Under the pieces are notes generated by a model. That model was given only the letters and a program-made list of their open reading frames with translations. It was not told where the DNA came from and did no database searches. The position numbers and the translations under genes were made by a program. A DNA stretch of 64,000 bases from an uncultured beta proteobacterium (lineage in GTDB: Bacteria > Pseudomonadota > Gammaproteobacteria > Burkholderiales > Burkholderiaceae_C). Location: assembly GCA_903838565.1 (NCBI GenBank), contig CAILZB010000060.1:186001-250000 (forward strand), written 5' to 3'. Numbering within the stretch: position 1 is the stretch's first letter; each line of letters begins with the position of its first letter. Below, one piece after another: positions 1 to 64,000 of the stretch.

Positions 1-446
1 GTCAGGCCCACGAGCGCGTGGTAGATGCCCCAGACGGTTCCCAGCAGGCCGACAAAGGGCGCGGTCGCGCCCACGGTGGCGAGCAGCACCTGGCCAAACT
101 GGAGCTTGTGCAGCACCGCGTGCAGGGCGTCGCGCAGGCCGCGCGTCAATTGCTGGGCCTTGTTGCCAGCGCCGCCCAGGGTGGCGCTGGCCTGCAGCTG
201 GGTCGCGGTGATGAGCGGCAGCACCAGGGATTCACGATCAAAGGCAGCCACCTTGACGTGTGCGTCTTCCATCGAGGCGGCTTGCCAGAAGGCCGCCGTG
301 CAGCGGGCGACGTCGCCCAGGGCGCGCCTGAGCAGCCAGCCCTTCCAGAAGATGACGACCCAGCTGGCGACCGACATCAGCAACAGCAGGGCAGCCACCA
401 CTTTGGTCAGCGCGTCACCCTGCGAGAAAAGTTGCGTCATGTTCAT
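1..446 (-). CDS. MotA/TolQ/ExbB proton-channel family protein (partial, C-terminus off the window)
   Basis: Inner-membrane energy-transducing channel of the ExbB/TolQ type. Such proteins use the proton gradient with ExbD/TolR to drive TonB or Tol-Pal. The visible 148 residues begin MNMTQLFSQGDALTKVV, followed by a membrane segment at about residues 14-35. The conserved glycine-rich stretch ATVGATAPFVGLLGTVWG, diagnostic of the family, lies near residues 122-139. The frame stays open to the window edge, so the last part is missing. The start at 446 has a good Shine-Dalgarno (AGGAG) about 8 bases upstream. The gene lies 64 bases downstream of dapB on the same strand and may be co-transcribed with it. 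ExbB versus TolQ cannot be decided without the neighbouring ExbD/TolR gene. Confidence 0.85.
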   Translation of the reverse strand, partial: MNMTQLFSQGDALTKVVAALLLLMSVASWVVIFWKGWLLRRALGDVARCTAAFWQAASMEDAHVKVAAFDRESLVLPLITATQLQASATLGGAGNKAQQLTRGLRDALHAVLHKLQFGQVLLATVGATAPFVGLLGTVWGIYHALVGL

Positions 447-494
447 GCCAGTTCTCCTGACAGGCCGCCCCGAACTGCGTGGCGGGCCGCGAAC

Positions 495-514
495 GAAGCG
501 AGCGTGGGGGTCAT
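495..514. repeat. Short G-rich repeat at the dapB stop codon
   Basis: The sequence GCGTGGGGGTCAT at 502-514 recurs with one mismatch at 42652-42664. In both places the TCA is the reverse complement of a stop codon (dapB here, purB there). In both cases it is preceded by a GCGAGCG-like stretch. It may be a remnant of a dispersed intergenic repeat or part of a transcription end. Only two copies were found by eye. Confidence 0.35.
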
Positions 515-1341
515 TTCAAGCCCAGTACGTCAAACATGTCATACAGCCCCTGCTTTTTGCCAGAGAGAAAGCGCACGGCGCGCAGGCTGCCTTGCGCATA
601 GGTGGCGCGGCTGCTGGACTTGTGCGTGATCTCGATGCGCTCGCCGGTCCCCGCGAAAAGGACGGTGTGGTCACCCACGATGTCGCCGCCGCGGATGGTG
701 GCAAATCCGATGGATGAAGGGTCGCGTTCGCCGGTGACGCCCTCGCGCGCATAGACGGCGCAGTCCTTCAGGTTGCGGCCCAGCGCGTCGGCGATGACCT
801 CGCCCATCTTCAGCGCCGTGCCCGAGGGCGCATCGACCTTGTGCCGGTGGTGCGCCTCGATGATTTCGATGTCGTAACCGGTGGACAGCGCCTTGGCAGC
901 GAGTTCCAGCAGCTTCAGCGTGACATTCACGCCCACGCTCATGTTGGGCGCCATCACGATGGCGATGTCCTTGGCGGCCGCGGCGATCTCGGCCTTTTGT
1001 TCTTCGCTGAATCCGGTGGTTCCGATGACCGCGTTCACGCCCAGCGCGCGGCATTGGCGCAGGTGCGCCAGCGTGCCTTCGGGGCGGGTGAAATCGATCA
1101 GGACCCTTGCGTCTTTCAAACCCTGCTGCAGGTCCGAGGTGATCAGTACGCCGCTGCTGGCACCCAGAAATGCCGCCGCATCCGAACCGATGGAGGCGCT
1201 GCCGGCCAGGTCCAGCGCGCCGGCCAGAGCGCAATCGTCGCTGGCGCGGATGGCCTCGATCAGCATCTGGCCCATGCGCCCGCTGGCGCCGCAAACGGCG
1301 ACCGGGTTGCGCGCTGGCGAATTCACGGAAATGCCGCTCAT
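511..1341 (-). CDS. dapB: 4-hydroxy-tetrahydrodipicolinate reductase
   Basis: Cytoplasmic NAD(P)H-dependent reductase of the lysine/diaminopimelate pathway, acting after DapA. The protein has 276 residues, close to the usual length of about 270. The Rossmann loop GASGRMG is at residues 18-24. The substrate-binding and catalytic signature [15 protein letters not shown] is at about 162-176, with His164/His165 and Lys168 in the expected places. The start has an AGGGAG Shine-Dalgarno. The gene begins 19 bases after the bamE stop on the same strand, so bamE and dapB are probably one transcript. The stop codon coincides with a short repeated sequence also found at the purB stop. Confidence 0.97.
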
Positions 1342-1360
1342 GTTCTGCTCCCTGGTGTCA

Positions 1361-1909
1361 TCAGCGTGCCGGCGCTTCCAGCGGCGGATAGCTGACGGGC
1401 AGGGGCGGGAGTTCGGCCTCCTTGGGCTGTGTTGCTGCCGGTAGCGCGAACGCCTTCAGGCTCTCGGGGGACGCTTCCAGCAGGGGCGGCGTGACGACCG
1501 GGCGCGCAACGTCCAGGCTCGCGACGAACTCGGCCTCGGTGGGCATGGGATCGCTTTGGAAGCGCTCCATCACATCGCCCTTGAAATACACCGTGAGCCG
1601 GCGAGATTGCGTGTGCACGCCCTTGCGCCGCAGCGTGAAGGCATAGTCCCAGCGCTCGCCGCGAAAAATGCTGGTGATCATGGGCGTGCCCAGCAGGTCG
1701 CGCACCTGGGCCCGGCTCATCCCCTCCTTGAGCAGCTGCACCTGTTCGCTGGCGACAAAGTTGCCTTGCACCACCTCCACCTTGTAAGGGGTGAAGATTT
1801 CGGCGCTGGTCACGTTGGGCAGATTGCTCAGACTGAATCCGCTGCAACCGCACAGGGCAGCGGCGAGAAACGAAGCCAGCAGGGCGCGGCCAGAAACAGG
1901 AACGGGCAT
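1361..1909 (-). CDS. bamE: Outer-membrane assembly lipoprotein BamE (SmpA/OmlA family)
   Basis: Small lipoprotein of the BAM complex, which inserts beta-barrel proteins into the outer membrane. From the ATG at 1909 it starts [22 protein letters not shown], a short positively charged N-region, hydrophobic core and lipobox with Cys22 as the expected lipidated residue. The BamE core follows: [17 protein letters not shown], then a GERWDYAF strand and VYFKGD. It has 182 residues with a proline-rich tail, longer than the E. coli protein. An in-frame ATG at 1939 with an AAGG upstream is an alternative start, but it would lengthen the signal peptide and overlaps a TACAAT motif. Divergent from fur, as is common in proteobacteria. 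Confidence 0.88.
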
Positions 1910-2005
1910 GATGAAACCGGTAGCTATATGATCGGCCATTGTAGCCTTGAGACCCGAACCCGCCAGGGCCCCGGGTGATCCAGGCAAGCGCCGAGCCTCC
2001 CCACG

Positions 2006-2467
2006 ATGAACACACTCAACGAACTCAAAAGCACCGGCCTCAAGGCCACGGGGCCGCGCCTGAAGATCCTGGAAATATTCCAGAAGGGCGAGCGCCGCCA
2101 CATGACGGCCGAAGACGTGTTTCGCGTGCTGCTGCTCGAGCGCAGCGACATTGGCCTGGCCACCGTGTACCGGGTGTTGGGGCAATTCGAGCAGGCCGGG
2201 CTGCTCACGCGCGGCCACTTCGAGAGCGACAAGGCGGTGTATGAACTCAATGAAGGCGAACACCACGACCACCTGGTGTGCCTGGATTGCGGCCGCGTGG
2301 AGGAGTTTGTGGACGCGCAGATCGAGCAGCGCCAGCACGCCGTGGCCCGCACCAAGGGCTTCGAGATCGTGGACCACGCGCTGAGCCTGTACGCGCATTG
2401 CCACAAGGTGAATTGCCCGCACCGCCCTGACTCTGATGCAACGGCCGCAAAGCGCACCGAGTCATGA
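2006..2467 (+). CDS. fur: Ferric uptake regulator
   Basis: Iron-sensing repressor; with Fe(II) it binds Fur boxes and shuts off iron uptake genes. It has 153 residues. The N-terminal winged helix occupies about residues 1-80. The metal and dimerisation region follows, with H86-H87-D88-H89, the CxxC pair C92/C95, and a second cysteine pair C132/C137 (structural zinc in many Fur proteins). It diverges from bamE over a gap of about 100 bases and converges with hprK across a hairpin at 2471-2494. No clear Fur box is visible in the upstream gap, so autoregulation is not shown by the sequence. Confidence 0.95.
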   Translation: MNTLNELKSTGLKATGPRLKILEIFQKGERRHMTAEDVFRVLLLERSDIGLATVYRVLGQFEQAGLLTRGHFESDKAVYELNEGEHHDHLVCLDCGRVEEFVDAQIEQRQHAVARTKGFEIVDHALSLYAHCHKVNCPHRPDSDATAAKRTES

Positions 2468-2470
2468 AAG

Positions 2471-2494
2471 TCCGTTCTTTGACGTAAGAACGGA
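2471..2494. terminator. Hairpin between convergent fur and hprK
   Basis: A perfect 9-base inverted repeat TCCGTTCTT / AAGAACGGA with a 6-base loop sits in the 35-base gap between the two stop codons. It is placed to end transcripts from both sides. There is no long T-run on either side, so it would be an atypical Rho-independent terminator. Confidence 0.55.
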
Positions 2495-2502
2495 TTGACG
2501 GC

Positions 2503-3453
2503 TCAGTTGCCGGTGTTCATCGCCTGGCGATGGCGCTCGACGAAGTCCTGGTAGGTGTCGATGCCGCGCAATTGCAGGATGGTGTTGCGCACCGCCGCTT
2601 CCACCAGCACCGCGATGTTGCGCCCGGCCACCACCTGAATCACCACCTTGCGCACCGGCACGCCCAGCACGTCCTGGGTCAGCGGTTCGTAGGGGATGCG
2701 TTCGTATTCGCGCTCCAGGGTCTCGCGCCGCACCAGGTGCACGATCATTTTCAGGCGCATCTTGCGCCGCACCGCGGTCTCGCCGAAGATGGCGCGAATG
2801 TCCAGCAGGCCGATGCCGCGCACCTCCAGCAGGTTTTGCAGCAGCTCAGGGCAGCGGCCTTCGATCGTAGTCTGGTTGATGCGGTACAGATCGACCGAGT
2901 CGTCGGCCACGAGACCGTTGCCGCGCGAAATCAGCTCCAGCCCGAGCTCGCTCTTGCCCAGTCCCGACTCGCCGGTGATCATCACGCCCAGACCCAGGAT
3001 GTCCATGAACACGCCGTGCATGGCGATGCGGTCGGCAAAGTGCTTGGACAGGTAGGCGCGCAGCACGTCGATCACAAAGGCGGGCGACTCCTTCGTGGCA
3101 AACATCGGAATCTGCGCCTGCTCGCACATCGACAGCAGGCCTTGGGGCGCGATCTGGCCATCGGCCAGTATGAGCACCGGCGGCTCCAACGTGATGATGC
3201 GTGAAATGCGCCGGGCGCAGTCCTCTGGCGTGGCGTTGGTCAGGTAGGCGACTTCGCGCTCGCCCAGAATCTGTACGCGGTACGGGTGGATGTAGTTCAG
3301 GTAGCCCACCAGGTCGGCGCCGGAGCGCGCCGCCTGCACGGCCACCTCGTCAAAGCGGCGCTCGGAGGCGCCCAGCCCTGCCACCCATTCCCATTTCAGG
3401 GACGCGCGAAATTCTTCAAACAGGGCGTCAGCGCTGACGACGGTGGGTTTCAC
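2503..3453 (-). CDS. hprK: HPr kinase/phosphorylase
   Basis: Bifunctional enzyme that phosphorylates and dephosphorylates HPr on its regulatory serine. It has 316 residues, the usual length. Conserved His146 lies in MHGVFMDI, the Walker A GESGLGKS is at 161-168 and the acidic pair D184/D185 follows. The HPr family K/P signature around [13 protein letters not shown] is present. The likely start is a GTG at 3453, 23 bases after the ptsN stop, so the two are probably co-transcribed. The target, HPr with Ser46, is encoded at about 15.3 kb in this window. Confidence 0.95.
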
Positions 3454-3476
3454 TGGCGTTCAGGGTTGCGGGTGCG

Positions 3477-3944
3477 TCACGCCACCTGGGTGGCGCGCCA
3501 GTTGGCGATCAGGCCGTGCAAGGCGGCAGCGTCGTCGCAGGACTTGATCTTCTCCCGCAGCGCCGCGTCGCTCAGCAATTCGGCAATCTCGGACAGGATT
3601 TCCAGATGTTTTTGTGTGGCGGCTTCGGGCACGAGCAAAAAGATCAGCAGACCCACGGGCTGCTCGTCCGGCGCCTCGAACCCAATGGCTTGGGCCAGCT
3701 GGAATACGGCCGCCATCGGCGACTTCAAACCCTTGATGCGACCATGGGGAATGGCCACGCCGTGGCCCAGGCCGGTGGAACCCAGGCGTTCGCGCGCAAA
3801 CAGCGAGTCGGTGATGAGCGTGCGGCTCAGGCCGTGCAGGTTTTCAAACAGCAGGCCGACTTCCTCGAAAGCCCTCTTTTTGCTGGTCACATCAACGTGC
3901 ACCAGGACCTGGTCTGGGGGCAAAATAGTGGCGAGTCGATTCAT
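3477..3944 (-). CDS. ptsN: Nitrogen-regulatory PTS enzyme IIA
   Basis: Cytoplasmic phosphocarrier of the regulatory PTS(Ntr), with a fructose-type IIA fold. It has 155 residues. The phosphorylated histidine is His67 in the motif GHGVAIPHGR. It lies between hpf and hprK, an order conserved in proteobacteria, although rpoN is not adjacent here. A terminator separates it from hpf, so ptsN-hprK may have its own promoter in the gap at 3945-4024. It has no transport partner in view, consistent with a regulatory role. Confidence 0.94.
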   Translation of the reverse strand: MNRLATILPPDQVLVHVDVTSKKRAFEEVGLLFENLHGLSRTLITDSLFARERLGSTGLGHGVAIPHGRIKGLKSPMAAVFQLAQAIGFEAPDEQPVGLLIFLLVPEAATQKHLEILSEIAELLSDAALREKIKSCDDAAALHGLIANWRATQVA

Positions 3945-4024
3945 GGTCGGGCCGATTATGCACCTGTCAGAGTGCGCTGCAACAAGATCGCGAAAATGAC
4001 CGGATCCTGCAGATTTCTGGCAAC

Positions 4025-4054
4025 AAAAAGCCGCCCGGTGCGGGGGCGGCTTGG
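4025..4054 (-). terminator. Rho-independent terminator after hpf
   Basis: On the minus strand an 8-base GC-rich stem (AAGCCGCC / GGCGGCTT, with a 9-base loop) is followed by a run of T (TTTTT). It lies 18 bases past the hpf stop and before ptsN. This is the clearest intrinsic terminator in the window. Confidence 0.85.
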
Positions 4055-4071
4055 CTCTTGTGTGACGTGGC

Positions 4072-4401
4072 TTACATCAGTCGCTTGGGCGTTTCGTGAT
4101 GGTGATCCTGGCGCCGTTCCTTGTGGCTGACGACCTGACGGTCGAGTTTGTCCACCAGATCGTCCACGGCGGCGTAAAGGTCTTCGTGGGAGCTTTCGGC
4201 AAACAGATCGTTGCCTTTGACATGGATATTGCACTCTGCGCGCTGGCGGCGCTCTTTCTCCTTCTGGTTGTCCACTGTCAGGCGTACTTTGACATCCACG
4301 ACCTGGTCAAAGTGCCGTATGACTCGATCAAGCTTGGTCGTTACATAACTGCGCATGGCTGGGGTGACTTCGAGATGCTGACCGCTGATCGTCAGGTTCA
4401 T
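4072..4401 (-). CDS. hpf: Ribosome hibernation-promoting factor, short form (HPF/YfiA family)
   Basis: Binds the 30S decoding site of idle ribosomes in stationary phase. The 109 residues start [20 protein letters not shown], the family signature. The central basic stretch ([13 protein letters not shown]) and the [27 protein letters not shown] segment are typical. It lacks the long-form C-terminal dimerisation domain. The start has a near-perfect AGGAGG Shine-Dalgarno six bases upstream. A terminator ends the transcript just downstream. Confidence 0.95.
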
Positions 4402-4437
4402 AAATAGCCTCCTGTTAACGGGTTGAAAGACAGTTTC

Positions 4438-4466
4438 ACTATGCCTTCGATAGGGCGGAAAAGCAA
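4438..4466 (-). promoter_or_regulatory. Possible sigma-70 promoter of hpf
   Basis: On the minus strand TTGCTT and CATAGT are separated by 17 bases, giving a predicted start about 28 bases before the hpf ATG. The matches to consensus are partial (3/6 and 4/6). A sigma-54 site was considered, but the GG-GC spacing does not fit. Confidence 0.35.
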
Positions 4467-4529
4467 ATTTTATTTCCCCATCCGCTGGGTCATAATGCGG
4501 CGTGGAGCTGGCCCTGCGACAATCCGGGC

Positions 4530-5393
4530 ATGAAGCAAGCGCCCACGAATCACGTCTACATCCTCACCCTTTCCTGCCCCGACCGCCTGGGTCTGGTGCA
4601 CAGCGTCTCCGGCTTCCTGCTGGAGCGCGGCGGCAACATCGAGGAAGCCGCCCAGTACAACGACCACGACACCGGCCTGTTCTTCATGCGCGTGCGCTTC
4701 GCCTGCGAACAGCTGAGCCACGAGGCGCTGCGCGCGCAGCTGCAGCCCTTTGCGCAAGCGCTGTCCATGGACTGGGCGCTGCACGCCACGTCCGAGCCCA
4801 TGCGCACGGTGCTGCTGGTGAGCAAGGAAGGCCACTGCCTGAACGACCTGCTGTTTCGCTGGAAGTCGGGCCTGCTGCCGCTGGACATCCGCGCCATCAT
4901 CTCGAACCACCGCGAGTTCTACCAGCTGGCGGCCAGCTACAACGTGCCGTTTCACCACATCCCGGTGAGTGCCGCGACCAAGGCACAGGCGGAAGCGAAA
5001 CTGTTTGAAATCATCCAGAGCGAAGGCGCGGAGTTGGTGGTGCTGGCGCGCTACATGCAGGTGCTGAGCAACGACCTGTGCCACAAGCTGGCCGGGCGTG
5101 CGATCAACATCCACCACTCCTTTCTGCCCAGCTTCAAGGGCGCCAAACCCTACTACCAGGCGCACGACCGCGGCGTCAAGCTCATCGGCGCCACGGCCCA
5201 CTATGTGACGGCCGACCTGGACGAAGGCCCGATCATCGAACAGGACGTGGCGCGCGTGGACCACAGCAAGACCGTGGAAGACCTGACGGCGCAAGGGCGC
5301 GACACCGAAAGCCAGGTGCTGGCGCGGGCCGTGAAGTGGCACAGCGAACACCGCGTGCTGATCAATGGCCACAAGACCGTGATCTTCAAGTAG
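4530..5393 (+). CDS. purU: Formyltetrahydrofolate deformylase
   Basis: Hydrolyses 10-formyl-THF to formate and THF, balancing one-carbon pools and supplying formate for purine synthesis. It has 287 residues. An N-terminal ACT regulatory domain (about residues 7-85, [19 protein letters not shown]) precedes the formyltransferase-type domain. The catalytic region [12 protein letters not shown] is at about 192-203 and the [17 protein letters not shown] segment at about 220-236. A GACAAT motif lies six bases before the ATG and the ribosome-binding site is weak. Divergent from hpf. Confidence 0.95.
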
Positions 5394-5411
5394 CACGACA
5401 ATGCCTGCACG

Positions 5412-6011
5412 ATGATGAACTACAGCTTTGTTTCTGCCACGATCCTGCTGGTGCTGATCCTGGATCCGTTCGGCAATATCCCGATCTTTGCCAATGCGCT
5501 GCGCAACGTGGCGCTGGAGCGCCGCCCCAAGGTGATCCTGCGCGAAGTGCTGATCGCCTTCGGCCTGTTGCTGGCCTTCATGTTCATGGGCGAAGGCTTT
5601 TTGCGCGTGATGAATCTGAGCGAGCTGGCGCTGCAACTGGCCGGCGGCGTGATCCTGTTCCTGATCGCGCTGCGCATGATCTTTCCGCCGCTGCCCGGGG
5701 AAGTGCCCGAGGAGGTCGGCGAGCCGCTGATCGTGCCGCTGGCCATTCCCGCGCTGGCCGGCCCCTCCGCGCTGGCCACCGTCCTGCTGCTGGTGTCGCA
5801 GGCGCCGGAGCGGCGCCTGGAATGGGTGGCTGCGCTGGCGGTGACGATGCTGATCTGCGCCGTGGTTCTGGTGCTGGCCGAGCGCATCCAGCGCCTGCTG
5901 GGCGACCGCTTCCTGGTCGCGGTCGAGCGCCTGATGGGCCTGATCCTGGTGGCCGTGGCGGTGGAGATGCTGCTGCGCGGCTTCAAGGCCTATGCGCTGC
6001 AACTGCGCTGA
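5412..6011 (+). CDS. MarC/NAAT family integral membrane protein
   Basis: Inner-membrane protein of 199 residues with about six hydrophobic segments. The family motif ILDPFGNIPIFANAL is at residues 15-29, and a second half-repeat has PLAIPALAGPSALATVLLL. MarC proteins were once tied to multiple antibiotic resistance, but the function is unsettled; some homologues move small amino acids. It lies 18 bases after purU on the same strand. The start could be either of two adjacent ATG codons at 5412 and 5415. Confidence 0.88.
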   Translation: MMNYSFVSATILLVLILDPFGNIPIFANALRNVALERRPKVILREVLIAFGLLLAFMFMGEGFLRVMNLSELALQLAGGVILFLIALRMIFPPLPGEVPEEVGEPLIVPLAIPALAGPSALATVLLLVSQAPERRLEWVAALAVTMLICAVVLVLAERIQRLLGDRFLVAVERLMGLILVAVAVEMLLRGFKAYALQLR

Positions 6012-6036
6012 ATATTCAAACTCAAAGACGATCCTC

Positions 6037-6942
6037 ATGACAACACCTCAATTTTCTTCTGCGGCTCAATTGCCCACCACCCCCTGCTACCTCAACGGCG
6101 AATTCACCGCGCTGCGCGACGCCAAGGTCAGCGTCATGGACCGCGGTTTCATCTTCGGCGACGGCGTGTATGAAGTGGTGCCGGTGTACGCGGGCAAGCT
6201 GTTCCGCTTTGCCCAGCACATGGCGCGGCTCGACCGCTCGCTGGGCGAGCTGCGCATGCGCAATCCCCTGACGCAAGAACAGTGGCGCGGGGTCGCGCTG
6301 GAGCTGGTTTCACGCTATGCGCAGTCCACGGGTGCCCAAGCCGAACAGACCGACCAGCTGGTCTACATCCAGGTGACGCGCGGCGTGGCGCTGCGCGACC
6401 ACGTCATGCCCACGGACATCGCGCCCACGGTGTTCGTGATGAGCAACAGCATGAAGCCGCCCACGCCCGAGCAGCGCGCCAAAGGCGTGGCCTGCATCAC
6501 GGCCGACGACTTCCGCTGGGAGAAGGCGCACATCAAGAGCACCAGCCTACTGGGTTCGGTGTTTGCGCGCCAGCTCAGCTTCGACGCGGATGCCGTGGAG
6601 ACCGTGATGTTTCGCCACGGTTTCCTGAGCGAGGCCGCAGCCAGCAACGTCTGGGTGGTCAAGGGCGGCAAGCTGCTGGGAACACCCAGGGACAACCTGG
6701 TACTCGAAGGCATCCGCTACGGCCTGATCGAGGAAATCTGCCGCGAAGCCGGCATTGCCTTCGAGCTGCGGCGCATCAGCCGCCAGGAGGTGCTGGACGC
6801 GGACGAACTGCTGCTGTCGTCTGCGACCAAGGAAGTACTGGCGGTGACGACGCTGGACGGCAAGCCCGTGGGCTCGGGCGTGCCCGGCCCGGTGTACGCG
6901 AAATTGTTCGCCGGCTGCCAGTTGGCCAAGGCGAAAGCTTGA
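6037..6942 (+). CDS. Class IV PLP aminotransferase (D-amino-acid transaminase type)
   Basis: Cytoplasmic PLP enzyme of fold type IV. It has 301 residues from the ATG at 6037. The N-terminal CYLNGEFTALRDAKVSVMDRGFIFGDGVYEVVPVY pattern and the lysine in HIKSTSLLGSV (Schiff-base Lys) match D-alanine transaminases. Branched-chain transaminases and aminodeoxychorismate lyase share the fold. The downstream DUF493-lipB-lipA order is usual for a D-amino-acid aminotransferase (dat) in this group. D-alanine/D-glutamate synthesis is the likely role, by inference. An in-frame upstream start at 5992 would overlap marC and is less likely. Confidence 0.85.
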   Translation: MTTPQFSSAAQLPTTPCYLNGEFTALRDAKVSVMDRGFIFGDGVYEVVPVYAGKLFRFAQHMARLDRSLGELRMRNPLTQEQWRGVALELVSRYAQSTGAQAEQTDQLVYIQVTRGVALRDHVMPTDIAPTVFVMSNSMKPPTPEQRAKGVACITADDFRWEKAHIKSTSLLGSVFARQLSFDADAVETVMFRHGFLSEAAASNVWVVKGGKLLGTPRDNLVLEGIRYGLIEEICREAGIAFELRRISRQEVLDADELLLSSATKEVLAVTTLDGKPVGSGVPGPVYAKLFAGCQLAKAKA

Positions 6943-6956
6943 CGCGGCGACCGACC

Positions 6957-7238
6957 ATGACCACCGCCGACACCCCACGCCAGGACTCGCTGATCGAGTA
7001 TCCATCGCAGTTCCCGATCAAGGTCATGGGCCAGAAAGTCGAAGGCCTGGTGACTGCGATCACGCACATCGCGCATCAGTTCGACCCCGCCTTTGACGCC
7101 GCCACCATCGAGCTGCGCGAAAGCAAGGGCGGCAAGTATCTGGGCGTCACCATCACCGTCACCGCCACCAGCCGCGAGCAGCTCGACGAGCTCTACCGCA
7201 CGCTGTCCACCCATCCGATGGTGAAGGTCGTGCTGTAG
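6957..7238 (+). CDS. DUF493 (YbeD-like) protein
   Basis: A 93-residue cytoplasmic protein with the DUF493 pattern: [11 protein letters not shown] at about 15-25, then [26 protein letters not shown] and a C-terminal [15 protein letters not shown]. The E. coli homologue YbeD adopts an ACT-like fold and also sits before lipB. It starts 14 bases after the aminotransferase stop and ends 5 bases before lipB, so it belongs to the lipoate operon. A role in lipoylation is suggested only by position. Confidence 0.88.
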
Positions 7239-7243
7239 TCCCC

Positions 7244-7990
7244 ATGGAGATCTCGCTGCATCACCTCGGTCGTGTGGACTATTTGCCCACGGCTGCCGCG
7301 ATGCAGGAATTCACCGCAGCGCGCACGCCCGAAACCCCCGACCAACTCTGGATCTGTGAACACCCTCCGGTGTTCACGCAGGGGCTGGCAGGCAAGGAAT
7401 CCCATCTGCTGCTGCCCGGCGACATCCCCGTGGTGCAAACCAACCGCGGCGGCCAGGTGACCTACCACGGGCCCGGGCAGGTCGTGGCCTATCCGCTGAT
7501 CGACATGCAGCGCGCGGGCTACTACGTGAAGGAATACGTGTACCTGCTGGAAGAGGCCGTGATCAAGACCCTGGCCCACTTCAACGTCACCGGCCACCGC
7601 GTCGCCGGCGCCCCCGGCATCTACGTGCGCCTGGACGATCCTGGGTCGCACGCGCTGCTGCCTCAGCGACCGGTGAAATTGGGGTCGGATCCGGCGGAAA
7701 AGGGGTCAGAGCCGTTCCGCTACGCGGCCGGATCCAACCCCAATTCCGCCCACCCCGACTTCACCGGCCTGGGCAAGATCGCCGCTCTGGGTATCAAGGT
7801 CAGCCGGCACTGCACTTACCATGGGTTGGCGCTGAACGTGGCCATGGACCTGGAACCCTACTCGCGCATCAACCCTTGCGGCTATGCGGGTCTGCGCACG
7901 GTGGACCTTTCTACAATCGGCGTTTCGCTCAGCTGGCAGGACGCCGCCGAGCTATTGAGCCAAAAGCTTCTGATCTACCTCGCGCCATGA
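7244..7990 (+). CDS. lipB: Octanoyl-[ACP]:protein N-octanoyltransferase
   Basis: Transfers octanoyl from acyl carrier protein to lipoyl domains, the first step of endogenous lipoate synthesis. Family motifs are intact: [50 protein letters not shown] (catalytic Lys) and INPCGY (catalytic Cys). At 248 residues it is longer than most LipB proteins. The excess is an insertion between GIYV and GLGKIAAL (about residues 127-172), part of which is encoded by a palindromic element. The insertion keeps the frame and lies in a variable loop, so the enzyme is probably active. Its stop overlaps the lipA start (ATGA). Confidence 0.95.
7670..7767. repeat. In-frame palindromic (REP/RPE-like) element inside lipB
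   Basis: Nested inverted repeats: outer arms CCGGTGAA (7670-7677) and TTCACCGG (7760-7767); inner arms AATTGGGGTCGGATCCGG (7677-7694) and its near-perfect complement (7728-7745, 17 of 18); and a small CCGC-TAC-GCGG hairpin at 7717-7727. The motif GGGGTCAGAGCC at 7702-7713 resembles GGGGTCAGA-type short repeats scattered in many proteobacteria. The element is translated without a stop as part of LipB. Confidence 0.7.
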
Positions 7991-8985
7991 AACCCACAGA
8001 ACCCAACACCGTGCGCGAAGCGCAAAGCGTCGCCAACTACGACGCCTCTGCCAAACAAAAAGCCGCCGCCAAGCTGTCGCGCATCCCGATCAAGGTGCAG
8101 GCCGGCGAGGTGCTGCGCAAGCCGGACTGGATCCGCGTCAAGGCGGGCTCTCCGAGCACGCGCTTCTACGAGATCAAGGACGTGCTGCGCCAGAACAAGC
8201 TGGTCACGGTGTGCGAGGAAGCCTCCTGCCCGAACATCGGCGAGTGCTTCGGCAAGGGCACGGCGACCTTCATGATCATGGGCGACAAGTGCACGCGGCG
8301 CTGCCCGTTCTGCGACGTGGGCCACGGGCGCCCCGATCCGCTGGACGCGAACGAACCCGAGAATCTGGCCAAGACCATCGCTGCGCTCAAGCTGAAGTAC
8401 GTGGTCATCACCAGCGTGGACCGCGACGACCTGCGCGACGGCGGCTCGCAGCACTTCGTCGACTGCATCCGGCGCATCCGCGAGCTCTCGCCGCAGACGC
8501 AGATCGAGATCCTGGTGCCGGACTTCCGGGGACGCGACGACCGCGCCTTGGAGATATTGAAGGCCGCGCCGCCGGACGTGATGAACCACAATCTGGAGAC
8601 CGCGCCGCGCCTGTACAAGGAGGCGCGCCCCGGCTCCGACTACGCCTTCAGCCTGAACCTGCTGAAGAAGTTCAAGGCGCTGTTCCCCGACATCCCGACC
8701 AAGAGCGGCCTCATGGTGGGCCTGGGCGAGACCGACGAAGAGATTCTGCAGGTGATGGCCGACATGCGCGCGCACGGCATCGACATGCTCACCATCGGCC
8801 AGTACCTCGCGCCCTCCACGTCGCATCTCACGGTGAAGCGTTACGTGCACCCCGACACCTTCAAGATGTTCGAAGCCCGCGCCTACGACATGGGCTTCAA
8901 GCACGCCGCGGTCGGCGCCATGGTGCGATCGAGCTACCACGCAGACCAGCAGGCGGGGCACGCGCTGGGTACCCAAGCCACCTGA
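7987..8985 (+). CDS. lipA: Lipoyl synthase (radical SAM)
   Basis: Inserts two sulfurs into protein-bound octanoyl groups, using two [4Fe-4S] clusters. It has 332 residues. The auxiliary-cluster cysteines are C76, C81 and C87 ([12 protein letters not shown]) and the radical-SAM cysteines are C102, C106 and C109 (CTRRCPFC). The C-terminal half has the expected [10 protein letters not shown] and [10 protein letters not shown] motifs. The ATG overlaps the lipB stop by translational coupling. An in-frame upstream start within lipB gives no family-like sequence. Confidence 0.97.
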
Positions 8986-9020
8986 TCGAACGCGCAGCAG
9001 CGCTCAAAGCCGAGGCACGG

Positions 9021-12000
9021 ATGCATTCCCCTGAGCGACTGAACATCGGCCTGTGGTTCGACCCGCGATCGCTGCTGCAGCTCAGCGACGAGGCAACCTA
9101 CCGGCGCGGCATGGCGCTGTACATCGATCAGAAGGTGCTGAGCCTGGAGATCGCACCCCTGGACGACCACTGGCTGCTGCGCGGCGAAGTGCAGGGCAGC
9201 TACCGCGTGCCGTACCAGCTGTCAATCGAGATGGCGATCCTGCCCGACGCTCGCATCGACTACTGGGACAGCGACTGCACCTGCCCGATGGAGAGCCAGT
9301 GCAAGCACGGCGTGGCGCTGATGCTCAAGGCCGCGTACCAGGGGCGCCTGTTGCTGGGCGCGCAAGCCGCCATCGCGCCCGCTGCTGCACGCAGCCCGGA
9401 GCAGATCGAGGCCGAGCGTCAGGCGCTGTGGCAGCGCGCGCAGGAACGATCCAGGCTGGAGGCCGAAGCGCAGCTGCTGCAATGGCTCAAGCTGATCGAT
9501 AAGGCCGACCCTGCGGCCGAGCGGGCCAACCTCCATGGGCACGAGCGGCCCGAGCAATTCATTTACCTGTTGAGCGTGCTGGGCGCGCAGGCCCACCGAC
9601 CGATGCTGCACTTGGCGGCCGTCGTGTCCTACCCCAAGGCCAGCGGCGGCTGGGCCAAACCCAAACTGCTGAAGACGCCGCCCTATCCGGGCCAGGCGAT
9701 CCACGAGCGCGCGAGCGCCGCCGACCACGAAGTGCTGCAGCTGATCCGCGCCATGCCCGACCACCACAGCTACCGCTACAGCACGCAGTTCAGCGCCAGC
9801 GTCGCGCTCGAGGGTCAGGTCGGTCTGATCGCGCTGCAACTGGCGGCCAGCACCGGGCGCTTGTTCGTCAACGACGGCCACGGTGGCCCGGGCGCCGCCG
9901 TGCGCTGGGCCGAACCCCAGGCGCTGCAATGGGAGTGGCAGGAGGTCACGACCGCGAACGCCCTGGAGCCGGGCTGGGCTTTGCGCGCAAAGCTGGCGCG
10001 AAGCCAGGCCACACTCTGCCTGAACCATCCGCCGCTGTACCTGGACGTGGCCCAGGGCCTGTGTGGCCAGGTGCAGGCCGAGGGCGTGCCCGCGGCACAG
10101 CTCGATGCCCTGCTCAGGGCGCCGGCGCTGGCGCCCGCGGCACTGAAGAAGCACCAGGTCGAGCTGCTGCAGCGCCTGGGCTCGGTGCCGATGCCGCCGG
10201 TGCTGGAGACGCTGACCACGCTGCAGGGCATCACGCCCAAGGCCTGCCTGCATCTGACGGCTACGCCAACGCCAGACCTGCCATCGCGGGGCCTGATCCA
10301 GGCGCGGCTGCGCTTCGATTACGCGGGCCACCGCGGCTGGTGGGCGGGTCAGGGAACGAAGGTGCTGATCGATGGGCCCCAGGGCCGGCTGCTGCTGCAG
10401 CGCGACCCGGAGGCCGAGCTCGACGCCATCACGCGGCTGTTTGACTTGGGCCTTCAATCGGCAGACCAGGGGCTGTTTGCCATTCCTGGAAATCAGGCAC
10501 AACACACCTGGCTGCATTGGGCCGACAACGGCTTTTCCGTGCTGCGCGACGCCGGCTTCGAGCTCACGTTGGACGACTCGCTCCAGGGCTGGATCGCGCA
10601 CGCCGACACGCTGCAGGTGGAACTGCAGCCGCAGGGCGAGGACGAGGCCACATCGCCCTGGTTTGAGCTGTCGCTGGGCATGGAGATCAATGGAGAGCGG
10701 CACAACATCCTGCCCTGGCTGCCGGAGCTGATTGCGCAGGCGGCCGGCAGTCCGCTCAATCCTGAGACCGGCCTGCCCGAGCTCGCACCCTTCGTCTACC
10801 TGCGCGACGCCAAAGGCGCAGGCTTCATCCGCCTGCCCACGGATGCGCTCAGGCCCTGGATGGCTGCGCTGCTGGAACTGGTGGGCGAGCGCGAGCACAG
10901 CTTTTCCGCCGACACCCTGAAGCTCTCGCGCCTGGACGCCTTGCGCGCCACGGCGTCGCTGGGCGAAGGCGCTGTGTGGCAGGGCGCGCAAGCGCTGCGT
11001 GCGATCGTGCAGCAGCTCAGCGGCAGCACTGAGTTGCCCGAGGTGCCGGTGCCGGCCAGCGTGCAGGCGAGCCTGCGCCCCTACCAGCAGCAGGGATTGA
11101 ACTGGTTGCAGTTCCTGCGCGCCTCCAGCCTGGACGGCATCCTGGCCGACGACATGGGACTGGGCAAGACGCTGCAGACGCTGGCGCACATCCAGGTGGA
11201 AAAGGACGCGGGCCGATTGACGCAACCGTCGCTGGTCATCGCCCCGGTGAGCCTGATGGGCAACTGGCAGCGCGAAGCCGCGCGCTTCTGCCCGCAGTTG
11301 CGCAGCCTGGTGCTGCACGGCAAGGACCGGCACGAGCTGGCCGACAGCATGCATGAGTACGACCTCGTGATCGCGCCGTACTCGCTGCTGCAGCGCGACC
11401 GCGAGCGCTGGCTGCAGGCGCGCTGGCATCTGGTGGTGCTGGACGAAGCGCAGAACATCAAGAACGCCAGCACACTCGCGGCGCAGGTGGTGGGCCAGCT
11501 GCAGACGCGCCATCGCCTGTGCCTGTCGGGCACGCCCATGGAGAACCATCTGGGCGAGCTCTGGAGCCTGTTCCACTTCCTGATGCCGGGCTTTCTGGGC
11601 AGCCAGGCGCGCTTCAAGCAGCTGTTTCGCAACCCCATCGAGAAGCACGGCGACGCCGAGCGGCTGGCGCAACTGCGCGCCCGCATCACGCCCTTCATGC
11701 TGCGCCGGACCAAGGCACTGGTGGCGTCCGAGTTGCCGCCCAAGATCGAGACCGTGATGCGCGTCGAGCTCTCGGGCAAGCAGGCCGACCTGTACGAAAC
11801 CATTCGCTTAGGCATGGAAAAGACCGTGCGCGAAGCGCTCGACAGCAAGGGCCTGGCGAAGTCGCAGATCACCATCCTGGACGCGCTGCTGAAACTGCGC
11901 CAGGTCTGCTGCGACCCGCAACTGGTGCCGCTGGCTGCAGCGCAAAAGGTCAAGGCTTCGGCCAAGCTGGAACAGCTGATGGAACTGCTGCCCGACATGC

Positions 12001-12476
12001 TGGCCGAAGGCCGGCGCGTCCTGCTGTTCTCGCAGTTCACCAGCATGCTCACGCTGATTGAAGTGGAATTGAAAAAGCGCGGCCTCTCCTGGGTCAAGCT
12101 CACCGGGCAGAGCCAGAAGCGCGACGCGCTCATCGAACGCTTCACCAGCGGCGAAGTACCGCTGTTCCTCATCAGCCTGAAGGCCGGCGGCGTGGGCCTG
12201 AACCTGCCGCAGGCCGACACCGTGATCCACTACGACCCCTGGTGGAACCCGGCGGTGGAGACGCAGGCCACGGACCGCGCGCACCGCATCGGTCAGACGC
12301 AAAGCGTGTGGGTGCTCAAGCTGGTGGCGCAGGGAACGATAGAAGAACGCATACTGGCGCTGCAGGAGCGCAAGGCCGCACTGGCCGACAGCATGTACAG
12401 CGGCGCCGCGGCGCGCAAACAGCCGCTGTTCACCGAGAGCGATCTGGCCGAACTGCTCAAGCCGCTGTCGCAGTAG
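9021..12476 (+). CDS. SWIM zinc-finger SNF2-family DNA-dependent ATPase/helicase
   Basis: Large Swi2/Snf2 motor of 1151 residues. An N-terminal SWIM zinc finger (CTCPMESQCKHG, about residues 85-97) is followed by a long bacterial-type middle region. The SNF2 motor has DDMGLGKT (about 709-716), LDEAQNIKN (about 805-813) and SGTPMENHLGELWSLF. The second RecA lobe carries FSQFTSMLTLIE, SLKAGGVGLNL and ATDRAHRIGQ. All motor motifs look intact. The start at 9021 follows lipA by 35 bases, so it may read through from the lip operon. Bacterial SWIM-SNF2 proteins are HepA/RapA relatives, probably in transcription or repair; the exact role is unknown. Confidence 0.93.
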   Translation: MHSPERLNIGLWFDPRSLLQLSDEATYRRGMALYIDQKVLSLEIAPLDDHWLLRGEVQGSYRVPYQLSIEMAILPDARIDYWDSDCTCPMESQCKHGVALMLKAAYQGRLLLGAQAAIAPAAARSPEQIEAERQALWQRAQERSRLEAEAQLLQWLKLIDKADPAAERANLHGHERPEQFIYLLSVLGAQAHRPMLHLAAVVSYPKASGGWAKPKLLKTPPYPGQAIHERASAADHEVLQLIRAMPDHHSYRYSTQFSASVALEGQVGLIALQLAASTGRLFVNDGHGGPGAAVRWAEPQALQWEWQEVTTANALEPGWALRAKLARSQATLCLNHPPLYLDVAQGLCGQVQAEGVPAAQLDALLRAPALAPAALKKHQVELLQRLGSVPMPPVLETLTTLQGITPKACLHLTATPTPDLPSRGLIQARLRFDYAGHRGWWAGQGTKVLIDGPQGRLLLQRDPEAELDAITRLFDLGLQSADQGLFAIPGNQAQHTWLHWADNGFSVLRDAGFELTLDDSLQGWIAHADTLQVELQPQGEDEATSPWFELSLGMEINGERHNILPWLPELIAQAAGSPLNPETGLPELAPFVYLRDAKGAGFIRLPTDALRPWMAALLELVGEREHSFSADTLKLSRLDALRATASLGEGAVWQGAQALRAIVQQLSGSTELPEVPVPASVQASLRPYQQQGLNWLQFLRASSLDGILADDMGLGKTLQTLAHIQVEKDAGRLTQPSLVIAPVSLMGNWQREAARFCPQLRSLVLHGKDRHELADSMHEYDLVIAPYSLLQRDRERWLQARWHLVVLDEAQNIKNASTLAAQVVGQLQTRHRLCLSGTPMENHLGELWSLFHFLMPGFLGSQARFKQLFRNPIEKHGDAERLAQLRARITPFMLRRTKALVASELPPKIETVMRVELSGKQADLYETIRLGMEKTVREALDSKGLAKSQITILDALLKLRQVCCDPQLVPLAAAQKVKASAKLEQLMELLPDMLAEGRRVLLFSQFTSMLTLIEVELKKRGLSWVKLTGQSQKRDALIERFTSGEVPLFLISLKAGGVGLNLPQADTVIHYDPWWNPAVETQATDRAHRIGQTQSVWVLKLVAQGTIEERILALQERKAALADSMYSGAAARKQPLFTESDLAELLKPLSQ

Positions 12477-12634
12477 CGCTCAGGGTCGGTTGCTGCGCCC
12501 GGCTCGGGCCAATGCATCCGTCGCGGCAAAGCGCCTCCGTCCCATGCGCCGTGCGTCCCGGCTTGCGGGGGAATGCCTCGGGTCGATGGCGGCATCCGGC
12601 CGCCCGTCTCAACCCGTCTGCATAATCGCCCGCT

Positions 12635-13504
12635 ATGCCCACCGCACCCTCCTCTTCTTCATCGCACAGCCGATCGGCCACGCTGCTGGCGCTGGGCGCC
12701 ATCGGCCTTTGGTCCATGTTGGCCTCCTTGAGCGTGTCGCTGGCGCAGGTGCCGCCGTTCCTGCTGACCGGGCTGGCGCTGCTCGCGGGCAGCCTGATCG
12801 CGCTGCCGCTTTCGGGCTTCGACCTGCGCCAGTGGCGCGTGCCGCTGCCCACGCTCGCGCTGGGCGTGTATGGCCTGTTCGGCTACCACTTCCTGTTCTT
12901 CATCGCCCTGCGTTTCGCGCCCGCGGTGCAGGCCAATCTGGTGAACTATCTCTGGCCGCTGCTGATCGTGGTGCTGGCGCCGGTGTTGCTGCGCGGGCTG
13001 CACTTTCGCTGGCTGCATGTGCTCGCGGCATGCATCGGTTTTTCCGGGGCGGCTCTGGCCATCGCGGGCAACCGCGCGCTCGACGCGGGCTTTGCCTGGG
13101 GCTATGTTCCGGCCCTGGGCTCGGCCTTCATCTGGGCCAGCTACTCGCTGCTGACGCAGCGCGTGCCGCACTTCCCGACCGCGGCCATCGGCAGCTTTGC
13201 GCTGGTGTCGGGCCTGCTGTCGCTGCTGTGCCATGGGCTGCTGGAACCCCGCACCGCGTTGAGTGCAAGCGACATGCTGCTGATTGCCGCCCTGGGTCTG
13301 GGGCCGCTGGGAGCGGCGTTCTTTCTCTGGGACGCGGCGCTCAAACGTGGCGACCCCAGGCGCATCGGTCTGCTGAGTTTCCTCACGCCGCTGCTCTCGA
13401 CGCTGCTGCTGCTTTGCCTGCGCCACGAGATGCCGGGCTGGCAGGTGCTTGCAGCCACGGCGCTGATCGTCGGCGCAGCCGCGATCGGCCTGCGCCAGCG
13501 CTGA
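12635..13504 (+). CDS. EamA-type (DMT superfamily) transporter
   Basis: Inner-membrane protein of 289 residues with about ten hydrophobic segments and the two EamA half-repeats (GAIGLWSMLASLSVSL and WGYVPALGSAFIWASYSLLTQR). The aromatic-rich LFGYHFLFFIALRFAPAVQANLVNYLWPLLIVVLAPVLL region is characteristic of one branch of the family, related to YddG-like aromatic amino acid exporters. The substrate cannot be read from sequence. A CATAAT motif lies 8 bases before the ATG. It converges with ptsI; a hairpin spans both stop codons. Confidence 0.88.
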   Translation: MPTAPSSSSSHSRSATLLALGAIGLWSMLASLSVSLAQVPPFLLTGLALLAGSLIALPLSGFDLRQWRVPLPTLALGVYGLFGYHFLFFIALRFAPAVQANLVNYLWPLLIVVLAPVLLRGLHFRWLHVLAACIGFSGAALAIAGNRALDAGFAWGYVPALGSAFIWASYSLLTQRVPHFPTAAIGSFALVSGLLSLLCHGLLEPRTALSASDMLLIAALGLGPLGAAFFLWDAALKRGDPRRIGLLSFLTPLLSTLLLLCLRHEMPGWQVLAATALIVGAAAIGLRQR

Positions 13505-13527
13505 TTTTCACGCCAGCAATCAGCGCT
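13497..13527. terminator. Hairpin spanning the stop codons of the DMT transporter gene and ptsI
   Basis: A perfect 10-base inverted repeat AGCGCTGATT / AATCAGCGCT with an 11-base loop. The left arm contains the transporter TGA (13502-13504) and the right arm contains the ptsI stop (13520-13522 on the minus strand). It is suitable as a shared 3' end structure for convergent transcripts, but without T-runs. Confidence 0.5.
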
Positions 13528-15298
13528 CGGTCATCAGTTCGGCCGGGTATTCGGACGCCATCACCCGTTGTGCCCAGTCGCGCAGTTTGCTGGTGTCGGC
13601 ACGCAACACTTCCTGCTTGACCGCCAGGATCTGCGACGGATGCATGGAAAAGCTGCGCAGACCCAGGCCCAGCAGCAGCCGCGTGAGGCTCACGTCGCCC
13701 GCCATTTCACCGCACACGCTCACGCCCTTGCCCTGGGCCTGGCCCTGGGCGATGGTGTCGGCCACCAGTTGCAGCACCGCGGGGTGCAGCGGGTCATACA
13801 GGTGCGCGACGGATTCGTCGGCGCGGTCGATCGCCAGCGTGTACTGGATCAGGTCGTTGGTGCCGATGGAGAGGAAATCGAAATATTTGAGAAAGATCCT
13901 GAGCGTGAGCGCAGCCGCGGGAATTTCTATCATGGCGCCGAGCTGCACCGGACCGTAGGCCTGGCCGCGTTGATCCAGCTCCGCGCGCGCCTGAGCCAGC
14001 AGCGCCAGCGTCTGGCGAATCTCGCTGGCGTGCGCCAGCATCGGGATCAGCAGCTTCACCTGGCCCTGCGCGGAGGCGCGCAGGATGGCGCGCAGCTGCG
14101 TGAGAAACATCGCCGGGTCAGCCAGACTCCAGCGGATGGCGCGCAGACCCAGCGCCGGATTCAGGTGCGCCTCGTCGCCAAGCCCCTGGTCGTGGCGCGA
14201 CTCGATCTGCTTGTCGGCCCCGACGTCGACGGTGCGGATCGTCACCGGCATGCCCTGCATGCCATGCACCGCACGCACGTAGGCCTGGTATTGCTCCTCT
14301 TCGTCGGGCATGCGGCTCTGCCCCGACTGCGTGCGACCCATGAACAGGAATTCGCTGCGGAACAGGCCCACGCCGACCGCCCCTGCAGCCAGTGCGCCGA
14401 TCGCGTCTTCGGGCATTTCGATGTTCGCCAGCAGTTCCACGCGCTGGCCATCGAGCGTGACCGCGGGCGTGTTGCGCAAGCGCGCCAGCTTGGTGCGCTC
14501 CAGCTCATACTGGCGCTGCTTGAAGCCATATTCGGCCAGGATGATGGGCGAAGGGTCGACGATCACGACCCCGGCCTCGCCGTCGATGATGATCCAGTCG
14601 TCCTGGCGGATGAGCTGGCTGGCCAAACGCGCGCCCACCACCGCCGGGATGTCCAGGCTGCGCGCGACGATGGCGGTGTGCGAGGTCTTGCCGCCGACGT
14701 CGGTGACGAAGCCGGCAAACACGCTTTGCTTGAACTGCAGCATGTCCGCCGGCGACACGTCGTGCGCCACCATGATCAGCGGCACGTCCACGGTGTCGTC
14801 CAGCAGCAGGTCCTGCTGCGTCTTGCGCTTGGGCGTGCTGTGCGCCACCGGCAGCGCCACGCCGCGCATGTGGCGCAGCACGCGCTCCACCACCTGCTCC
14901 AGATCGGCCTTGCGCTCGCGCAGGTACTCGTCCTCCATTTCGTCGAACTGCCGCGCAATCACCTCCAGCTGCGATGTCAGCGCCCACTCGGCGTTGTACA
15001 GCCGGTCGGCAATCCAGTGCTTGATGCCGGAGGTGAGCAGCTCGTCCTGCAGCAGCATCAGGTGCACATCGAGCAGCGCCGTGAGCTCGTGCGGCGCGTC
15101 CTTGGGCATGGCCGTCTGCAGGCGCTGGATCTCGTCCACCACGGCGTTGCGCGCGACGCGCAGCCGCTGGATTTCGGCTTCGATCTGCGACGGTTCAATG
15201 AAGTAGTGCGCCACGTCCACCCGGCTGGACGCCACCAGCACGGCGCGGCCGATGGCGATGCCGCGCGCGACCGGCGAGCCGTGGATGGAGAAGGTCAT
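13520..15298 (-). CDS. ptsI: Phosphoenolpyruvate-protein phosphotransferase (enzyme I)
   Basis: Takes phosphate from PEP and passes it to HPr. It has 592 residues. The active-site histidine is in GGKTSHTAIVARS (around residue 208), followed by the C-terminal PEP-binding barrel with GVGLFRSEFLFMGR, TVDVGADK and the signature DFLSIGTNDLIQYTLAIDR. The cysteine in SVCGEMAGD is the usual catalytic one. It begins 3 bases after ptsH in the operon MFS-EIIA-ptsH-ptsI. No EIIBC sugar permease is visible in the window, pointing to a regulatory PTS. Confidence 0.96.
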   Translation of the reverse strand: MTFSIHGSPVARGIAIGRAVLVASSRVDVAHYFIEPSQIEAEIQRLRVARNAVVDEIQRLQTAMPKDAPHELTALLDVHLMLLQDELLTSGIKHWIADRLYNAEWALTSQLEVIARQFDEMEDEYLRERKADLEQVVERVLRHMRGVALPVAHSTPKRKTQQDLLLDDTVDVPLIMVAHDVSPADMLQFKQSVFAGFVTDVGGKTSHTAIVARSLDIPAVVGARLASQLIRQDDWIIIDGEAGVVIVDPSPIILAEYGFKQRQYELERTKLARLRNTPAVTLDGQRVELLANIEMPEDAIGALAAGAVGVGLFRSEFLFMGRTQSGQSRMPDEEEQYQAYVRAVHGMQGMPVTIRTVDVGADKQIESRHDQGLGDEAHLNPALGLRAIRWSLADPAMFLTQLRAILRASAQGQVKLLIPMLAHASEIRQTLALLAQARAELDQRGQAYGPVQLGAMIEIPAAALTLRIFLKYFDFLSIGTNDLIQYTLAIDRADESVAHLYDPLHPAVLQLVADTIAQGQAQGKGVSVCGEMAGDVSLTRLLLGLGLRSFSMHPSQILAVKQEVLRADTSKLRDWAQRVMASEYPAELMTER

Positions 15299-15301
15299 GC
15301 C

Positions 15302-15571
15302 TTACTCGCCTTCACCGAACTTGTCGGATATCAGGCCGAGCAGCGCCTCCATAGCTTCCTGTTCGCGCTCGCCGCTGGTTTCTATCTCCACGCTGCTGCC
15401 GATACCGGCGGCCAGCATCATCACCCCCATGATGCTCTTGGCGTTGACGCGGCGCTCGCCGCGCGCCATGAACACTTCGCACGGAAAACTACCCGCCAGC
15501 TTGGTCAGCTTGGCCGAGGCGCGGGCGTGCAGGCCGAGCTTATTGCTGATGGTCGTGGTGGTTTTGATCAT
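15302..15571 (-). CDS. ptsH: Phosphocarrier protein HPr
   Basis: An 89-residue phosphocarrier. His15 (GLHARAS) receives phosphate from enzyme I. Ser46 in NAKSIMGVMMLAA is the target of HPr kinase, whose gene is also in the window. Its start lies inside the end of the EIIA(Man)-like gene (32-base overlap) and its stop is 3 bases before ptsI, so the three are translationally linked. Confidence 0.96.
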   Translation of the reverse strand: MIKTTTTISNKLGLHARASAKLTKLAGSFPCEVFMARGERRVNAKSIMGVMMLAAGIGSSVEIETSGEREQEAMEALLGLISDKFGEGE

Positions 15572-15983
15572 GGGGTTTCTTCACCTGGTTTTGGGGTGCG
15601 GTAATGGCCACCTGCATCACGCCCTGGGCGCCGCCGGCGACGGCGCGCGCCACCAGCGCATCCAGCGGCTCGTGGCGATAGGTCAGCACGCGCAGCAGCA
15701 TGGGCAGGTTCAGTCCGGCAATCAGCTTCGAGTTCACACCATCGACCAGCTTTTGCGCGACGTTGCAGGGCGTGGCGCCAAACACATCGGTCAGCACCAG
15801 CGTGTGGCTGGTCCCCAGCTGGGCCATGGCAATGCGCGCGCCGGCCAGACTTTCTTCCGGCGGCACATTGGGCTGCACGTCCAGCGCAAAAACATAGTCG
15901 CCGCAGTCCGGGAACACATGCAGTGCGCTGGCGCGAAACGCCTGCGCCAGCGGTGCGTGGGCGAGAATGAAGATGCCGTTCAT
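15540..15983 (-). CDS. PTS mannose-family IIA component (regulatory)
   Basis: A 147-residue EIIA(Man)-fold protein. His9 in FILAHAPLAQAF is the likely phosphorylation site, and LVLTDVFGATPCN corresponds to the second conserved segment. Stand-alone EIIA(Man) proteins next to ptsHI are typical of the regulatory PTS of beta- and alphaproteobacteria. The start overlaps the MFS stop by 4 bases (ATGA) and its end overlaps ptsH. The C-terminal tail (KPHDQNHHDHQQ) is histidine-rich and may be extra. Confidence 0.92.
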   Translation of the reverse strand: MNGIFILAHAPLAQAFRASALHVFPDCGDYVFALDVQPNVPPEESLAGARIAMAQLGTSHTLVLTDVFGATPCNVAQKLVDGVNSKLIAGLNLPMLLRVLTYRHEPLDALVARAVAGGAQGVMQVAITAPQNQVKKPHDQNHHDHQQ

Positions 15984-17215
15984 AGCCCCTGATTATGCGG
16001 TTTCGCCAGCAGGAACCAGGCATACGACGCGATGCAGGTCAGCAAAAAAATGCCCAGGGCGCCCTGATACGCGGCGACCTCGCCCAGGCCCAGGCGCTTG
16101 AAGCCGTCCACCGTCAGGCCCACGCCCCACTGCACGACAAACACGCCGGCGAACAGCACCAGGTTGAAAGCGGACAGCGCGCGCCCGGCCAGCGCGGCCG
16201 GAAACGCCATGGCCACGGCCGGTTGTGCCAGGGAGACAAAGGTCGAGCCCATGCAATACAGCGCCCAGACCGCGGCACTCGCAGGGCCCAGGCCCGTGCC
16301 GCCAAGGATCAGCCAGGCCAGGAAGATGAAACTCAGCGGCAGGCCCCAGGCCATGAGTCGATCGGCGTGCAGGCCGCGTCGCGCCAGCACCGGGTTGACC
16401 CAGCCCCAGAGCGAAAAACTGCACAGCATCGTGACGTTGATCCAGAACATCCCGGTGGCAGCCTGCAGCGGCGAGTAATGCGCCACCTTCACCATCCAGG
16501 GCGACGCCCACAGCGTCTGCATCGCGATCAGTCCGCCGTAGTTGAAAAAACCCAGCGGCGCCAGACGGCGAAAGTAGGGGTGGCGCCAGACCTCGACATA
16601 GCTGCCGAGCAGACCTGCGCTGGCATGAGCCCCGGTCGCCAGGGAATTCCAGCGCGGCACCGACCAGGCGATCAGCAGCATCGCCAGACCGACGCAGGCG
16701 GCCAGCCCCCAGAAGATCGGGCGCCAGCCCAGCAGCGGCATGAGCCACTGCACCGGCAGCGTGGACGCCACCATGCCCATCGATCCGCTCATCAGCATCC
16801 AGGAGTTGGCGCGCAGCTGGATGGCGGGCTCCAGCCAGCGGCGGTAGGCGGTCAGAGGCGCCATCAGGCAGGCGCTCACGCCAGCGCCGCACAGCAGGCG
16901 CGCCGCCAGCAGCGCCGGGAAACTGGTGGCAGCGGAAAAAGCCAGGCAGCCCGCGACGGCCAGCGCCAGAAATGCCAGCAGCACCTGCTTCGGGCCATGC
17001 CGGTCGAGCCAACGCCCCAGCGGCAACTGCATCGCCGCAAAGCCCAGAAAATAGCCTCCGGCGAGTAACCCCAGGTCGCCCGCGCTGAGCGAAAACTCCT
17101 GCGTCAGCGTGGGCGAGAGCGTGGCCGTGATGGCGCGCACCAGTGCCGACAGGAAGTAGGCAAAGGCGAAGGCCAGAAACACCACTACGGCGGTGCGGCG
17201 CGGCAATACCTGCAT
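15980..17215 (-). CDS. MFS transporter
   Basis: Major facilitator protein of 411 residues with about 12 transmembrane segments. The loop-2 signature appears as GRWLDRHGPKQVLL after a GGYFLGFAAMQLPLG segment. The closest visible resemblance is to the CynX/NIMT and NNP-like 12-TM families, but the substrate is undetermined. It overlaps the EIIA(Man) start by 4 bases, so it is the first gene of the PTS operon here. It starts 42 bases after the stop of the cytochrome c' gene on the same strand. Confidence 0.85.
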   Translation of the reverse strand: MQVLPRRTAVVVFLAFAFAYFLSALVRAITATLSPTLTQEFSLSAGDLGLLAGGYFLGFAAMQLPLGRWLDRHGPKQVLLAFLALAVAGCLAFSAATSFPALLAARLLCGAGVSACLMAPLTAYRRWLEPAIQLRANSWMLMSGSMGMVASTLPVQWLMPLLGWRPIFWGLAACVGLAMLLIAWSVPRWNSLATGAHASAGLLGSYVEVWRHPYFRRLAPLGFFNYGGLIAMQTLWASPWMVKVAHYSPLQAATGMFWINVTMLCSFSLWGWVNPVLARRGLHADRLMAWGLPLSFIFLAWLILGGTGLGPASAAVWALYCMGSTFVSLAQPAVAMAFPAALAGRALSAFNLVLFAGVFVVQWGVGLTVDGFKRLGLGEVAAYQGALGIFLLTCIASYAWFLLAKPHNQGL

Positions 17216-17257
17216 GAAGGGGCGATCAGCAACCGCCGCCCCGCAGACCGTTCAAGA

Positions 17258-17713
17258 TCACTTGGCCTTGAAGCTGTCGTGGCAGTTCTTGCAGGCGCCG
17301 CCCGTGGGTCCGAAAGCGGCCTTCAGGCTGTCCAGGTTGCCGGCCTTGGCAGCGGTGCTGAGCTTGGCCGTCTCTGCCATCAACTTCTCCGAGGCCTCCT
17401 TGAACTTGGCGGGCTGCGACCAGACTTCGGGCAAGGCCTTGGTGTTGCCCGCCTTGTCCGAGCCTTCAACAAACCCGGCCCACGGCAGCTTGGACATGTA
17501 TTCCACGATGGCAGCACTGTCGGCTGCCTGCTTGGCATCGAACGGGGCTTTGCCATTGGCCATGGCGCCGAGGCGGCCGAAGTGCGTGGCCATCACGGTC
17601 AATGCGCTCTGGCGGTATTTGACGGCGTCTTCCGGTTTGGCAAACTGGGCCAGGGCGGGGGTGCTCAGGGCGGCGACCGATGCGGTCAGTACAAATGCGG
17701 CAATGGCTTTCAT
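17258..17713 (-). CDS. Cytochrome c' / c-556 (class II c-type cytochrome)
   Basis: Periplasmic four-helix cytochrome of 151 residues. It starts MKAIAAFVLTASVAALSTPALAQ, a Sec signal peptide with cleavage near AQ-F. The haem motif CKNCH is at 141-145, at the C-terminus as in class II cytochromes. The internal QSALTVMATHFGRLGAM helix fits the family. The ATG at 17713 has an AAGGA Shine-Dalgarno. It is divergent from a cytochrome b561 gene, a common pairing that suggests a shared electron-transfer role. Two hairpins lie in its presumed leader. Confidence 0.94.
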   Translation of the reverse strand: MKAIAAFVLTASVAALSTPALAQFAKPEDAVKYRQSALTVMATHFGRLGAMANGKAPFDAKQAADSAAIVEYMSKLPWAGFVEGSDKAGNTKALPEVWSQPAKFKEASEKLMAETAKLSTAAKAGNLDSLKAAFGPTGGACKNCHDSFKAK

Positions 17714-17750
17714 GGAATATCCTTGGCGGGTTGATTCGAGAATGTCGAGT

Positions 17751-17783
17751 GAGCGAGCGCAGCGCGCTCGCTTCCGGCGGAAG
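17751..17783. promoter_or_regulatory. Twin hairpins in the cytochrome c'/b561 intergenic region
   Basis: A perfect 9-base stem with 3-base loop (AGCGAGCGC-AGC-GCGCTCGCT, 17752-17772) abuts a 5-base stem (CTTCC-GGC-GGAAG, 17771-17783). They lie 38-70 bases upstream of the cytochrome c' ATG, probably within its 5' leader, and 76 bases or more before the b561 start. They could be an attenuator, an mRNA-stability element or a repeat remnant. Confidence 0.5.
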
Positions 17784-17858
17784 TGTAATGGCATAAAAAT
17801 AGTTTTGCAGACGCGCCTGAATTCGGGCGCGCCGGCATGGATGAAGAACGGGGAATTC

Positions 17859-18524
17859 ATGAAACACAGAATCAGGGTCTGGGATCTTCCCACCCGCATT
17901 TTTCACTGGGCCCTGGTGCTGTGCATCGTGGCTCTGGTCACCACCGGCGAGATCGGGGCTGACATGCTGCCCTGGCATTTCCGTGTCGGCTACGCGGTGC
18001 TCAGTCTGCTGCTGTTTCGCATCGTCTGGGGCTTCATCGGCGGGCGCTGGTCGCGTTTTGCTTCGTTTGTGCACCGGCCCTCCACTGTGCTGGCTTATCT
18101 GCGCGGTCAGGTGCGGCCGGAACACGCCGTGGGCCACAACCCGCTGGGGGCGGGCTCGGTGCTGGCGATGCTGTTCTTCCTGCTGGCGCAGGTGGGCAGC
18201 GGACTGTTCAGCGACGACGAGATCACCTCTTCCGGTCCGCTGGCCAAACAGGTGTCCAACGCCAGCGTGAGCCTGGCCACGAACTACCACGCCAACATCG
18301 GCAAGATCATCCTGATCGTGCTGGTGCTGCTGCACGTCGGCGCCATCGTGTTTTACCGCGTGAAGAAACAGCAGAACCTGGTACCGCCCATGCTGCACGG
18401 CGACAAGGAACTGGAACAGCCGATGGAGGGCTCGCGCGACGACGTGGGATCTCGCGCGCTGGCGGCGCTGGTGTTTGTGCTGTGCGCCGCGCTGGTGGCC
18501 TGGGGCGTGCAGTGGGCCGGATGA
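17859..18524 (+). CDS. Cytochrome b561 family protein
   Basis: Di-haem inner-membrane cytochrome b of 221 residues. It starts [20 protein letters not shown], with the first haem histidine in the RIFHW motif. Other candidate ligands lie in [14 protein letters not shown] and [23 protein letters not shown]. There are four to five membrane segments, the last at the C-terminus. The start at 17859 has GGGG upstream; an ATG at 17841 in frame would add six residues. Divergent from the cytochrome c' gene, its probable electron acceptor. Confidence 0.92.
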
Positions 18525-18561
18525 AACCCGGCGTTTCGCGCAGCTTCCTACAATCGGAGCC

Positions 18562-19632
18562 ATGAAACCCATCGTCTACACCCGCGGCCAAGCCTTGCCG
18601 CAACTCCTTTCGCAACGCATCCTGATCCTGGACGGCGCCATGGGCACCATGATCCAGCGCTTCAAGCTGAGCGAGGAGCAGTACCGCGGCGCGGGCGGTC
18701 CTGCCGGAGCGTTCGAGCGCTTCAAGGATTTCCCGCGCGACGTCAAGGGCAACAACGAACTGCTGTCGATCACGCGCCCCGACGTCATCGCCGACATCCA
18801 CGAGGCCTACCTCGCCGCCGGCGCGGACCTGATCGAGACCAATACTTTTGGCGCCACGCGCGTGGCGCAGGCCGACTACGACATGGCCGATCTGGCGTTC
18901 GAGATGAACCTGACTTCGGCAAAGATCGCGCGCGCCGCCTGCGACAAGTATTCGACACCCGAGAAGCCGCGCTTCGTCGCCGGCGCCTTAGGCCCCACAC
19001 CAAAAACCGCCAGCATCAGCCCGGACGTGAACGACCCGGGTGCGCGCAACGTGGACTTTGAAACCCTGCGCGCCTCGTACTACGAACAGGTGCAGGCGCT
19101 GGTGCAGGGCGGCGCCGACCTGCTGCTGGTGGAGACCATTTTCGATACGCTCAACGCCAAGGCCGCGCTCTTCGCCATCGACGAGTATTTCGAGGCCACC
19201 GGCGAGCGTCTGCCCATCGTCATCAGCGGCACCGTCACCGACGCCTCGGGGCGCATCCTCAGCGGCCAGACCGTGACCGCTTTCTGGCACTCCGTGCGCC
19301 ACGCCCAGCCGCTGGCCATCGGCCTGAACTGCGCACTGGGTGCGACGCTGATGCGACCCTACATTCAGGAGCTGCACCGCGCAGCGCCCGACACCTTCAT
19401 CAGCTGCTACCCCAACGCCGGATTGCCCAACCCCATGAGCGACACCGGCTTTGACGAAACGCCCGATGTCACTTCGCGCCTGGTGCGCGAGTTCGCGGCC
19501 GAGGGCCTAGTGAACATCGTGGGCGGCTGCTGCGGCACCACGCCCGCGCACATCAACGCGATCCAGCAGGCGGTGGCGCCCCTGCCGGCGCGTGCGCTGC
19601 AACGCCCGTATTTCTACAAGGAAGCCGCCTGA
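18562..19632 (+). CDS. metH: Homocysteine S-methyltransferase module of methionine synthase (MetH N-terminal part)
   Basis: Carries only the homocysteine-binding barrel of cobalamin-dependent methionine synthase: 356 residues starting near [22 protein letters not shown]. The zinc cysteines are in IGLNCALGA and the double-Cys motif [12 protein letters not shown] near the C-terminus. It ends cleanly after the barrel with no folate, cobalamin or reactivation domain following. In many Burkholderiales metH is split into this part and a larger gene. Here the next genes are a cupin and a kinase, so the partner is elsewhere. A GGAG Shine-Dalgarno precedes the ATG. Confidence 0.93.
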
Positions 19633-19818
19633 GTCGGGCCCTGCGCGGGGCAAGCTGAAGGCCTGCTGCGCGCCTGGAGCCGCACCTAAACCGCAGGCAG
19701 CGCATGACGTGGGCGCGGCTCGGACGCGCTCTCGGTAGAACTACCCATTGTTCAAAAGGGTGGTGCCCCTGAAACTGAGCGCGGCCTCCTTCCAACCCCA
19801 CTTCACGGAAAGCATCAG

Positions 19819-20226
19819 ATGAGCAAAATTATTCAACGCGCGTCCATCGCCCTGGGTTCGATCCTGCTCGCGGGACTGTCCTTTGCGCAGGCGCCGGGCC
19901 TGAGCCGTGTGATCGTGGGCAAGGCCGACGTCTCCGTCCCGAACCGGGAGGCGGTCATCGCGCGCGTCGAAGTCCCGCCTGGCGGCGTGGCCGGCTGGCA
20001 CAACCACCCGGGGGACGAGATCAGCTACGTGATGGAGGGCGAGGCCACTCTGCTCATCGCAGGTCAGGCGCCGCGCAAGGTTTCCGCGGGCGAGGCCTTC
20101 GTCATTCCTGGCGGTGTGGTCCACAACGCGATGAACAATGGCACGGTGACGGTCAAGCTTGTGGGCGTCTATGTGGTTGAAAAGGGCAAGCCGCTGGCGT
20201 CGCCAGCACCGGCACCGGCGCAATAA
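19819..20226 (+). CDS. Exported single-domain cupin protein
   Basis: A 135-residue protein with a signal peptide (MSKIIQRASIALGSILLAGLSFA, cleavage near AQA) and one cupin_2 barrel. Cupin motif 1 is visible as GWHNHPGDEISYVMEGE, with two histidines and a glutamate as metal ligands. Motif 2 is PGGVVHNAMNN, with the last histidine. A low-complexity APAPAQ tail ends the protein. The function is unknown; exported cupins of this kind are often annotated only by fold. The gene stands alone, convergent with the hybrid histidine kinase. The preceding 186 bases hold no gene. Confidence 0.85.
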   Translation: MSKIIQRASIALGSILLAGLSFAQAPGLSRVIVGKADVSVPNREAVIARVEVPPGGVAGWHNHPGDEISYVMEGEATLLIAGQAPRKVSAGEAFVIPGGVVHNAMNNGTVTVKLVGVYVVEKGKPLASPAPAPAQ

Positions 20227-20239
20227 CGCGGGCGCCCGG

Positions 20240-22081
20240 CTATCGGCTTGCAGCCATCCAGCGCGCCACCGTGGCGCGCAGTTCGTCGACGCGCAGCGGC
20301 TTGCTCAAGAAGTCATCCATGCCGGCCTGCGCCGTCTTTTCGCGGTCGCCGCTCATCGCATTCGCCGTGAGCGCGATGATCGGGATTTGGCGGTTCAGAA
20401 CCTTTGAATGGAGTGAGCGTATCGCGCGAGTCGCTTCGTAACCATCCAGCACCGGCATCTGGCAATCCATCAGCACCAGGTCATAGTGCGTGGTCTCAAG
20501 GGCTTGAATGGCTTCGCTCCCATTTTGGGCAATGTCGACGGTGTAGCCGGACCGGGTGAGAAGCGTTTGCGCCACCTTCTGGTTCACGACGTTGTCCTCT
20601 GCGACCAGAATGCGGTAGCCATTGCGCTTCACCGGCAGGCTCTCTTCGATCGCCGGGACCGGTGATCTTTCCACATCGGGTCGCGGCTTTGCAGCCGTGT
20701 CGAGCACCCGAACCAGGGTTTCAAACAACTGGGCTGACTTCACCGGCTTGGACAGATACGCGACAAAGCCATTGGCTTGTGCGTCCGTCGCGCCATCACG
20801 CTGACTGATCGATGTCAACATCACCAGCGGCAGCGATTGCAGCCCTGGACGTTCATGAATCATGCGCCCCAATGTCAGACCGTCCACATCGGGCATCTGC
20901 ATATCCAGCACCGCAAAGTCAAAGCGCCGACCCGCCGCGCGCTCCACCTCCAACATCGCGATGGCCTCTGCCGCACCGCTCGCCAGCGCCGCCTCACACT
21001 TCCACTGGTCAAACAGGATGGCGAGCAGGCGCCGGTTGGTGGCGTTGTCATCCACGGCCAGAACTCTTTTTCCAGCGAGGGCGTTGCGCGCTGCATGCGG
21101 CTGATGATCCGGCTGCGCCACGGGCAGATGAAGTGTGAACCAGAACACCGAGCCCTGTCCGAGCTGGCTGCTCACGCCAATCGCTCCGCCCATCAATTCC
21201 ACCAGACGTTTGCTGATCGACAGCCCAAGGCCGGTACCGCCGAAGCGTCGGGTGACCGAGGCGTCAACCTGGGTGAATGCGCCAAACAGGCTGCCGATCT
21301 TGTCCGCTGAAATGCCCATCCCGGTGTCACGGACTTCGAACCGCAACTGCACGTGATCGGGAATTTCACTCCTCAAGCTGCTCACCTGAACCGCGACTTC
21401 CCCCGCCTCGGTGAACTTGATGGCGTTGCCACCGAGATTGATCAGCACCTGGCGAAGTCGCGTCGGGTCGCCGCGCAATACGCCGGGCACACCGGCATCC
21501 ACCAAGGACACGAACTCCAGCCTTTTCTCTGATGCGCGAAAGGCCATCAGATCGGCCACCTCTTCAAGCTCGGTACGGATGTTGAAATCGACCTCCTCGA
21601 GGTCCAGTTTCCCGGCTTCGATCTTGGAAAAGTCCAGGATGTCGTTGATCAGCGTCAGCAGCGCATTCGCCGATTTGCGCACGGTCTCGGCGTATTCCCG
21701 CTGTTCATCGCTGAGCGGGGTCTCCAGCAGCAGTCCCGTCATTCCGATGACGCCGTTCATCGGCGTGCGTATCTCATGCGACATGTTTGCCAGAAACTCT
21801 GACTTGGCGATGGTCGCCACTTCGGCGGCATCGCGCGTGGCGATCAACTCCGCTTCGTTTTCGCGCACCCGGTGCACGTAAGGCGCGATGATGAAGCGAT
21901 AGATGAGCGGGCTGACCAGCGCCGTCAGTAGCACGCTGTCCAACAGCGCTTCTGCATTCCCCGGCATGGCTGGCAGGAACTGGAACGCCACCATCAGCCC
22001 GCCTTCAATGACGAAGATGAATGCGCCGATCTTCGCCGTCAACAGCAGGACATTCTTGCGCTCTTCGTTATCTGTTGGCAT
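20240..22081 (-). CDS. Membrane-bound hybrid sensor histidine kinase with two receiver domains
   Basis: A 613-residue protein. Two membrane segments at about 13-35 and 45-66 have almost no periplasmic domain between them. HisKA has its H-box in [15 protein letters not shown] (around residue 101). HATPase_c has [23 protein letters not shown] and [13 protein letters not shown]. Two receiver domains follow: [11 protein letters not shown] with DMQMPDVDG, and [11 protein letters not shown] with DCQMPVLDG. No HPt domain is present, so phosphotransfer would need a separate protein. With no sensory domain apart from the membrane segments, the signal is unknown. No response regulator is adjacent. Confidence 0.92.
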
Positions 22082-22384
22082 CGTGCAGCCAGCCGAGCAG
22101 CCTCAGACTGGAGAATAGACTTAATGGGCCTGCTTGGCAGGCAGTGCGTGTCGTCCGCCAATAACTATAACCGGGATGACCCCTCGGGATGGGGCCCAGG
22201 CCGCGGGTTTGCACCCTGCGGCGCCATGGGAACGTTGATGCGCGCCGGCTTGCGCCAGATAGAAAAGCGGATCGCTCGCGCCCGGAACTGCAACGAAGCA
22301 CTTGCCACAGTGATTGAAATCGGTACGATGGCTGTGATTCCCGTATTCCGGGGTTGTATGTTCCTGTCTGGAGGAGTGAGCGCC
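22082..22384. other. 303-base intergenic region between kinase and Mo-hydroxylase genes
   Basis: Divergent promoter region without a convincing gene. It contains a perfect 6-base hairpin GCCTGC-TTG-GCAGGC at 22128-22142, about 47 bases from the kinase start. Near the other end a GGAGGAG ribosome-binding stretch (about 22371-22377) serves the small Mo-hydroxylase subunit. Promoter hexamers are not clear enough to place. Confidence 0.6.
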
Positions 22385-22864
22385 ATGAGTCATTATTCGA
22401 TCAGCATCAACGGCGCGACGCGTCAGGTGGAAGCCGCGCCAGACACGCCGCTGCTGTGGGTGCTGCGGGACGCTCTGGATCTGCCCGGCACCAAGTACGG
22501 CTGCGGCGTGGGCAGTTGCGGCGCCTGCATGGTGCAACTCAACGGCGTGCCCACGCGTTCGTGCATGACGCCGGTTTCCACGGTCGGGCGCAAGCAGGTC
22601 GTCACCATCGAAGGGCTGAGTCTGCAGGGCGACCATCCCCTGCAGACTGCGTGGCAGGAGCTCGATGTGCCGCAATGCGGCTACTGCCAGAGCGGGCAGA
22701 TCATGACGGCGGCGGCGCTGCTCAAGGAAAATCCGAACCCCACCGACGCCGACATCGACAGCGCCATGGCCGGCAACCTGTGCCGTTGCGCAACCTATCT
22801 GCGCATCCGCGCCGGCATTCACCGGGCGGCCGAGCTTGCAGGGCAAAAGAAAGGGGTCGCATGA
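22385..22864 (+). CDS. (2Fe-2S)-binding subunit of a xanthine dehydrogenase-family molybdenum hydroxylase
   Basis: Small electron-transfer subunit of 159 residues, like isoquinoline 1-oxidoreductase alpha (IorA). The plant-type 2Fe-2S cysteines are C40, C45, C48 and C60. The second cluster has C98/C101 (CGYCQSG) and C133/C135 (CRC). The start at 22385 has a GGAGGAG ribosome-binding stretch. Its stop overlaps the large-subunit start (ATGA), so the two are made together. Confidence 0.93.
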
Positions 22865-25128
22865 AACACCTTGATCAAACTGCCGTGCCAGCGAACGGGC
22901 CCGATCGTCGCGCCTTCCTGCGCCAGACGGCAGTGGGTGGCGGTGGTCTGGTGCTCGGGTTCTACCTGCAGGGCGCGACGGCGCAGAACCTGATCGCCAA
23001 GCCCGCGCGCGCCAGCACGTCTGGCAGCGAATTTCGACCGAACGCCTTCATCACCATTTCGCCCGAGGGCGTGGTCACGCTGGTCTCCAAGCAGCCGGAA
23101 ATTGGCCAGGGCATCAAGACCTCGCTGCCGATGGTGATCGCCGAAGAGCTGGAGGTGGACTGGAAGGACGTGCGCATCGTCCAGGGCGATCTGAACCCGG
23201 CCTACGGTGGCCAGAGCGCGGGGGGCTCCACCTCGACGCCGAACAACTACAACCATTTTCTGCGGCTCGGCGCCACGGCGCGCACGATGCTGGTACAGGC
23301 TGCAGCGCAGACCTGGAACCTGCCGCTGGCCGAATGCGTGGCCGCGAACTCCGCCGTGCACCATCTTCCAAGCAAGCGCAGTCTGAGCTACGGCGCGCTG
23401 GCGGCGAAAGCGGCCACGCTGGACGTGCCGCCCGAGGCCCAGGTCAAACTCAAGGACGCCAAGGACTACAAACTCCTTGGGCAACGCATAGGCGGTGTGG
23501 ACAACCGCGCGATCGTCACGGGAGCGCCGCTGTTCGGCATCGACGTGCGATTGCCTGGCATGCTGTACGCGGTGTACGAGAAATGCCCGGCCTTCGGCGG
23601 CAAAGTCATCAGCGCCAATCTGGCCGCGATCAAGGCGCTGCCCGGCGTGCGCGACGCCTTCGTGATCGAGGGCACGAACAACCTCAACGGGCTCATGCCG
23701 GGCGTGGCGATCGTGGCGGAGTCGACCTGGGCCGCGTTCAGCGCGCGCCGCCAGCTCAAGGTGAACTGGGACGAAGGCAGTGTGGCCAACGAAAGCTGGG
23801 ACGGCTTCGTGGCGCAGGCGCAAGCGCTCTCCAAGAAACAGGGCAGCGTGCCCCTGCGCAAGGACGGCGACCCCGCGGCAGCGTTTGCGACAGCGGCCAA
23901 AACGGTGACTGCGGCCTACAGCTACCCGTTCATTTCGCACGCCAGCATCGAGCCGCAAAACTGCACGGCCTGGTTCAAGGACGGCACGGTAGAAATCTGG
24001 GCGCCGACGCAGAATCCGGCCGCGGGCCAGAACCTGGTGGCCAGCACGCTGGGCCTGGCCAAGGAGAAGATCACGCTGCACATCACGCGCAGCGGCGGCG
24101 GTTTCGGGCGCCGACTGAGCGCCGACTACATCGTCGAAGCCGCCGCCATCGCGCAACGCGTGGCAGCACCCGTCAAGCTCACCTGGTCACGCGAAGACGA
24201 TCTGCGCCACGATCACTACCGCGCCGGCGGCTTCCACTTTTTGCGCGGTGCGCTCGACGCCAAGGGCAGGCTCACGGCCTGGCACAACCACTTTGTCACC
24301 TTTGCCAACCGCGTGCTGCGCGACGGTCAGTCGGTGTTGCAGCCGGGGAGCGGCGCCAGCCTCTCGGGCGACGAGTTTCCAGGCCGTTGGGTTGCCAACT
24401 GCCTGCTGGAGCAGACGCCGATGGAATGCGGCATCCCCATGGGGCCCTGGCGCGCGCCGGGCAGCAATGTGTTTGCCTGGGTGTTCCACAGTTTCATCGA
24501 CGAGATGGCACACGCGGCCGGGCGCGATCCGCTCGAATTTCGGCTGGAGATTCTGGGCAACAAGGATGTCCTGCCCGGCAGCGGCGAGCGCGGCGTGCCC
24601 TACAACGTGGGGCGCATGCGCAACGTATTGAAAGAGGTCGCACTGAAGGCCGAATGGGGTCGCAAGAAGTTACCGCGTGGACAGGGTCAGGGCATTGCCT
24701 TTCATTTCAGCCACCGCGGCTACATCGCCGAGGTCGCCGAAGTCACCGTGTCCAAGGCGGGCGAGCTCAAGGTGGATCGCGTGGTGGTGGTGTCCGACAT
24801 CGGCGCGCAGATCGTCAACCTGAGCGGCGCCGAGAACCAGGTGCATGGTTCGGTCATCGACGGCCTGGGCACGCTGATGTTCGCCGAGCTCGACATCCAG
24901 CGCGGTCGCGTCGTGCAGCGCAACTTCACCGACTACCCGATGCTGGGCATTGCCGACGCGCCGCCGCGCATCGACGTGCACTTTCTCAAGACCAACGAGC
25001 CCGTGACCGGCCTGGGCGAGCCCGCCCTGCCGCCGCTGGCACCGGCCGTGTGCAACGCGATCTTTGCCGCCACCGGCAAACGCGTGCGCCAACTGCCGCT
25101 GAGCCGAGCGGACTTGAGCTGGAGTTGA
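22861..25128 (+). CDS. Molybdopterin-binding large subunit of an isoquinoline 1-oxidoreductase-like hydroxylase
   Basis: Catalytic subunit of 755 residues of the aldehyde oxidase/isoquinoline oxidoreductase beta type. A twin-arginine signal (RR at 16-17, then a hydrophobic stretch to GATAQ) indicates export as a folded complex with the small subunit to the periplasm. The conserved GGFGRR segment binds the cofactor. GLGEPALPP near residue 720 holds the catalytic glutamate. The substrate is an aldehyde or N-heterocycle by family, not readable here. No FAD subunit, cytochrome or XdhC-like maturation gene follows; the next gene is brnA on the other strand. Confidence 0.9.
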
Positions 25129-25217
25129 AGGCGCGCACGAGACGGTTTGCGCTTGTTCTTGATATGACAAATTGGTTGCCATGACTACATCCACCCGCGC
25201 GATGCGGTGAGAAGCCA

Positions 25218-25490
25218 TTACCCGTGACGCGCAGTATTGAGCATGGCATCGCGCAAAATTTCGTTCAGGCGAGTTTGATAGCCGGTGCCTTGAGCCTTGA
25301 GCCACTCCACTACATCGGCATCAATGCGCACGGTCAGCTGCTGCTTGATCGGCCGATAGAACTTCGCACGCACCGCACCATTCCAGTCGCGCGCATTGGT
25401 CGCCGGCAAATCAGAGAAATCGATGTCGCTCTCAGGCTTGGCCGCCAACGCAGCCAATTCCTTACGGACGGATTCAGGCACCTTGCTCAT
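25218..25490 (-). CDS. brnA: BrnA-family antitoxin
   Basis: A 90-residue antitoxin of the BrnT/BrnA type II system. The C-terminal half (QLTVRIDADVVEWLKAQGTGYQTRLNEILRDAM) is the ribbon-helix-helix-like DNA-binding pattern of the family. The N-terminal part, containing DIDFSDLPA, wraps the toxin in homologues. It overlaps the upstream brnT by 17 bases. By family knowledge the complex represses its own promoter; a palindrome sits there. Confidence 0.93.
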   Translation of the reverse strand: MSKVPESVRKELAALAAKPESDIDFSDLPATNARDWNGAVRAKFYRPIKQQLTVRIDADVVEWLKAQGTGYQTRLNEILRDAMLNTARHG

Positions 25491-25758
25491 AAATTTTTCT
25501 CTCCAACTTCGTTGCGCGTCGCGCAGAAATTATCCGTATATGCTCGTTGCCACTCTCGGTTTCATGCCAGGTGTGTGCCACCAGGAGCAAGACGACACCG
25601 CCCACTTGGCCCGAGGTCTGCCAGCGCTGCTCACCGTGTTCGATGCGGTCTTGCCTCGTGATGTGCAACGGGTCATCGAACACCAGCTGGGCTGCTTCGA
25701 AACTCACGCCATGCTTGCGCTGGTTGATTTCGTTTTTGGCATCGTCCCACGAAAACAA
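25474..25758 (-). CDS. brnT: BrnT-family ribonuclease toxin
   Basis: A 94-residue toxin with a RelE-like fold by family. The N-terminal pattern FSWDDAKNEINQRKHGVSFEAAQLVFDDP is diagnostic, and the C-terminal half has IRIISARRATKLERKIYE with the conserved Arg residues. No in-frame ATG lies near the expected start. The initiator is probably TTG at 25758, with AGGGG about 8 bases upstream. Such a weak start could keep toxin levels low relative to BrnA. The next gene, brnA, overlaps it. Confidence 0.92.
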   Translation of the reverse strand: MFSWDDAKNEINQRKHGVSFEAAQLVFDDPLHITRQDRIEHGEQRWQTSGQVGGVVLLLVAHTWHETESGNEHIRIISARRATKLERKIYEQGA

Positions 25759-25769
25759 GTGTAGCCCCT

Positions 25770-25787
25770 GTTATGTAGTTACATAAC
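25770..25787. promoter_or_regulatory. Palindromic operator candidate for brnTA
   Basis: A perfect palindrome GTTATGTA-GT-TACATAAC lies 11 bases upstream of the brnT start codon, next to AT-rich -10-like sequence (TATAGT on the minus strand just beyond it). BrnA-type antitoxins bind inverted repeats at their own promoters, so this is a plausible autoregulatory site. Confidence 0.6.
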
Positions 25788-25852
25788 TATAACCATCGTC
25801 CCTCGCCTGCACGAGCGTTGGCGGCAAGCTGAAGTGTCGGGATGCAACTTTT

Positions 25853-25891
25853 TCCATGAAAATCAAAAAGCTCGTGTATGATTTTCATGGA
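25853..25891. promoter_or_regulatory. Inverted repeat at the start codon of the AAA_14 ATPase gene
   Basis: Perfect 13-base arms TCCATGAAAATCA (25853-25865) and TGATTTTCATGGA (25879-25891) are separated by 13 bases. The right arm ends on the A of the ATG. A TATGAT -10-like hexamer lies at 25877-25882, so a transcript would begin almost at the ATG. There is no Shine-Dalgarno. The repeat would cover the promoter and start codon. Confidence 0.6.
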
Positions 25892-27072
25892 TGATACCGA
25901 GAAACATTGAATCCTCCCTGCGTTCCCGCTTGACCACCGTGGTCCCGGCGGTGGTCTTGCTTGGACCACGCCAAGTGGGCAAAACCACGCTCGCGCGCAA
26001 GGTCGCGGCCGATTGGCCGGGTGGCTCGGTGTACTTGGACATGGAGCGCCCAGCAGACCGCCGACGCTTGGACGATGCCGACGCCTACCTGCGAGGGCAG
26101 CAGGGCAAGCTGGTGGTGATCGACGAGATTCAGCGGGCTCCGGGATTGTTTGAAGTGCTGCGCGGCATCATCGATGACCGACGCGCAGCGGGCGAGCGCT
26201 TCGGTCACTTTCTCTTGCTCGGTTCGGCGGCGCTGGACCTGATGCGCCAATCCTCGGAGACGCTGGCGGGGCGAGTGGCGTATCTGGAAATTGCGCCGGT
26301 GGATGTGTCCGAGGCCAGCGCCACGCATATCGACACCCAAGCACTGTGGCTGCGGGGTGGCTTCCCTGAAAGCTTGCTCGCCAGCAGCGACGGCACCAGC
26401 ATGGACTGGCGGCGAGATTTCATCCGCTCCTACCTGGAGCGCGACGTGCCCATGTTTGCCCCGCGCATGCCCGTGGAAACACTGAGTCGCCTCTGGACCA
26501 TGCTGGCGCACCAGCAGGGCGGATTGTTGAATCAGGCCCGCCTAGGGGCCAGTCTGGGCATCTCCGCACCCACGGTGTTGCGCTACACCGATCTGATGGT
26601 TGACCTGCAACTGGTGCGTCGCCTGGCACCCTGGAGCGGCAACGTGGGAAAGCGTATGGTCAAGGCCCCAAAGGTCTATGTGCGCGACAGCGGCATCTTG
26701 CACGCGCTGCTCAATCTTCAGACCGTGAACGACCTGCTCGGCCATCCCGTGGTGGGACCCAGCTACGAGAGCTTTGCCATCGAAAACCTCATTCAGTGCG
26801 CGGGCGCCAGCCGAAAGCCGTATTTCTATCGCACCCACCAAGGCGCAGAAATCGATCTGCTGCTGGACCGTGGCGGCAAGCCGGAGATGGCGATCGAGGT
26901 CAAACGCTCGTCCGCGCCGACACTGGACAAGGGCTTTGCCCAAGCCTGCGACGACCTGGGCGTGCAGCAGCGCTACGTGGTGTATCCCGGCGACGAGACC
27001 TACTCCGTGCGGCACGGCACGCAGGCCATCGGGTTGCAGGCGCTGGCGCAGCAGTTGCAACAAGATGGTTGA
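25891..27072 (+). CDS. AAA_14/DUF4143 ATPase with C-terminal nuclease-like motif
   Basis: A 393-residue protein of the widespread AAA_14 (N-terminal) plus DUF4143 (C-terminal) type. Walker A GPRQVGKT is at 25-32 and Walker B LVVIDEIQ at 74-81. The sensor-like LLGSAALDLM follows. The C-terminal part has GAEIDLLLDRGGKPEMAIEVK, where D322, E336 and K338 match the PD-(D/E)XK nuclease pattern known in DUF4143. The biological role of the family is not established. It appears to lack a ribosome-binding site and may be read from a leaderless mRNA. It stands between brnTA and the nuclease-helicase gene. Confidence 0.9.
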   Translation: MIPRNIESSLRSRLTTVVPAVVLLGPRQVGKTTLARKVAADWPGGSVYLDMERPADRRRLDDADAYLRGQQGKLVVIDEIQRAPGLFEVLRGIIDDRRAAGERFGHFLLLGSAALDLMRQSSETLAGRVAYLEIAPVDVSEASATHIDTQALWLRGGFPESLLASSDGTSMDWRRDFIRSYLERDVPMFAPRMPVETLSRLWTMLAHQQGGLLNQARLGASLGISAPTVLRYTDLMVDLQLVRRLAPWSGNVGKRMVKAPKVYVRDSGILHALLNLQTVNDLLGHPVVGPSYESFAIENLIQCAGASRKPYFYRTHQGAEIDLLLDRGGKPEMAIEVKRSSAPTLDKGFAQACDDLGVQQRYVVYPGDETYSVRHGTQAIGLQALAQQLQQDG

Positions 27073-27191
27073 ATTTTTCCACGTTACGCCACTTGCGTGA
27101 CTGCGCAACGGGCGTGTATCAAGAGACAAAACCCGTCAACAATTTGTTGGCGCACCGCAAGTACCTACTACCGCCGCTACTTCTCTGGGCG

Positions 27192-29177
27192 TCATATCTG
27201 GGTGAATCCGATTCTCGTCAAGTATCCAAAAGTGGGGTCATAGTATTCCGGGTGGCGCGTGTGATCTGCGGCATCCCCTTCTGGGATGACAATCACCATT
27301 CCCTGCCTGGCACGAGTCATAAGAACTCGGTAAGCGTTCTTCAAATAGGTCTGTCGCTCAGCAAGTTTGATGCGATTCCAGCGCGACCCGACAAATGAAA
27401 AATTCTGCCAGCCTGCATCCGAATATCGAAAATCGGCATCCCATACAAGGCACGCCCAATCAAGCTCAAGTCCTTGTACGTGAAATTCCGTTGCGACGTC
27501 TTCAAGGAAATACGAGGCACGTACATCCTCTTTGCCATCGAGAAACCAATGAACAGGATCGACCGGCGACCGAACGTCGATGGCGTGCGGTTTCAGGCGC
27601 TGTGCCTGCGAAGAGACGACTATCCCATACCGCTCCGTTCCTCGGGCGCGACTTCTCAGCCACTCTTTCGCACGAGAAAGGTCCCTGGTAATGACTATTG
27701 GATAATGGGGGTCGACCATCTTTAGTGTTCGTTGCGCTTCCATTTCATCGCGATCCAAGACCTGTTTAACAAGTGAGGAAACGCGTTCTGCTCGAAACGA
27801 GCGCATTGAAACTCCGAGGTGCAAATCGTCGTTGAACTTGACGTTTGACCGATCAGCCAATGCGCTGAGAACAACTCCAGCGCCATATTCTTCTTCGTGC
27901 AAACGCGAGGAAATATGTATATCCCAATCTGGGAATGAACGCTGTAGTGCTTCGATCCATTCGCGAATTCCCGCCTCGCCGGTGTTGATCTCCCGCCCGC
28001 CGCCAACCAGGCAAATAACCACGGCCCAGTCCTTATGTCGGTCCAGACAGGAAATCAGAAACTCTGGCTCCGACTGACCGAAGTTCGGTCTTTGCTTCTT
28101 GCGCAGCATGAATGCAGCCGTCTGTTCGAGGTTCCACGCTCGCTGAGCCTCGTCAAAAATCGCAACATGTTCCGATGGTGGATTGTGTTGATCAATGAGG
28201 CATTCATCTCGAAAGTGATGGACGTTCTGAATGAGCGCTTTGACTTCACTAAGCGCCACCCCCTTCTTTAGTTTGCGCCCGGCTTCAGCCTCGCGCTCAA
28301 CCCGGTCTCGTGCCAGGGCCTCCCTGAGAATCGCAACCAATGGGCCGTTTCCAGAAAGAAAAACACTGTGAAGGTCACTGTCCTTGTCGCTATGCGTTGT
28401 TGCGACATTCAGCCCTACAAGCGTCTTGCCTGCACCGGGGACGCCCGTAACAAAGCACACTGCTTTTCTCGATGCCCGCCTGGCCGAATCGATCACTTCG
28501 GAAAGCGCTGCTGAGGTCTTTATGAGATTGACCGCGCCAGCATCACTGCGCGAAATGTCGGCGACAGCGTGGCCACCGTACAAGGCCAGTGCAGCTTCAA
28601 TGATGGTTGGCGTAGGACGGTAGCGCCCGGCTTCCCACTCGGCAGAATCGATGATGGGACCGTCGCAAAACGAGAGCACAGCATCTATGACTTCACGAAG
28701 TTGATCGGTCGACGCCTTGATGGGCAGAAGTACGCCGTCATTTTGCAAAGTTGTTCGAACAGTCCAATGTGCGACCTTTGCTCTCGTTGCGATAAGAATT
28801 GGTGCAACCGGCTTATGGTGTGTGGTTTCGTGAAAATTCTTGAGGTCTACCGCGTAGTCAAATACTTGGTCAATCGCGCTTCCCGAGAAGGTAGCTTCTC
28901 CAACCTTGAATTCGATGACGAAGATGACTTGGTCGATCACCAGCAAAACGTCGATCCGCTTTCCGAGGCGCGGAACTCCATACTCAAAATAGACTTTTCC
29001 TCGTCCGCAGTAGGGTTCCAGCGTGACCGAAAGAATTCGGATTTGCTCCAGCCATGCGTCGCGCTGGGTTGCCTCAATCGGGAACGGACTGCCACGAGTG
29101 AGGTTGCCGAGGATCGCGTCAGATGGGCGATGCAAGAAGTCTTCGATCAAGTCAAAGTAGTACGCGCGATCGGTCAT
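27192..29177 (-). CDS. PD-(D/E)XK nuclease fused to a DUF2075 (Schlafen group 3-like) helicase
   Basis: A 661-residue protein. The N-terminal domain has E65, D76, E89-x-K91 (VIEFK) and Q104xxxY108, which fit a RecB/Cas4-like PD-(D/E)XK nuclease. The second part is DUF2075: Walker A GVPGAGKT at 245-252, Walker B FDEAQ at 341-345, a [12 protein letters not shown] segment and the superfamily 1-like [19 protein letters not shown] near residues 620-640. DUF2075 corresponds to the helicase domain of Schlafen group 3 proteins. Its GC content is visibly lower and its codon use differs from the neighbours, which suggests recent transfer. A defence role is possible but not shown. No strong ribosome-binding site precedes the ATG. 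Confidence 0.88.
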
Positions 29178-29231
29178 ATAAACCCGCTAATCGGCAGCGA
29201 TTGATGGTCGGAGGGCGCAGGTGACCGGTAC

Positions 29232-29588
29232 TCACGCCTTCTTCAGGAAGCACGCCTTGAGCATGAAGCTGCCGGCGTCCATCTTGCAGTCCACCTCGTG
29301 GTCGCCGGCATCTTGCGGCAGGCGGATGCTCTTGACCTTGCTGCCTTTCTTGAGCACGGTGGACGAGCCCTTGACCTTCAGATCCTTGATCAGGATGACG
29401 GAGTCGCCGTCGGCCAGCGGGTTGCCGTTGGCGTCGCGCACCACGCCGTCCGAGGTGGCGCCTTCCTCCTCAGCGCTGGGCGCGGTGGCCGGCCACTCGT
29501 AGGCGCAGTCCGGGCAGATGAAGTTGTCGCCGTCGACGTAGGTGTTTTCGAGGCCGCATTGGGGGCAGGGTGTGAGGGTGTGGGTCAT
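29232..29588 (-). CDS. YjdM/PhnA-type zinc-ribbon protein
   Basis: A 118-residue cytoplasmic protein with an N-terminal zinc ribbon (C8, C11, C25, C28) and the C-terminal YjdM domain (DSVILIKDLKVKGSSTVLKKG). The family was once called PhnA, but no phosphonoacetate hydrolase activity is established for this type. The ATG at 29588 is chosen because the family begins right before the ribbon; an ATG at 29606 is in frame. It forms the right border of the low-GC accessory stretch. Confidence 0.9.
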   Translation of the reverse strand: MTHTLTPCPQCGLENTYVDGDNFICPDCAYEWPATAPSAEEEGATSDGVVRDANGNPLADGDSVILIKDLKVKGSSTVLKKGSKVKSIRLPQDAGDHEVDCKMDAGSFMLKACFLKKA

Positions 29589-29662
29589 GCCCCGATTATT
29601 CAGCACTCGCGCCCGAATCCTTGGCCACCTTGATCCATTGGGTGGTTTCGGCGCGGAGTACG

Positions 29663-30469
29663 TCAGCGTGCAGCCGGCGCCACCGTGCCGCGCAGACCCA
29701 CCCGCTGCACCGCCTGCGTCACGCGAGCCTGCGCTTTCATGTCGGCAACAAAGCGCTGCAGCCAGGGCGCGGCCTGTGCCCGCCCCTTGGGCAGTGCGAT
29801 CGCGAAATGCTCCAGGCCCCAGTGCCCGTCGAGCACACGCGCGCCCGGCAGATCGTCGGACATCTCGAACAGTATGGCCTTGTTCGTGGCGAAGGCTTCG
29901 AGCTGGCCCGAAGCCAGCATCGCGATCGCGCTCTTGAGCGTGGGCGTGCGCACCATGAGCGCGTGCTGGAACTCGCCCGCGAGCTCGCGCTCGGTCGAGC
30001 TGCCCTGGCTCACGCCGATGCGTGTGCCCGGACGGTCCACATCGGCCTGCGTTGCGATCGATGAAGCGGCGGGAACCAGATAACCCTTTTCCACCTCCAG
30101 CAGGGTGGATGAGAAATCCATGTCCTGCAGGCGCTCAGGCGTTTCGTTCGTGAACGACGCGTCCACCTGGCCCGACTTCACTGCCGTCAACACATCGGCG
30201 TTCTTCAGGAACACCACCGGCTCGAAAGGAACACCCAGGCGCCGTGCCATCTCTGCGCCCAGATCGAATCCCAGCCCCTTGGCGGTCCCGGAAGCGGGGT
30301 CGCCGATGAGGGACGTGGGGCTGCCCGGATAAAGCCCGACGCGCAACTTGCCGCTGGGCGCCAGCACTTGCGCCATCGAGGACGCAAGCGGCGCACTGGT
30401 GCAGCCGGCCGTCAGCGCTGCCACCAGCGCCATGACCCCGAAGACCAGGGTGGACAATCTTTTCGTCAT
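29663..30469 (-). CDS. Substrate-binding lipoprotein, SBP_bac_3 family
   Basis: A 268-residue periplasmic binding protein with a lipoprotein signal (lipobox LTAGC, Cys23). The family pattern starts at GKLRVGLYPGSPTSLIG, with KGLGFDLGAEMARRLGVPFEPV and SGQVDASFTNETPER matching polar amino acid-type receptors. No ABC permease or ATPase lies nearby, so it is an orphan receptor. It follows the amidohydrolase gene on the same strand by 37 bases and is probably the last gene of that operon. Confidence 0.85.
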   Translation of the reverse strand: MTKRLSTLVFGVMALVAALTAGCTSAPLASSMAQVLAPSGKLRVGLYPGSPTSLIGDPASGTAKGLGFDLGAEMARRLGVPFEPVVFLKNADVLTAVKSGQVDASFTNETPERLQDMDFSSTLLEVEKGYLVPAASSIATQADVDRPGTRIGVSQGSSTERELAGEFQHALMVRTPTLKSAIAMLASGQLEAFATNKAILFEMSDDLPGARVLDGHWGLEHFAIALPKGRAQAAPWLQRFVADMKAQARVTQAVQRVGLRGTVAPAAR

Positions 30470-30506
30470 GGCGAGCTCGCTCGGGGTCTTGGGTGATGGC
30501 GCGGCG

Positions 30507-31481
30507 TCAGGACTCGAACTGATACAGGCGCATCGGGTTCTCCACCAGCAGCTTGCGCTGCAGCGCAGCGTCCGGCGTGTACAAGGGGATCAGATCCACC
30601 AGTGCGCCGTCGTTGGGCATGGTCTTGACGTTCGGATGCGGCCAGTCCGTTCCCCACAGCACCCGGTCCGGCGCCGTCGCTATCAGGCGGGATGCGAACG
30701 GCGCTGCGTCGTGAAACGGTGCGCCCAGCGATGACACCCGTTCGGCACCGCTGATCTTGACGTAGCACCGCGGGTCGCGGCGCAGCAGATCGAGCAGGAT
30801 CTGGAACGGCTTTTGTTCCAGCCCGTCTTTGGCCTCCACGCGCCCCATGTGGTCGATGATGTAGGGCACCGGCAGGCGGTCCAGCAACGGGTAGAACTGC
30901 GGCAGGTCGATGGCGTCGAAATGCAGGTCCAGATGCCAGCCCAGCTTGGCGATCCTGGCCACCGTGCGGTCGAACACCGCCATGTCGGGGAATCCGCCCA
31001 GGTGCTTCACGAAGTTGAAGCGGCAACCGCGAATGCCGCCCCGATCCAGCTCGCGCAGCTCGGCGTCCGAGGTCGCATCATCGACGTTCGCGATGCCGCG
31101 GTAGCGCCCCTTGCTGGCGGCGATGGCGTCCACGACCACGCGGTTGTCGCTGCCGTAGAGGCTGGCGTTGACGATCACGGCGCGCTCGATGCCGATCTTC
31201 GCGTGCAGCGCGGCAAACGCCTCCAGGCCCGAATCGGGCGGCGTGTAGCTGCGCTTGGGCGAGTAGGGGTAGCGCGCTGCCGGTCCGAAGATATGGCAGT
31301 GCGTGTCGCAGGAGACCGGCGGCGCCTTGAAGGCCGGTGTCCGGGTGTCCGGATCCGGCCCGGGAATGCCCGGGATCTCCTTGCGCGGGGCGGAACCGAC
31401 AGCCTGCGCGGCTGCGCCGCCAGCCGTCAGCGCCGTCGCCGCGATCGCGGCCAGCTGATTCAATGCGTCTCTTCTTTTCAT
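30507..31481 (-). CDS. Exported amidohydrolase (2-pyrone-4,6-dicarboxylate lactonase-like)
   Basis: A TIM-barrel amidohydrolase of 324 residues. An N-terminal RR-containing signal (MKRRDALNQLAAIAATALTAGGAAAQ) suggests Tat or Sec export. The metal motif DTHCHIFGP is near residue 60, IDHMGR and the late GTDWPHPN also match the LigI-like family (AMH_2), which opens lactones of dicarboxylic acids. The ATG at 31481 overlaps the dctA stop by 4 bases. Export is unusual for this family. The dicarboxylate carrier next door supports an acidic substrate, by inference. Confidence 0.87.
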   Translation of the reverse strand: MKRRDALNQLAAIAATALTAGGAAAQAVGSAPRKEIPGIPGPDPDTRTPAFKAPPVSCDTHCHIFGPAARYPYSPKRSYTPPDSGLEAFAALHAKIGIERAVIVNASLYGSDNRVVVDAIAASKGRYRGIANVDDATSDAELRELDRGGIRGCRFNFVKHLGGFPDMAVFDRTVARIAKLGWHLDLHFDAIDLPQFYPLLDRLPVPYIIDHMGRVEAKDGLEQKPFQILLDLLRRDPRCYVKISGAERVSSLGAPFHDAAPFASRLIATAPDRVLWGTDWPHPNVKTMPNDGALVDLIPLYTPDAALQRKLLVENPMRLYQFES

Positions 31482-32791
31482 GCTGTTGACTCCTTGGGGG
31501 AATTCAGATCGGGAGATCCGCCGTTCAGAACGCGCGTGAGTTGGCTGTGGTCGAGCGCGCCTTCCCACTTGGAAATGACGAGGGTGGCGACGGCGTTGCC
31601 GATCAGGTTCGTGGGCACCAGCCCTTCAGCCAGCAACCGGTGCACGCCCAGCACCAGCGCCACGCTGGCCACCGGAATCGAACCCACGGTGGACAGCGTG
31701 GCGGCCAGCACCACAAAGGCCGCACCGGCCACGCCGGCCGCGCCCTTGGACGTGAGCAGCAGCACGGCGAGCAGTCCGACCTGCTGATACAGGTCCAGCG
31801 GCGTGTTCGTCGCCTGCGCCAGGAACACGCTGACCGCGGCCAGATAGAGGCAGGTGCCATCCAGGTTGAAGGAGTAGCCGGTGGGGATCACCAGCCCCAC
31901 GACGCTGGACTTGCACCCCAGCTGCTCCATCTTGATCAGCATGCGCGGCAACACCGCCTCGGAGGAGGTGGTGGCGAAGCAGATCAGTATCTCCTCGCGC
32001 AGGAAGCGCATGAGCTTGAACAGGCTGAAGCCGCACAGCCTGGACAACGGTGCCAGCACCAGGAAGATGAAGACCAGGCAGATCACGTAGAAACACAGCA
32101 GCAGATTGCCCAGTGAGACCAGCGACGAGGCGCCGTATTTGCCCACGGTGAAGGCGATCGCGCCAAAGGCGCCGATGGGCGCGGCCCACATCACGATGGC
32201 GACGGCCGAAAACAGCATCTGCGAGACCAGATCGAGCAGCTTGAGCAGGGGTTTGCCATGCTCTCCCAGCGCGATCAGCGTGCTGCCAAAGAGCACCGAA
32301 ACGAACAGCACCTGGAGCACGTTGCCTTCGGCAAACGATCCGACGATGGTCGAAGGGATGATGTTCAGCAGGAACGGCACCACGCCTTGCGCCGCCGCCT
32401 GACCGGTGTAGGCCTTGACCGAACCGGCGTCCAGGCTGGACGCGTTGATGTTCATGCCGGCGCCGGGCTGCCACAGATTCACGATCACCAGCGCCACGAT
32501 CAGCGCCACGCTGGTCACGACCTCGAAGTAGATCAGCGCCTTGATCGCGACCTTGCCCACGCGGGAGACGTCGTCCATCTTCGCAATACCCAGCACCACG
32601 GTGCAAAAGATGATGGGCGCGATCAGCATGCGGATGAGCTTGATGAAGGCGTCGCCCAGCGGCTGCATGTTCTGCCCTGCGCTCGGGTAATAGTGGCCCA
32701 GCGCGACACCGAGCACCATCGCCAGCAGCACCTGGACCCAGAGCTGCCTGAACCAGCGGCGCGGTCCCGCAGAAGTTGTTGGTGCGAGCAT
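31478..32791 (-). CDS. dctA: Dicarboxylate/amino acid:cation symporter, DctA type
   Basis: Inner-membrane carrier of 437 residues of the DAACS (SLC1-like) family. The hallmark motifs are in place: IPTGYSFNLDGT, TSKGAAGVAGAAFVVLAATL, and the SSEAVLPRML serine-rich hairpin. The family takes up succinate, malate and fumarate with protons or sodium. It starts one base after the Bug receptor stop and ends over the amidohydrolase start, so translation is coupled in this cluster. Substrate choice in this context is unknown. Confidence 0.92.
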   Translation of the reverse strand: MLAPTTSAGPRRWFRQLWVQVLLAMVLGVALGHYYPSAGQNMQPLGDAFIKLIRMLIAPIIFCTVVLGIAKMDDVSRVGKVAIKALIYFEVVTSVALIVALVIVNLWQPGAGMNINASSLDAGSVKAYTGQAAAQGVVPFLLNIIPSTIVGSFAEGNVLQVLFVSVLFGSTLIALGEHGKPLLKLLDLVSQMLFSAVAIVMWAAPIGAFGAIAFTVGKYGASSLVSLGNLLLCFYVICLVFIFLVLAPLSRLCGFSLFKLMRFLREEILICFATTSSEAVLPRMLIKMEQLGCKSSVVGLVIPTGYSFNLDGTCLYLAAVSVFLAQATNTPLDLYQQVGLLAVLLLTSKGAAGVAGAAFVVLAATLSTVGSIPVASVALVLGVHRLLAEGLVPTNLIGNAVATLVISKWEGALDHSQLTRVLNGGSPDLNSPKESTA

Positions 32792-32792
32792 C

Positions 32793-33764
32793 TCAGTCGG
32801 GCTTGATGTTGGCCGCCTTGATGACCCGGCCCCAGTGGCCGGTCTCGGCGCGAATGAAGTCGGCAAACTGTGCCGAACTTCCTGCCTTGACGACGACGCC
32901 CAATTCGCCCAGACGTTCCTGCAACTCGGGCTCGGCCAGAACCTTCTGCAGTTCCGCATTGACGCGCTGCACGACGCTTTGCGGTGTGGCCGCCGGCGCC
33001 ACCAATCCCCACCAGACCGAGACTTCAAAACCGGGCAGCCCCGACTCGGCCACGGTGGGCACCTCGGGCAGCAGCGCCAGGCGCGTGGGGCTGGCAACGG
33101 CCAGGGCGCGCAGCTTGTGCGCGCGCACCTGAGAAATCACCTCGACCGGGTTCAGCGGCATGAAGGAGATGCGCTCCCCCAGCAGATCGGTGAGCGCCGG
33201 TGCGCCGCCCTTGTACGGCACGTGCAGCACGTCGATGTGGGCCGCCTGCTTCAGCGCTTCGCCCGCGAGATGGCCCGAACTGCCGTTGCCGGCGGAGGCG
33301 TAGCTCAGCTTGCCGGGCTCGGCCTTGGCCTGGGCCAGCAGATCCTTGAAGGTCTTGGCAGGGGACGACGCGGGCACGACCAGCACCAGCGGCGCCTGGC
33401 CGATCTGGCCCACCGGCGCGAAGTCACGCTGCGGATCAAACGTGAGCGACGAGAACAGGCTAGCGTTGGTGGCCAGGGCGTTGGCCGTCATGAGCAGCGT
33501 GTAGCCGTCGGGTGCGGCCCTGGCGACCGCGTCCATGCCGATGTTGGCGCTGGCGCCGGGCTTGTTGTCGACGATCACGGTCTGACCCAGACGCAGTGCC
33601 AGCTTTTGCCCGGTGAGTCGTGCGATGGTGTCCACTGCGCCGCCGGCGGCATAGGGCACGACGATGTGGATGGGTTTGGCCGGCCACGCCTGGGCCAGCG
33701 CAGGGGAAGTGCAAACGGCGCAGCCAAGCGCCAGCATCAAGGTGGCAATGCCAATTTTTTTCAC
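32793..33764 (-). CDS. Bug-family (TctC-like) tripartite tricarboxylate receptor
   Basis: Periplasmic solute receptor of 323 residues with signal peptide (KKIGIATLMLALGCAVCTSPALAQ). The family signature WPAKPIHIVVPYAAGGAVDTIAR and NKPGASANIGMDAVARAAPDGYT are present. The initiator is a GTG at 33764 preceded by AGGA. No TctA/TctB membrane partners are nearby; the family is greatly expanded as orphans in Burkholderiales. It is one base from dctA, so it may hand substrates to a carrier other than Tct, or act in sensing. Confidence 0.92.
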   Translation of the reverse strand: MKKIGIATLMLALGCAVCTSPALAQAWPAKPIHIVVPYAAGGAVDTIARLTGQKLALRLGQTVIVDNKPGASANIGMDAVARAAPDGYTLLMTANALATNASLFSSLTFDPQRDFAPVGQIGQAPLVLVVPASSPAKTFKDLLAQAKAEPGKLSYASAGNGSSGHLAGEALKQAAHIDVLHVPYKGGAPALTDLLGERISFMPLNPVEVISQVRAHKLRALAVASPTRLALLPEVPTVAESGLPGFEVSVWWGLVAPAATPQSVVQRVNAELQKVLAEPELQERLGELGVVVKAGSSAQFADFIRAETGHWGRVIKAANIKPD

Positions 33765-33783
33765 GGTGTGTTCCTGTGGAATG

Positions 33784-34614
33784 TTAAAACTCGGCCTTCT
33801 CGCCAGGCTTGAGCGCGAGCACCTGGGTGCTGCCCTGTCCCAGCGCCTGCACGAATTCGGGCGCCGTGCCCTTGGCCAGCGGATTGGTGCCGTAGTGCAT
33901 GGGGATGACGAACTTGGGGCGCAGCCACTCGCGCGTCGCATAGGCCGCTTCCACCGGCCCCAGGGTGAAGTTGCCGCCGATCGGAATCAGCAGCACATCG
34001 GGCTTGTAGTACTCGCCGATGAACTTCATGTCCATGAACAACCCGGTGTCGCCGGTGTGGTAAATCTTCAACCCGTTTTCCAGTTCGATGATGAAGCCCA
34101 CGGGCTCGCCTCCCACGTGCACCTCGTCCAGCCCCGTCGTAGGGTTCTTCCAGACAAACAGCGACGAGTGCTCGGCGTGCACCGCGGTGATCTTGATGCC
34201 GGGCACGTCGGCGAAGGGCGTGACGCTACCGCTCTTGTTCATGCGCGGCGCCAGTTCGGGAGGCAGCACCTTGAGCACCGTCAGCGTCTGGTTCAGGTCG
34301 CCCGGCGCCAACACCCTTGCCTGGTTCAGCAGCGCCAGCGCGGGTGCGTCGGCGATATGGTCGAAGTGACCGTGCGTGACCAGGATCAGGTCGACCTTGC
34401 CCAGCTTGGCCAGGTCCTTGTACTGCTGCGGCGTGGATGGATTGGTGCGCAGCCAGGGGTCGATCACGATCACCTTGCCAGTGGGCGTGGTCAGGCGAAA
34501 GGCGGATTGCCCCAGCCACAGCAGTTCGGCCTTGCCGGTTTGCGCCAGCCCCAGGCTGGTGGCGCAGACCAGGGCCGCAGCGGCGAGCACTCGGGTAAAG
34601 AGGGAAAATGGCAT
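33784..34614 (-). CDS. Exported metallo-beta-lactamase-fold hydrolase (UPF0173-like)
   Basis: A 276-residue protein. A signal peptide (MPFSLFTRVLAAAALVCATSLGLAQ) is followed by an MBL fold with metal motif THGHFDHIAD (H81, H83, D85, H86), and IYHTGDTGLF as a later motif. UPF0173-type members are usually cytosolic, so export is notable. The ATG at 34614 has an AGGAA Shine-Dalgarno. It is the first gene of a minus-strand series with the Bug receptor, dctA, amidohydrolase and binding lipoprotein. An ester, amide or lactone substrate is plausible but not shown. Confidence 0.88.
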   Translation of the reverse strand: MPFSLFTRVLAAAALVCATSLGLAQTGKAELLWLGQSAFRLTTPTGKVIVIDPWLRTNPSTPQQYKDLAKLGKVDLILVTHGHFDHIADAPALALLNQARVLAPGDLNQTLTVLKVLPPELAPRMNKSGSVTPFADVPGIKITAVHAEHSSLFVWKNPTTGLDEVHVGGEPVGFIIELENGLKIYHTGDTGLFMDMKFIGEYYKPDVLLIPIGGNFTLGPVEAAYATREWLRPKFVIPMHYGTNPLAKGTAPEFVQALGQGSTQVLALKPGEKAEF

Positions 34615-34765
34615 GGCTTGGTTCCTGTCATGTGTGGTGGCGCTGGGGTCCACGGACATCATAGGGAACTCGCGCCACAAGGCAGATGCCATTTCCCGCT
34701 ACGAGCTATAGCAATTTCTTATACGCCGGCGACCGGCGGCCAGGGTCTGCCGCCAATGTCCAGGC

Positions 34766-35863
34766 TCAGTACAGCGTGCCCAACGCGGCCGGCGAGAAGT
34801 CCAGCAACTCGTCGCGGCGGCCGTCACGCACTTTTTGCACCCACTGCGGGTCGTTGATCAACGCGCGTCCCACCGCAACCAGATCGAAGTCTCCGCGATC
34901 GAAGCGGCGCAGCAGTTCGTCCAGCGGTGCAGGTTGCGACGACTCACCGCCGAAGGCAGCCAGGAATTCTCCCGACAGGCCGACCGAGCCGACGGTGATC
35001 GTGGGCTTTCCCGTGAGCTTCTTGGCCCAGCCGGCAAAGTTCAGATCCGAGCCTGCAAACTCCGGCTCCCAGAAGCGCCGCTGCGAGCAATGGAAGATGT
35101 CGGCGCCGGCGTCGGCCAGCGGTTGCAGCCAGGCTTCCATTTCCTGCGGCGTCCTGGCCATCTGCACCGTGTAATCCTGCTGCTTCCACTGCGACAGGCG
35201 GATGATCACGGGATAGTCAGGGCCGACCTCGGCACGCACCGCGCGCAGGATCTCGGCGGCGAATTTGCCGCGCTGCGGCAGCGTCGCACCGCCAAAACTG
35301 TCGCTGCGATGGTTGGTTCCATCCCAGAAGAACTGGTCGATCAGGTAACCGTGGGCGCCATGCAATTCGATCGCATCAAAGCCCAGTCGCTTGGCGTCAC
35401 CGGCGGCGCGCGCAAAGGCCGCGATGGTGTCGGCAATGGATTCATCGCTCATCGCCGTGCCGTAGGGCTTGCCCGGTGCGGCCAGCCCCGACGGGGAGTC
35501 GATCGGCTCCGGCACGGCCCAATCAGTGCGACGGTTGCGCACCGCGCCCACATGCCAGAGCTGCGGCGCCATCACGCCGCCGGCGGCATGCACGGTGTCG
35601 ATCACCTGTTTCCAGGCTGGCAGGGCATCGCCCCAGAAACGCGGCACCTTGGGGTCGTTCGAGGAGGAAGGGCGCTCGATCACCGTGCCCTCGGAAATGA
35701 TCAGACCGACGGCGGCAGCGGCGCGGCGCTGGTAGTACTCGGTCACTTCCTTCGTCGGAATACCCCCTGGCGAAAAGGAACGGGTCATGGGCGCCATGAC
35801 GATGCGGTTGGGCAGCTTCAGGGTCTTGCACTGGAACGGGCTAAACAGGGAATTCAGAGGCAT
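34766..35863 (-). CDS. NADH:flavin oxidoreductase, old yellow enzyme family
   Basis: FMN-dependent TIM-barrel ene-reductase of 365 residues. Start MPLNSLFSPFQCKTLKLPNRIVMAPMTRSF is typical. HGAHGYLIDQFFWDGTNHRSDSFGG holds the substrate and FMN-binding residues and VGRALINDPQWVQKV the C-terminal FMN site. The ATG at 35863 has AAGGA upstream. The in-frame extension upstream is not family-like. It may be involved in reducing unsaturated carbonyl or nitro compounds. Divergence from typical members was not assessed. Confidence 0.92.
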   Translation of the reverse strand: MPLNSLFSPFQCKTLKLPNRIVMAPMTRSFSPGGIPTKEVTEYYQRRAAAAVGLIISEGTVIERPSSSNDPKVPRFWGDALPAWKQVIDTVHAAGGVMAPQLWHVGAVRNRRTDWAVPEPIDSPSGLAAPGKPYGTAMSDESIADTIAAFARAAGDAKRLGFDAIELHGAHGYLIDQFFWDGTNHRSDSFGGATLPQRGKFAAEILRAVRAEVGPDYPVIIRLSQWKQQDYTVQMARTPQEMEAWLQPLADAGADIFHCSQRRFWEPEFAGSDLNFAGWAKKLTGKPTITVGSVGLSGEFLAAFGGESSQPAPLDELLRRFDRGDFDLVAVGRALINDPQWVQKVRDGRRDELLDFSPAALGTLY

Positions 35864-35956
35864 GGAGAGTCCTTGGACGGTGAGCGCCGCGGTGGGCGAA
35901 AAAGCAATTTTTATTCTATCGGTTGCGCGCTGGGGCACGCGTCGCCGACGTGGCAC

Positions 35957-37333
35957 TCAGTGCGCCCAGAGCCGCGAGAAACTCGCCACCGACGCCAGCG
36001 CGGCAAAGACCGCGCCCAGCGCCAGCGCCAGCGTCGGGCCGTGCGCGCCGACCAAGCCGAAGCACAGCGCCACGAGGGCCGCGCCGGTGGTCTGACCGAT
36101 GAGCCGCGCCATGGCGATCATGCCGCTGGCGCCGCCGCTGCGCTCAGGCGGAGCGCTGGACATCAGGGCCTTCAGATTGGGCGATTGGAAGAAGCCGAAA
36201 CCGATGCCGCACAGCGCCATGCGCAGCACGATGTCCAGCGCCGTGGGATCGATGGGCAGCATGGCCAGCGACACCATGCCCGCGCTCAGGATTGCCAGGC
36301 CCACGCCGCCCAGCAGGCCCGCCGGGTGGTAATCCGAAAGCCGTCCGGCGATGGGTGCGGCCAGCGCCACCACGATCGCCCAGGGCGTCATCAAAAATCC
36401 GGTTTCTATCGGGTTGCGATGCAGCACCTCCTCGAAGTAAAAGGGCAGCGACACAAAGGCCAGACCCTGGGCGGTAAACGAGCACATGGCGGTGAGGGTG
36501 GAAAGCGCAAACAGCGGTCGGCGCAGCAGATCCACGGGCAGCATCGGTGCCGGGTGGTCCGCCTGGCGCCGCAGCAACAGCGCTCCTGCAACCAGGGCCA
36601 GCACCAACGGCGCCAGCACCCAGGGCCAGGGTTCGCGCTGCGCGGCCGAGCCCAGCGCCAGGATCAGCGCGGCGAAGGTGATGGAGGTCAGCAGCGCGGT
36701 CAGCGGATCGAAACCGTGGCCACGACGCGCCGTGCGCGGCAGCGCCGGCCAGGCAAAGGCCAGCGCGATCAGGCCCAGCGGCACATTGATGGCAAACAGC
36801 CAGGGCCAGGCCGCGATGGCCAGCACCAGCGACGCAATCGTGGGGCCGGCCGCAAAGGAGACGCCGACCACGAGCGCGTTCAGCCCCACGCCGCGACCCA
36901 GACGCGAGGCCGGATAGATCAGGCGAATGAGGGCGATGTTGACGCTCATGATGCCACCCGCACCGATGCCCTGGAGCGCGCGCGCCGCCGTCAGCGTGGG
37001 CAAAGTGTTGGCCAACGTGCACGCCAGCGAGGCAGCAGTGAAGACGCCCAGACCACCCAGAAAGATGCGCCGCGGACCCAGCAGATCGCCCAGCGCGGCC
37101 AGCGGCAGCAGGCTGGCGACCACGGCCAGCTGGTAGGCGTTGATGACCCAGATCGAAGCGGCCGGCGGCGCGTGCAGATCGGCCGCGATGGCCGGCAGCG
37201 CGGTGTTGGCAATGGCGGTGTCCAGCGAGCCCAGCGCCACGCCCATCAGGATCGCCAGCAGCGCCCGCAGGTCCAGCCCCTGCGCCGGCTTCGGTGTGGG
37301 GTGGTTGGCGGGCGAGTGCGGCGATGGGGTCAT
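35957..37333 (-). CDS. DHA2-type MFS drug/proton antiporter (EmrB/QacA-like)
   Basis: An inner-membrane protein of 458 residues with about 14 hydrophobic segments, as in the DHA2 family. LLAILMGVALGSLDTAIANTALPAIAADL is the TM1 signature, SIWVINAYQLAVVASLLPLAALGDLLGPRR the TM2/loop-2 signature, and GIGAGGIMSVNIALIR is the motif B region. Probably a multidrug exporter. It is downstream of, and on the opposite strand from, the PglL-like gene, with a palindromic stretch between the two starts. No TetR or MarR regulator is adjacent. Confidence 0.9.
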   Translation of the reverse strand: MTPSPHSPANHPTPKPAQGLDLRALLAILMGVALGSLDTAIANTALPAIAADLHAPPAASIWVINAYQLAVVASLLPLAALGDLLGPRRIFLGGLGVFTAASLACTLANTLPTLTAARALQGIGAGGIMSVNIALIRLIYPASRLGRGVGLNALVVGVSFAAGPTIASLVLAIAAWPWLFAINVPLGLIALAFAWPALPRTARRGHGFDPLTALLTSITFAALILALGSAAQREPWPWVLAPLVLALVAGALLLRRQADHPAPMLPVDLLRRPLFALSTLTAMCSFTAQGLAFVSLPFYFEEVLHRNPIETGFLMTPWAIVVALAAPIAGRLSDYHPAGLLGGVGLAILSAGMVSLAMLPIDPTALDIVLRMALCGIGFGFFQSPNLKALMSSAPPERSGGASGMIAMARLIGQTTGAALVALCFGLVGAHGPTLALALGAVFAALASVASFSRLWAH

Positions 37334-37388
37334 GGGCTAAATATAGCGGCACAGGGATTCGGGGGCGCCCACGGGCTTGTGCCAAACT

Positions 37389-37404
37389 CGGCCGGCGCCG
37401 GCCG
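37389..37404. promoter_or_regulatory. 16-base GC palindrome between the DHA2 pump and PglL-like genes
   Basis: CGGCCGGCGCCGGCCG is a perfect 16-base palindrome, 27 bases before the PglL-like ATG and 55 bases from the pump start. A second CCGGCCG copy follows at 37411-37417. In a divergent promoter it could bind a dimeric regulator. GC-rich palindromes also arise by chance in this composition. Confidence 0.3.
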
Positions 37405-37431
37405 CTGCCGCCGGCCGCTTCAACCCTGGCC

Positions 37432-38988
37432 ATGAATTCATCCGCACGTCCCACTGCTCACGCCGTTGCCACGCTCGCCATCGCGGCTCCCTGGCTCAAC
37501 CCCTTCGCTTCCGGCCCTTCGCCGCCGGTGCAGCAATGGCTCTTCACCGGCCTGTGCGCCGCCGTGTTGCTGCTGTGGCTGGCGCTGCAACAGCCCGAGC
37601 GCGGCGAACTGGCTCGGGCGACCGCATCCGGCTGGCTGCTGGCGGCTCTGGCCAGCAGCGCCATCGGCCTGGTGCAGTACTTCGGCGCAGCGGACGCGTT
37701 CGCGCCCTGGGTGAACGGCACAGGCGCGGGCGAAGCCTTTGCCAATTTGCGCCAGCGCAACCAGTTTGCCACGCTCACCAGCATCGGCTTGACGGCGCTG
37801 CTGTGGTGGCAGGCGCAAGGGCCCATCTCAGCAACCGAGTCGGTAGGCCACGCGCGCCACGCCGGCCTGCTGTTCATGGCGGCGTTGCTGGCCTTGGGCA
37901 ACGCCGCATCTTCCTCCCGAACCGGCATGGTGCAGTTGCTGCTGCTGGGCCTGTGCCTGGCGCTCTGGGGTCTCCTTGAACGACGAAGCGGCCAGCCGGG
38001 AACGCAGCGCACCACGGCACAACTGTTCCTGTTCGCGTTGCTGGTCTATGGCCTGGCGCTGTGGGCCTTGCCCCGACTCGCGGGATTAAACGCCGCCGGC
38101 CACGGCGCGCTCACGCGCCTGGTCGAAGGCGACAGCGCCTGCGGCAGTCGCCTCACGCTGTGGGGCAATGTGCTGCACCTGATCGCGCAAAAACCTTGGC
38201 GGGGCTGGGGCTGGGGCGAGCTGAGCTACGCCCACTACATCACGCTCTATCCGGGCAACCGGTTTTGCGACATTCTGGACAACGCGCACAACCTGCCGCT
38301 GCAACTGGCGGTGGAGCTGGGCCTGCCCGCAGCGCTGGTGCTTTGCGCCGGCGCACTGGCGTTGGGTCTGCGTGCCCGACCCTGGCGCGAGCGCGAACCG
38401 GCAAGGCGCATGGCCTGGGCCGCGCTGGGCGTGATCCTGCTGCACAGCATGCTGGAGTACCCGTTGTGGTACGGACCCTTCCTGATGGCCGCCCTGCTGT
38501 GCCTGGCGCTGCTGCTGCGGCCGCGCGCCGCCGCGGGTCTGGTGGCATCGACGCTGACGCACCCTGCCAGACTGGCGGCCTCGGCCGCGGCCGTTTTCCT
38601 GCTGGTCTTTGTCGCCTACACGGCGTGGGACTATGACCGCATCAGCCAGATATTTCTTCCGTCTTCACAGCGCTCACCCGCCTACAAGGACGGCACCCTG
38701 GCCAAGGCGCAGGGCTCGCTGCTGTTCGGAAAAGTGGTGCGCTACGCCGAACTGACCACCACCCCGGTGACGCGCAGCAACGCGGAAAGAATGCGCGCCA
38801 TGGCATTGGCGCTGCTGCATTTTTCGCCCGAGGCACGGGTCGTCGAAAAACTGATCGAGGCCGACGTGCAACTGGGCCTGGACGACGAAGCGCTGTTTCA
38901 CATGCAGCGCTTTCGCGCCGCGTTCCCGGACGAGTACGCACGGTGGCGCAAGGGCGGCACGAGCGGCCTGACCGACGCACCACCCTAG
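37432..38988 (+). CDS. PglL/O-antigen ligase-like membrane glycosyltransferase (Wzy_C family)
   Basis: An inner-membrane protein of 518 residues with about 11 hydrophobic segments. The N-terminal PglL_A-type segment has the conserved NLRQRNQFATLTSIGLTALLW. The central Wzy_C domain spans GNAASSSRTGMVQLLLLGL to the KPWRGWGWGELSYAH periplasmic region. The C-terminal part resembles the Wzy_C_2 domain of protein O-oligosaccharyltransferases. Such enzymes attach lipid-linked glycans to pilins or other proteins. No pilin or glycan gene is adjacent, so the acceptor is unknown. The start at 37432 was chosen for the best fit to the family. Confidence 0.85.
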   Translation: MNSSARPTAHAVATLAIAAPWLNPFASGPSPPVQQWLFTGLCAAVLLLWLALQQPERGELARATASGWLLAALASSAIGLVQYFGAADAFAPWVNGTGAGEAFANLRQRNQFATLTSIGLTALLWWQAQGPISATESVGHARHAGLLFMAALLALGNAASSSRTGMVQLLLLGLCLALWGLLERRSGQPGTQRTTAQLFLFALLVYGLALWALPRLAGLNAAGHGALTRLVEGDSACGSRLTLWGNVLHLIAQKPWRGWGWGELSYAHYITLYPGNRFCDILDNAHNLPLQLAVELGLPAALVLCAGALALGLRARPWREREPARRMAWAALGVILLHSMLEYPLWYGPFLMAALLCLALLLRPRAAAGLVASTLTHPARLAASAAAVFLLVFVAYTAWDYDRISQIFLPSSQRSPAYKDGTLAKAQGSLLFGKVVRYAELTTTPVTRSNAERMRAMALALLHFSPEARVVEKLIEADVQLGLDDEALFHMQRFRAAFPDEYARWRKGGTSGLTDAPP

Positions 38989-39057
38989 CCCGCGCGGCAA
39001 TTTCCAGCTTTCAGTTGGATCGACGACGCGTGAAATGGCGTCGCCGCAAAGCCGCCG

Positions 39058-39549
39058 TCAATCTCGTGCGACGAAGCTGCCCGACTTGCCGCCATGCTTT
39101 TCCTGCAGCTTCACGCCGCTGATGGTCATGCCGCGGTCCACCGCCTTGCACATGTCGTAGATCGTCAGCAGGGCGATCTGCACGGCGGTCAGGGCTTCCA
39201 TCTCTACGCCCGTGGGGCCGAAGGTTTCCACCGTGGCGCGGCACTCGACGCTGGCCGGCGCTTTCGCGTTCGCGGGGACCGTGGAAAATTCCAGCGCAAC
39301 CCGGGTCAGAGCCAGCGGGTGGCACAGCGGAATCAGATCGCTGGTCTTCTTGGCGCCCTGGATGCCGGCAATGCGCGCGATGCCGAGCACGTCACCCTTC
39401 TTGGCGTTGCCTGACAAAATGAGGTCCAGGGTCTGCGGCAACATCTCTATCCGGCCGGCCGCCACGGCGATGCGGTGGGTGCTGGCCTTGCCGCCGACGT
39501 CCACCATGTGGGCCTGGCCTTGGGCATCGAAGTGGGTCAATGAACTCAT
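39058..39549 (-). CDS. moaC: Cyclic pyranopterin monophosphate synthase
   Basis: Second enzyme of molybdenum cofactor synthesis, acting after MoaA. It has 163 residues. The active-site region [15 protein letters not shown] and the MCKAVDRGM motif with the conserved Lys/Asp are present. The ATG at 39549 precedes the typical [18 protein letters not shown]. It may serve the molybdenum hydroxylase in this window. Convergent with the PglL-like gene, divergent from the M48 peptidase. Confidence 0.95.
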
Positions 39550-39665
39550 GGAATAAGTCGGGTGGTTGAGCAGGTTCACAGAACGTTTATGTTTTTCAAG
39601 CATCATACGGGCATGTTCACATTGAGCTTTCACGCAGCCAAGGGCCAGGGCAGGCGGCCATCCCG

Positions 39666-41228
39666 ATGACTGGATCCATTTTGGAACGTTCACCCCTGCG
39701 TCGGCTGCGTCGTAGCCTGCAGCTGGGTTTGTTCGCGGCCGCATTGGGCCTGCCACTGACCGTGATGCCGGCGTCGCCGGTCAGCCCGCTGCCCAACCTG
39801 GGCGACTCGGGCGATCTGAGCCTGGGGGCCGAGCGCCGGCTCGGCGACCGTATTGCGCGGGAGATCTACCGCGACCCGGACTACATCGACGACGCCTTGC
39901 TGGAGGAGTATGCGCAAGGCGTGTGGCAGTCCCTGCTCGCCGCGGCGCGCCTGCGCGGCGAGGTCACCCCCGAAATGGACGCGCGCCTGGCGTTCGAGTT
40001 GCTGTTGATACGCGACCGCAGCGTCAACGCCTTTGCGCTGCCCGGCGGCTACATGGGGCTGCACCTGGGGATGATAGGCGTCGTCTCCAGCACCGACGAA
40101 CTGGCATCGGTGCTTGGACACGAGCTCAGCCACATCACGCAGCGCCACATTTCGCGCATGACCGCCCAGCAGAGCCAGCAGACGCCCTGGCTGATCGGCG
40201 CCATGATCCTGGGCGTGCTGGCGGCCAGCAAGAGCCCGGATGCGGCCAGCGCGCTGCTGACCGGGGGCCAGGCGCTGGCGATCCAGAACCAGTTGAATTT
40301 TTCACGCGACATGGAACGCGAAGCCGACCGCGTGGGCTTTGGCGTGATGACGCAGGCCGGTTACGCGCCCGAGGCCTTCGCCAGCATGTTCGAGAAGCTG
40401 CAGCAGTCAACGCGGCTCAGCGACAGTGGCGCCTTTCCCTACCTGCGCACGCATCCGCTCACGACCGAGCGCATCGGCGACGTGCAGTCGCGCCTGCCCA
40501 AGGGAGCGGCGGGCGCGGTGGCGCCGCCACCCGCGTTGACGCCGCTGCACGCGATGATGGCCGCACGCGCGCGCGTCATGGCCAATCCCACCTCCGAGGC
40601 GCTGCGCCTGTGGCAGGACGAAGCCAATACCTTGAGTTTCGATGGCCTGGATCGGGCGCGCAAGATGGGCTCACTCACCAGCGCGCTGCTGTCCACCCTC
40701 CGGCTGCGGGAGTTCGCACAGGCAACCCAGCTGCTGTCCCGCCTGCAGGTCCTGGCCCAAGGCGACGCGCCCGCGCTGCGCGTGGCCCGTTTGATGTCGG
40801 TGGAACTGGCCTTGGCCCAGGACGATGCGGCGGGCGCAATGAAGCTGCTGGGCGAGCGCACGCCGCAGGCGCGGCCCGAACTGTTGCTGCAGGCTCAGGC
40901 GCAGGTGCGCACCGGACAGGCAAATCTGGCGGCGCAGGCCTTGCAGACCTGGGTCGCCACGCACCCCAAGGACGCCAGCGCCTGGATGGGGCTGAGCAGC
41001 GCCTACAACGCCATGGGCCAGACCGTGGGGGCGATTCGGGCCGAGGCCGAAGCCCAGGTCGCGCAGCTGGACTACACCGGCGCGCTGTCGCGCTTCAAGG
41101 CCGCGCAAGCACGCATCAAGAACAATGGCGCCGGGCGCAGCGCCGGCGACCACATCGAGGCGTCGATCATCGACACGCGTACGCGCGAGGTCGAGTCACT
41201 TGTTCGGGAACAGCTGTCGGAGCGCTGA
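39666..41228 (+). CDS. M48-family periplasmic metalloprotease (BepA-like)
   Basis: A 520-residue protein. A signal sequence (to about residue 36, ending near MPASPVSP) is followed by the peptidase domain with zinc motif H152ELSH156 and the third-ligand region [13 protein letters not shown] (around 217-229). The C-terminal half is TPR-like alpha-helical, as in BepA, which degrades misassembled LptD and works with BAM. Such a role fits, by family only. The 3' end overlaps the convergent YvlD-like gene by 33 bases. Confidence 0.92.
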
Positions 41229-41549
41229 GTCGATCACCAGGCCCAGCACCGAGTAGATCAGCGAACCCAGCAGCGCGGCGCCGAATCCCTGCACCTGAAA
41301 TCCGTTCAGCGCCGCGGACGCGAGCCAGAACATCGCGGCGTTGATGACGAACAGGAACAGCCCCAGCGTGACGATCGTCACCGGCAGCGTCAGCAGCACC
41401 AGCACCGGGCGCAGCAGGGTATTGAACAGCCCGATCACGAACGCCGCGATCAGCGCCGAGGAAAAGCTCTGCACGTGCACGCCGCTGTACAAATGGGCCA
41501 CGGCCAGCAAGGCGGTGGCGCTGAGCAACCATCGAACGAGAAGTTTCAT
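41196..41549 (-). CDS. YvlD-like small membrane protein (phage holin family 4)
   Basis: A 117-residue inner-membrane protein with about four hydrophobic segments, beginning MKLLVRWLLSATALLAVAHLY. The FVIGLFNTLLRPVLVLLTLPVTIVTLGLFLFVINAAMFWL stretch is the family signature (Phage_holin_4_2, YvlD). Despite the name, most chromosomal members are not phage holins and have no assigned role. It starts at 41549; an ATG a few codons upstream is possible. It overlaps the end of the M48 gene. Confidence 0.88.
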   Translation of the reverse strand: MKLLVRWLLSATALLAVAHLYSGVHVQSFSSALIAAFVIGLFNTLLRPVLVLLTLPVTIVTLGLFLFVINAAMFWLASAALNGFQVQGFGAALLGSLIYSVLGLVIDSALRQLFPNK

Positions 41550-41615
41550 GGACCTCAGCATAGCACCGCCGCGCCTTATGATGGGCCAGCCGCTGCGCAA
41601 GGTTCCAGCCTATTC

Positions 41616-42029
41616 ATGACCGCCATCCACATCACCGACATCGAATCGGCCATCAATTTCTGGCGCCGGAAGTCCCCTTCAGGCGACGACTTCAAGCTGG
41701 CGGCGCCGACGCGTGCGCTGGCCGAGGTGTATGCGCTGATGGCGCTCGAGCAGCGCGATGAAGCCGACGAGGACAGCCTGCCCCAGGCCGCGTTCGCGGC
41801 ATGGAAAGCCTGGTATGACACCACGCCCGACACCCCCTGCATAGCGATTTGCTCCACCAGTCAGGGCGACGACTGGTGCAAGGGCTGTGGCCGCAGCTTC
41901 CTGGAGGTTCAGATGTGGACGCAGATGACGCCCGCGCAGAAGCGCCAGACCTGGCGCCGCATCACGCTGGACAACGGCGCCTGGCGTTTCAATCGCTACG
42001 CGGAACGCGCAGCCCAGGCGCGCGACTGA
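41616..42029 (+). CDS. DUF3717-DUF1289 fusion protein
   Basis: A 137-residue cytoplasmic protein joining two small domains. The N-terminal DUF3717 has ITDIESAINFWRRK (about residues 4-19), typical of Burkholderiales. The C-terminal DUF1289 has TPCIAICSTSQGDDWCKGCGRSFLEVQMW, with four cysteines (CxxxC...CxxC) that may bind a metal. Neither domain has a known function. The start at 41616 is in front of the DUF3717 pattern. It ends 6 bases before the convergent yaeQ stop. Confidence 0.85.
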   Translation: MTAIHITDIESAINFWRRKSPSGDDFKLAAPTRALAEVYALMALEQRDEADEDSLPQAAFAAWKAWYDTTPDTPCIAICSTSQGDDWCKGCGRSFLEVQMWTQMTPAQKRQTWRRITLDNGAWRFNRYAERAAQARD

Positions 42030-42035
42030 AACCGG

Positions 42036-42596
42036 CTACTTCCAGCGCTCGCACTCGAAGTCGACGCTGCGCTCGGAGTCCGACAGCGTCAGGCTGCCCT
42101 CCTGGATCGTGGCCTGCAACTGCATCGAGCGCTGCGCCAGCGCCGAGAGCGCCTGCGACGCCTGCGCGGGCACGCGAAAGACGCTCAGGTTTTGCGGACG
42201 GGACAGTTTGTTCTGGATGCCGCGCCACCAGATCTCGGCGGCGTTGGAAAAGCAGTACACCAGCACCTGATCGGCCTTGCCGCAGGCCCGGGTCACGGGC
42301 TTGTCCTCGGGTTGTCCGACCTCGATCCAGAGCCGGGTCTGGCCGGTGAAGTCGCGCAGCCAGACGTCGGGCTCGTCCGGGTTGCTCATGCCGTCGCCAA
42401 AGGCCAGCGTGCCGTCGCCGCCGCACACGCTTTGCAACTGCCAAGCGTTCATCGCCAGCGCGGCCAGGCGGATCATCATGCGCTCGTCGGTTTCGCTCGG
42501 ATGGCGCGCCAGCGTGAGCGCGTGGTCGGCGTAGTAGGCGTGGTCGATGTCGGCGATCTGCAGGTTCGCCTTGAAGATGGTGGACTTCGTTGCCAT
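42036..42596 (-). CDS. yaeQ: YaeQ family protein
   Basis: A 186-residue cytoplasmic protein. It starts MATKSTIFKANLQIADIDHAYYADHALTLARHPSE, characteristic of YaeQ, and contains GMSNPDEPDVWLRDFTGQTRLWIEVGQPE, where E and D residues resemble a PD-(D/E)XK-like nuclease fold reported for the family. YaeQ was first noticed as a suppressor of rfaH hemolysin defects in E. coli, but its activity is unknown. It follows purB by 64 bases (purB is on the same strand and lies upstream of yaeQ with its stop at 42661), so they might be co-expressed. Confidence 0.93.
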   Translation of the reverse strand: MATKSTIFKANLQIADIDHAYYADHALTLARHPSETDERMMIRLAALAMNAWQLQSVCGGDGTLAFGDGMSNPDEPDVWLRDFTGQTRLWIEVGQPEDKPVTRACGKADQVLVYCFSNAAEIWWRGIQNKLSRPQNLSVFRVPAQASQALSALAQRSMQLQATIQEGSLTLSDSERSVDFECERWK

Positions 42597-42651
42597 CAGA
42601 TTCGACGCCCAGAACGGGTGCCGAACCCCGGGGCGAGCGACCGCGAGAAAC

Positions 42652-44082
<1,431 letters not shown>

Positions 44083-44153
44083 TCAGTGCGTCAGCCAGCC
44101 AGCGGACCTGTGGCTAGAATGGGCCTCAGCGAACCCTACCAAGACCACCCTGC

Positions 44154-44768
44154 ATGAAACTCATCGGATCCACCACCAGCCCCTACGTGCGCAAAGTACG
44201 CATCGTGATGGCGGAAAAAAAGCTCGACTACCAATTCATCACCGACAACGTCTGGGGCGATGACACCACGGTGGCTCAGTCCAACCCGCTGGGCAAGGTG
44301 CCTTGCCTGGTGATGGAAGGGGGCGAGGCGGTGTTCGATTCACGCGTGATCGTCGAATACATGGACACGCTGTCGCCCGTGGGCAAGCTCATTCCGTCCC
44401 AAGGACGCGAGCGTGCCGAGGTCAAGACCTGGGAGGCCCTGGCCGACGGCTTGCTGGACGCTTCCATCCTGGTACGGCTGGAAGCCACCTGGGCCGGGCG
44501 CAGCGCGCAGGAGCGCAGCCAGGCCTGGATCGAAAGGCAGATGCAGAAGGTCCATGCCAGCCTCAAGGCCATGAGCCGGGGCCTGGGCGAAAAGCCCTAT
44601 TGCAGCGGTGCCCACCTGAGCCTGTCGGACATCGCCGTGGGCGTGGCCCTGGGTTATATGGACTTCCGTTTTCCTGAGGTGAACTGGCGCGAGCCCTATG
44701 CGAACCTGCTCAAGCTGCACGACAAGCTGGAGCAGCGCCAGAGCTTCATCGACACGAGGCCTTCATGA
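44154..44768 (+). CDS. Glutathione S-transferase family protein
   Basis: A 204-residue cytosolic GST. The thioredoxin-like N-domain (MKLIGSTTSPYVRKVRIVMAEK) has the catalytic Ser/Cys region at STTSPY and the cis-proline in NPLGKVPCLV. DSRVIVEYMD is the GSH-binding SNAIL-like segment, and the helical C-domain ends near RQSFIDTRPS. The closest class by eye is the bacterial YibF-like/beta-type group. A TAGAAT -10-like hexamer is 33 bases upstream. Downstream is a tandem hairpin repeat. Confidence 0.92.
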   Translation: MKLIGSTTSPYVRKVRIVMAEKKLDYQFITDNVWGDDTTVAQSNPLGKVPCLVMEGGEAVFDSRVIVEYMDTLSPVGKLIPSQGRERAEVKTWEALADGLLDASILVRLEATWAGRSAQERSQAWIERQMQKVHASLKAMSRGLGEKPYCSGAHLSLSDIAVGVALGYMDFRFPEVNWREPYANLLKLHDKLEQRQSFIDTRPS

Positions 44769-44770
44769 AA

Positions 44771-44932
44771 CATTGCGGGACGGATCAAGAGTTACGCGAA
44801 GCGAACTTTGCTCGGTCCTCAACTGATCGTCGGTTGTTGGGTGTTCATTGTGGGACAGACCAAAGCGACACACGGTGTGCGTGCTCTGTCCTCAACTCAT
44901 CAGGGGTGTTTTGCGGGACAGACCAGCGCGTG
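44771..44932. repeat. Tandem hairpin repeat (two and a half units)
   Basis: Units starting CATTGCGGGACGGATCAA (44771), CATTGTGGGACAGACCAA (44846) and TTGCGGGACAGACCA (44911) are spaced about 75 and 62 bases apart. The first two each end with TCCTCAACT(G/C)ATC (44816 and 44889). Unit 2 folds: GGACAGA (44853-44859) pairs with TCTGTCC (44885-44891), and AGCG pairs inside with CGCT-like bases around CACACGGTGTG. Unit 1 can form a similar hairpin. Read in one frame it gives CGTDQ three times, but no other sign of coding is present. Confidence 0.65.
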
Positions 44933-44971
44933 GTTGCAGGCCGGCTTCCGTGACCCAGACCCAGGTCGGGC

Positions 44972-45475
44972 ATGATTTCCCCAACTGCGCCCGCCGCCTG
45001 GGACTTCGAGCGGCCCTTTACCCAGCCCGTGACGCCGCGGACTGAGGACATCGACGGCCTGAATCACACCAACAACGCGGTCTATGTGCAGTGGTGCGAA
45101 AAGGTGGCCTGGGCCCACTCGCTGGCGTTGGGTTTGAGTCTGGACGACTACCGGCGGCTGGACCGCGCCATGGCCATCGGCCGCGCGGAATACGACTATT
45201 TGCTTCCCAGCGTTTGCGGCGAGGAACTCACGCTGGGCACCTGGCTCTGCGCCAGCGATGGCAGGCTGACCATGGAGCGTCGCTTTCAGCTGATTCGCCA
45301 GCGCGACCAGGCCACGCTGCTGCGCGGTCGCTGGCATCTGGTCTGCATTGAACTCAGCAGCGCACGCGCGCGCCGCATGCCGGCCGAGTTCTGCCGGATC
45401 TACCTGCCCGCGCTGGTCGGGCCAGGCGCCGCAGCCTTCAGTGCACCACGCGAAAGCGCTCGCCGCGGTAGCTGA
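44972..45475 (+). CDS. Acyl-CoA thioesterase, 4HBT (hot-dog) family
   Basis: A 167-residue cytosolic enzyme of the 4-hydroxybenzoyl-CoA thioesterase/YbgC-like hot-dog family. The active-site helix segment DIDGLNHTNNAVYVQWCEKVAW (about residues 26-47, with Asp and His) is typical. The substrate, probably a short- or medium-chain or aryl acyl-CoA, is not readable. The 3' end overlaps the convergent gspB by 38 bases. Confidence 0.88.
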   Translation: MISPTAPAAWDFERPFTQPVTPRTEDIDGLNHTNNAVYVQWCEKVAWAHSLALGLSLDDYRRLDRAMAIGRAEYDYLLPSVCGEELTLGTWLCASDGRLTMERRFQLIRQRDQATLLRGRWHLVCIELSSARARRMPAEFCRIYLPALVGPGAAAFSAPRESARRGS

Positions 45476-46109
45476 ACACCGACGCCGAGGCGCCGATTTC
45501 TTCCAGGATCAGGTCGGGCGCGGCCGAGTCCCCCTGCTTCAGAACCAGGCCATTGACCAGCAGCATGCGCTGCGCCGGGACTTCCGAGTAGACCGCACCC
45601 GTGATGTTCAAGGCCGGGATCTGGCGGCGCCGGTCTTCGCCCTGTTCGGTCGGCTGCGGCGCAGCACTGGGTGCGGGGGCGACCTTCTCGCTCACGCGGG
45701 GCGCGGCGGCGGGGATGATGCTGGCCTTGGGCAAGGCTGAAGCAGCGAGCGCGGGCGTTGCCGGCCCGGCTTTTGGAGCGGGTGCGAGCATCGGCATCGC
45801 GGCTGGCGCCAGCGCGGCTTGCTGCGTCGGCGCCGGCAAGGCGGGCGGCAATGGCGCAGGTGCTGCGGATGTGGCCGCTGCAGCATTCGCAGCGGCAGCA
45901 AGGGGCTCGCCTGCAGGCGCCATCCAGCGCCAGAGAGCCACGCCGAAACCCACCAGCATGACCACAGCCATGCCGGCCCAGAGCGCGCGGCTCGGGCCAC
46001 CTCGAGCCCGCGACGCGACCCCTGACAGCTGGGGCGTGTGCAGGCCGGGGACGGATCCGCGTGCGCGTTCGGCGTCGGCCCGCTGGAGTGCGTCGAGAAT
46101 GTAGGACAT
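45438..46109 (-). CDS. gspB: GspB-like general secretion pathway accessory protein
   Basis: A 223-residue inner-membrane protein. The N-terminal MSYILDALQRADAERARGSVPGLH is the GspB/PulB signature, and a membrane segment is at about residues 43-62. A long Ala/Pro-rich periplasmic linker leads to a C-terminal domain with INGLVLKQGDS-like sequence (LLVNGLVLKQGDSAAPDLIL), which in homologues contacts the secretin. It lies 3 bases after gspA. In some bacteria GspAB places the type II secretin in peptidoglycan. The other gsp genes are not here. Confidence 0.9.
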   Translation of the reverse strand: MSYILDALQRADAERARGSVPGLHTPQLSGVASRARGGPSRALWAGMAVVMLVGFGVALWRWMAPAGEPLAAAANAAAATSAAPAPLPPALPAPTQQAALAPAAMPMLAPAPKAGPATPALAASALPKASIIPAAAPRVSEKVAPAPSAAPQPTEQGEDRRRQIPALNITGAVYSEVPAQRMLLVNGLVLKQGDSAAPDLILEEIGASASVFSYRGERFRVVH

Positions 46110-46112
46110 GGC

Positions 46113-47795
46113 TTATCGCGGCTCGGTTTGCAGGCGCGGGCCGGTCGTGCCGGTGGCGCTGTCGATCTGCATGAAGGTCATCGGGCCGGGGCGTCCGTCG
46201 GGCGCGATGCCCTGGGAGCGCTGGAAAGCCCGCACGCGCTCGCGCAGCGCCGCATCCAGCGTCTGTGGCGTGGAGGAGGACGGTAGCGGCGCACCGTCGA
46301 GGCGGGACAGGCGGCGCGCCAACTCGTCAACCGCAGGGCCCGAGCTGCCGTCGGCCAGATCGGCGCTGTAGCCCGCCGGCGCGCGCCAGTAGGTGGCGAA
46401 ATCGCCGCGCCACAGCCGCGCCAGCGCCACCAGGCGCACGCGATGCAGTTCCTTGCCGATGCGCAGCGTGGCGCTCTGCTCGTCCAGCCCGACCAGCAGC
46501 GCGTACACCGGCGCCCCGTTGCCGGGCTCCAGCGCCAGCACCACGGGCCGGCCCAGCTGGCGCAGCAGCGGCAGCGTGAGCTTGCTGCTGCGGTAGCACT
46601 GCAAGGGCTGCGCCGGGCCCACCAGGCAAGGGTCGGCGTCGCCGACGTCGATGTCCCAGGCCGGAGCCAGCGCGCGCCACGCCAGCTTGATGTCCGCGGG
46701 CATGTGCTCGAGCAGGCCATCGAGTTCTTCCAGCGCAGGCAACGCCGGAACCAGCGGCCGCTGCGCTGCCGAGGCGGCAAGCCGTGGCGCAGCAGACGCC
46801 GCGGTTTGCGGGACGCGGGACGCGGCAAGCATGGCCAGCGGCGTGGGCTGCGGCGGGTTCCACGCCAGCCACCAGGCGGCCAGGACCAAGACGATCAGCA
46901 CGCCGCCCAGTGCGTAGGTCGTGGGTCGCAGCGCCGGGGGGCGCGCGCCTTCGTGCCCGAAGACCTCGGCCGCGGCCTTGTCCACAACCCAGTTGTCGAC
47001 GCGCTCCAGACCATTCGCCCAGGCACCGAGCAGCGCGCGGCCGCACAGCAGATTGATGCGCCGCGGCACACCCTGCGCCAGGCGGTGGATGCGCTGCAGC
47101 GACTTCTTCTCGAACGGCAGCGCGCCGGTGTGGCCGGCCACGGCCAGGCGGTGCCGGATGTACTGCGTGCTCTCGGCGTCGGTGAGGGCCTCCAGGTGAA
47201 AACGCGCGATCACGCGTTGTGCCAACTGCTCCAGATCGGGACGCTCCAGCATGGCGCGCAGCTCGGGTTGGCCGATGAGGACGATCTGCAGCAGCTTGCG
47301 CTCGTTGGTTTCCAGGTTGGTCAGCAGACGCAGCTGCTCGAGCACGTCGGGCGCGAGGTTTTGCGCCTCGTCGATGATGAGCACGCTGCTCTGACCGGCC
47401 GCGTGGCTTTGCAGCAGGAAGGCGTTGAGCGCGTCGATGTAGTCCTTGACCGTGGGCGTGTTCGATGCCGACGGCGCCAGTGCGATGTGGAACTCCTCGC
47501 AGATTGTCTGCAGCAACTCGGCCACCGTGAGCTTGGGGTTGAAGATGTAGGCCACATGGCAGCCGGCGGGGATCTGCTCCAGGAAGCAGCGGCAGACGGT
47601 GGTCTTGCCGGTGCCGATATCGCCCGTGAGCAGCACAAAGCCGCCACCGGTACCGCCGGCCGTGCCGCCGGTACCGCTGACGCCGTACAGCAGGTGCGCC
47701 AGCGCTTCCCGATGGCGCTCGCTCATGAAGAGGTAACGCGGGTCCGGTGCGATCGAAAACGGGTCTTGCGTCAGTCCGAAATGCTGCGAGTACAT
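46113..47795 (-). CDS. gspA: GspA/ExeA-type AAA ATPase with peptidoglycan-binding domain
   Basis: A 560-residue inner-membrane ATPase. The start MYSQHFGLTQDPFSIAPDPRYLFMS is typical. Walker A is LLTGDIGTGKTTVC (around residues 54-67) and Walker B LIIDEAQNL (around 138-146). A single membrane segment lies at about 293-312 (TYALGGVLIVLVLAAWWLAW). The C-terminal PG_binding_1-like domain includes RERVRAFQRSQGIAPDGRPG. A glycine/threonine-rich GTGGTAGGTGGG insert precedes the P-loop. It is the first gene of a gspA-gspB pair. Confidence 0.93.
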   Translation of the reverse strand: MYSQHFGLTQDPFSIAPDPRYLFMSERHREALAHLLYGVSGTGGTAGGTGGGFVLLTGDIGTGKTTVCRCFLEQIPAGCHVAYIFNPKLTVAELLQTICEEFHIALAPSASNTPTVKDYIDALNAFLLQSHAAGQSSVLIIDEAQNLAPDVLEQLRLLTNLETNERKLLQIVLIGQPELRAMLERPDLEQLAQRVIARFHLEALTDAESTQYIRHRLAVAGHTGALPFEKKSLQRIHRLAQGVPRRINLLCGRALLGAWANGLERVDNWVVDKAAAEVFGHEGARPPALRPTTYALGGVLIVLVLAAWWLAWNPPQPTPLAMLAASRVPQTAASAAPRLAASAAQRPLVPALPALEELDGLLEHMPADIKLAWRALAPAWDIDVGDADPCLVGPAQPLQCYRSSKLTLPLLRQLGRPVVLALEPGNGAPVYALLVGLDEQSATLRIGKELHRVRLVALARLWRGDFATYWRAPAGYSADLADGSSGPAVDELARRLSRLDGAPLPSSSTPQTLDAALRERVRAFQRSQGIAPDGRPGPMTFMQIDSATGTTGPRLQTEPR

Positions 47796-47874
47796 AAGGT
47801 GCCAAGCATACCGGAGGGGATAGACGGCGGGCCCGAGTCGCCCTGGCCCCTTGCATCAGGGCTGGCGGGCGCTC

Positions 47875-49068
47875 TCAGACCATCGCCAGCAGACGGCTCA
47901 GGTTGAGCTTGACCTTGACGTCGCGGTGCGCCACCGTCGCCACGATCCGGTACTCCTTCTGGCTGGTGTCGCGAAACATGGGCTCGGCCGTGGGCATGCC
48001 CTGACGGTTCACCAGCACCGCCACCCGGGGCGTCGTGGTGTTGGCGCCACGACGCACGACCACTGCCACTTCCTGCGTGGCCAGTCGCACGTAGGAGCCG
48101 GGCGCGTAGATCCCCAATACCTTGATCAGCGCCGCACCCGATTCGTCCACCTCGTGGTTCTCGTCGAAGTAGCAGGTCTGCATGGCCACGCCGGGCTGCA
48201 GCGGCTCGCGCGAGGCCCGGGGAGCAAGCATCGCGGCAAAAACGTTGGCGCGCTGGATCAGGCGCGCAATGCGCAGCGTCGGGCTGCGCGGGGCGAGCGG
48301 GCCGGGCGTCTTGTCCAGGTGATGGAAGACGGCTTCCAGCCACACCGGATCGGTGACGCCCAGGTCCTTCAGATATTCCGCAGAGAATGCGGCGTGCACT
48401 TCGACCAGGTGCCGCTGCGTGGCCGACAGCGGCGTGCTTTGCAAGGCCAGGTCATCCTGCATGGACGTCATGCTGATGTTCATGGTCAAGGCGACCTTGC
48501 CCAGCGTGTCGACCATCTCCTGCGGCCAGTTCAGCACCTGCGTCGCGGCCATCTCGGCCGTCACGCACACCAGCATCGCGTGCATCGCGCTGTAGGAACG
48601 CAGTTCGGTGGCGGAAAGGTGCATCAGGGCCAACAGCGTGGCATCAGGGTAACGCCGCGCCTGCAGGCTGATGTCCCTGTGCAGGGCGTCTAGCAATTTC
48701 AGAAATGACGCCTTCTGAGGATCGCGCAGCAGCACATTGGCACGCGCCAACAGGCCCAGCCAATCGGCGTCATAGTTGTCGTCGACGATCTTCTTCGTCA
48801 GGTCGCCGGCGGTGATGTGGGCGTTGGCGATTTCACCCAGGCTCACCTCCTTGCGCAGCATCGCGTGCAGCTTGCCGACATATTCGCGCTGGTGGTCGCT
48901 CTCGTCGATGCACAAGCTGACCCCGAGTCCGACCAGATGCTCCAGTTCCGCCAGCGATCCGATGACGTAGCCCTTCTTCGCCAGCAGCACGCCCGCGGCC
49001 GAACGCAGTGCAAAGGGCAGCGGTTTGTTCAGCGGAATGACGTCGGCGTTAACGGTGACAAGCTTCAT
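47875..49068 (-). CDS. HD-GYP-like regulatory protein with degenerate HD site
   Basis: A 397-residue cytoplasmic protein with an N-terminal DUF3391-like region (MKLVTVNADVIPLNKPLPFALRSAAGVLLAKKGYVI) and a long helical core arranged like HD-GYP cyclic di-GMP phosphodiesterases. One histidine (AMHAML) and a HHLDKTPG-like segment remain. The HD motif expected after the first helix is replaced by LTMNISM near residue 193, and no GYP motif is seen. It is probably inactive as a phosphodiesterase and may bind a nucleotide or partner. The start at 49068 precedes the family pattern. Confidence 0.75.
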   Translation of the reverse strand: MKLVTVNADVIPLNKPLPFALRSAAGVLLAKKGYVIGSLAELEHLVGLGVSLCIDESDHQREYVGKLHAMLRKEVSLGEIANAHITAGDLTKKIVDDNYDADWLGLLARANVLLRDPQKASFLKLLDALHRDISLQARRYPDATLLALMHLSATELRSYSAMHAMLVCVTAEMAATQVLNWPQEMVDTLGKVALTMNISMTSMQDDLALQSTPLSATQRHLVEVHAAFSAEYLKDLGVTDPVWLEAVFHHLDKTPGPLAPRSPTLRIARLIQRANVFAAMLAPRASREPLQPGVAMQTCYFDENHEVDESGAALIKVLGIYAPGSYVRLATQEVAVVVRRGANTTTPRVAVLVNRQGMPTAEPMFRDTSQKEYRIVATVAHRDVKVKLNLSRLLAMV

Positions 49069-49207
49069 GGTGTAGGGCGGATTATCCAACGAAAAACTAT
49101 TTCTGCCTTTGCCGCCAAAGCGCGGAACAGCGGCGCATCTTGCCACCAATTTGATCCCAACCGGTACGGCTGCCGCCGGGGCCACCCCGGGTGCTAGCAT
49201 CCGCGGC

Positions 49208-49705
49208 ATGAGCAAGACCTTCGACGAACCGAGTTTTCTGGGCAAGATTTGCGTCGCAAGCGACGCCATGGAACGCGTGCGCACGCTGACTCGCCCGGTC
49301 GTTTTCACCAATGGGGTGTTCGACGTTCTGCACCGCGGCCATGTGACCTATCTGGCGCAAGCCAAGGCGCTGGGCGGCGCCCTGGTGGTGGGGCTGAACA
49401 CCGACGCCTCGGCCCGGCGCCTGGGCAAGGGACCCGAGCGTCCGCTGAACTCCCAGATCGATCGCGCGGTGATGCTGGCCGCGCTCGAGTGCGTCAGCCT
49501 GGTGACCTGGTTTGACGAAGACACGCCGCTGGAGCTGATCCGCAAGCTGCGCCCGGATATCCTGGTCAAGGGCGGGGACTACGACATGCAGACCCTGGCG
49601 GAAACCCGATTGGTGCAAGGCTGGGGCGGCACGGCGCTGGCGATTCCCTTTGTGGACGGCTACTCCACCACGGCGCTGGTAGAGAAGATTCGATCAGGCC
49701 GCTGA
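49208..49705 (+). CDS. rfaE2: D-glycero-beta-D-manno-heptose 1-phosphate adenylyltransferase (RfaE2 type)
   Basis: Nucleotidyltransferase that makes ADP-heptose for the LPS core. The 165 residues cover only the adenylyltransferase domain of HldE, so the kinase is separate. FTNGVFDVLHRGHVTYLAQAKALG has the HxGH motif (HRGH), and LVKGGDY and GYSTTALVEKI are family segments. A TAGCAT motif lies 7 bases before the ATG. The 3' end overlaps the convergent DTW gene by 12 bases. Confidence 0.95.
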   Translation: MSKTFDEPSFLGKICVASDAMERVRTLTRPVVFTNGVFDVLHRGHVTYLAQAKALGGALVVGLNTDASARRLGKGPERPLNSQIDRAVMLAALECVSLVTWFDEDTPLELIRKLRPDILVKGGDYDMQTLAETRLVQGWGGTALAIPFVDGYSTTALVEKIRSGR

Positions 49706-50449
49706 GGCGGGGCACAGCGCGCGCAAGCGCAGATGCACGGTGTTTTCAAGATCCACCGGCAACTGGTTCCTGGCCTGCAGGTAGTGGTGGGTGAACACAT
49801 CCAGGTAGGCCTCCAACGTCTGCGCCGCAAGGGGCTCGCCGGCCAACTCCAGGCAAAGTGCCGCAACCTCGGACGTGCAGACATGGTTATCGCGTCTGGA
49901 GCGGCGCAGGCGGTAGCGTGAGAGCTGTTCCGGCTGCAGGCTGAGCACCGGCAGATGGTCCAGGTAGGGGCTTTTGCGGAACATCTTGCGCGCCTCAGGC
50001 CAGGTGGCGTCCAGCAGCACAAACAGCGCCCGCTTGCCCGCGCGCGGCGCGCCGTCAGCCGCGCAGGCGTCGGGCTGCAGCCGTGTGACGACGCGCTCGG
50101 GCGCGACAAACTCCCCCGGAAACACCAGATACGGCTGCCACTGCGGATCAGCCAGCATGGCCAGCAACGCCGGATCCACTACGGTGCGGGCCCAGCCAAA
50201 GGCGGCAGTGTCGGGCACCACGTCGGCAATCAGCCAGCCCGTGTTGCTGGGCTTGAGCGGTTCGGTGTCGCCCATGATCAGGCACATGCCCGCGCGTGTC
50301 GCCACCGTCGGGCGCAGGGCACACATGCAGTGGCTGGCGATCAGGCGACAGCCCTGGCAGCGCAGCGCATTCGAGCCGCCGCGCGCGAGAAAGGGCTTGG
50401 CGCTGCGCGCCAGCCGCCCGGCGCGCAGGCGGGAAACGGCGTGGATCAC
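49694..50449 (-). CDS. DTW-domain tRNA-uridine aminocarboxypropyltransferase-like protein
   Basis: A 251-residue protein with the DTW domain (DTW/TapT family, which puts a 3-amino-3-carboxypropyl group on tRNA uridine using SAM). The N-terminal cysteines CQGCRLIASHCMC suit a zinc site. The DTW motif is conserved as LDATWPEARKMF. TSEVAALCLELAGE is a conserved late segment. The initiator appears to be GTG at 50449. It lies downstream of glnE on the same strand. Family assignment is firm; the exact tRNA is not. Confidence 0.9.
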   Translation of the reverse strand: MIHAVSRLRAGRLARSAKPFLARGGSNALRCQGCRLIASHCMCALRPTVATRAGMCLIMGDTEPLKPSNTGWLIADVVPDTAAFGWARTVVDPALLAMLADPQWQPYLVFPGEFVAPERVVTRLQPDACAADGAPRAGKRALFVLLDATWPEARKMFRKSPYLDHLPVLSLQPEQLSRYRLRRSRRDNHVCTSEVAALCLELAGEPLAAQTLEAYLDVFTHHYLQARNQLPVDLENTVHLRLRALCPASAA

Positions 50450-50524
50450 ACCGCGGTCTCAGGGTTGGCTGGTTTGAACATGGGGTGCATTGTCGCCATG
50501 GCGCCTGCGTCGCAGGCGTCGGCT

Positions 50525-53236
50525 TCAGGCCAGGACCGCATTCCACAGCGCCAGGATGGCGTCGCGCTCGGCCTGCAGTGACTCGGGTGGCAACTGCGTT
50601 GACTCTTCGTTCAGGCGCGCCTGGTGCTGGGCGTGGCGCAGCGATCGATAGGCGTCAGCCGCGGCTTGGCCCACGCCAGCCGGCAGCAAGCCCACGCTTT
50701 CAGCGCGCTGCAACAGCGCGATGTTGCCCACGTTGGCGCGCAGCTCCGCATGCGCGCCGGCGCTGGAGAGCACCAGAAACTGCACGGCAAATTCCGCATC
50801 CACCATGCCGCCCGGACTGTGCTTGACGTCAAAACGCCCGGGCTTGACCGGGTGCGCCGACGCCACCTTTTGCCGCATGCTCTTGATTTCGGAGCGCAGC
50901 GCCAGCGCGTCGCGTGGCGCGGTGATGACGGCTTCGCGCACGGCGTCAAAACGCTGACGAAGAGCTTCATCTCCTAAACAAAAGCGCGCACGCGTCATGG
51001 CCTGGTGCTCCCAGGTCCAGGCGGTGTTGGAGCCGCGCTGCTGCTGGTAGGCCGCGTAGGAATCGAAGGTGGTGATGAGCAGGCCCGAGTTGCCATTGGG
51101 GCGCAGCGCGGTGTCGATCTCGAACAGATCGCCCTCGCCGGTCTTGATCGTCAGCCAGTTGATGAGCTTGCGCACGAAGGCGGCATAGATCTCGCCGGCG
51201 CGCTCGTCCTCGTCTTCGTAGACGAAGACGATGTCCAGGTCGCTGCCGTAGCCCAGTTCCTTGCCGCCCAGCTTGCCGTAGGCAATGATGGCCAGCTGCG
51301 GGGCTTCGCGATGCCGGTTCTTCAGGCGCTGCCAGCACCAGCGCGCGGTGACGCGCAGCAGCACGTCGGCCAGCGCGCTCAGGTCGTCGGCCACCTGTTC
51401 CACCGTGAGGCGGCCCTCCACGTCGCGCGCCAGGATGCGAAACAATTCCGCGTGGTGCGCCCGGCGCAGCAGGTTCAGCAGCGATTCGTCGTCGTCTTCG
51501 CCGGTGGATTGCAGCGCCTGACGGCGCTGTTCCAGTTCCTGCTCGAACTCGTCTGCGACAAAGCGCTCGGCCAGCATGGCGCCGCCGGCGAGCTCGTCGA
51601 TCACGCCCGGGTGCTGCATCAGATAGCGCGCGGGCCAGCGCGCCGCGCCCAGCAGGCGCAGCAGGCGCTCGTGCACCGCCGGGCGCTCCAACAGCAGCGC
51701 CAGATAGCTTTCGCGACGCAGCAACGGCTCCACCCAATCGGCCATCTGCAGCGCCGCGATTTCGCTGACGCGTCCTTCGCGCAGCCACTGCGCCGTGCGC
51801 TGCAGCAGCCGGATCAGACGGTGGCGCGCCTCTTCGCGCAGCGCCAGCACGCGGGGGTGGGTGCGCCAAAGCGCGACGCGTTCGCGGAACTTCTCCGGCA
51901 GTTCCTCGAGCAACTGCTCCAGTTCCGGCACGCTCGCACGCGCGCCTTCGTGGCCCTTGTTGCCATTGCCGTTGCACGACCGGCACTCGCTGCCACCGGC
52001 GCCGCCGAGCAGGGTGTCAAACTCGTGCGCCACCAGTTCGCGCTGCGTATCGAGCTCCACCAGAAAGCGACGGGTGTCGGCAAAGCCAAGCGTGGCCGCG
52101 ATCCAGGCGAGGTCGTCGTCGCGCGTCGGCAGCACATGGGTTTGCTGGTCGTCCAGGTACTGGATGCGGTGTTCCACGCGGCGCAGGAATTCGTAGGCGC
52201 TGGCGAGTGCGTCGGCCGTGGCCAGGGGCATGAGTCCGGCCCTGGCCACGCACTGCAGGGCTTGCAGCGTGGGGCGTTTGCGAAGTTCCGGAAACTGGCC
52301 ACCGCGCACCACCTGCAGCAGCTGCACGGTGAACTCGATTTCGCGAATGCCGCCGCGCGAGAGCTTCACGTCGTTGGCTCGCTCGGGGTGACCCGCGCTG
52401 CGCCGCGCCGCCTGTGCGCGGATCTGGCGGTGCAGGTCCCGCAGGCCGTCAAACACGCTGTAGTCCAGATAGCGCCGAAACACAAAGGGCAAGACCACCG
52501 AGCGCAAGCCTTGCGCGGAACCGCTGGCGATGCATTCGCGCGGCGCCACCACGCGGCTCTTGAGCCAGGCAAAACGCTCCCACTCCCGGCCCTGGACCTG
52601 CAGGTATTCTTCCAGCGCGCCGCAGGATACGGCCGCGGGTCCGGAACTGCCATTGGGACGCAACATCAAATCCACGCGGAACACGAAACCGTGCTCGGTG
52701 GCCTCGCCCACCAGCGCGTAAATGATCTTCACGGCCTTGGCGAAGTACTCGTGGTTGCTGACCCGGTGTCGCCCCTCGCTGTTGCCCGCGGTCTCTCCGT
52801 CCTCGTCGTAGACGTAGATCAGATCGATGTCGCTGGACACATTGAGTTCGCGCGCGCCCAGCTTTCCCATGCCCACGATCCACAGCTGCGCCCTTTGACC
52901 TGAGGCGGTGAGAGGGGCTCCGTGCAGCCCGTCGAGTTCGATGCAAGCCTGGGCGCAGGCCAGATCCAGCGCCCACTCGGCCAGTTCCGTCACCCCTCGG
53001 GTCACCACCTGCAGCGGCGCTTGCGCGTCGCAATCGAGTTGCATCAGCCGCTGCATGACGAGTTGGCGCACGATGCGCAGCGCATCCGACAGGCTCGCGC
53101 CACCCTGGCTCAAGGTGGAAAAGGCCTGCTCCATGTGCGCTCGCACGGGGGCCCCCGCTGGCAGCAGCTCCAACTGTGGCTGATAACGACGCTGCAAACG
53201 TTGCTGGAAACGGGAGTAATCGGACAGCGGCGCCAT
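50525..53236 (-). CDS. glnE: Glutamine synthetase adenylyltransferase/deadenylase
   Basis: Bifunctional regulator of glutamine synthetase that adds or removes AMP under PII control. It has 903 residues, as in related betaproteobacteria. The N-terminal nucleotidyltransferase has VGMGKLGARELNVSSDIDLIYVYDEDGE (GS-type G-x-x-D-x-D). The C-terminal one has AYGKLGGKELGYGSDLDIVFVYEDEDE. Helical linkers with FRLDYGTLR-like repeats (RHAQHQARLNEES) lie between. The ATG at 53236 is the best start; upstream open frame does not fit the family. It is divergent from yhdP. Confidence 0.95.
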   Translation of the reverse strand: MAPLSDYSRFQQRLQRRYQPQLELLPAGAPVRAHMEQAFSTLSQGGASLSDALRIVRQLVMQRLMQLDCDAQAPLQVVTRGVTELAEWALDLACAQACIELDGLHGAPLTASGQRAQLWIVGMGKLGARELNVSSDIDLIYVYDEDGETAGNSEGRHRVSNHEYFAKAVKIIYALVGEATEHGFVFRVDLMLRPNGSSGPAAVSCGALEEYLQVQGREWERFAWLKSRVVAPRECIASGSAQGLRSVVLPFVFRRYLDYSVFDGLRDLHRQIRAQAARRSAGHPERANDVKLSRGGIREIEFTVQLLQVVRGGQFPELRKRPTLQALQCVARAGLMPLATADALASAYEFLRRVEHRIQYLDDQQTHVLPTRDDDLAWIAATLGFADTRRFLVELDTQRELVAHEFDTLLGGAGGSECRSCNGNGNKGHEGARASVPELEQLLEELPEKFRERVALWRTHPRVLALREEARHRLIRLLQRTAQWLREGRVSEIAALQMADWVEPLLRRESYLALLLERPAVHERLLRLLGAARWPARYLMQHPGVIDELAGGAMLAERFVADEFEQELEQRRQALQSTGEDDDESLLNLLRRAHHAELFRILARDVEGRLTVEQVADDLSALADVLLRVTARWCWQRLKNRHREAPQLAIIAYGKLGGKELGYGSDLDIVFVYEDEDERAGEIYAAFVRKLINWLTIKTGEGDLFEIDTALRPNGNSGLLITTFDSYAAYQQQRGSNTAWTWEHQAMTRARFCLGDEALRQRFDAVREAVITAPRDALALRSEIKSMRQKVASAHPVKPGRFDVKHSPGGMVDAEFAVQFLVLSSAGAHAELRANVGNIALLQRAESVGLLPAGVGQAAADAYRSLRHAQHQARLNEESTQLPPESLQAERDAILALWNAVLA

Positions 53237-53369
53237 GTAGTGCAAATGGATGGATGACAATAAGAAAGGCGTCAGGACAATTCCACCGGAGTGCTCACGC
53301 CGCGGGGCGGCGCAACCCGCTTGCGCCCGAACCCAACGGCGCCGCCGGTCATAATTCCGGACCTTGCCC

Positions 53370-56300
53370 ATGAACGAATCTGCACATCCCCCCCGCTGGC
53401 TCAAAGTCGGCGCCACGGCGTCGCGCTGGTTGTTGTGGCCAATGCTGCTTCTGTGGCTGCTCTTTGCCGTCGTCTGGGGCGGGTTGCACGGCTGGATTGT
53501 GCCGCGAATCGGCGAATGGCGTCCGCTGCTGGAACAGCAGGCCACACTGCGCCTGGGGGTGCCGGTACGCATCGGCAGCATTTCGGCGCGCTCGCAGGGT
53601 CTGCTGCCTTCCTTCGAAATGAACAACGTCTCGTTGCTGGATCCCCAGGGCCGCGAGGCGCTGCATCTGCCGCGGGTGGTGGGAACCCTGTCGCCGGCGT
53701 CATTGTGGAATCTGGGCTTTGAACAGCTGTTCATCGAGCAGCCTGAACTGGACATACGCCGCACCGCACAGGGTCACATCCTGGTCGCGGGACTGGACCT
53801 CTCAGGCAGCGCCAGCGCCAGCGCCGACGGCACCGACTGGCTGTTCTCGCAAACCGAGATCTTCATCCGCAAGGGAACGGTGCGCTGGACCGACGAGCTG
53901 CGCGGCACACCGACGCTGGCGCTGAGCGCGGTGGACTGGGTCATGCGCAACGGGGGCCGCCGGCACGGCATGCGCCTGGACGCCACGCCGCCGCCCGAGT
54001 GGGGCCAGCGCTTCAGCCTGCGTGCGCTGTTTCGCCAGCCGCTGCTGTCGTCGCAGGGCGCACACTGGCAGGAATGGGATGGCCAGGTCTTTGCGGACTT
54101 TACCCAGGTCGATGTCTCGCACTTGCAGCAGTACGCGGATCTGGGCGTCCGGGTCAGCCAGGGTCAGGGCGCGCTGCGCGCCTGGGGCGATGTGGTGCAC
54201 GGCCAGGTGGTTGCACTCACCGCCGACGCCGCGCTGCTTCGCGTCGATACCCAACTGGGACCGGAGCTGGCGCCACTGGAGCTGGAGCAGATCCAGGGCC
54301 GCTTCACCGCGCGCACCTTGACCAACGGTTTTGAGTTCGGCACCCAGGGCCTGCAGTTTCAGACGCGAGACGGGCTGCACTGGCCGGGTGGCAACGCCTT
54401 CTTGTCCTACACGCGGGCCCAGGGCCGGTCTGCGGCCCTGGGCGATTTCCGCGCCGACAAGCTGGACTTGGTGGCGCTGGGCCAGATCGCGAATCGCTTG
54501 CCGCTCGGCGTTGCGACGCACGCTGCGCTGCTGGCCTACCAGCCCAAGGGACTGGTGCAGAAGATTCAGGTGCATTGGCAGGGGCCACCCGACGCGATCG
54601 AGCAATACAGCGCCACCGGCTTGGTGACCGGGCTGGAAATGGCTGCACGCCCCGCCGCCCCCGGGGGCGAGAGGGCGCAACCGGGCTCGCCCGGCATACG
54701 CGGAGCCAGCGTGGACTTCGAGATGACACAGGCGGGTGGCAAGGCGCACCTGTCGATCCAGCAGGGTGCGCTGGAGTTTCCCGGAATATTTCAGGAGCCG
54801 GTGGTTGCCATGGACCAGCTCGCGGCCGAGGCGCGCTGGCAAATCGACGGCGAACGCCTGGCGGTGCAAGTGCCCAGCCTGAAGTTCTCCAGTGCCGATG
54901 CGCAAGGCGAGCTGCAGGCGCAGTGGCACAGCGCCAATGCGGCGCAGTCGAGCGCGCGCTCGCGTTTTCCGGGCGTGCTCGACCTGCAGGGCAGCTTGAG
55001 CCGGGGCGAGGCCACCCGCGTCTACCGCTACCTGCCGCTGGTGATACCGCCCTCGGTGCGGGAGTATGTGCACCACGCCGTGCTGCAGGGCAAGGCCACG
55101 GGGGTCAAGTTCCGGGTCAAAGGCGATCTGGCGGACATGCCCTTTACCAACCCCAAGCTGGGTGAGTTCCACATCACAACCCAGGTCCGCAACGCCAGTC
55201 TGGCTTTCATTCCGAAGTCCTTGCAGGACAAGGACGAGGCCCCCTGGCCCACGCTGACGCAGTTGAATGCGGACCTGGTTTTTGACCGGGCCAGCCTGCA
55301 GATCAAGGACGCCAGTGCGATGCAGGCAGGCGCCCTGTCCTTGACCAAGGCAGAGGCGCAAATCCCCGACCTGGGCAACGCGCCCACGCTCACGCTGAGC
55401 GCCGAGGCGCGCGGCCCGGTGCAGGAGGTGCTGCGCGTGCTGTCGAGCTCTCCGCTGAGCGCGATGCTGGGCCACGCGCTGGATCCGGCCACGGGCAGCG
55501 GCGTGGCCGATTACCGCCTGCGTCTGGTGGTGCCGTTGCAGAACCCGGACAAATCCAAGGTGCAGGGCAGCGTGACGCTGGCCGGCAACGAACTGCACTT
55601 CACACCGCAAAGCCCCATCCTGTCGCGCACGCGCGGTGTCATCAACTACACCGAAAGCGGCTTCAGTCTGGTGGGCGCGCAGGCCCGACTGCTCGGCGGC
55701 GACAGCCGCATCGAAGGCGGCATGCGCGCCGCAGCGCCGGGTGCTGCCAGCCGCGAGAGCGTGCTGCTGTTGCGCGCCCAGGGCGTTGTCACCGCGGAAG
55801 GGCTGAGGGCCGCGCGCGAACTCGGCTTCATCGCCCGCCTGGCGCAAAACGCCAGTGGCAGCACGGCTTACAGCGCCAGCTTTGGCGTGCGCCAGGGCGT
55901 GGGGGAGGTCGCCGTCAGCAGCAACCTGCAGGGTCTTTCCACCGGCTTGCCCGCGCCGCTGAACAAGGCGGCGGACGCGGCGCTGCCGTTTCGTTTCGAG
56001 ACCGTTCTCATGCCCGACCGCCGGGGCAAGGAGAGCGCGCGAGCGCAGGATCAGATGACGCTGGAATGGGGCCGGATCGCGAGCGCCAGCTATGTGCGCG
56101 ACGTTTCCGGCACCGAGCCGCGCGTGCTGCGGGGCAGCCTCGCGCTGGGGCTGCTCCCCGGTGAATTCGCTCCCATGCCGGACGAAGGCGTACAGGCCAA
56201 CATCAACCTGAACAACGTTGACGTTGACGCCTGGAGCGGTGTGCTCAGCCGCGCCGTGGACGCACCGGTTGAGCTGGCCGCGCCCCGCGCGCCGCGTGCT

Positions 56301-57488
56301 GCACGCTCGCCCGCGAACGGCGCTGAAGCCGCCCAGGGGTATTTGCCCACCTCCATGGCCGTGCGTGCACGCGAGTTGAACTACGGCGTCTATCAGCTCA
56401 ATCACGTGGTGCTGGGAGGCTCGCGCGAAGGTTCGAACTGGCGCGCCAACGTTCAGGCCGACGAGCTCGGCGGCTACCTTGAATACCGCCAGCCCGGCGG
56501 CAGCAATGCCGGTCGCGTGTACGCGCGACTGGCGCATCTGAAGATTTCCCCCAATACCGTGAAGCAGGTCGAAACCCTGCTGGATGAACCGCCTCAGACC
56601 ATCCCCGCGCTGGACATCGTGGTGGACGATATGGAGCTGCGCGGCAAAAGACTCGGCCACGTGGAAGTGGAAGCCGTCAACCGCGGCGCGGGCGTCAGCG
56701 CACGCGACGGCGCCACGCGCGAATGGCGCCTCAACAAGCTCAACATCGCCAACGCCGAGGGCAACCTGGTCGCCAGCGGCAACTGGGTGGCCGTGGCCGG
56801 TCAGACGTCCAAGGTGGAGCGGCGGCGTTCGGTGATGAATTTCAAGCTGGACGTGGCCGACGCGGGCGGCTTGCTGGCGCGCCTTGGCATGAAGGACGTG
56901 CTGCGCAGCGGCAAAGGAAAGCTCGAGGGTCAGGTCTCATGGCTGGGCTCGCCGTTGACGCTGGACTATCCGAGCATGGTCGGGCAGTTCAATGTGAACG
57001 TGGAAACCGGGCAGTTCCTCAAGGCCGACGCGGGCGCGGCGAAACTGCTGAGCGTGCTCAGTCTGCAGTCATTGCCCCGACTGCTGACGCTGGATTTCCG
57101 GGACGCGTTCGGCAGCGGCTTTGCCTTTGACTTCATCCACGGCGACGTGCAGATTGAAAACGGCGTCGCCGCCACCAACAACCTGCAGATGAAGGGCGTG
57201 AGCGCGGCGGTGCTGATGGAGGGGCACGCCGACATCGCGCGCGAAACCCAGGATCTCAAAGTCGTGGTGATACCGGAAATCAACGCCGGGACCGCATCCC
57301 TCGTGTACACCATCATCAATCCCGCCATCGGCCTGGGCAGCTTCCTGGCGCAGCTGTTTCTGCGCAAGCCGCTGATCGAGGCGAACACGCGCGAGTTGCA
57401 TATTGACGGCACCTGGAGCGACCCCCGGGTCACCACGGTCGAGCGCAAGAGCGGAAATTCTGGCGGCCAGCCCGCGACGAAGCCATGA
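53370..57488 (+). CDS. yhdP: YhdP-family AsmA-like envelope protein
   Basis: A giant inner-membrane-anchored protein of 1372 residues with a single N-terminal membrane segment (about 22-44, LLWPMLLLWLLFAVVWGGLH) and a long beta-strand-rich periplasmic body. In E. coli, YhdP, TamB and YdbH bridge the periplasm to carry phospholipids to the outer membrane. The C-terminal DUF3971-like portion, ending in VVVIPEINAGTASLVYTIINPAIGLGSFLAQLF, is the family signature. The initiator is the ATG at 53370; a TTG two codons earlier is possible. It is the first gene of yhdP-nit-mltA; its stop overlaps nit (ATGA). Confidence 0.92.
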   Translation: MNESAHPPRWLKVGATASRWLLWPMLLLWLLFAVVWGGLHGWIVPRIGEWRPLLEQQATLRLGVPVRIGSISARSQGLLPSFEMNNVSLLDPQGREALHLPRVVGTLSPASLWNLGFEQLFIEQPELDIRRTAQGHILVAGLDLSGSASASADGTDWLFSQTEIFIRKGTVRWTDELRGTPTLALSAVDWVMRNGGRRHGMRLDATPPPEWGQRFSLRALFRQPLLSSQGAHWQEWDGQVFADFTQVDVSHLQQYADLGVRVSQGQGALRAWGDVVHGQVVALTADAALLRVDTQLGPELAPLELEQIQGRFTARTLTNGFEFGTQGLQFQTRDGLHWPGGNAFLSYTRAQGRSAALGDFRADKLDLVALGQIANRLPLGVATHAALLAYQPKGLVQKIQVHWQGPPDAIEQYSATGLVTGLEMAARPAAPGGERAQPGSPGIRGASVDFEMTQAGGKAHLSIQQGALEFPGIFQEPVVAMDQLAAEARWQIDGERLAVQVPSLKFSSADAQGELQAQWHSANAAQSSARSRFPGVLDLQGSLSRGEATRVYRYLPLVIPPSVREYVHHAVLQGKATGVKFRVKGDLADMPFTNPKLGEFHITTQVRNASLAFIPKSLQDKDEAPWPTLTQLNADLVFDRASLQIKDASAMQAGALSLTKAEAQIPDLGNAPTLTLSAEARGPVQEVLRVLSSSPLSAMLGHALDPATGSGVADYRLRLVVPLQNPDKSKVQGSVTLAGNELHFTPQSPILSRTRGVINYTESGFSLVGAQARLLGGDSRIEGGMRAAAPGAASRESVLLLRAQGVVTAEGLRAARELGFIARLAQNASGSTAYSASFGVRQGVGEVAVSSNLQGLSTGLPAPLNKAADAALPFRFETVLMPDRRGKESARAQDQMTLEWGRIASASYVRDVSGTEPRVLRGSLALGLLPGEFAPMPDEGVQANINLNNVDVDAWSGVLSRAVDAPVELAAPRAPRAARSPANGAEAAQGYLPTSMAVRARELNYGVYQLNHVVLGGSREGSNWRANVQADELGGYLEYRQPGGSNAGRVYARLAHLKISPNTVKQVETLLDEPPQTIPALDIVVDDMELRGKRLGHVEVEAVNRGAGVSARDGATREWRLNKLNIANAEGNLVASGNWVAVAGQTSKVERRRSVMNFKLDVADAGGLLARLGMKDVLRSGKGKLEGQVSWLGSPLTLDYPSMVGQFNVNVETGQFLKADAGAAKLLSVLSLQSLPRLLTLDFRDAFGSGFAFDFIHGDVQIENGVAATNNLQMKGVSAAVLMEGHADIARETQDLKVVVIPEINAGTASLVYTIINPAIGLGSFLAQLFLRKPLIEANTRELHIDGTWSDPRVTTVERKSGNSGGQPATKP

Positions 57489-58300
57489 AAGTCGCCGCCC
57501 TGCAGATGGTCTCGGGTTCGAGCTGCGGCGATAACCTTGCCGGCGCGCGCGCGCTGCTGGAGCAGGCTGCCGCATCAGGAGCAGAACTTGCGCTGTTGCC
57601 GGAGTATTTTTGCCTGATGGGCCAGCGCGACACGGACAAGCTGGGCCTGCAGGAAGCCTGGGGCAGCGGCGTCATACAGACGTTCCTGAGCGAGGCGGCG
57701 CTCGATCTCGGTCTGTGGATTGTCGGCGGCACGCTTCCCTTGTCGACGCAGGATCCACAACGTGTGTGCAACACCAGCCTGGTCTTTGCGCCAAGCGGCG
57801 AATGCGTGGCGCGCTACGACAAGATTCATTTGTTCCGCTTTGACAACGGCGCCGAGCGTTACGACGAAGCGCGGGTGCTGCAGGCCGGAAGCACACCCGT
57901 GACCTTCGATCTGCCGTCGCGCGACGGCCACCGCTGGCGCCTGGGGTTGAGCGTCTGCTACGACCTGCGCTTTCCCGAGTTGTACCGCGCCTATGCCGCG
58001 CTCGGTGCCGACCTGTTGCTGGTGCCCAGCGCCTTCACCCACACCACCGGCCAGGCCCATTGGGAGTTGCTGCTGCGCGCCCGCGCGGTCGAAAACCTGT
58101 CCTACGTGCTGGCCGCGGCCCAGGGCGGTGTACACGACAACGGCCGGCGCACCTGGGGCCACTCGATGCTGGTGGACCCCTGGGGTGAGGTGTTGCACAG
58201 TTTGCCGCAAGGCGCAGGGCTGATCGTGGGCGAGCTGGACGCCAGGCGGGTGCAGTCCTGCCGCCGGCAACTTCCGGCGCTGGAGCACAGGGTCCTGTGA
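57485..58300 (+). CDS. Carbon-nitrogen hydrolase (Nit/deaminated glutathione amidase-like)
   Basis: A 271-residue nitrilase-superfamily amidase. The catalytic triad is in LPEYF (Glu about 39), YDKIHLFRF (Lys about 113) and LSVCYDLRFPELYR (Cys about 158). The sequence is closest to Nit1/NitA-type enzymes that repair deaminated glutathione, a housekeeping side reaction; other short amides are possible. It overlaps yhdP by 4 bases and mltA by 4 bases (GTGA). Confidence 0.92.
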   Translation: MKVAALQMVSGSSCGDNLAGARALLEQAAASGAELALLPEYFCLMGQRDTDKLGLQEAWGSGVIQTFLSEAALDLGLWIVGGTLPLSTQDPQRVCNTSLVFAPSGECVARYDKIHLFRFDNGAERYDEARVLQAGSTPVTFDLPSRDGHRWRLGLSVCYDLRFPELYRAYAALGADLLLVPSAFTHTTGQAHWELLLRARAVENLSYVLAAAQGGVHDNGRRTWGHSMLVDPWGEVLHSLPQGAGLIVGELDARRVQSCRRQLPALEHRVL

Positions 58301-59436
58301 ACCGTCTTTTCCTGCTTTGCTTCGGTGCCGGTGGGCGCCTGCTGCTGGGCTTGCTGCTGCTCGCGCTGTCGGCCTGTTCAAGCGGGCCGCGTCCATCCAC
58401 CCCGACCGCTGGCGCCAGCGAGAACCAGGCCGCACTGCGTCACCCCGGCAGCCGTTGGACCTTGGCCAGCTGGTCCGAGCTTCCCGGCTTCGAGACCGAT
58501 CCGCTGCATGAAGCCTGGAACGCCTGGCTCAAGAGTTGCGAGCGACCGGGACCGAATTTCGCTGCGCTGTGCAGCGACATCCGTCTCCTGAGCCTGGGCA
58601 CCGGGCAGGAGCAACGCGACTGGATGCGCGCCCACCTGCAACCCTACCGCGTCGAGGCGCTGCATGGCGAGCCGCAGGGCCTGCTCACCGGCTACTACGA
58701 GCCACAGATCGACGCCTCGCGCCAGCAGCGCGAAGGGTTCAGCTTTCCCTTGTACCGGTATCCAGCGCAGGCCGGCGCCGTGCTCAAGTCCGGCAAGCCC
58801 TGGTACTCGCGCCAGCAGATCGACACCCTGCCCGAGGCCCGCGCCGCCTTGCGCGGTCACGAGCTGGTGTGGCTGGCCCATCCGCTGGACGTGCTGGTGT
58901 TGCAGATCCAGGGCTCGGCGCGCGTGCACGTGCTGGAGTCGGACGGCTCGCAGCGCTGGTCGCGCCTGTCCTACGCGGGCAACAACAACCAGCCCTATCA
59001 AAGCCCCGGGCGCTGGCTGCTGGAACAGCGCGCCGTCACCGATGCATCGTGGCCCGGCATCAAGGCCTGGCTGGCGCAGAACCCGCAGCGCCAGCAGGAA
59101 CTGCTGTGGAGCAACCCACGCGTGGTCTTCTTCCGCGAGCAGGCGCTGGGTGAACAGGACGCCGCCTTGGGCCCGAATGGCGCGCAAGGCGTGGCGCTGA
59201 CACCGGGCCGCTCCATTGCCGTGGACCCGCTCAGCATTCCCTACGGCACGCCGGTCTGGCTGGCGTCGGCGGGGCCAGTCACGAGCCTGCAAAGACTGGT
59301 GCTGGCGCAGGACACGGGCTCGGCCATCACCGGTGCGCTGCGCGCCGACTACTTTGCCGGCTGGGGCGCGCAAGCCGGCGAACTGGCAGGCCGGCTCAAA
59401 CAGCCGCTGCAACTGTGGGTGCTGTGGCCGCGCTAG
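58297..59436 (+). CDS. mltA: Membrane-bound lytic murein transglycosylase A
   Basis: Outer-membrane lipoprotein that cleaves the glycan backbone of peptidoglycan. It has 379 residues. The lipobox is LSACS (Cys about 27) after a leucine-rich signal. The MltA domain starts after about 100, with GLLTGYYEPQIDAS. The C-terminal 3D domain has VDPLSIPYGTPVWL and VLAQDTGSAITGALRADYFAG, with the catalytic aspartate at AQDTG. The start is GTG, overlapping the nit stop (GTGA), so translation is coupled. The gene is followed by 122 bases without a gene. Confidence 0.95.
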   Translation: MNRLFLLCFGAGGRLLLGLLLLALSACSSGPRPSTPTAGASENQAALRHPGSRWTLASWSELPGFETDPLHEAWNAWLKSCERPGPNFAALCSDIRLLSLGTGQEQRDWMRAHLQPYRVEALHGEPQGLLTGYYEPQIDASRQQREGFSFPLYRYPAQAGAVLKSGKPWYSRQQIDTLPEARAALRGHELVWLAHPLDVLVLQIQGSARVHVLESDGSQRWSRLSYAGNNNQPYQSPGRWLLEQRAVTDASWPGIKAWLAQNPQRQQELLWSNPRVVFFREQALGEQDAALGPNGAQGVALTPGRSIAVDPLSIPYGTPVWLASAGPVTSLQRLVLAQDTGSAITGALRADYFAGWGAQAGELAGRLKQPLQLWVLWPR

Positions 59437-59558
59437 CAGGCCGTGCGGCGCAGTTCGGGCATACTGCCCCGGCGCGCCCCGGCTGACCCGGTTGGATGGC
59501 ACGCGAAATCCGTTCCGCCCACAAGGCTGGATCCCCACTTTCTTCGGAGACACCCACG

Positions 59559-62500
59559 ATGAATGCTGCGCTACCCGAGTCCGTCCGCAAGGCACTTGAA
59601 GCCGTCACGCTGGACGACAAGTATTCGCTCGATCACGGTCGCGCCTTCATGAGCGGCGTGCAGGCGCTGGTCAAGCTGCCCATGCTGCAGCGCCAGCGCG
59701 ACGCGCTCGTGGGCAAGAACACCGCCGGCTTCATCAGCGGCTACCGGGGCTCGCCGCTGGGCGGCTACGACCAGGCACTGCAGAAGGCGGCCAAGTACCT
59801 CAAGGCACAGAACATCGTGTTCCAGCCGGGCGTGAACGAGGAGCTCGCCGCCACCGCCCTGTGGGGCACGCAGCAGCTCGGCTTTGCGCCGCCGGGCAGC
59901 AACAAGTTCGACGGCGTGTTCGGCATCTGGTACGGCAAGGGTCCGGGCGTGGACCGCTGCTCGGACGTGTTCAAGCACGCCAACATGGCCGGCACCACGC
60001 CCTGGGGTGGCGTCATCGCCGTGGCGGGCGACGACCATGTGGCCAAGAGCTCGACCGCCGCGCACCAGAGCGACCACATCTTCAAGGCTTGCGGCCTGCC
60101 GGTGTTCTTCCCGGCTTCCGTGCAAGAGATCCTGGATCTGGGCGTGCACGCCATCGCCATGAGCCGTTTTTCCGGGGTCTGGGCGGGGATGAAGACGATC
60201 CAGGAAATCGTGGAATCGAGCGCCAGCGCCATCATCGACCCGCAGCGCGTGCAGATCGTGCTGCCCGAGTTCGACATGCCCAGCGGCGGCGTGCACATCC
60301 GCTGGCCCGACACGGCGCTGGTGCAGGAGGCGCGCCTGTTCGACACCAAGTGGTACGCGGCGCTGGCCTACATCCGTGCGAACCGCCTCAACTACAACGC
60401 GATCGAAGGGCCCCACGACCGCTTCGGCCTCATCGCCAGCGGCAAAGCCTACAACGACACGCGCCAGGCGCTGATCGATCTGGGCTTGGATGACGCCACC
60501 TGCCGGCGTATCGGCATACGCGTGCACAAGGTGGGCGTGGTGTGGCCGCTGGAGGCGCAGCTCACGCGCGAATTCGCCACCGGTCTGCAGGAAATCCTGG
60601 TGGTGGAAGAGAAGCGCCAGATCATCGAATACCAGTTGAAGGAAGAGCTCTACAACTGGCGCGCCGACGTGCGCCCCAACGTGTTGGGCAAGTTCAACGA
60701 AGTCGGCGGCAGCGGCGAGTTCGACGGCGGAGAGTGGTCGCAGCCCAATCCCAGTGCCAACACCTTGCTGCGCGCGAATGCCGATCTGTCGCCGGCGCTG
60801 ATTGCGCGCGCCATCGCTCAGCGCTTGAAGAAGCTGGGCCTGGACGCCGACACCACGGCGCGCATCGACGCGCAGCTGGCGCTGCTCGATGGCAAGGAAC
60901 GCGCCATGCAGACGACAACCGTGAAGGCGGACCGGCAACCCTGGTTCTGCTCGGGCTGCCCGCACAACACCTCCACGCGTGTGCCCGAAGGCTCGCGCGC
61001 CATGGCCGGCATCGGCTGCCACTTCATGAGCATCTGGATGGACCGCTCCACCGTGGGCTTCACGCAGATGGGCGGGGAAGGCGTGCCCTGGGTCGGGCAG
61101 CAACCCTTCAGCCACGACCAGCACATGTTCGCGAACCTGGGCGACGGCACCTACTTTCACAGCGGCATCCTGGCCGTGCGCCAGTCGATCGCGGCGGGCG
61201 TGAACATCACCTACAAGATCCTCTACAACGACGCGGTCGCCATGACCGGCGGCCAGCAGGTTGGAGAGCGGCCCGAAGGGCATTCGGTGCTGCAGATCGC
61301 GCAGTCGATGCGGGCCGAGGGCGCGGCGAAGATCACCATCGTGACCGACGAACCCGAAAAATACGCTGGCGTGAGCGGCCTACCCCAGGGCATAGCGATC
61401 GAGCACCGCGACGACCTTGATCGCATTCAGCGAGCGTTCAGAGAAATCAAGGGCACGACCGTCATCATCTACGACCAGACCTGCGCCACCGAAAAACGGC
61501 GCCGGCGCAAGCGCGGCACGCTGGTGGATCCCGCCGTGCGCGTGGTCATCAACGAACTCGTGTGCGAGGGCTGCGGCGACTGCAGCGTGCAGAGCAATTG
61601 CCTGAGCGTGGAGCCGCTGGAGACCGAATTCGGGCGCAAGCGCCAGATCAACCAGAGCACCTGCAACAAGGACTATTCGTGCCTCAAGGGTTTCTGTCCG
61701 AGCTTCGTCACAGTCGAGGGCGGCAAGCTGAAAAAGCGTCAAACCCAGACGCGTTCGCCGCAGGAACTGGGCGCGTTGCCCGAGCCACTTCTTCCCGCGC
61801 TGGAGGGCGCCACTTCAAGCGTCTGGGGCATCGTGGTGGCCGGCGTCGGTGGCACCGGCGTCATCACCATCGGCCAGTTGCTGGGCATGGCGGCGCACCT
61901 TGAAGGTAAAGGCATCGTGACGCAGGAGGCGGCGGGTCTGGCGCAAAAGGGTGGCGCCACCTGGAGCCACGTGCTCATCGCCGCGGCGCAGGAGGACATC
62001 CACACCACGCGCGTGGGCATGGCCAGCGCCGACCTCATCCTGGCCTGCGACCCGGTGGTGGCAGCGGGCGGCGAAACCCTGATGCGGGTGCGCGAAGGCC
62101 GCACCCATATCGCACTCAACGCCCACGCCACGCCCACGGCCGCTTTCGTGAAGAACGCCGACTGGCAGGACCCGAGTCTGGCTTGCGTGGCGGAGATCGA
62201 GCGCGCGGCAGGATCGGGCGTCAGCGCCTTCGACGCCGACACCGTGGCGACGCGCCTGATGGGCGACAGCCTGTACACCAACCCCGTGATGCTGGGCTAC
62301 GCCTGGCAAAAGGGCTGGCTGCCGCTGGAGCGCGGCTCGCTGCTGCGCGCGATCGAACTGAACGCGGTCGCGGTGGAACAAAACAAGACCGCATTAGAGT
62401 GGGGACGGCATGCGGCCCACGACTGGGCGGCCGTGCAGGCGCTGCTGGGCGGCGAACAGGTGCTGCAGTGGCAGCGCGCCACGCCGCTGGACGAAGTCAT

Positions 62501-63128
62501 CGCGCGCCGCGCTGCCTTTCTGGGCGAGTACCAGAACGCCGCCTACGCCCGTCGCTATCAGGACTTCGTCGCGCGCGTGCAAGCCGCTGAAGCCGCTCTG
62601 GGCAAGACCACGCTCACGCTGGCCGTGGCCAAGAACCTGTTCAAGCTCATGTCCTACAAGGACGAATATGAAGTGGCGCGGCTGCATCGCGACCGGGCCT
62701 TCCTGGCACGGATCCAGTCCCAGTTCGAGGGCGATTTCCAGGTTCACTATCACCTCGCGCCGCCGCTGCTGGCGCGGCGCAACGAACGCGGCGAACTGCA
62801 AAAACGCAAGTTCGGACCCGCCACGCGATGGGCCTTCCAATTGCTGTCAGCGTGCAAGGGATTGCGCGGCACGCCGCTGGATATCTTCGGCTTCACGAGC
62901 GAGCGTAAACAGGAGCGCGCCCTGATCGCCGACTACCGCGGCAGCATCGAGGAAGTCCTCGCAGCGCTGGCGCCGCACAACCACGCTGCTGCGCTGCAGT
63001 TGGCGCAGGTGCCCGAGCAGATCAAGGGTTTTGGTCACGTGAAGGAACGCAACGCTCTCGCGGCGCGCGCCAGATGGACCGAAGCCATGGCGGCATTTCG
63101 TTGCGCTGCAACCGGCGCAGAGCGCTGA
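59559..63128 (+). CDS. Indolepyruvate ferredoxin oxidoreductase (fused subunits)
   Basis: A 1189-residue cytoplasmic protein that oxidatively decarboxylates indolepyruvate or other aryl/branched 2-oxo acids with TPP, CoA and ferredoxin. The N-terminal half has the pyruvate-type TPP modules (FISGYRGSPLGGYD near residue 50, and GIGCHFMSIWMD with downstream NDAVAMTGGQQ). An iron-sulphur segment CEGCGDCSVQSNCLSVEP with a later CNKDYSCLKGFCPSF follows around 668-714. The C-terminal POR gamma-like domain starts VAGVGGTGVITIGQLLGMAA. The ATG at 59559 is preceded by a GGAG stretch. Fused IorAB of this length is common in Burkholderiales. Confidence 0.93.
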   Translation: MNAALPESVRKALEAVTLDDKYSLDHGRAFMSGVQALVKLPMLQRQRDALVGKNTAGFISGYRGSPLGGYDQALQKAAKYLKAQNIVFQPGVNEELAATALWGTQQLGFAPPGSNKFDGVFGIWYGKGPGVDRCSDVFKHANMAGTTPWGGVIAVAGDDHVAKSSTAAHQSDHIFKACGLPVFFPASVQEILDLGVHAIAMSRFSGVWAGMKTIQEIVESSASAIIDPQRVQIVLPEFDMPSGGVHIRWPDTALVQEARLFDTKWYAALAYIRANRLNYNAIEGPHDRFGLIASGKAYNDTRQALIDLGLDDATCRRIGIRVHKVGVVWPLEAQLTREFATGLQEILVVEEKRQIIEYQLKEELYNWRADVRPNVLGKFNEVGGSGEFDGGEWSQPNPSANTLLRANADLSPALIARAIAQRLKKLGLDADTTARIDAQLALLDGKERAMQTTTVKADRQPWFCSGCPHNTSTRVPEGSRAMAGIGCHFMSIWMDRSTVGFTQMGGEGVPWVGQQPFSHDQHMFANLGDGTYFHSGILAVRQSIAAGVNITYKILYNDAVAMTGGQQVGERPEGHSVLQIAQSMRAEGAAKITIVTDEPEKYAGVSGLPQGIAIEHRDDLDRIQRAFREIKGTTVIIYDQTCATEKRRRRKRGTLVDPAVRVVINELVCEGCGDCSVQSNCLSVEPLETEFGRKRQINQSTCNKDYSCLKGFCPSFVTVEGGKLKKRQTQTRSPQELGALPEPLLPALEGATSSVWGIVVAGVGGTGVITIGQLLGMAAHLEGKGIVTQEAAGLAQKGGATWSHVLIAAAQEDIHTTRVGMASADLILACDPVVAAGGETLMRVREGRTHIALNAHATPTAAFVKNADWQDPSLACVAEIERAAGSGVSAFDADTVATRLMGDSLYTNPVMLGYAWQKGWLPLERGSLLRAIELNAVAVEQNKTALEWGRHAAHDWAAVQALLGGEQVLQWQRATPLDEVIARRAAFLGEYQNAAYARRYQDFVARVQAAEAALGKTTLTLAVAKNLFKLMSYKDEYEVARLHRDRAFLARIQSQFEGDFQVHYHLAPPLLARRNERGELQKRKFGPATRWAFQLLSACKGLRGTPLDIFGFTSERKQERALIADYRGSIEEVLAALAPHNHAAALQLAQVPEQIKGFGHVKERNALAARARWTEAMAAFRCAATGAER

Positions 63129-63143
63129 AAACAGACTCGCGGG

Positions 63144-63725
63144 ATGACCACCTCCGCCTCAGTCCAGAGCCAACTGGCCGAGCACCGCAGCTACCTGCTG
63201 CGCTTTGCACGGCTGCAGTTGCGCAACGACGCCTGGGCCGAAGACGCGGTGTCTGAAACCCTGCTGGCCGCGTTGAGCAAGCCGCAGTCGTTTGGCAACA
63301 AGTCGCAGCTCAAGACCTGGCTCGTGGGCATTCTGAAACACAAGGTGCTGGACGCCTTCCGGCACAACGCGCGCGAGGTCTCGCTCGACGCCGCGCCGGA
63401 CTCCGATGGGCACGAGGAACTGGATTCGTTGATGTTCAAGTCCGACGGCCACTTCGCTCAGGCACCGGCCGACTGGGGCAATCCGGAGCAGGAGTTGAGT
63501 TCGCGCCAGTTCTTCGTCGTGCTCGAAGCCTGCACCGAGAAGATGCCGGCCGCGCTGGGGCGGGTCTTCCTGATGCGGGAATGGCTGGAACTGTCGTCCG
63601 AAGAGATCTGTAAGGAATTGAACCTGACTTCGACCAATCTGTATGTTCAATTGCACCGGGCGCGTTTGCGTTTGCGCGAATGCCTTGAACTCAACTGGTT
63701 TGGTCAACGATTGGGGAATGTCTGA
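63144..63725 (+). CDS. ECF-like sigma-70 family RNA polymerase sigma factor
   Basis: A 193-residue sigma factor with region 2 (about residues 8-73, AWAEDAVSETLLAAL and LKTWLVGILKHKVLDAFRH) and region 4 (about 134-182, ELSSEEICKELNLTSTNLYVQLHRARLRLRECLE) but no region 1.1 or 3. The 40-50 residue linker (EVSLDAAPDSDGHEELDS onwards) is longer than in most ECF factors. It overlaps the anti-sigma gene by one base. It starts 15 bases after the indolepyruvate oxidoreductase. Its target promoter is unknown. Confidence 0.92.
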   Translation: MTTSASVQSQLAEHRSYLLRFARLQLRNDAWAEDAVSETLLAALSKPQSFGNKSQLKTWLVGILKHKVLDAFRHNAREVSLDAAPDSDGHEELDSLMFKSDGHFAQAPADWGNPEQELSSRQFFVVLEACTEKMPAALGRVFLMREWLELSSEEICKELNLTSTNLYVQLHRARLRLRECLELNWFGQRLGNV

Positions 63726-63937
63726 TGGCTCTCTTGATGCGCACTTGCAGAGAAGCCGCAGCGCTGCTCGTGGCGCAGGAAGACCGCGTGCTTCCCATTG
63801 GCGACCGCATTGCCCTGCGCATCCATTTGCTGGCTTGCAAAGCCTGCCCCGACTTCGAGCGCCAGCTTCTCACGCTGCGTCAAGCCATGAAGCAATGGCG
63901 CCATTACACCGAGGAAGACTCGGCTGCAGAAAACTGA
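63725..63937 (+). CDS. Small zinc-binding anti-sigma factor (zf-HC2 type)
   Basis: A 70-residue cytoplasmic protein. The HxxxCxxC motif, here HLLACKAC at about residues 34-41, with an N-terminal CREAAALL segment, matches the zf-HC2 anti-sigma family. With the sigma gene it forms a translationally coupled pair (TGATG). It has no membrane segment, so it should be a soluble, perhaps redox- or zinc-sensitive, anti-sigma factor. The remaining 63 bases to the window end show no feature. Confidence 0.88.
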   Translation: MALLMRTCREAAALLVAQEDRVLPIGDRIALRIHLLACKACPDFERQLLTLRQAMKQWRHYTEEDSAAEN

Positions 63938-64000
63938 GACTGGTTCGGTAGCGGCTGCGCCATGGAGTCAATTCCACTGGTCTGCGAGACTCGACTTGTC

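Follow-up and report, generated by a model that had tools for sequence, protein, structure and literature searches.

A PDC-S41 protein that joins a PD-(D/E)XK nuclease to an SF1 helicase as a candidate single-gene defence enzyme in an uncultured beta proteobacterium

What might a single gene that joins a nuclease to a helicase do for the bacterium that carries it? The gene lies in a 64,000-nucleotide stretch of contig CAILZB010000060.1 from an uncultured beta proteobacterium, and this whole stretch is referred to here as the window. It is an open reading frame of 661 codons with an ATG start on the minus strand (27192-29177), and the plus strand across the same interval is interrupted by stops. 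A first-pass annotation, made from the letters and the open reading frames only, had described a low-GC gene for a PD-(D/E)XK nuclease fused to a Schlafen group 3-like helicase, and had proposed a role in defence or DNA repair. The domains and motifs of the protein were placed as follows.

27192..29177, minus strand: PDC-S41 gene, fusion of a PD-(D/E)XK nuclease and an SF1 helicase, 661 aa (ORF, Pfam, PADLOC, AlphaFold)
28623..29177, minus strand: N-terminal PD-(D/E)XK nuclease domain, residues 1-185 (AlphaFold pLDDT 95, PDB fold matches)
28983..28985, minus strand: codon of E65, nuclease motif, invariant (76-protein alignment)
28950..28952, minus strand: codon of D76, nuclease motif, invariant (76-protein alignment)
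28905..28913, minus strand: codons of E89-F-K91, (D/E)xK motif, E and K invariant (76-protein alignment)
28854..28868, minus strand: codons of Q104xxxY108, RecB-family QxxxY motif, Q and Y invariant (76-protein alignment)
27282..28466, minus strand: SLFN-g3 (PF09848) SF1 helicase domain, residues 238-632 (Pfam; UvrD Z 17.3, SLFN11 Z 16.8)
28422..28445, minus strand: Walker A GVPGAGKT, residues 245-252 (sequence, alignment)
28143..28154, minus strand: Walker B or motif II DEAQ, residues 342-345 (sequence, alignment)
27459..27488, minus strand: conserved EFxxQGLExD, residues 564-573, presumably helicase motif V (invariant Q568, G569, L570, E571 and D573)
27294..27338, minus strand: conserved segment, residues 614-628, presumably helicase motif VI (invariant R617, T621, R622 and R624)

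The proposed fusion was borne out by profile matches, residue conservation and predicted structure. Residues 238-632 matched nearly the entire PF09848 model (E 1.5e-82; 278.2 bits against a gathering cut-off of 24), a family for which DUF2075 is the older Pfam name. Residues 1-185 had no Pfam match, the full protein had none in NCBIfam up to E 1, and a search of PHROGs gave chance-level matches only. None of the solved structures was close to the protein in sequence, and PDB sequence matches to a potassium channel and to zeta toxin were discarded as P-loop or chance similarity. An AlphaFold2 model of the whole protein, built on the 76-row alignment described below, had a pLDDT of 88.4 and a pTM of 0.84, and residues 1-185 modelled alone reached a pLDDT of 95 and a pTM of 0.92. 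When compared with the PDB, the nuclease model matched Can2/Cdn1 (Z 8.8), McrC (Z 8.2) and NucS (Z 8.0), and lower in the list EndoMS, Hjc, NucC (Z 6.5), Card1 and Shedu SduA (Z 5.5). The scores reached are moderate; because nearly all listed matches share the PD-(D/E)XK fold and no catalytic residue has been lost, the assignment of the modelled residues 1-185 to this class of nucleases is firm. The model thus has the nuclease fold whose absence from the N-terminus would have spoken against the first-pass annotation. The helicase domain showed an SF1 fold (UvrD Z 17.3, HelD Z 17.1, SLFN11 Z 16.8), of a polarity, SF1A or SF1B, that cannot be told from it. In a Foldseek search with the whole model SLFN11 ranked first and SLFN14 was among the top matches; RecD, Upf1 and Gabija GajB were also listed.

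With a profile built from seven members, at least 202 encoded relatives were found in the bacterial and archaeal genome collection. Eighty loci were kept, and 76 proteins from at least 17 phyla were aligned. All motifs named from the single sequence were in place. The nuclease residues E65, D76, E89, K91, Q104 and Y108 were identical in 76 of 76 proteins, as were K251, T252, D342, E343 and Q345 of the helicase, with A344 present in 75. Since they are identical throughout the alignment, the named active-site residues are not a product of chance. Further invariant helicase residues were G392, E396, R459, Q568, G569, E571, R617, T621, R622 and R624. The core fold together with the D, (D/E)xK and QxxxY residues identifies the nuclease as a RecB-type (QxxxY) PD-(D/E)XK enzyme. 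No conserved cysteines were present around the nuclease domain in the 76 proteins, which sets it apart from the nucleases of Cas4, AddB and Dna2 with their Fe-S cluster cysteines. Internal stops occurred in 3 of the 80 fetched loci, and 2 were truncated. A motor and a nuclease, both with intact active sites, are therefore combined in one chain.

The protein matched the PADLOC family PDC-S41 (PDLC05014) from end to end (residues 4-660 against positions 3-652 of a 657-position profile, E 2.6e-278), and the family is therefore already catalogued. By this sequence match the protein is assigned to PDC-S41, which PADLOC lists as a single-gene 'phage defence candidate'; the entry is a prediction of phage defence. 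In the open-access literature no published functional test or experiment on PDC-S41 was found. Searches there for PDC-S41 by name and for DUF2075 together with phage or defence returned no paper, and the DUF2075 papers were, by title, not on defence.

Four of 59 relatives encode the nuclease-helicase and all four congeners lack it, and the PDC-S41 family extends over at least 17 phyla, one archaeon included. In a tree of 76 rows the window protein grouped with homologues from Rhodoferax and Variovorax (97*), and well-supported branches forced at least six changes of label for Pseudomonadota and at least five for Bacteroidota. Contigs from metagenome-assembled genomes in this tree may be misbinned; the same mixing of phyla was seen in cultured strains, where Samsonia fell among Erythrobacteraceae and Acinetobacter beside Aquirufa. 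Homologues were present in 4 of 72,556 plasmid records, in 1 of 50,697 phage records and at 12 loci in a viral contig collection, and a search of E. coli with the Samsonia homologue as query gave no DNA match. The gene has spread horizontally and in a patchy manner, not uniformly through core genomes as would have told against its first-pass interpretation.

The gene is located in a 4.1 kb stretch, bordered on the left by a xanthine-dehydrogenase-like gene (xdh, to 25128) and on the right by yjdM (29232-29606).

About 25132..29231, no strand: 4.1 kb stretch between xdh and yjdM, absent in congener G003, with other genes in its place in G002 and G004
25218..25758, minus strand: BrnT/BrnA type II toxin-antitoxin pair, no conserved partner of the nuclease-helicase (Pfam)
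25891..27072, plus strand: AAA_14-DUF4143 ATPase, PADLOC PDC-S01 candidate, no conserved partner of the nuclease-helicase (Pfam, PADLOC)

The flanks of this stretch were 86-91% identical across the window and the congeners G002, G003 and G004. The gap between xdh and yjdM measured 87 bp in G003 as against 4.1 kb in the window, and the same site held 2.7 kb of different DNA in G002 and 9.6 kb in G004, such that its content differed in each of the four related genomes. The G004 insert was found nowhere else in the genome of the window. When inspected by eye and not by profile, the inserts of G002 and G004 began with a membrane protein gene, and that of G004 also contained alpha-2-macroglobulin-like and penicillin-binding-protein-like genes. 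In the window, a short segment that follows xdh is similar to the beginning of this membrane gene and seems to be a remnant of it, so that the island may have replaced a gene that the relatives kept. A reading of the site as a pure defence hotspot was unsupported, as the genes found there in G002 and G004 look host-like by eye. Flanking repeats of the transposon type were limited to short, chance-like pairs, no tRNA genes were found in the window, and no promoter-like site was found in 25100-29700. The AAA_14-DUF4143 ATPase matched PDC-S01 with an E of 1.8e-90; it has a host-like GC content and lies on the strand opposite to the nuclease-helicase. The other window genes scanned had no PADLOC match at E 1e-15.

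The base composition and codon use of the gene had been described as unlike those of its surroundings, and this was confirmed by a GC content of 53.1%, compared with 64.3% in yjdM and 63.8% in the AAA_14 gene, and by a third-position GC of 0.55, where the host-like genes used for comparison had 0.75-0.90. Across the 80 loci (L011-L090) homologues were below the surrounding GC in every GC class, by 4.3 points on average, and in the GC-rich loci (n=16) by 6.8 points. The family as a whole leans towards AT, and low GC alone can therefore not date the transfer. As proof of a recent foreign origin it is weakened by this shift below the host in every GC class.

The neighbourhood survey covered 274 proteins, encoded by the two ORFs nearest to each of the 80 homologues on either side. 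In two batches at E 1e-15, 153 and 118 PADLOC families were matched, totals that are not gene counts because several families overlap on one protein. Many of the matches had an E below 1e-60, the best down to 1e-249, and they included DndC, DndD, GajA, GajB, DRT (UG30, Drt4, Drt6), HamC and AbiLi, as well as an HpaII-type restriction enzyme, REase_II and methyltransferases. A control set of 130 proteins located far off on 20 of the same contigs, and chosen differently from the neighbour set, hit 25 families, with no E below 7e-40. On the question of enrichment in defence islands, defence matches were commoner and stronger than in the controls, but most loci had no obvious defence neighbour, and an unmistakable defence system stood among the four nearest genes at about 7 of 80 loci, as estimated from names. 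Ordinary neighbours such as gyrB, AcrB-type pumps and ribonucleotide reductase were common (Pfam). Because several homologues adjoin core genes such as gyrB, the link of the family to defence islands is modest.

Several individual neighbourhoods were distinctive. Directly upstream of the homologue, gyrB was present in L020, L026, L040 and L056, four of the five closest relatives from the Burkholderiales, with a gap of 23-44 bp in L026 and L056; the position downstream of gyrB is a recurrent insertion site in these relatives. A homologue on an Exiguobacterium plasmid is surrounded by genes of type I RM and McrBC systems, and another shares its contig with C5 methyltransferase and Vsr-like nuclease genes (by eye). 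Two plasmids of one Persicobacter strain (L007 and L008) each carry a 655-aa homologue, followed in L008 by IS21 istA/istB-like genes (by eye). In three genome loci a NUDIX hydrolase gene was located less than 2 kb from the homologue, and in L009 such a gene follows it, which may be chance. No partner gene family recurred near the homologues at the 80 loci, with BrnTA present at none and the AAA_14 ATPase at one; the nuclease-helicase is a single gene without a conserved partner.

The defence role is supported by the PDC-S41 match, the sporadic distribution, the bare site in G003, the mixed-phylum tree and the defence matches among the neighbours, all of which are indirect, the literature having yielded no experiment. 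We consider it moderately likely that the nuclease-helicase is an enzyme that works on its own against phages or mobile elements such as plasmids, degrades DNA and spreads horizontally. The SF1 motor would recognise DNA that looks wrong during infection, such as free ends, single-stranded gaps or stalled forks, and would hydrolyse ATP and travel along this aberrant DNA. Its movement would feed or license the fused RecB-type QxxxY PD-(D/E)XK nuclease, which would then cut. We infer this substrate and trigger, and an action on DNA rather than on RNA; the destruction might be confined to the invader or, as in abortive infection, might include the host chromosome. Counting against an antiphage role are the modest association with defence genes, the rarity on plasmids and phages, and the PADLOC candidates PDC-S04 and PDC-M63AB, which were inactive in their native host (PMC12409345). 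The argument that Schlafen-related domains occur in defence, on which the first-pass annotation had drawn, turned out to be weak, because bacterial Schlafens that figure as defence modules in the literature are RNases (PMC12839542) and the Schlafen RNase core is absent here.

The gene could instead encode an accessory enzyme for DNA repair or recombination, of the Dna2, AddAB or RecB type, that has spread horizontally and resects host DNA ends or flaps. A nuclease placed before an SF1 helicase is the order of Dna2, QxxxY is a motif of the RecB family, RecD and UvrD were among the structural matches, and the homologue adjoins gyrB in four of the five nearest relatives. Such a role is nevertheless unlikely in view of the patchy presence (4 of 59 relatives, no congener), the lack of a conserved neighbour gene and the lack of the conserved Fe-S cysteines of the Cas4, AddB and Dna2 nucleases. 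An enzyme directed at RNA, with a motor that detects infection and a nuclease that cleaves tRNA or another RNA in the manner of the Schlafen RNase core, would agree with the membership of the helicase in the Schlafen group 3 family and with SLFN11 and SLFN14 among the top Foldseek matches. We regard it as quite improbable: that RNase core is missing, and in its place stands a PD-(D/E)XK nuclease whose listed fold relatives, judged by entry titles and general knowledge, mostly cut DNA.

Two further readings concern the setting of the gene. That it is acquired cargo, either without a present function in the host or with one that serves a mobile carrier element, would account for an intact gene in so few relatives and for the homologues on two plasmids of one Persicobacter strain; the intact reading frame, the catalytic residues kept in every aligned member and the internal stops in just 3 of 80 fetched loci render this very improbable. 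The least probable reading is a multi-gene system with the adjoining AAA_14-DUF4143 ATPase and BrnTA. In its favour, the same 4.1 kb from xdh to yjdM holds all of these genes, and PADLOC lists the ATPase as a candidate in its own right (PDC-S01). Against it, BrnTA and the ATPase occur at 0 and 1 of 80 homologous loci, and the ATPase is encoded on the other strand, at a host-like GC of 63.8% against 53.1%. An operon with BrnTA and AAA_14 was rejected, as the arrangement is not conserved across the 80 loci. Encoded by one compact gene, the nuclease-helicase is readily testable against phages and plasmids. The PDC-S41 family is widespread, keeps both active sites strictly and has no reported function in the literature searched.

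What is new here is a resemblance between the nuclease domain and the linker of human SLFN14, the PDC-S41 family itself having been catalogued before. The nuclease model matched SLFN14 residues 400-548 with Z 7.1 (3.7 Å over 128 residues, 15% identity), in a list composed almost wholly of PD-(D/E)XK enzymes, and residues 7-637 of the whole model were colinear with SLFN14 398-912. It is conceivable, if rather doubtful, that a bacterial nuclease-helicase like PDC-S41 gave rise to the half of vertebrate group III Schlafens that comprises linker and helicase, in which case the linker would be an inactivated PD-(D/E)XK nuclease to which the RNase core was added. Against this descent, a Z of 7 can also arise from common arrangements, SLFN14 was the only Schlafen among the nuclease-model matches listed, and Pfam and sequence searches gave no sequence-profile support. 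The likeness in the predicted model is a lead, not a finding. The linker domain of subgroups II and III has been described as of unknown function (PMC8789055). If the lead were true, it would explain a domain of human antiviral Schlafens and tie it to a bacterial ancestor.

In comparison with known proteins, Schlafen membership was rejected because a Pfam scan up to E 1 listed no Schlafen RNase core domain. The PF09848 domain of vertebrate group III Schlafens comes after the RNase core and the linker, whereas here it follows a PD-(D/E)XK nuclease, and the helicase module is the only part in common with the group 3 proteins. Human SLFN11 and SLFN14 were top matches of the whole model in Foldseek, but in the window protein the RNase core is absent and the nuclease active site is intact, and the sequence similarity to SLFN11 was very weak (E 0.6, around Walker A only). 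Dna2 has an N-terminal PD-(D/E)XK nuclease and a C-terminal SF1 helicase. The nuclease-helicase has the same domain order but lacks conserved Fe-S cysteines, and its occurrence is sporadic, not universal. The CRISPR ancillary nucleases Can2, Card1 and Cdn1, together with McrC, NucS and NucC, share the PD-(D/E)XK fold with the nuclease domain; they have other partner domains or subunits and not a helicase in the same chain.

Among nuclease and helicase defence systems, Nhi is likewise a single standalone gene that encodes both activities. Membership in Nhi was rejected, as the PADLOC model matched only 31 P-loop residues (E 1.8e-4), and on this sequence comparison Nhi is no homologue beyond the generic ATPase motif; AbiO was rejected on P-loop matches alone (PADLOC). 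Gabija (GajAB) and Hachiman (HamAB) follow the same nuclease and helicase logic of reading the state of DNA, but are two-gene systems. The PADLOC profiles of GajA with GajB and of HamA with HamB had no match to the protein or to the window genes scanned; GajB is structurally similar to the helicase domain (Foldseek). By analogy, Nhi, Hachiman, Gabija and Shedu may serve as precedents for the proposed logic: Nhi, a nuclease-helicase encoded by one gene, has been linked to phage SSB, the Hachiman helicase senses ssDNA ends and frees its nuclease, Gabija responds to RecBCD inhibition and to DNA ends, and the PD-(D/E)XK domain of Shedu acts on DNA ends (PMC12904381; PMC12278908).
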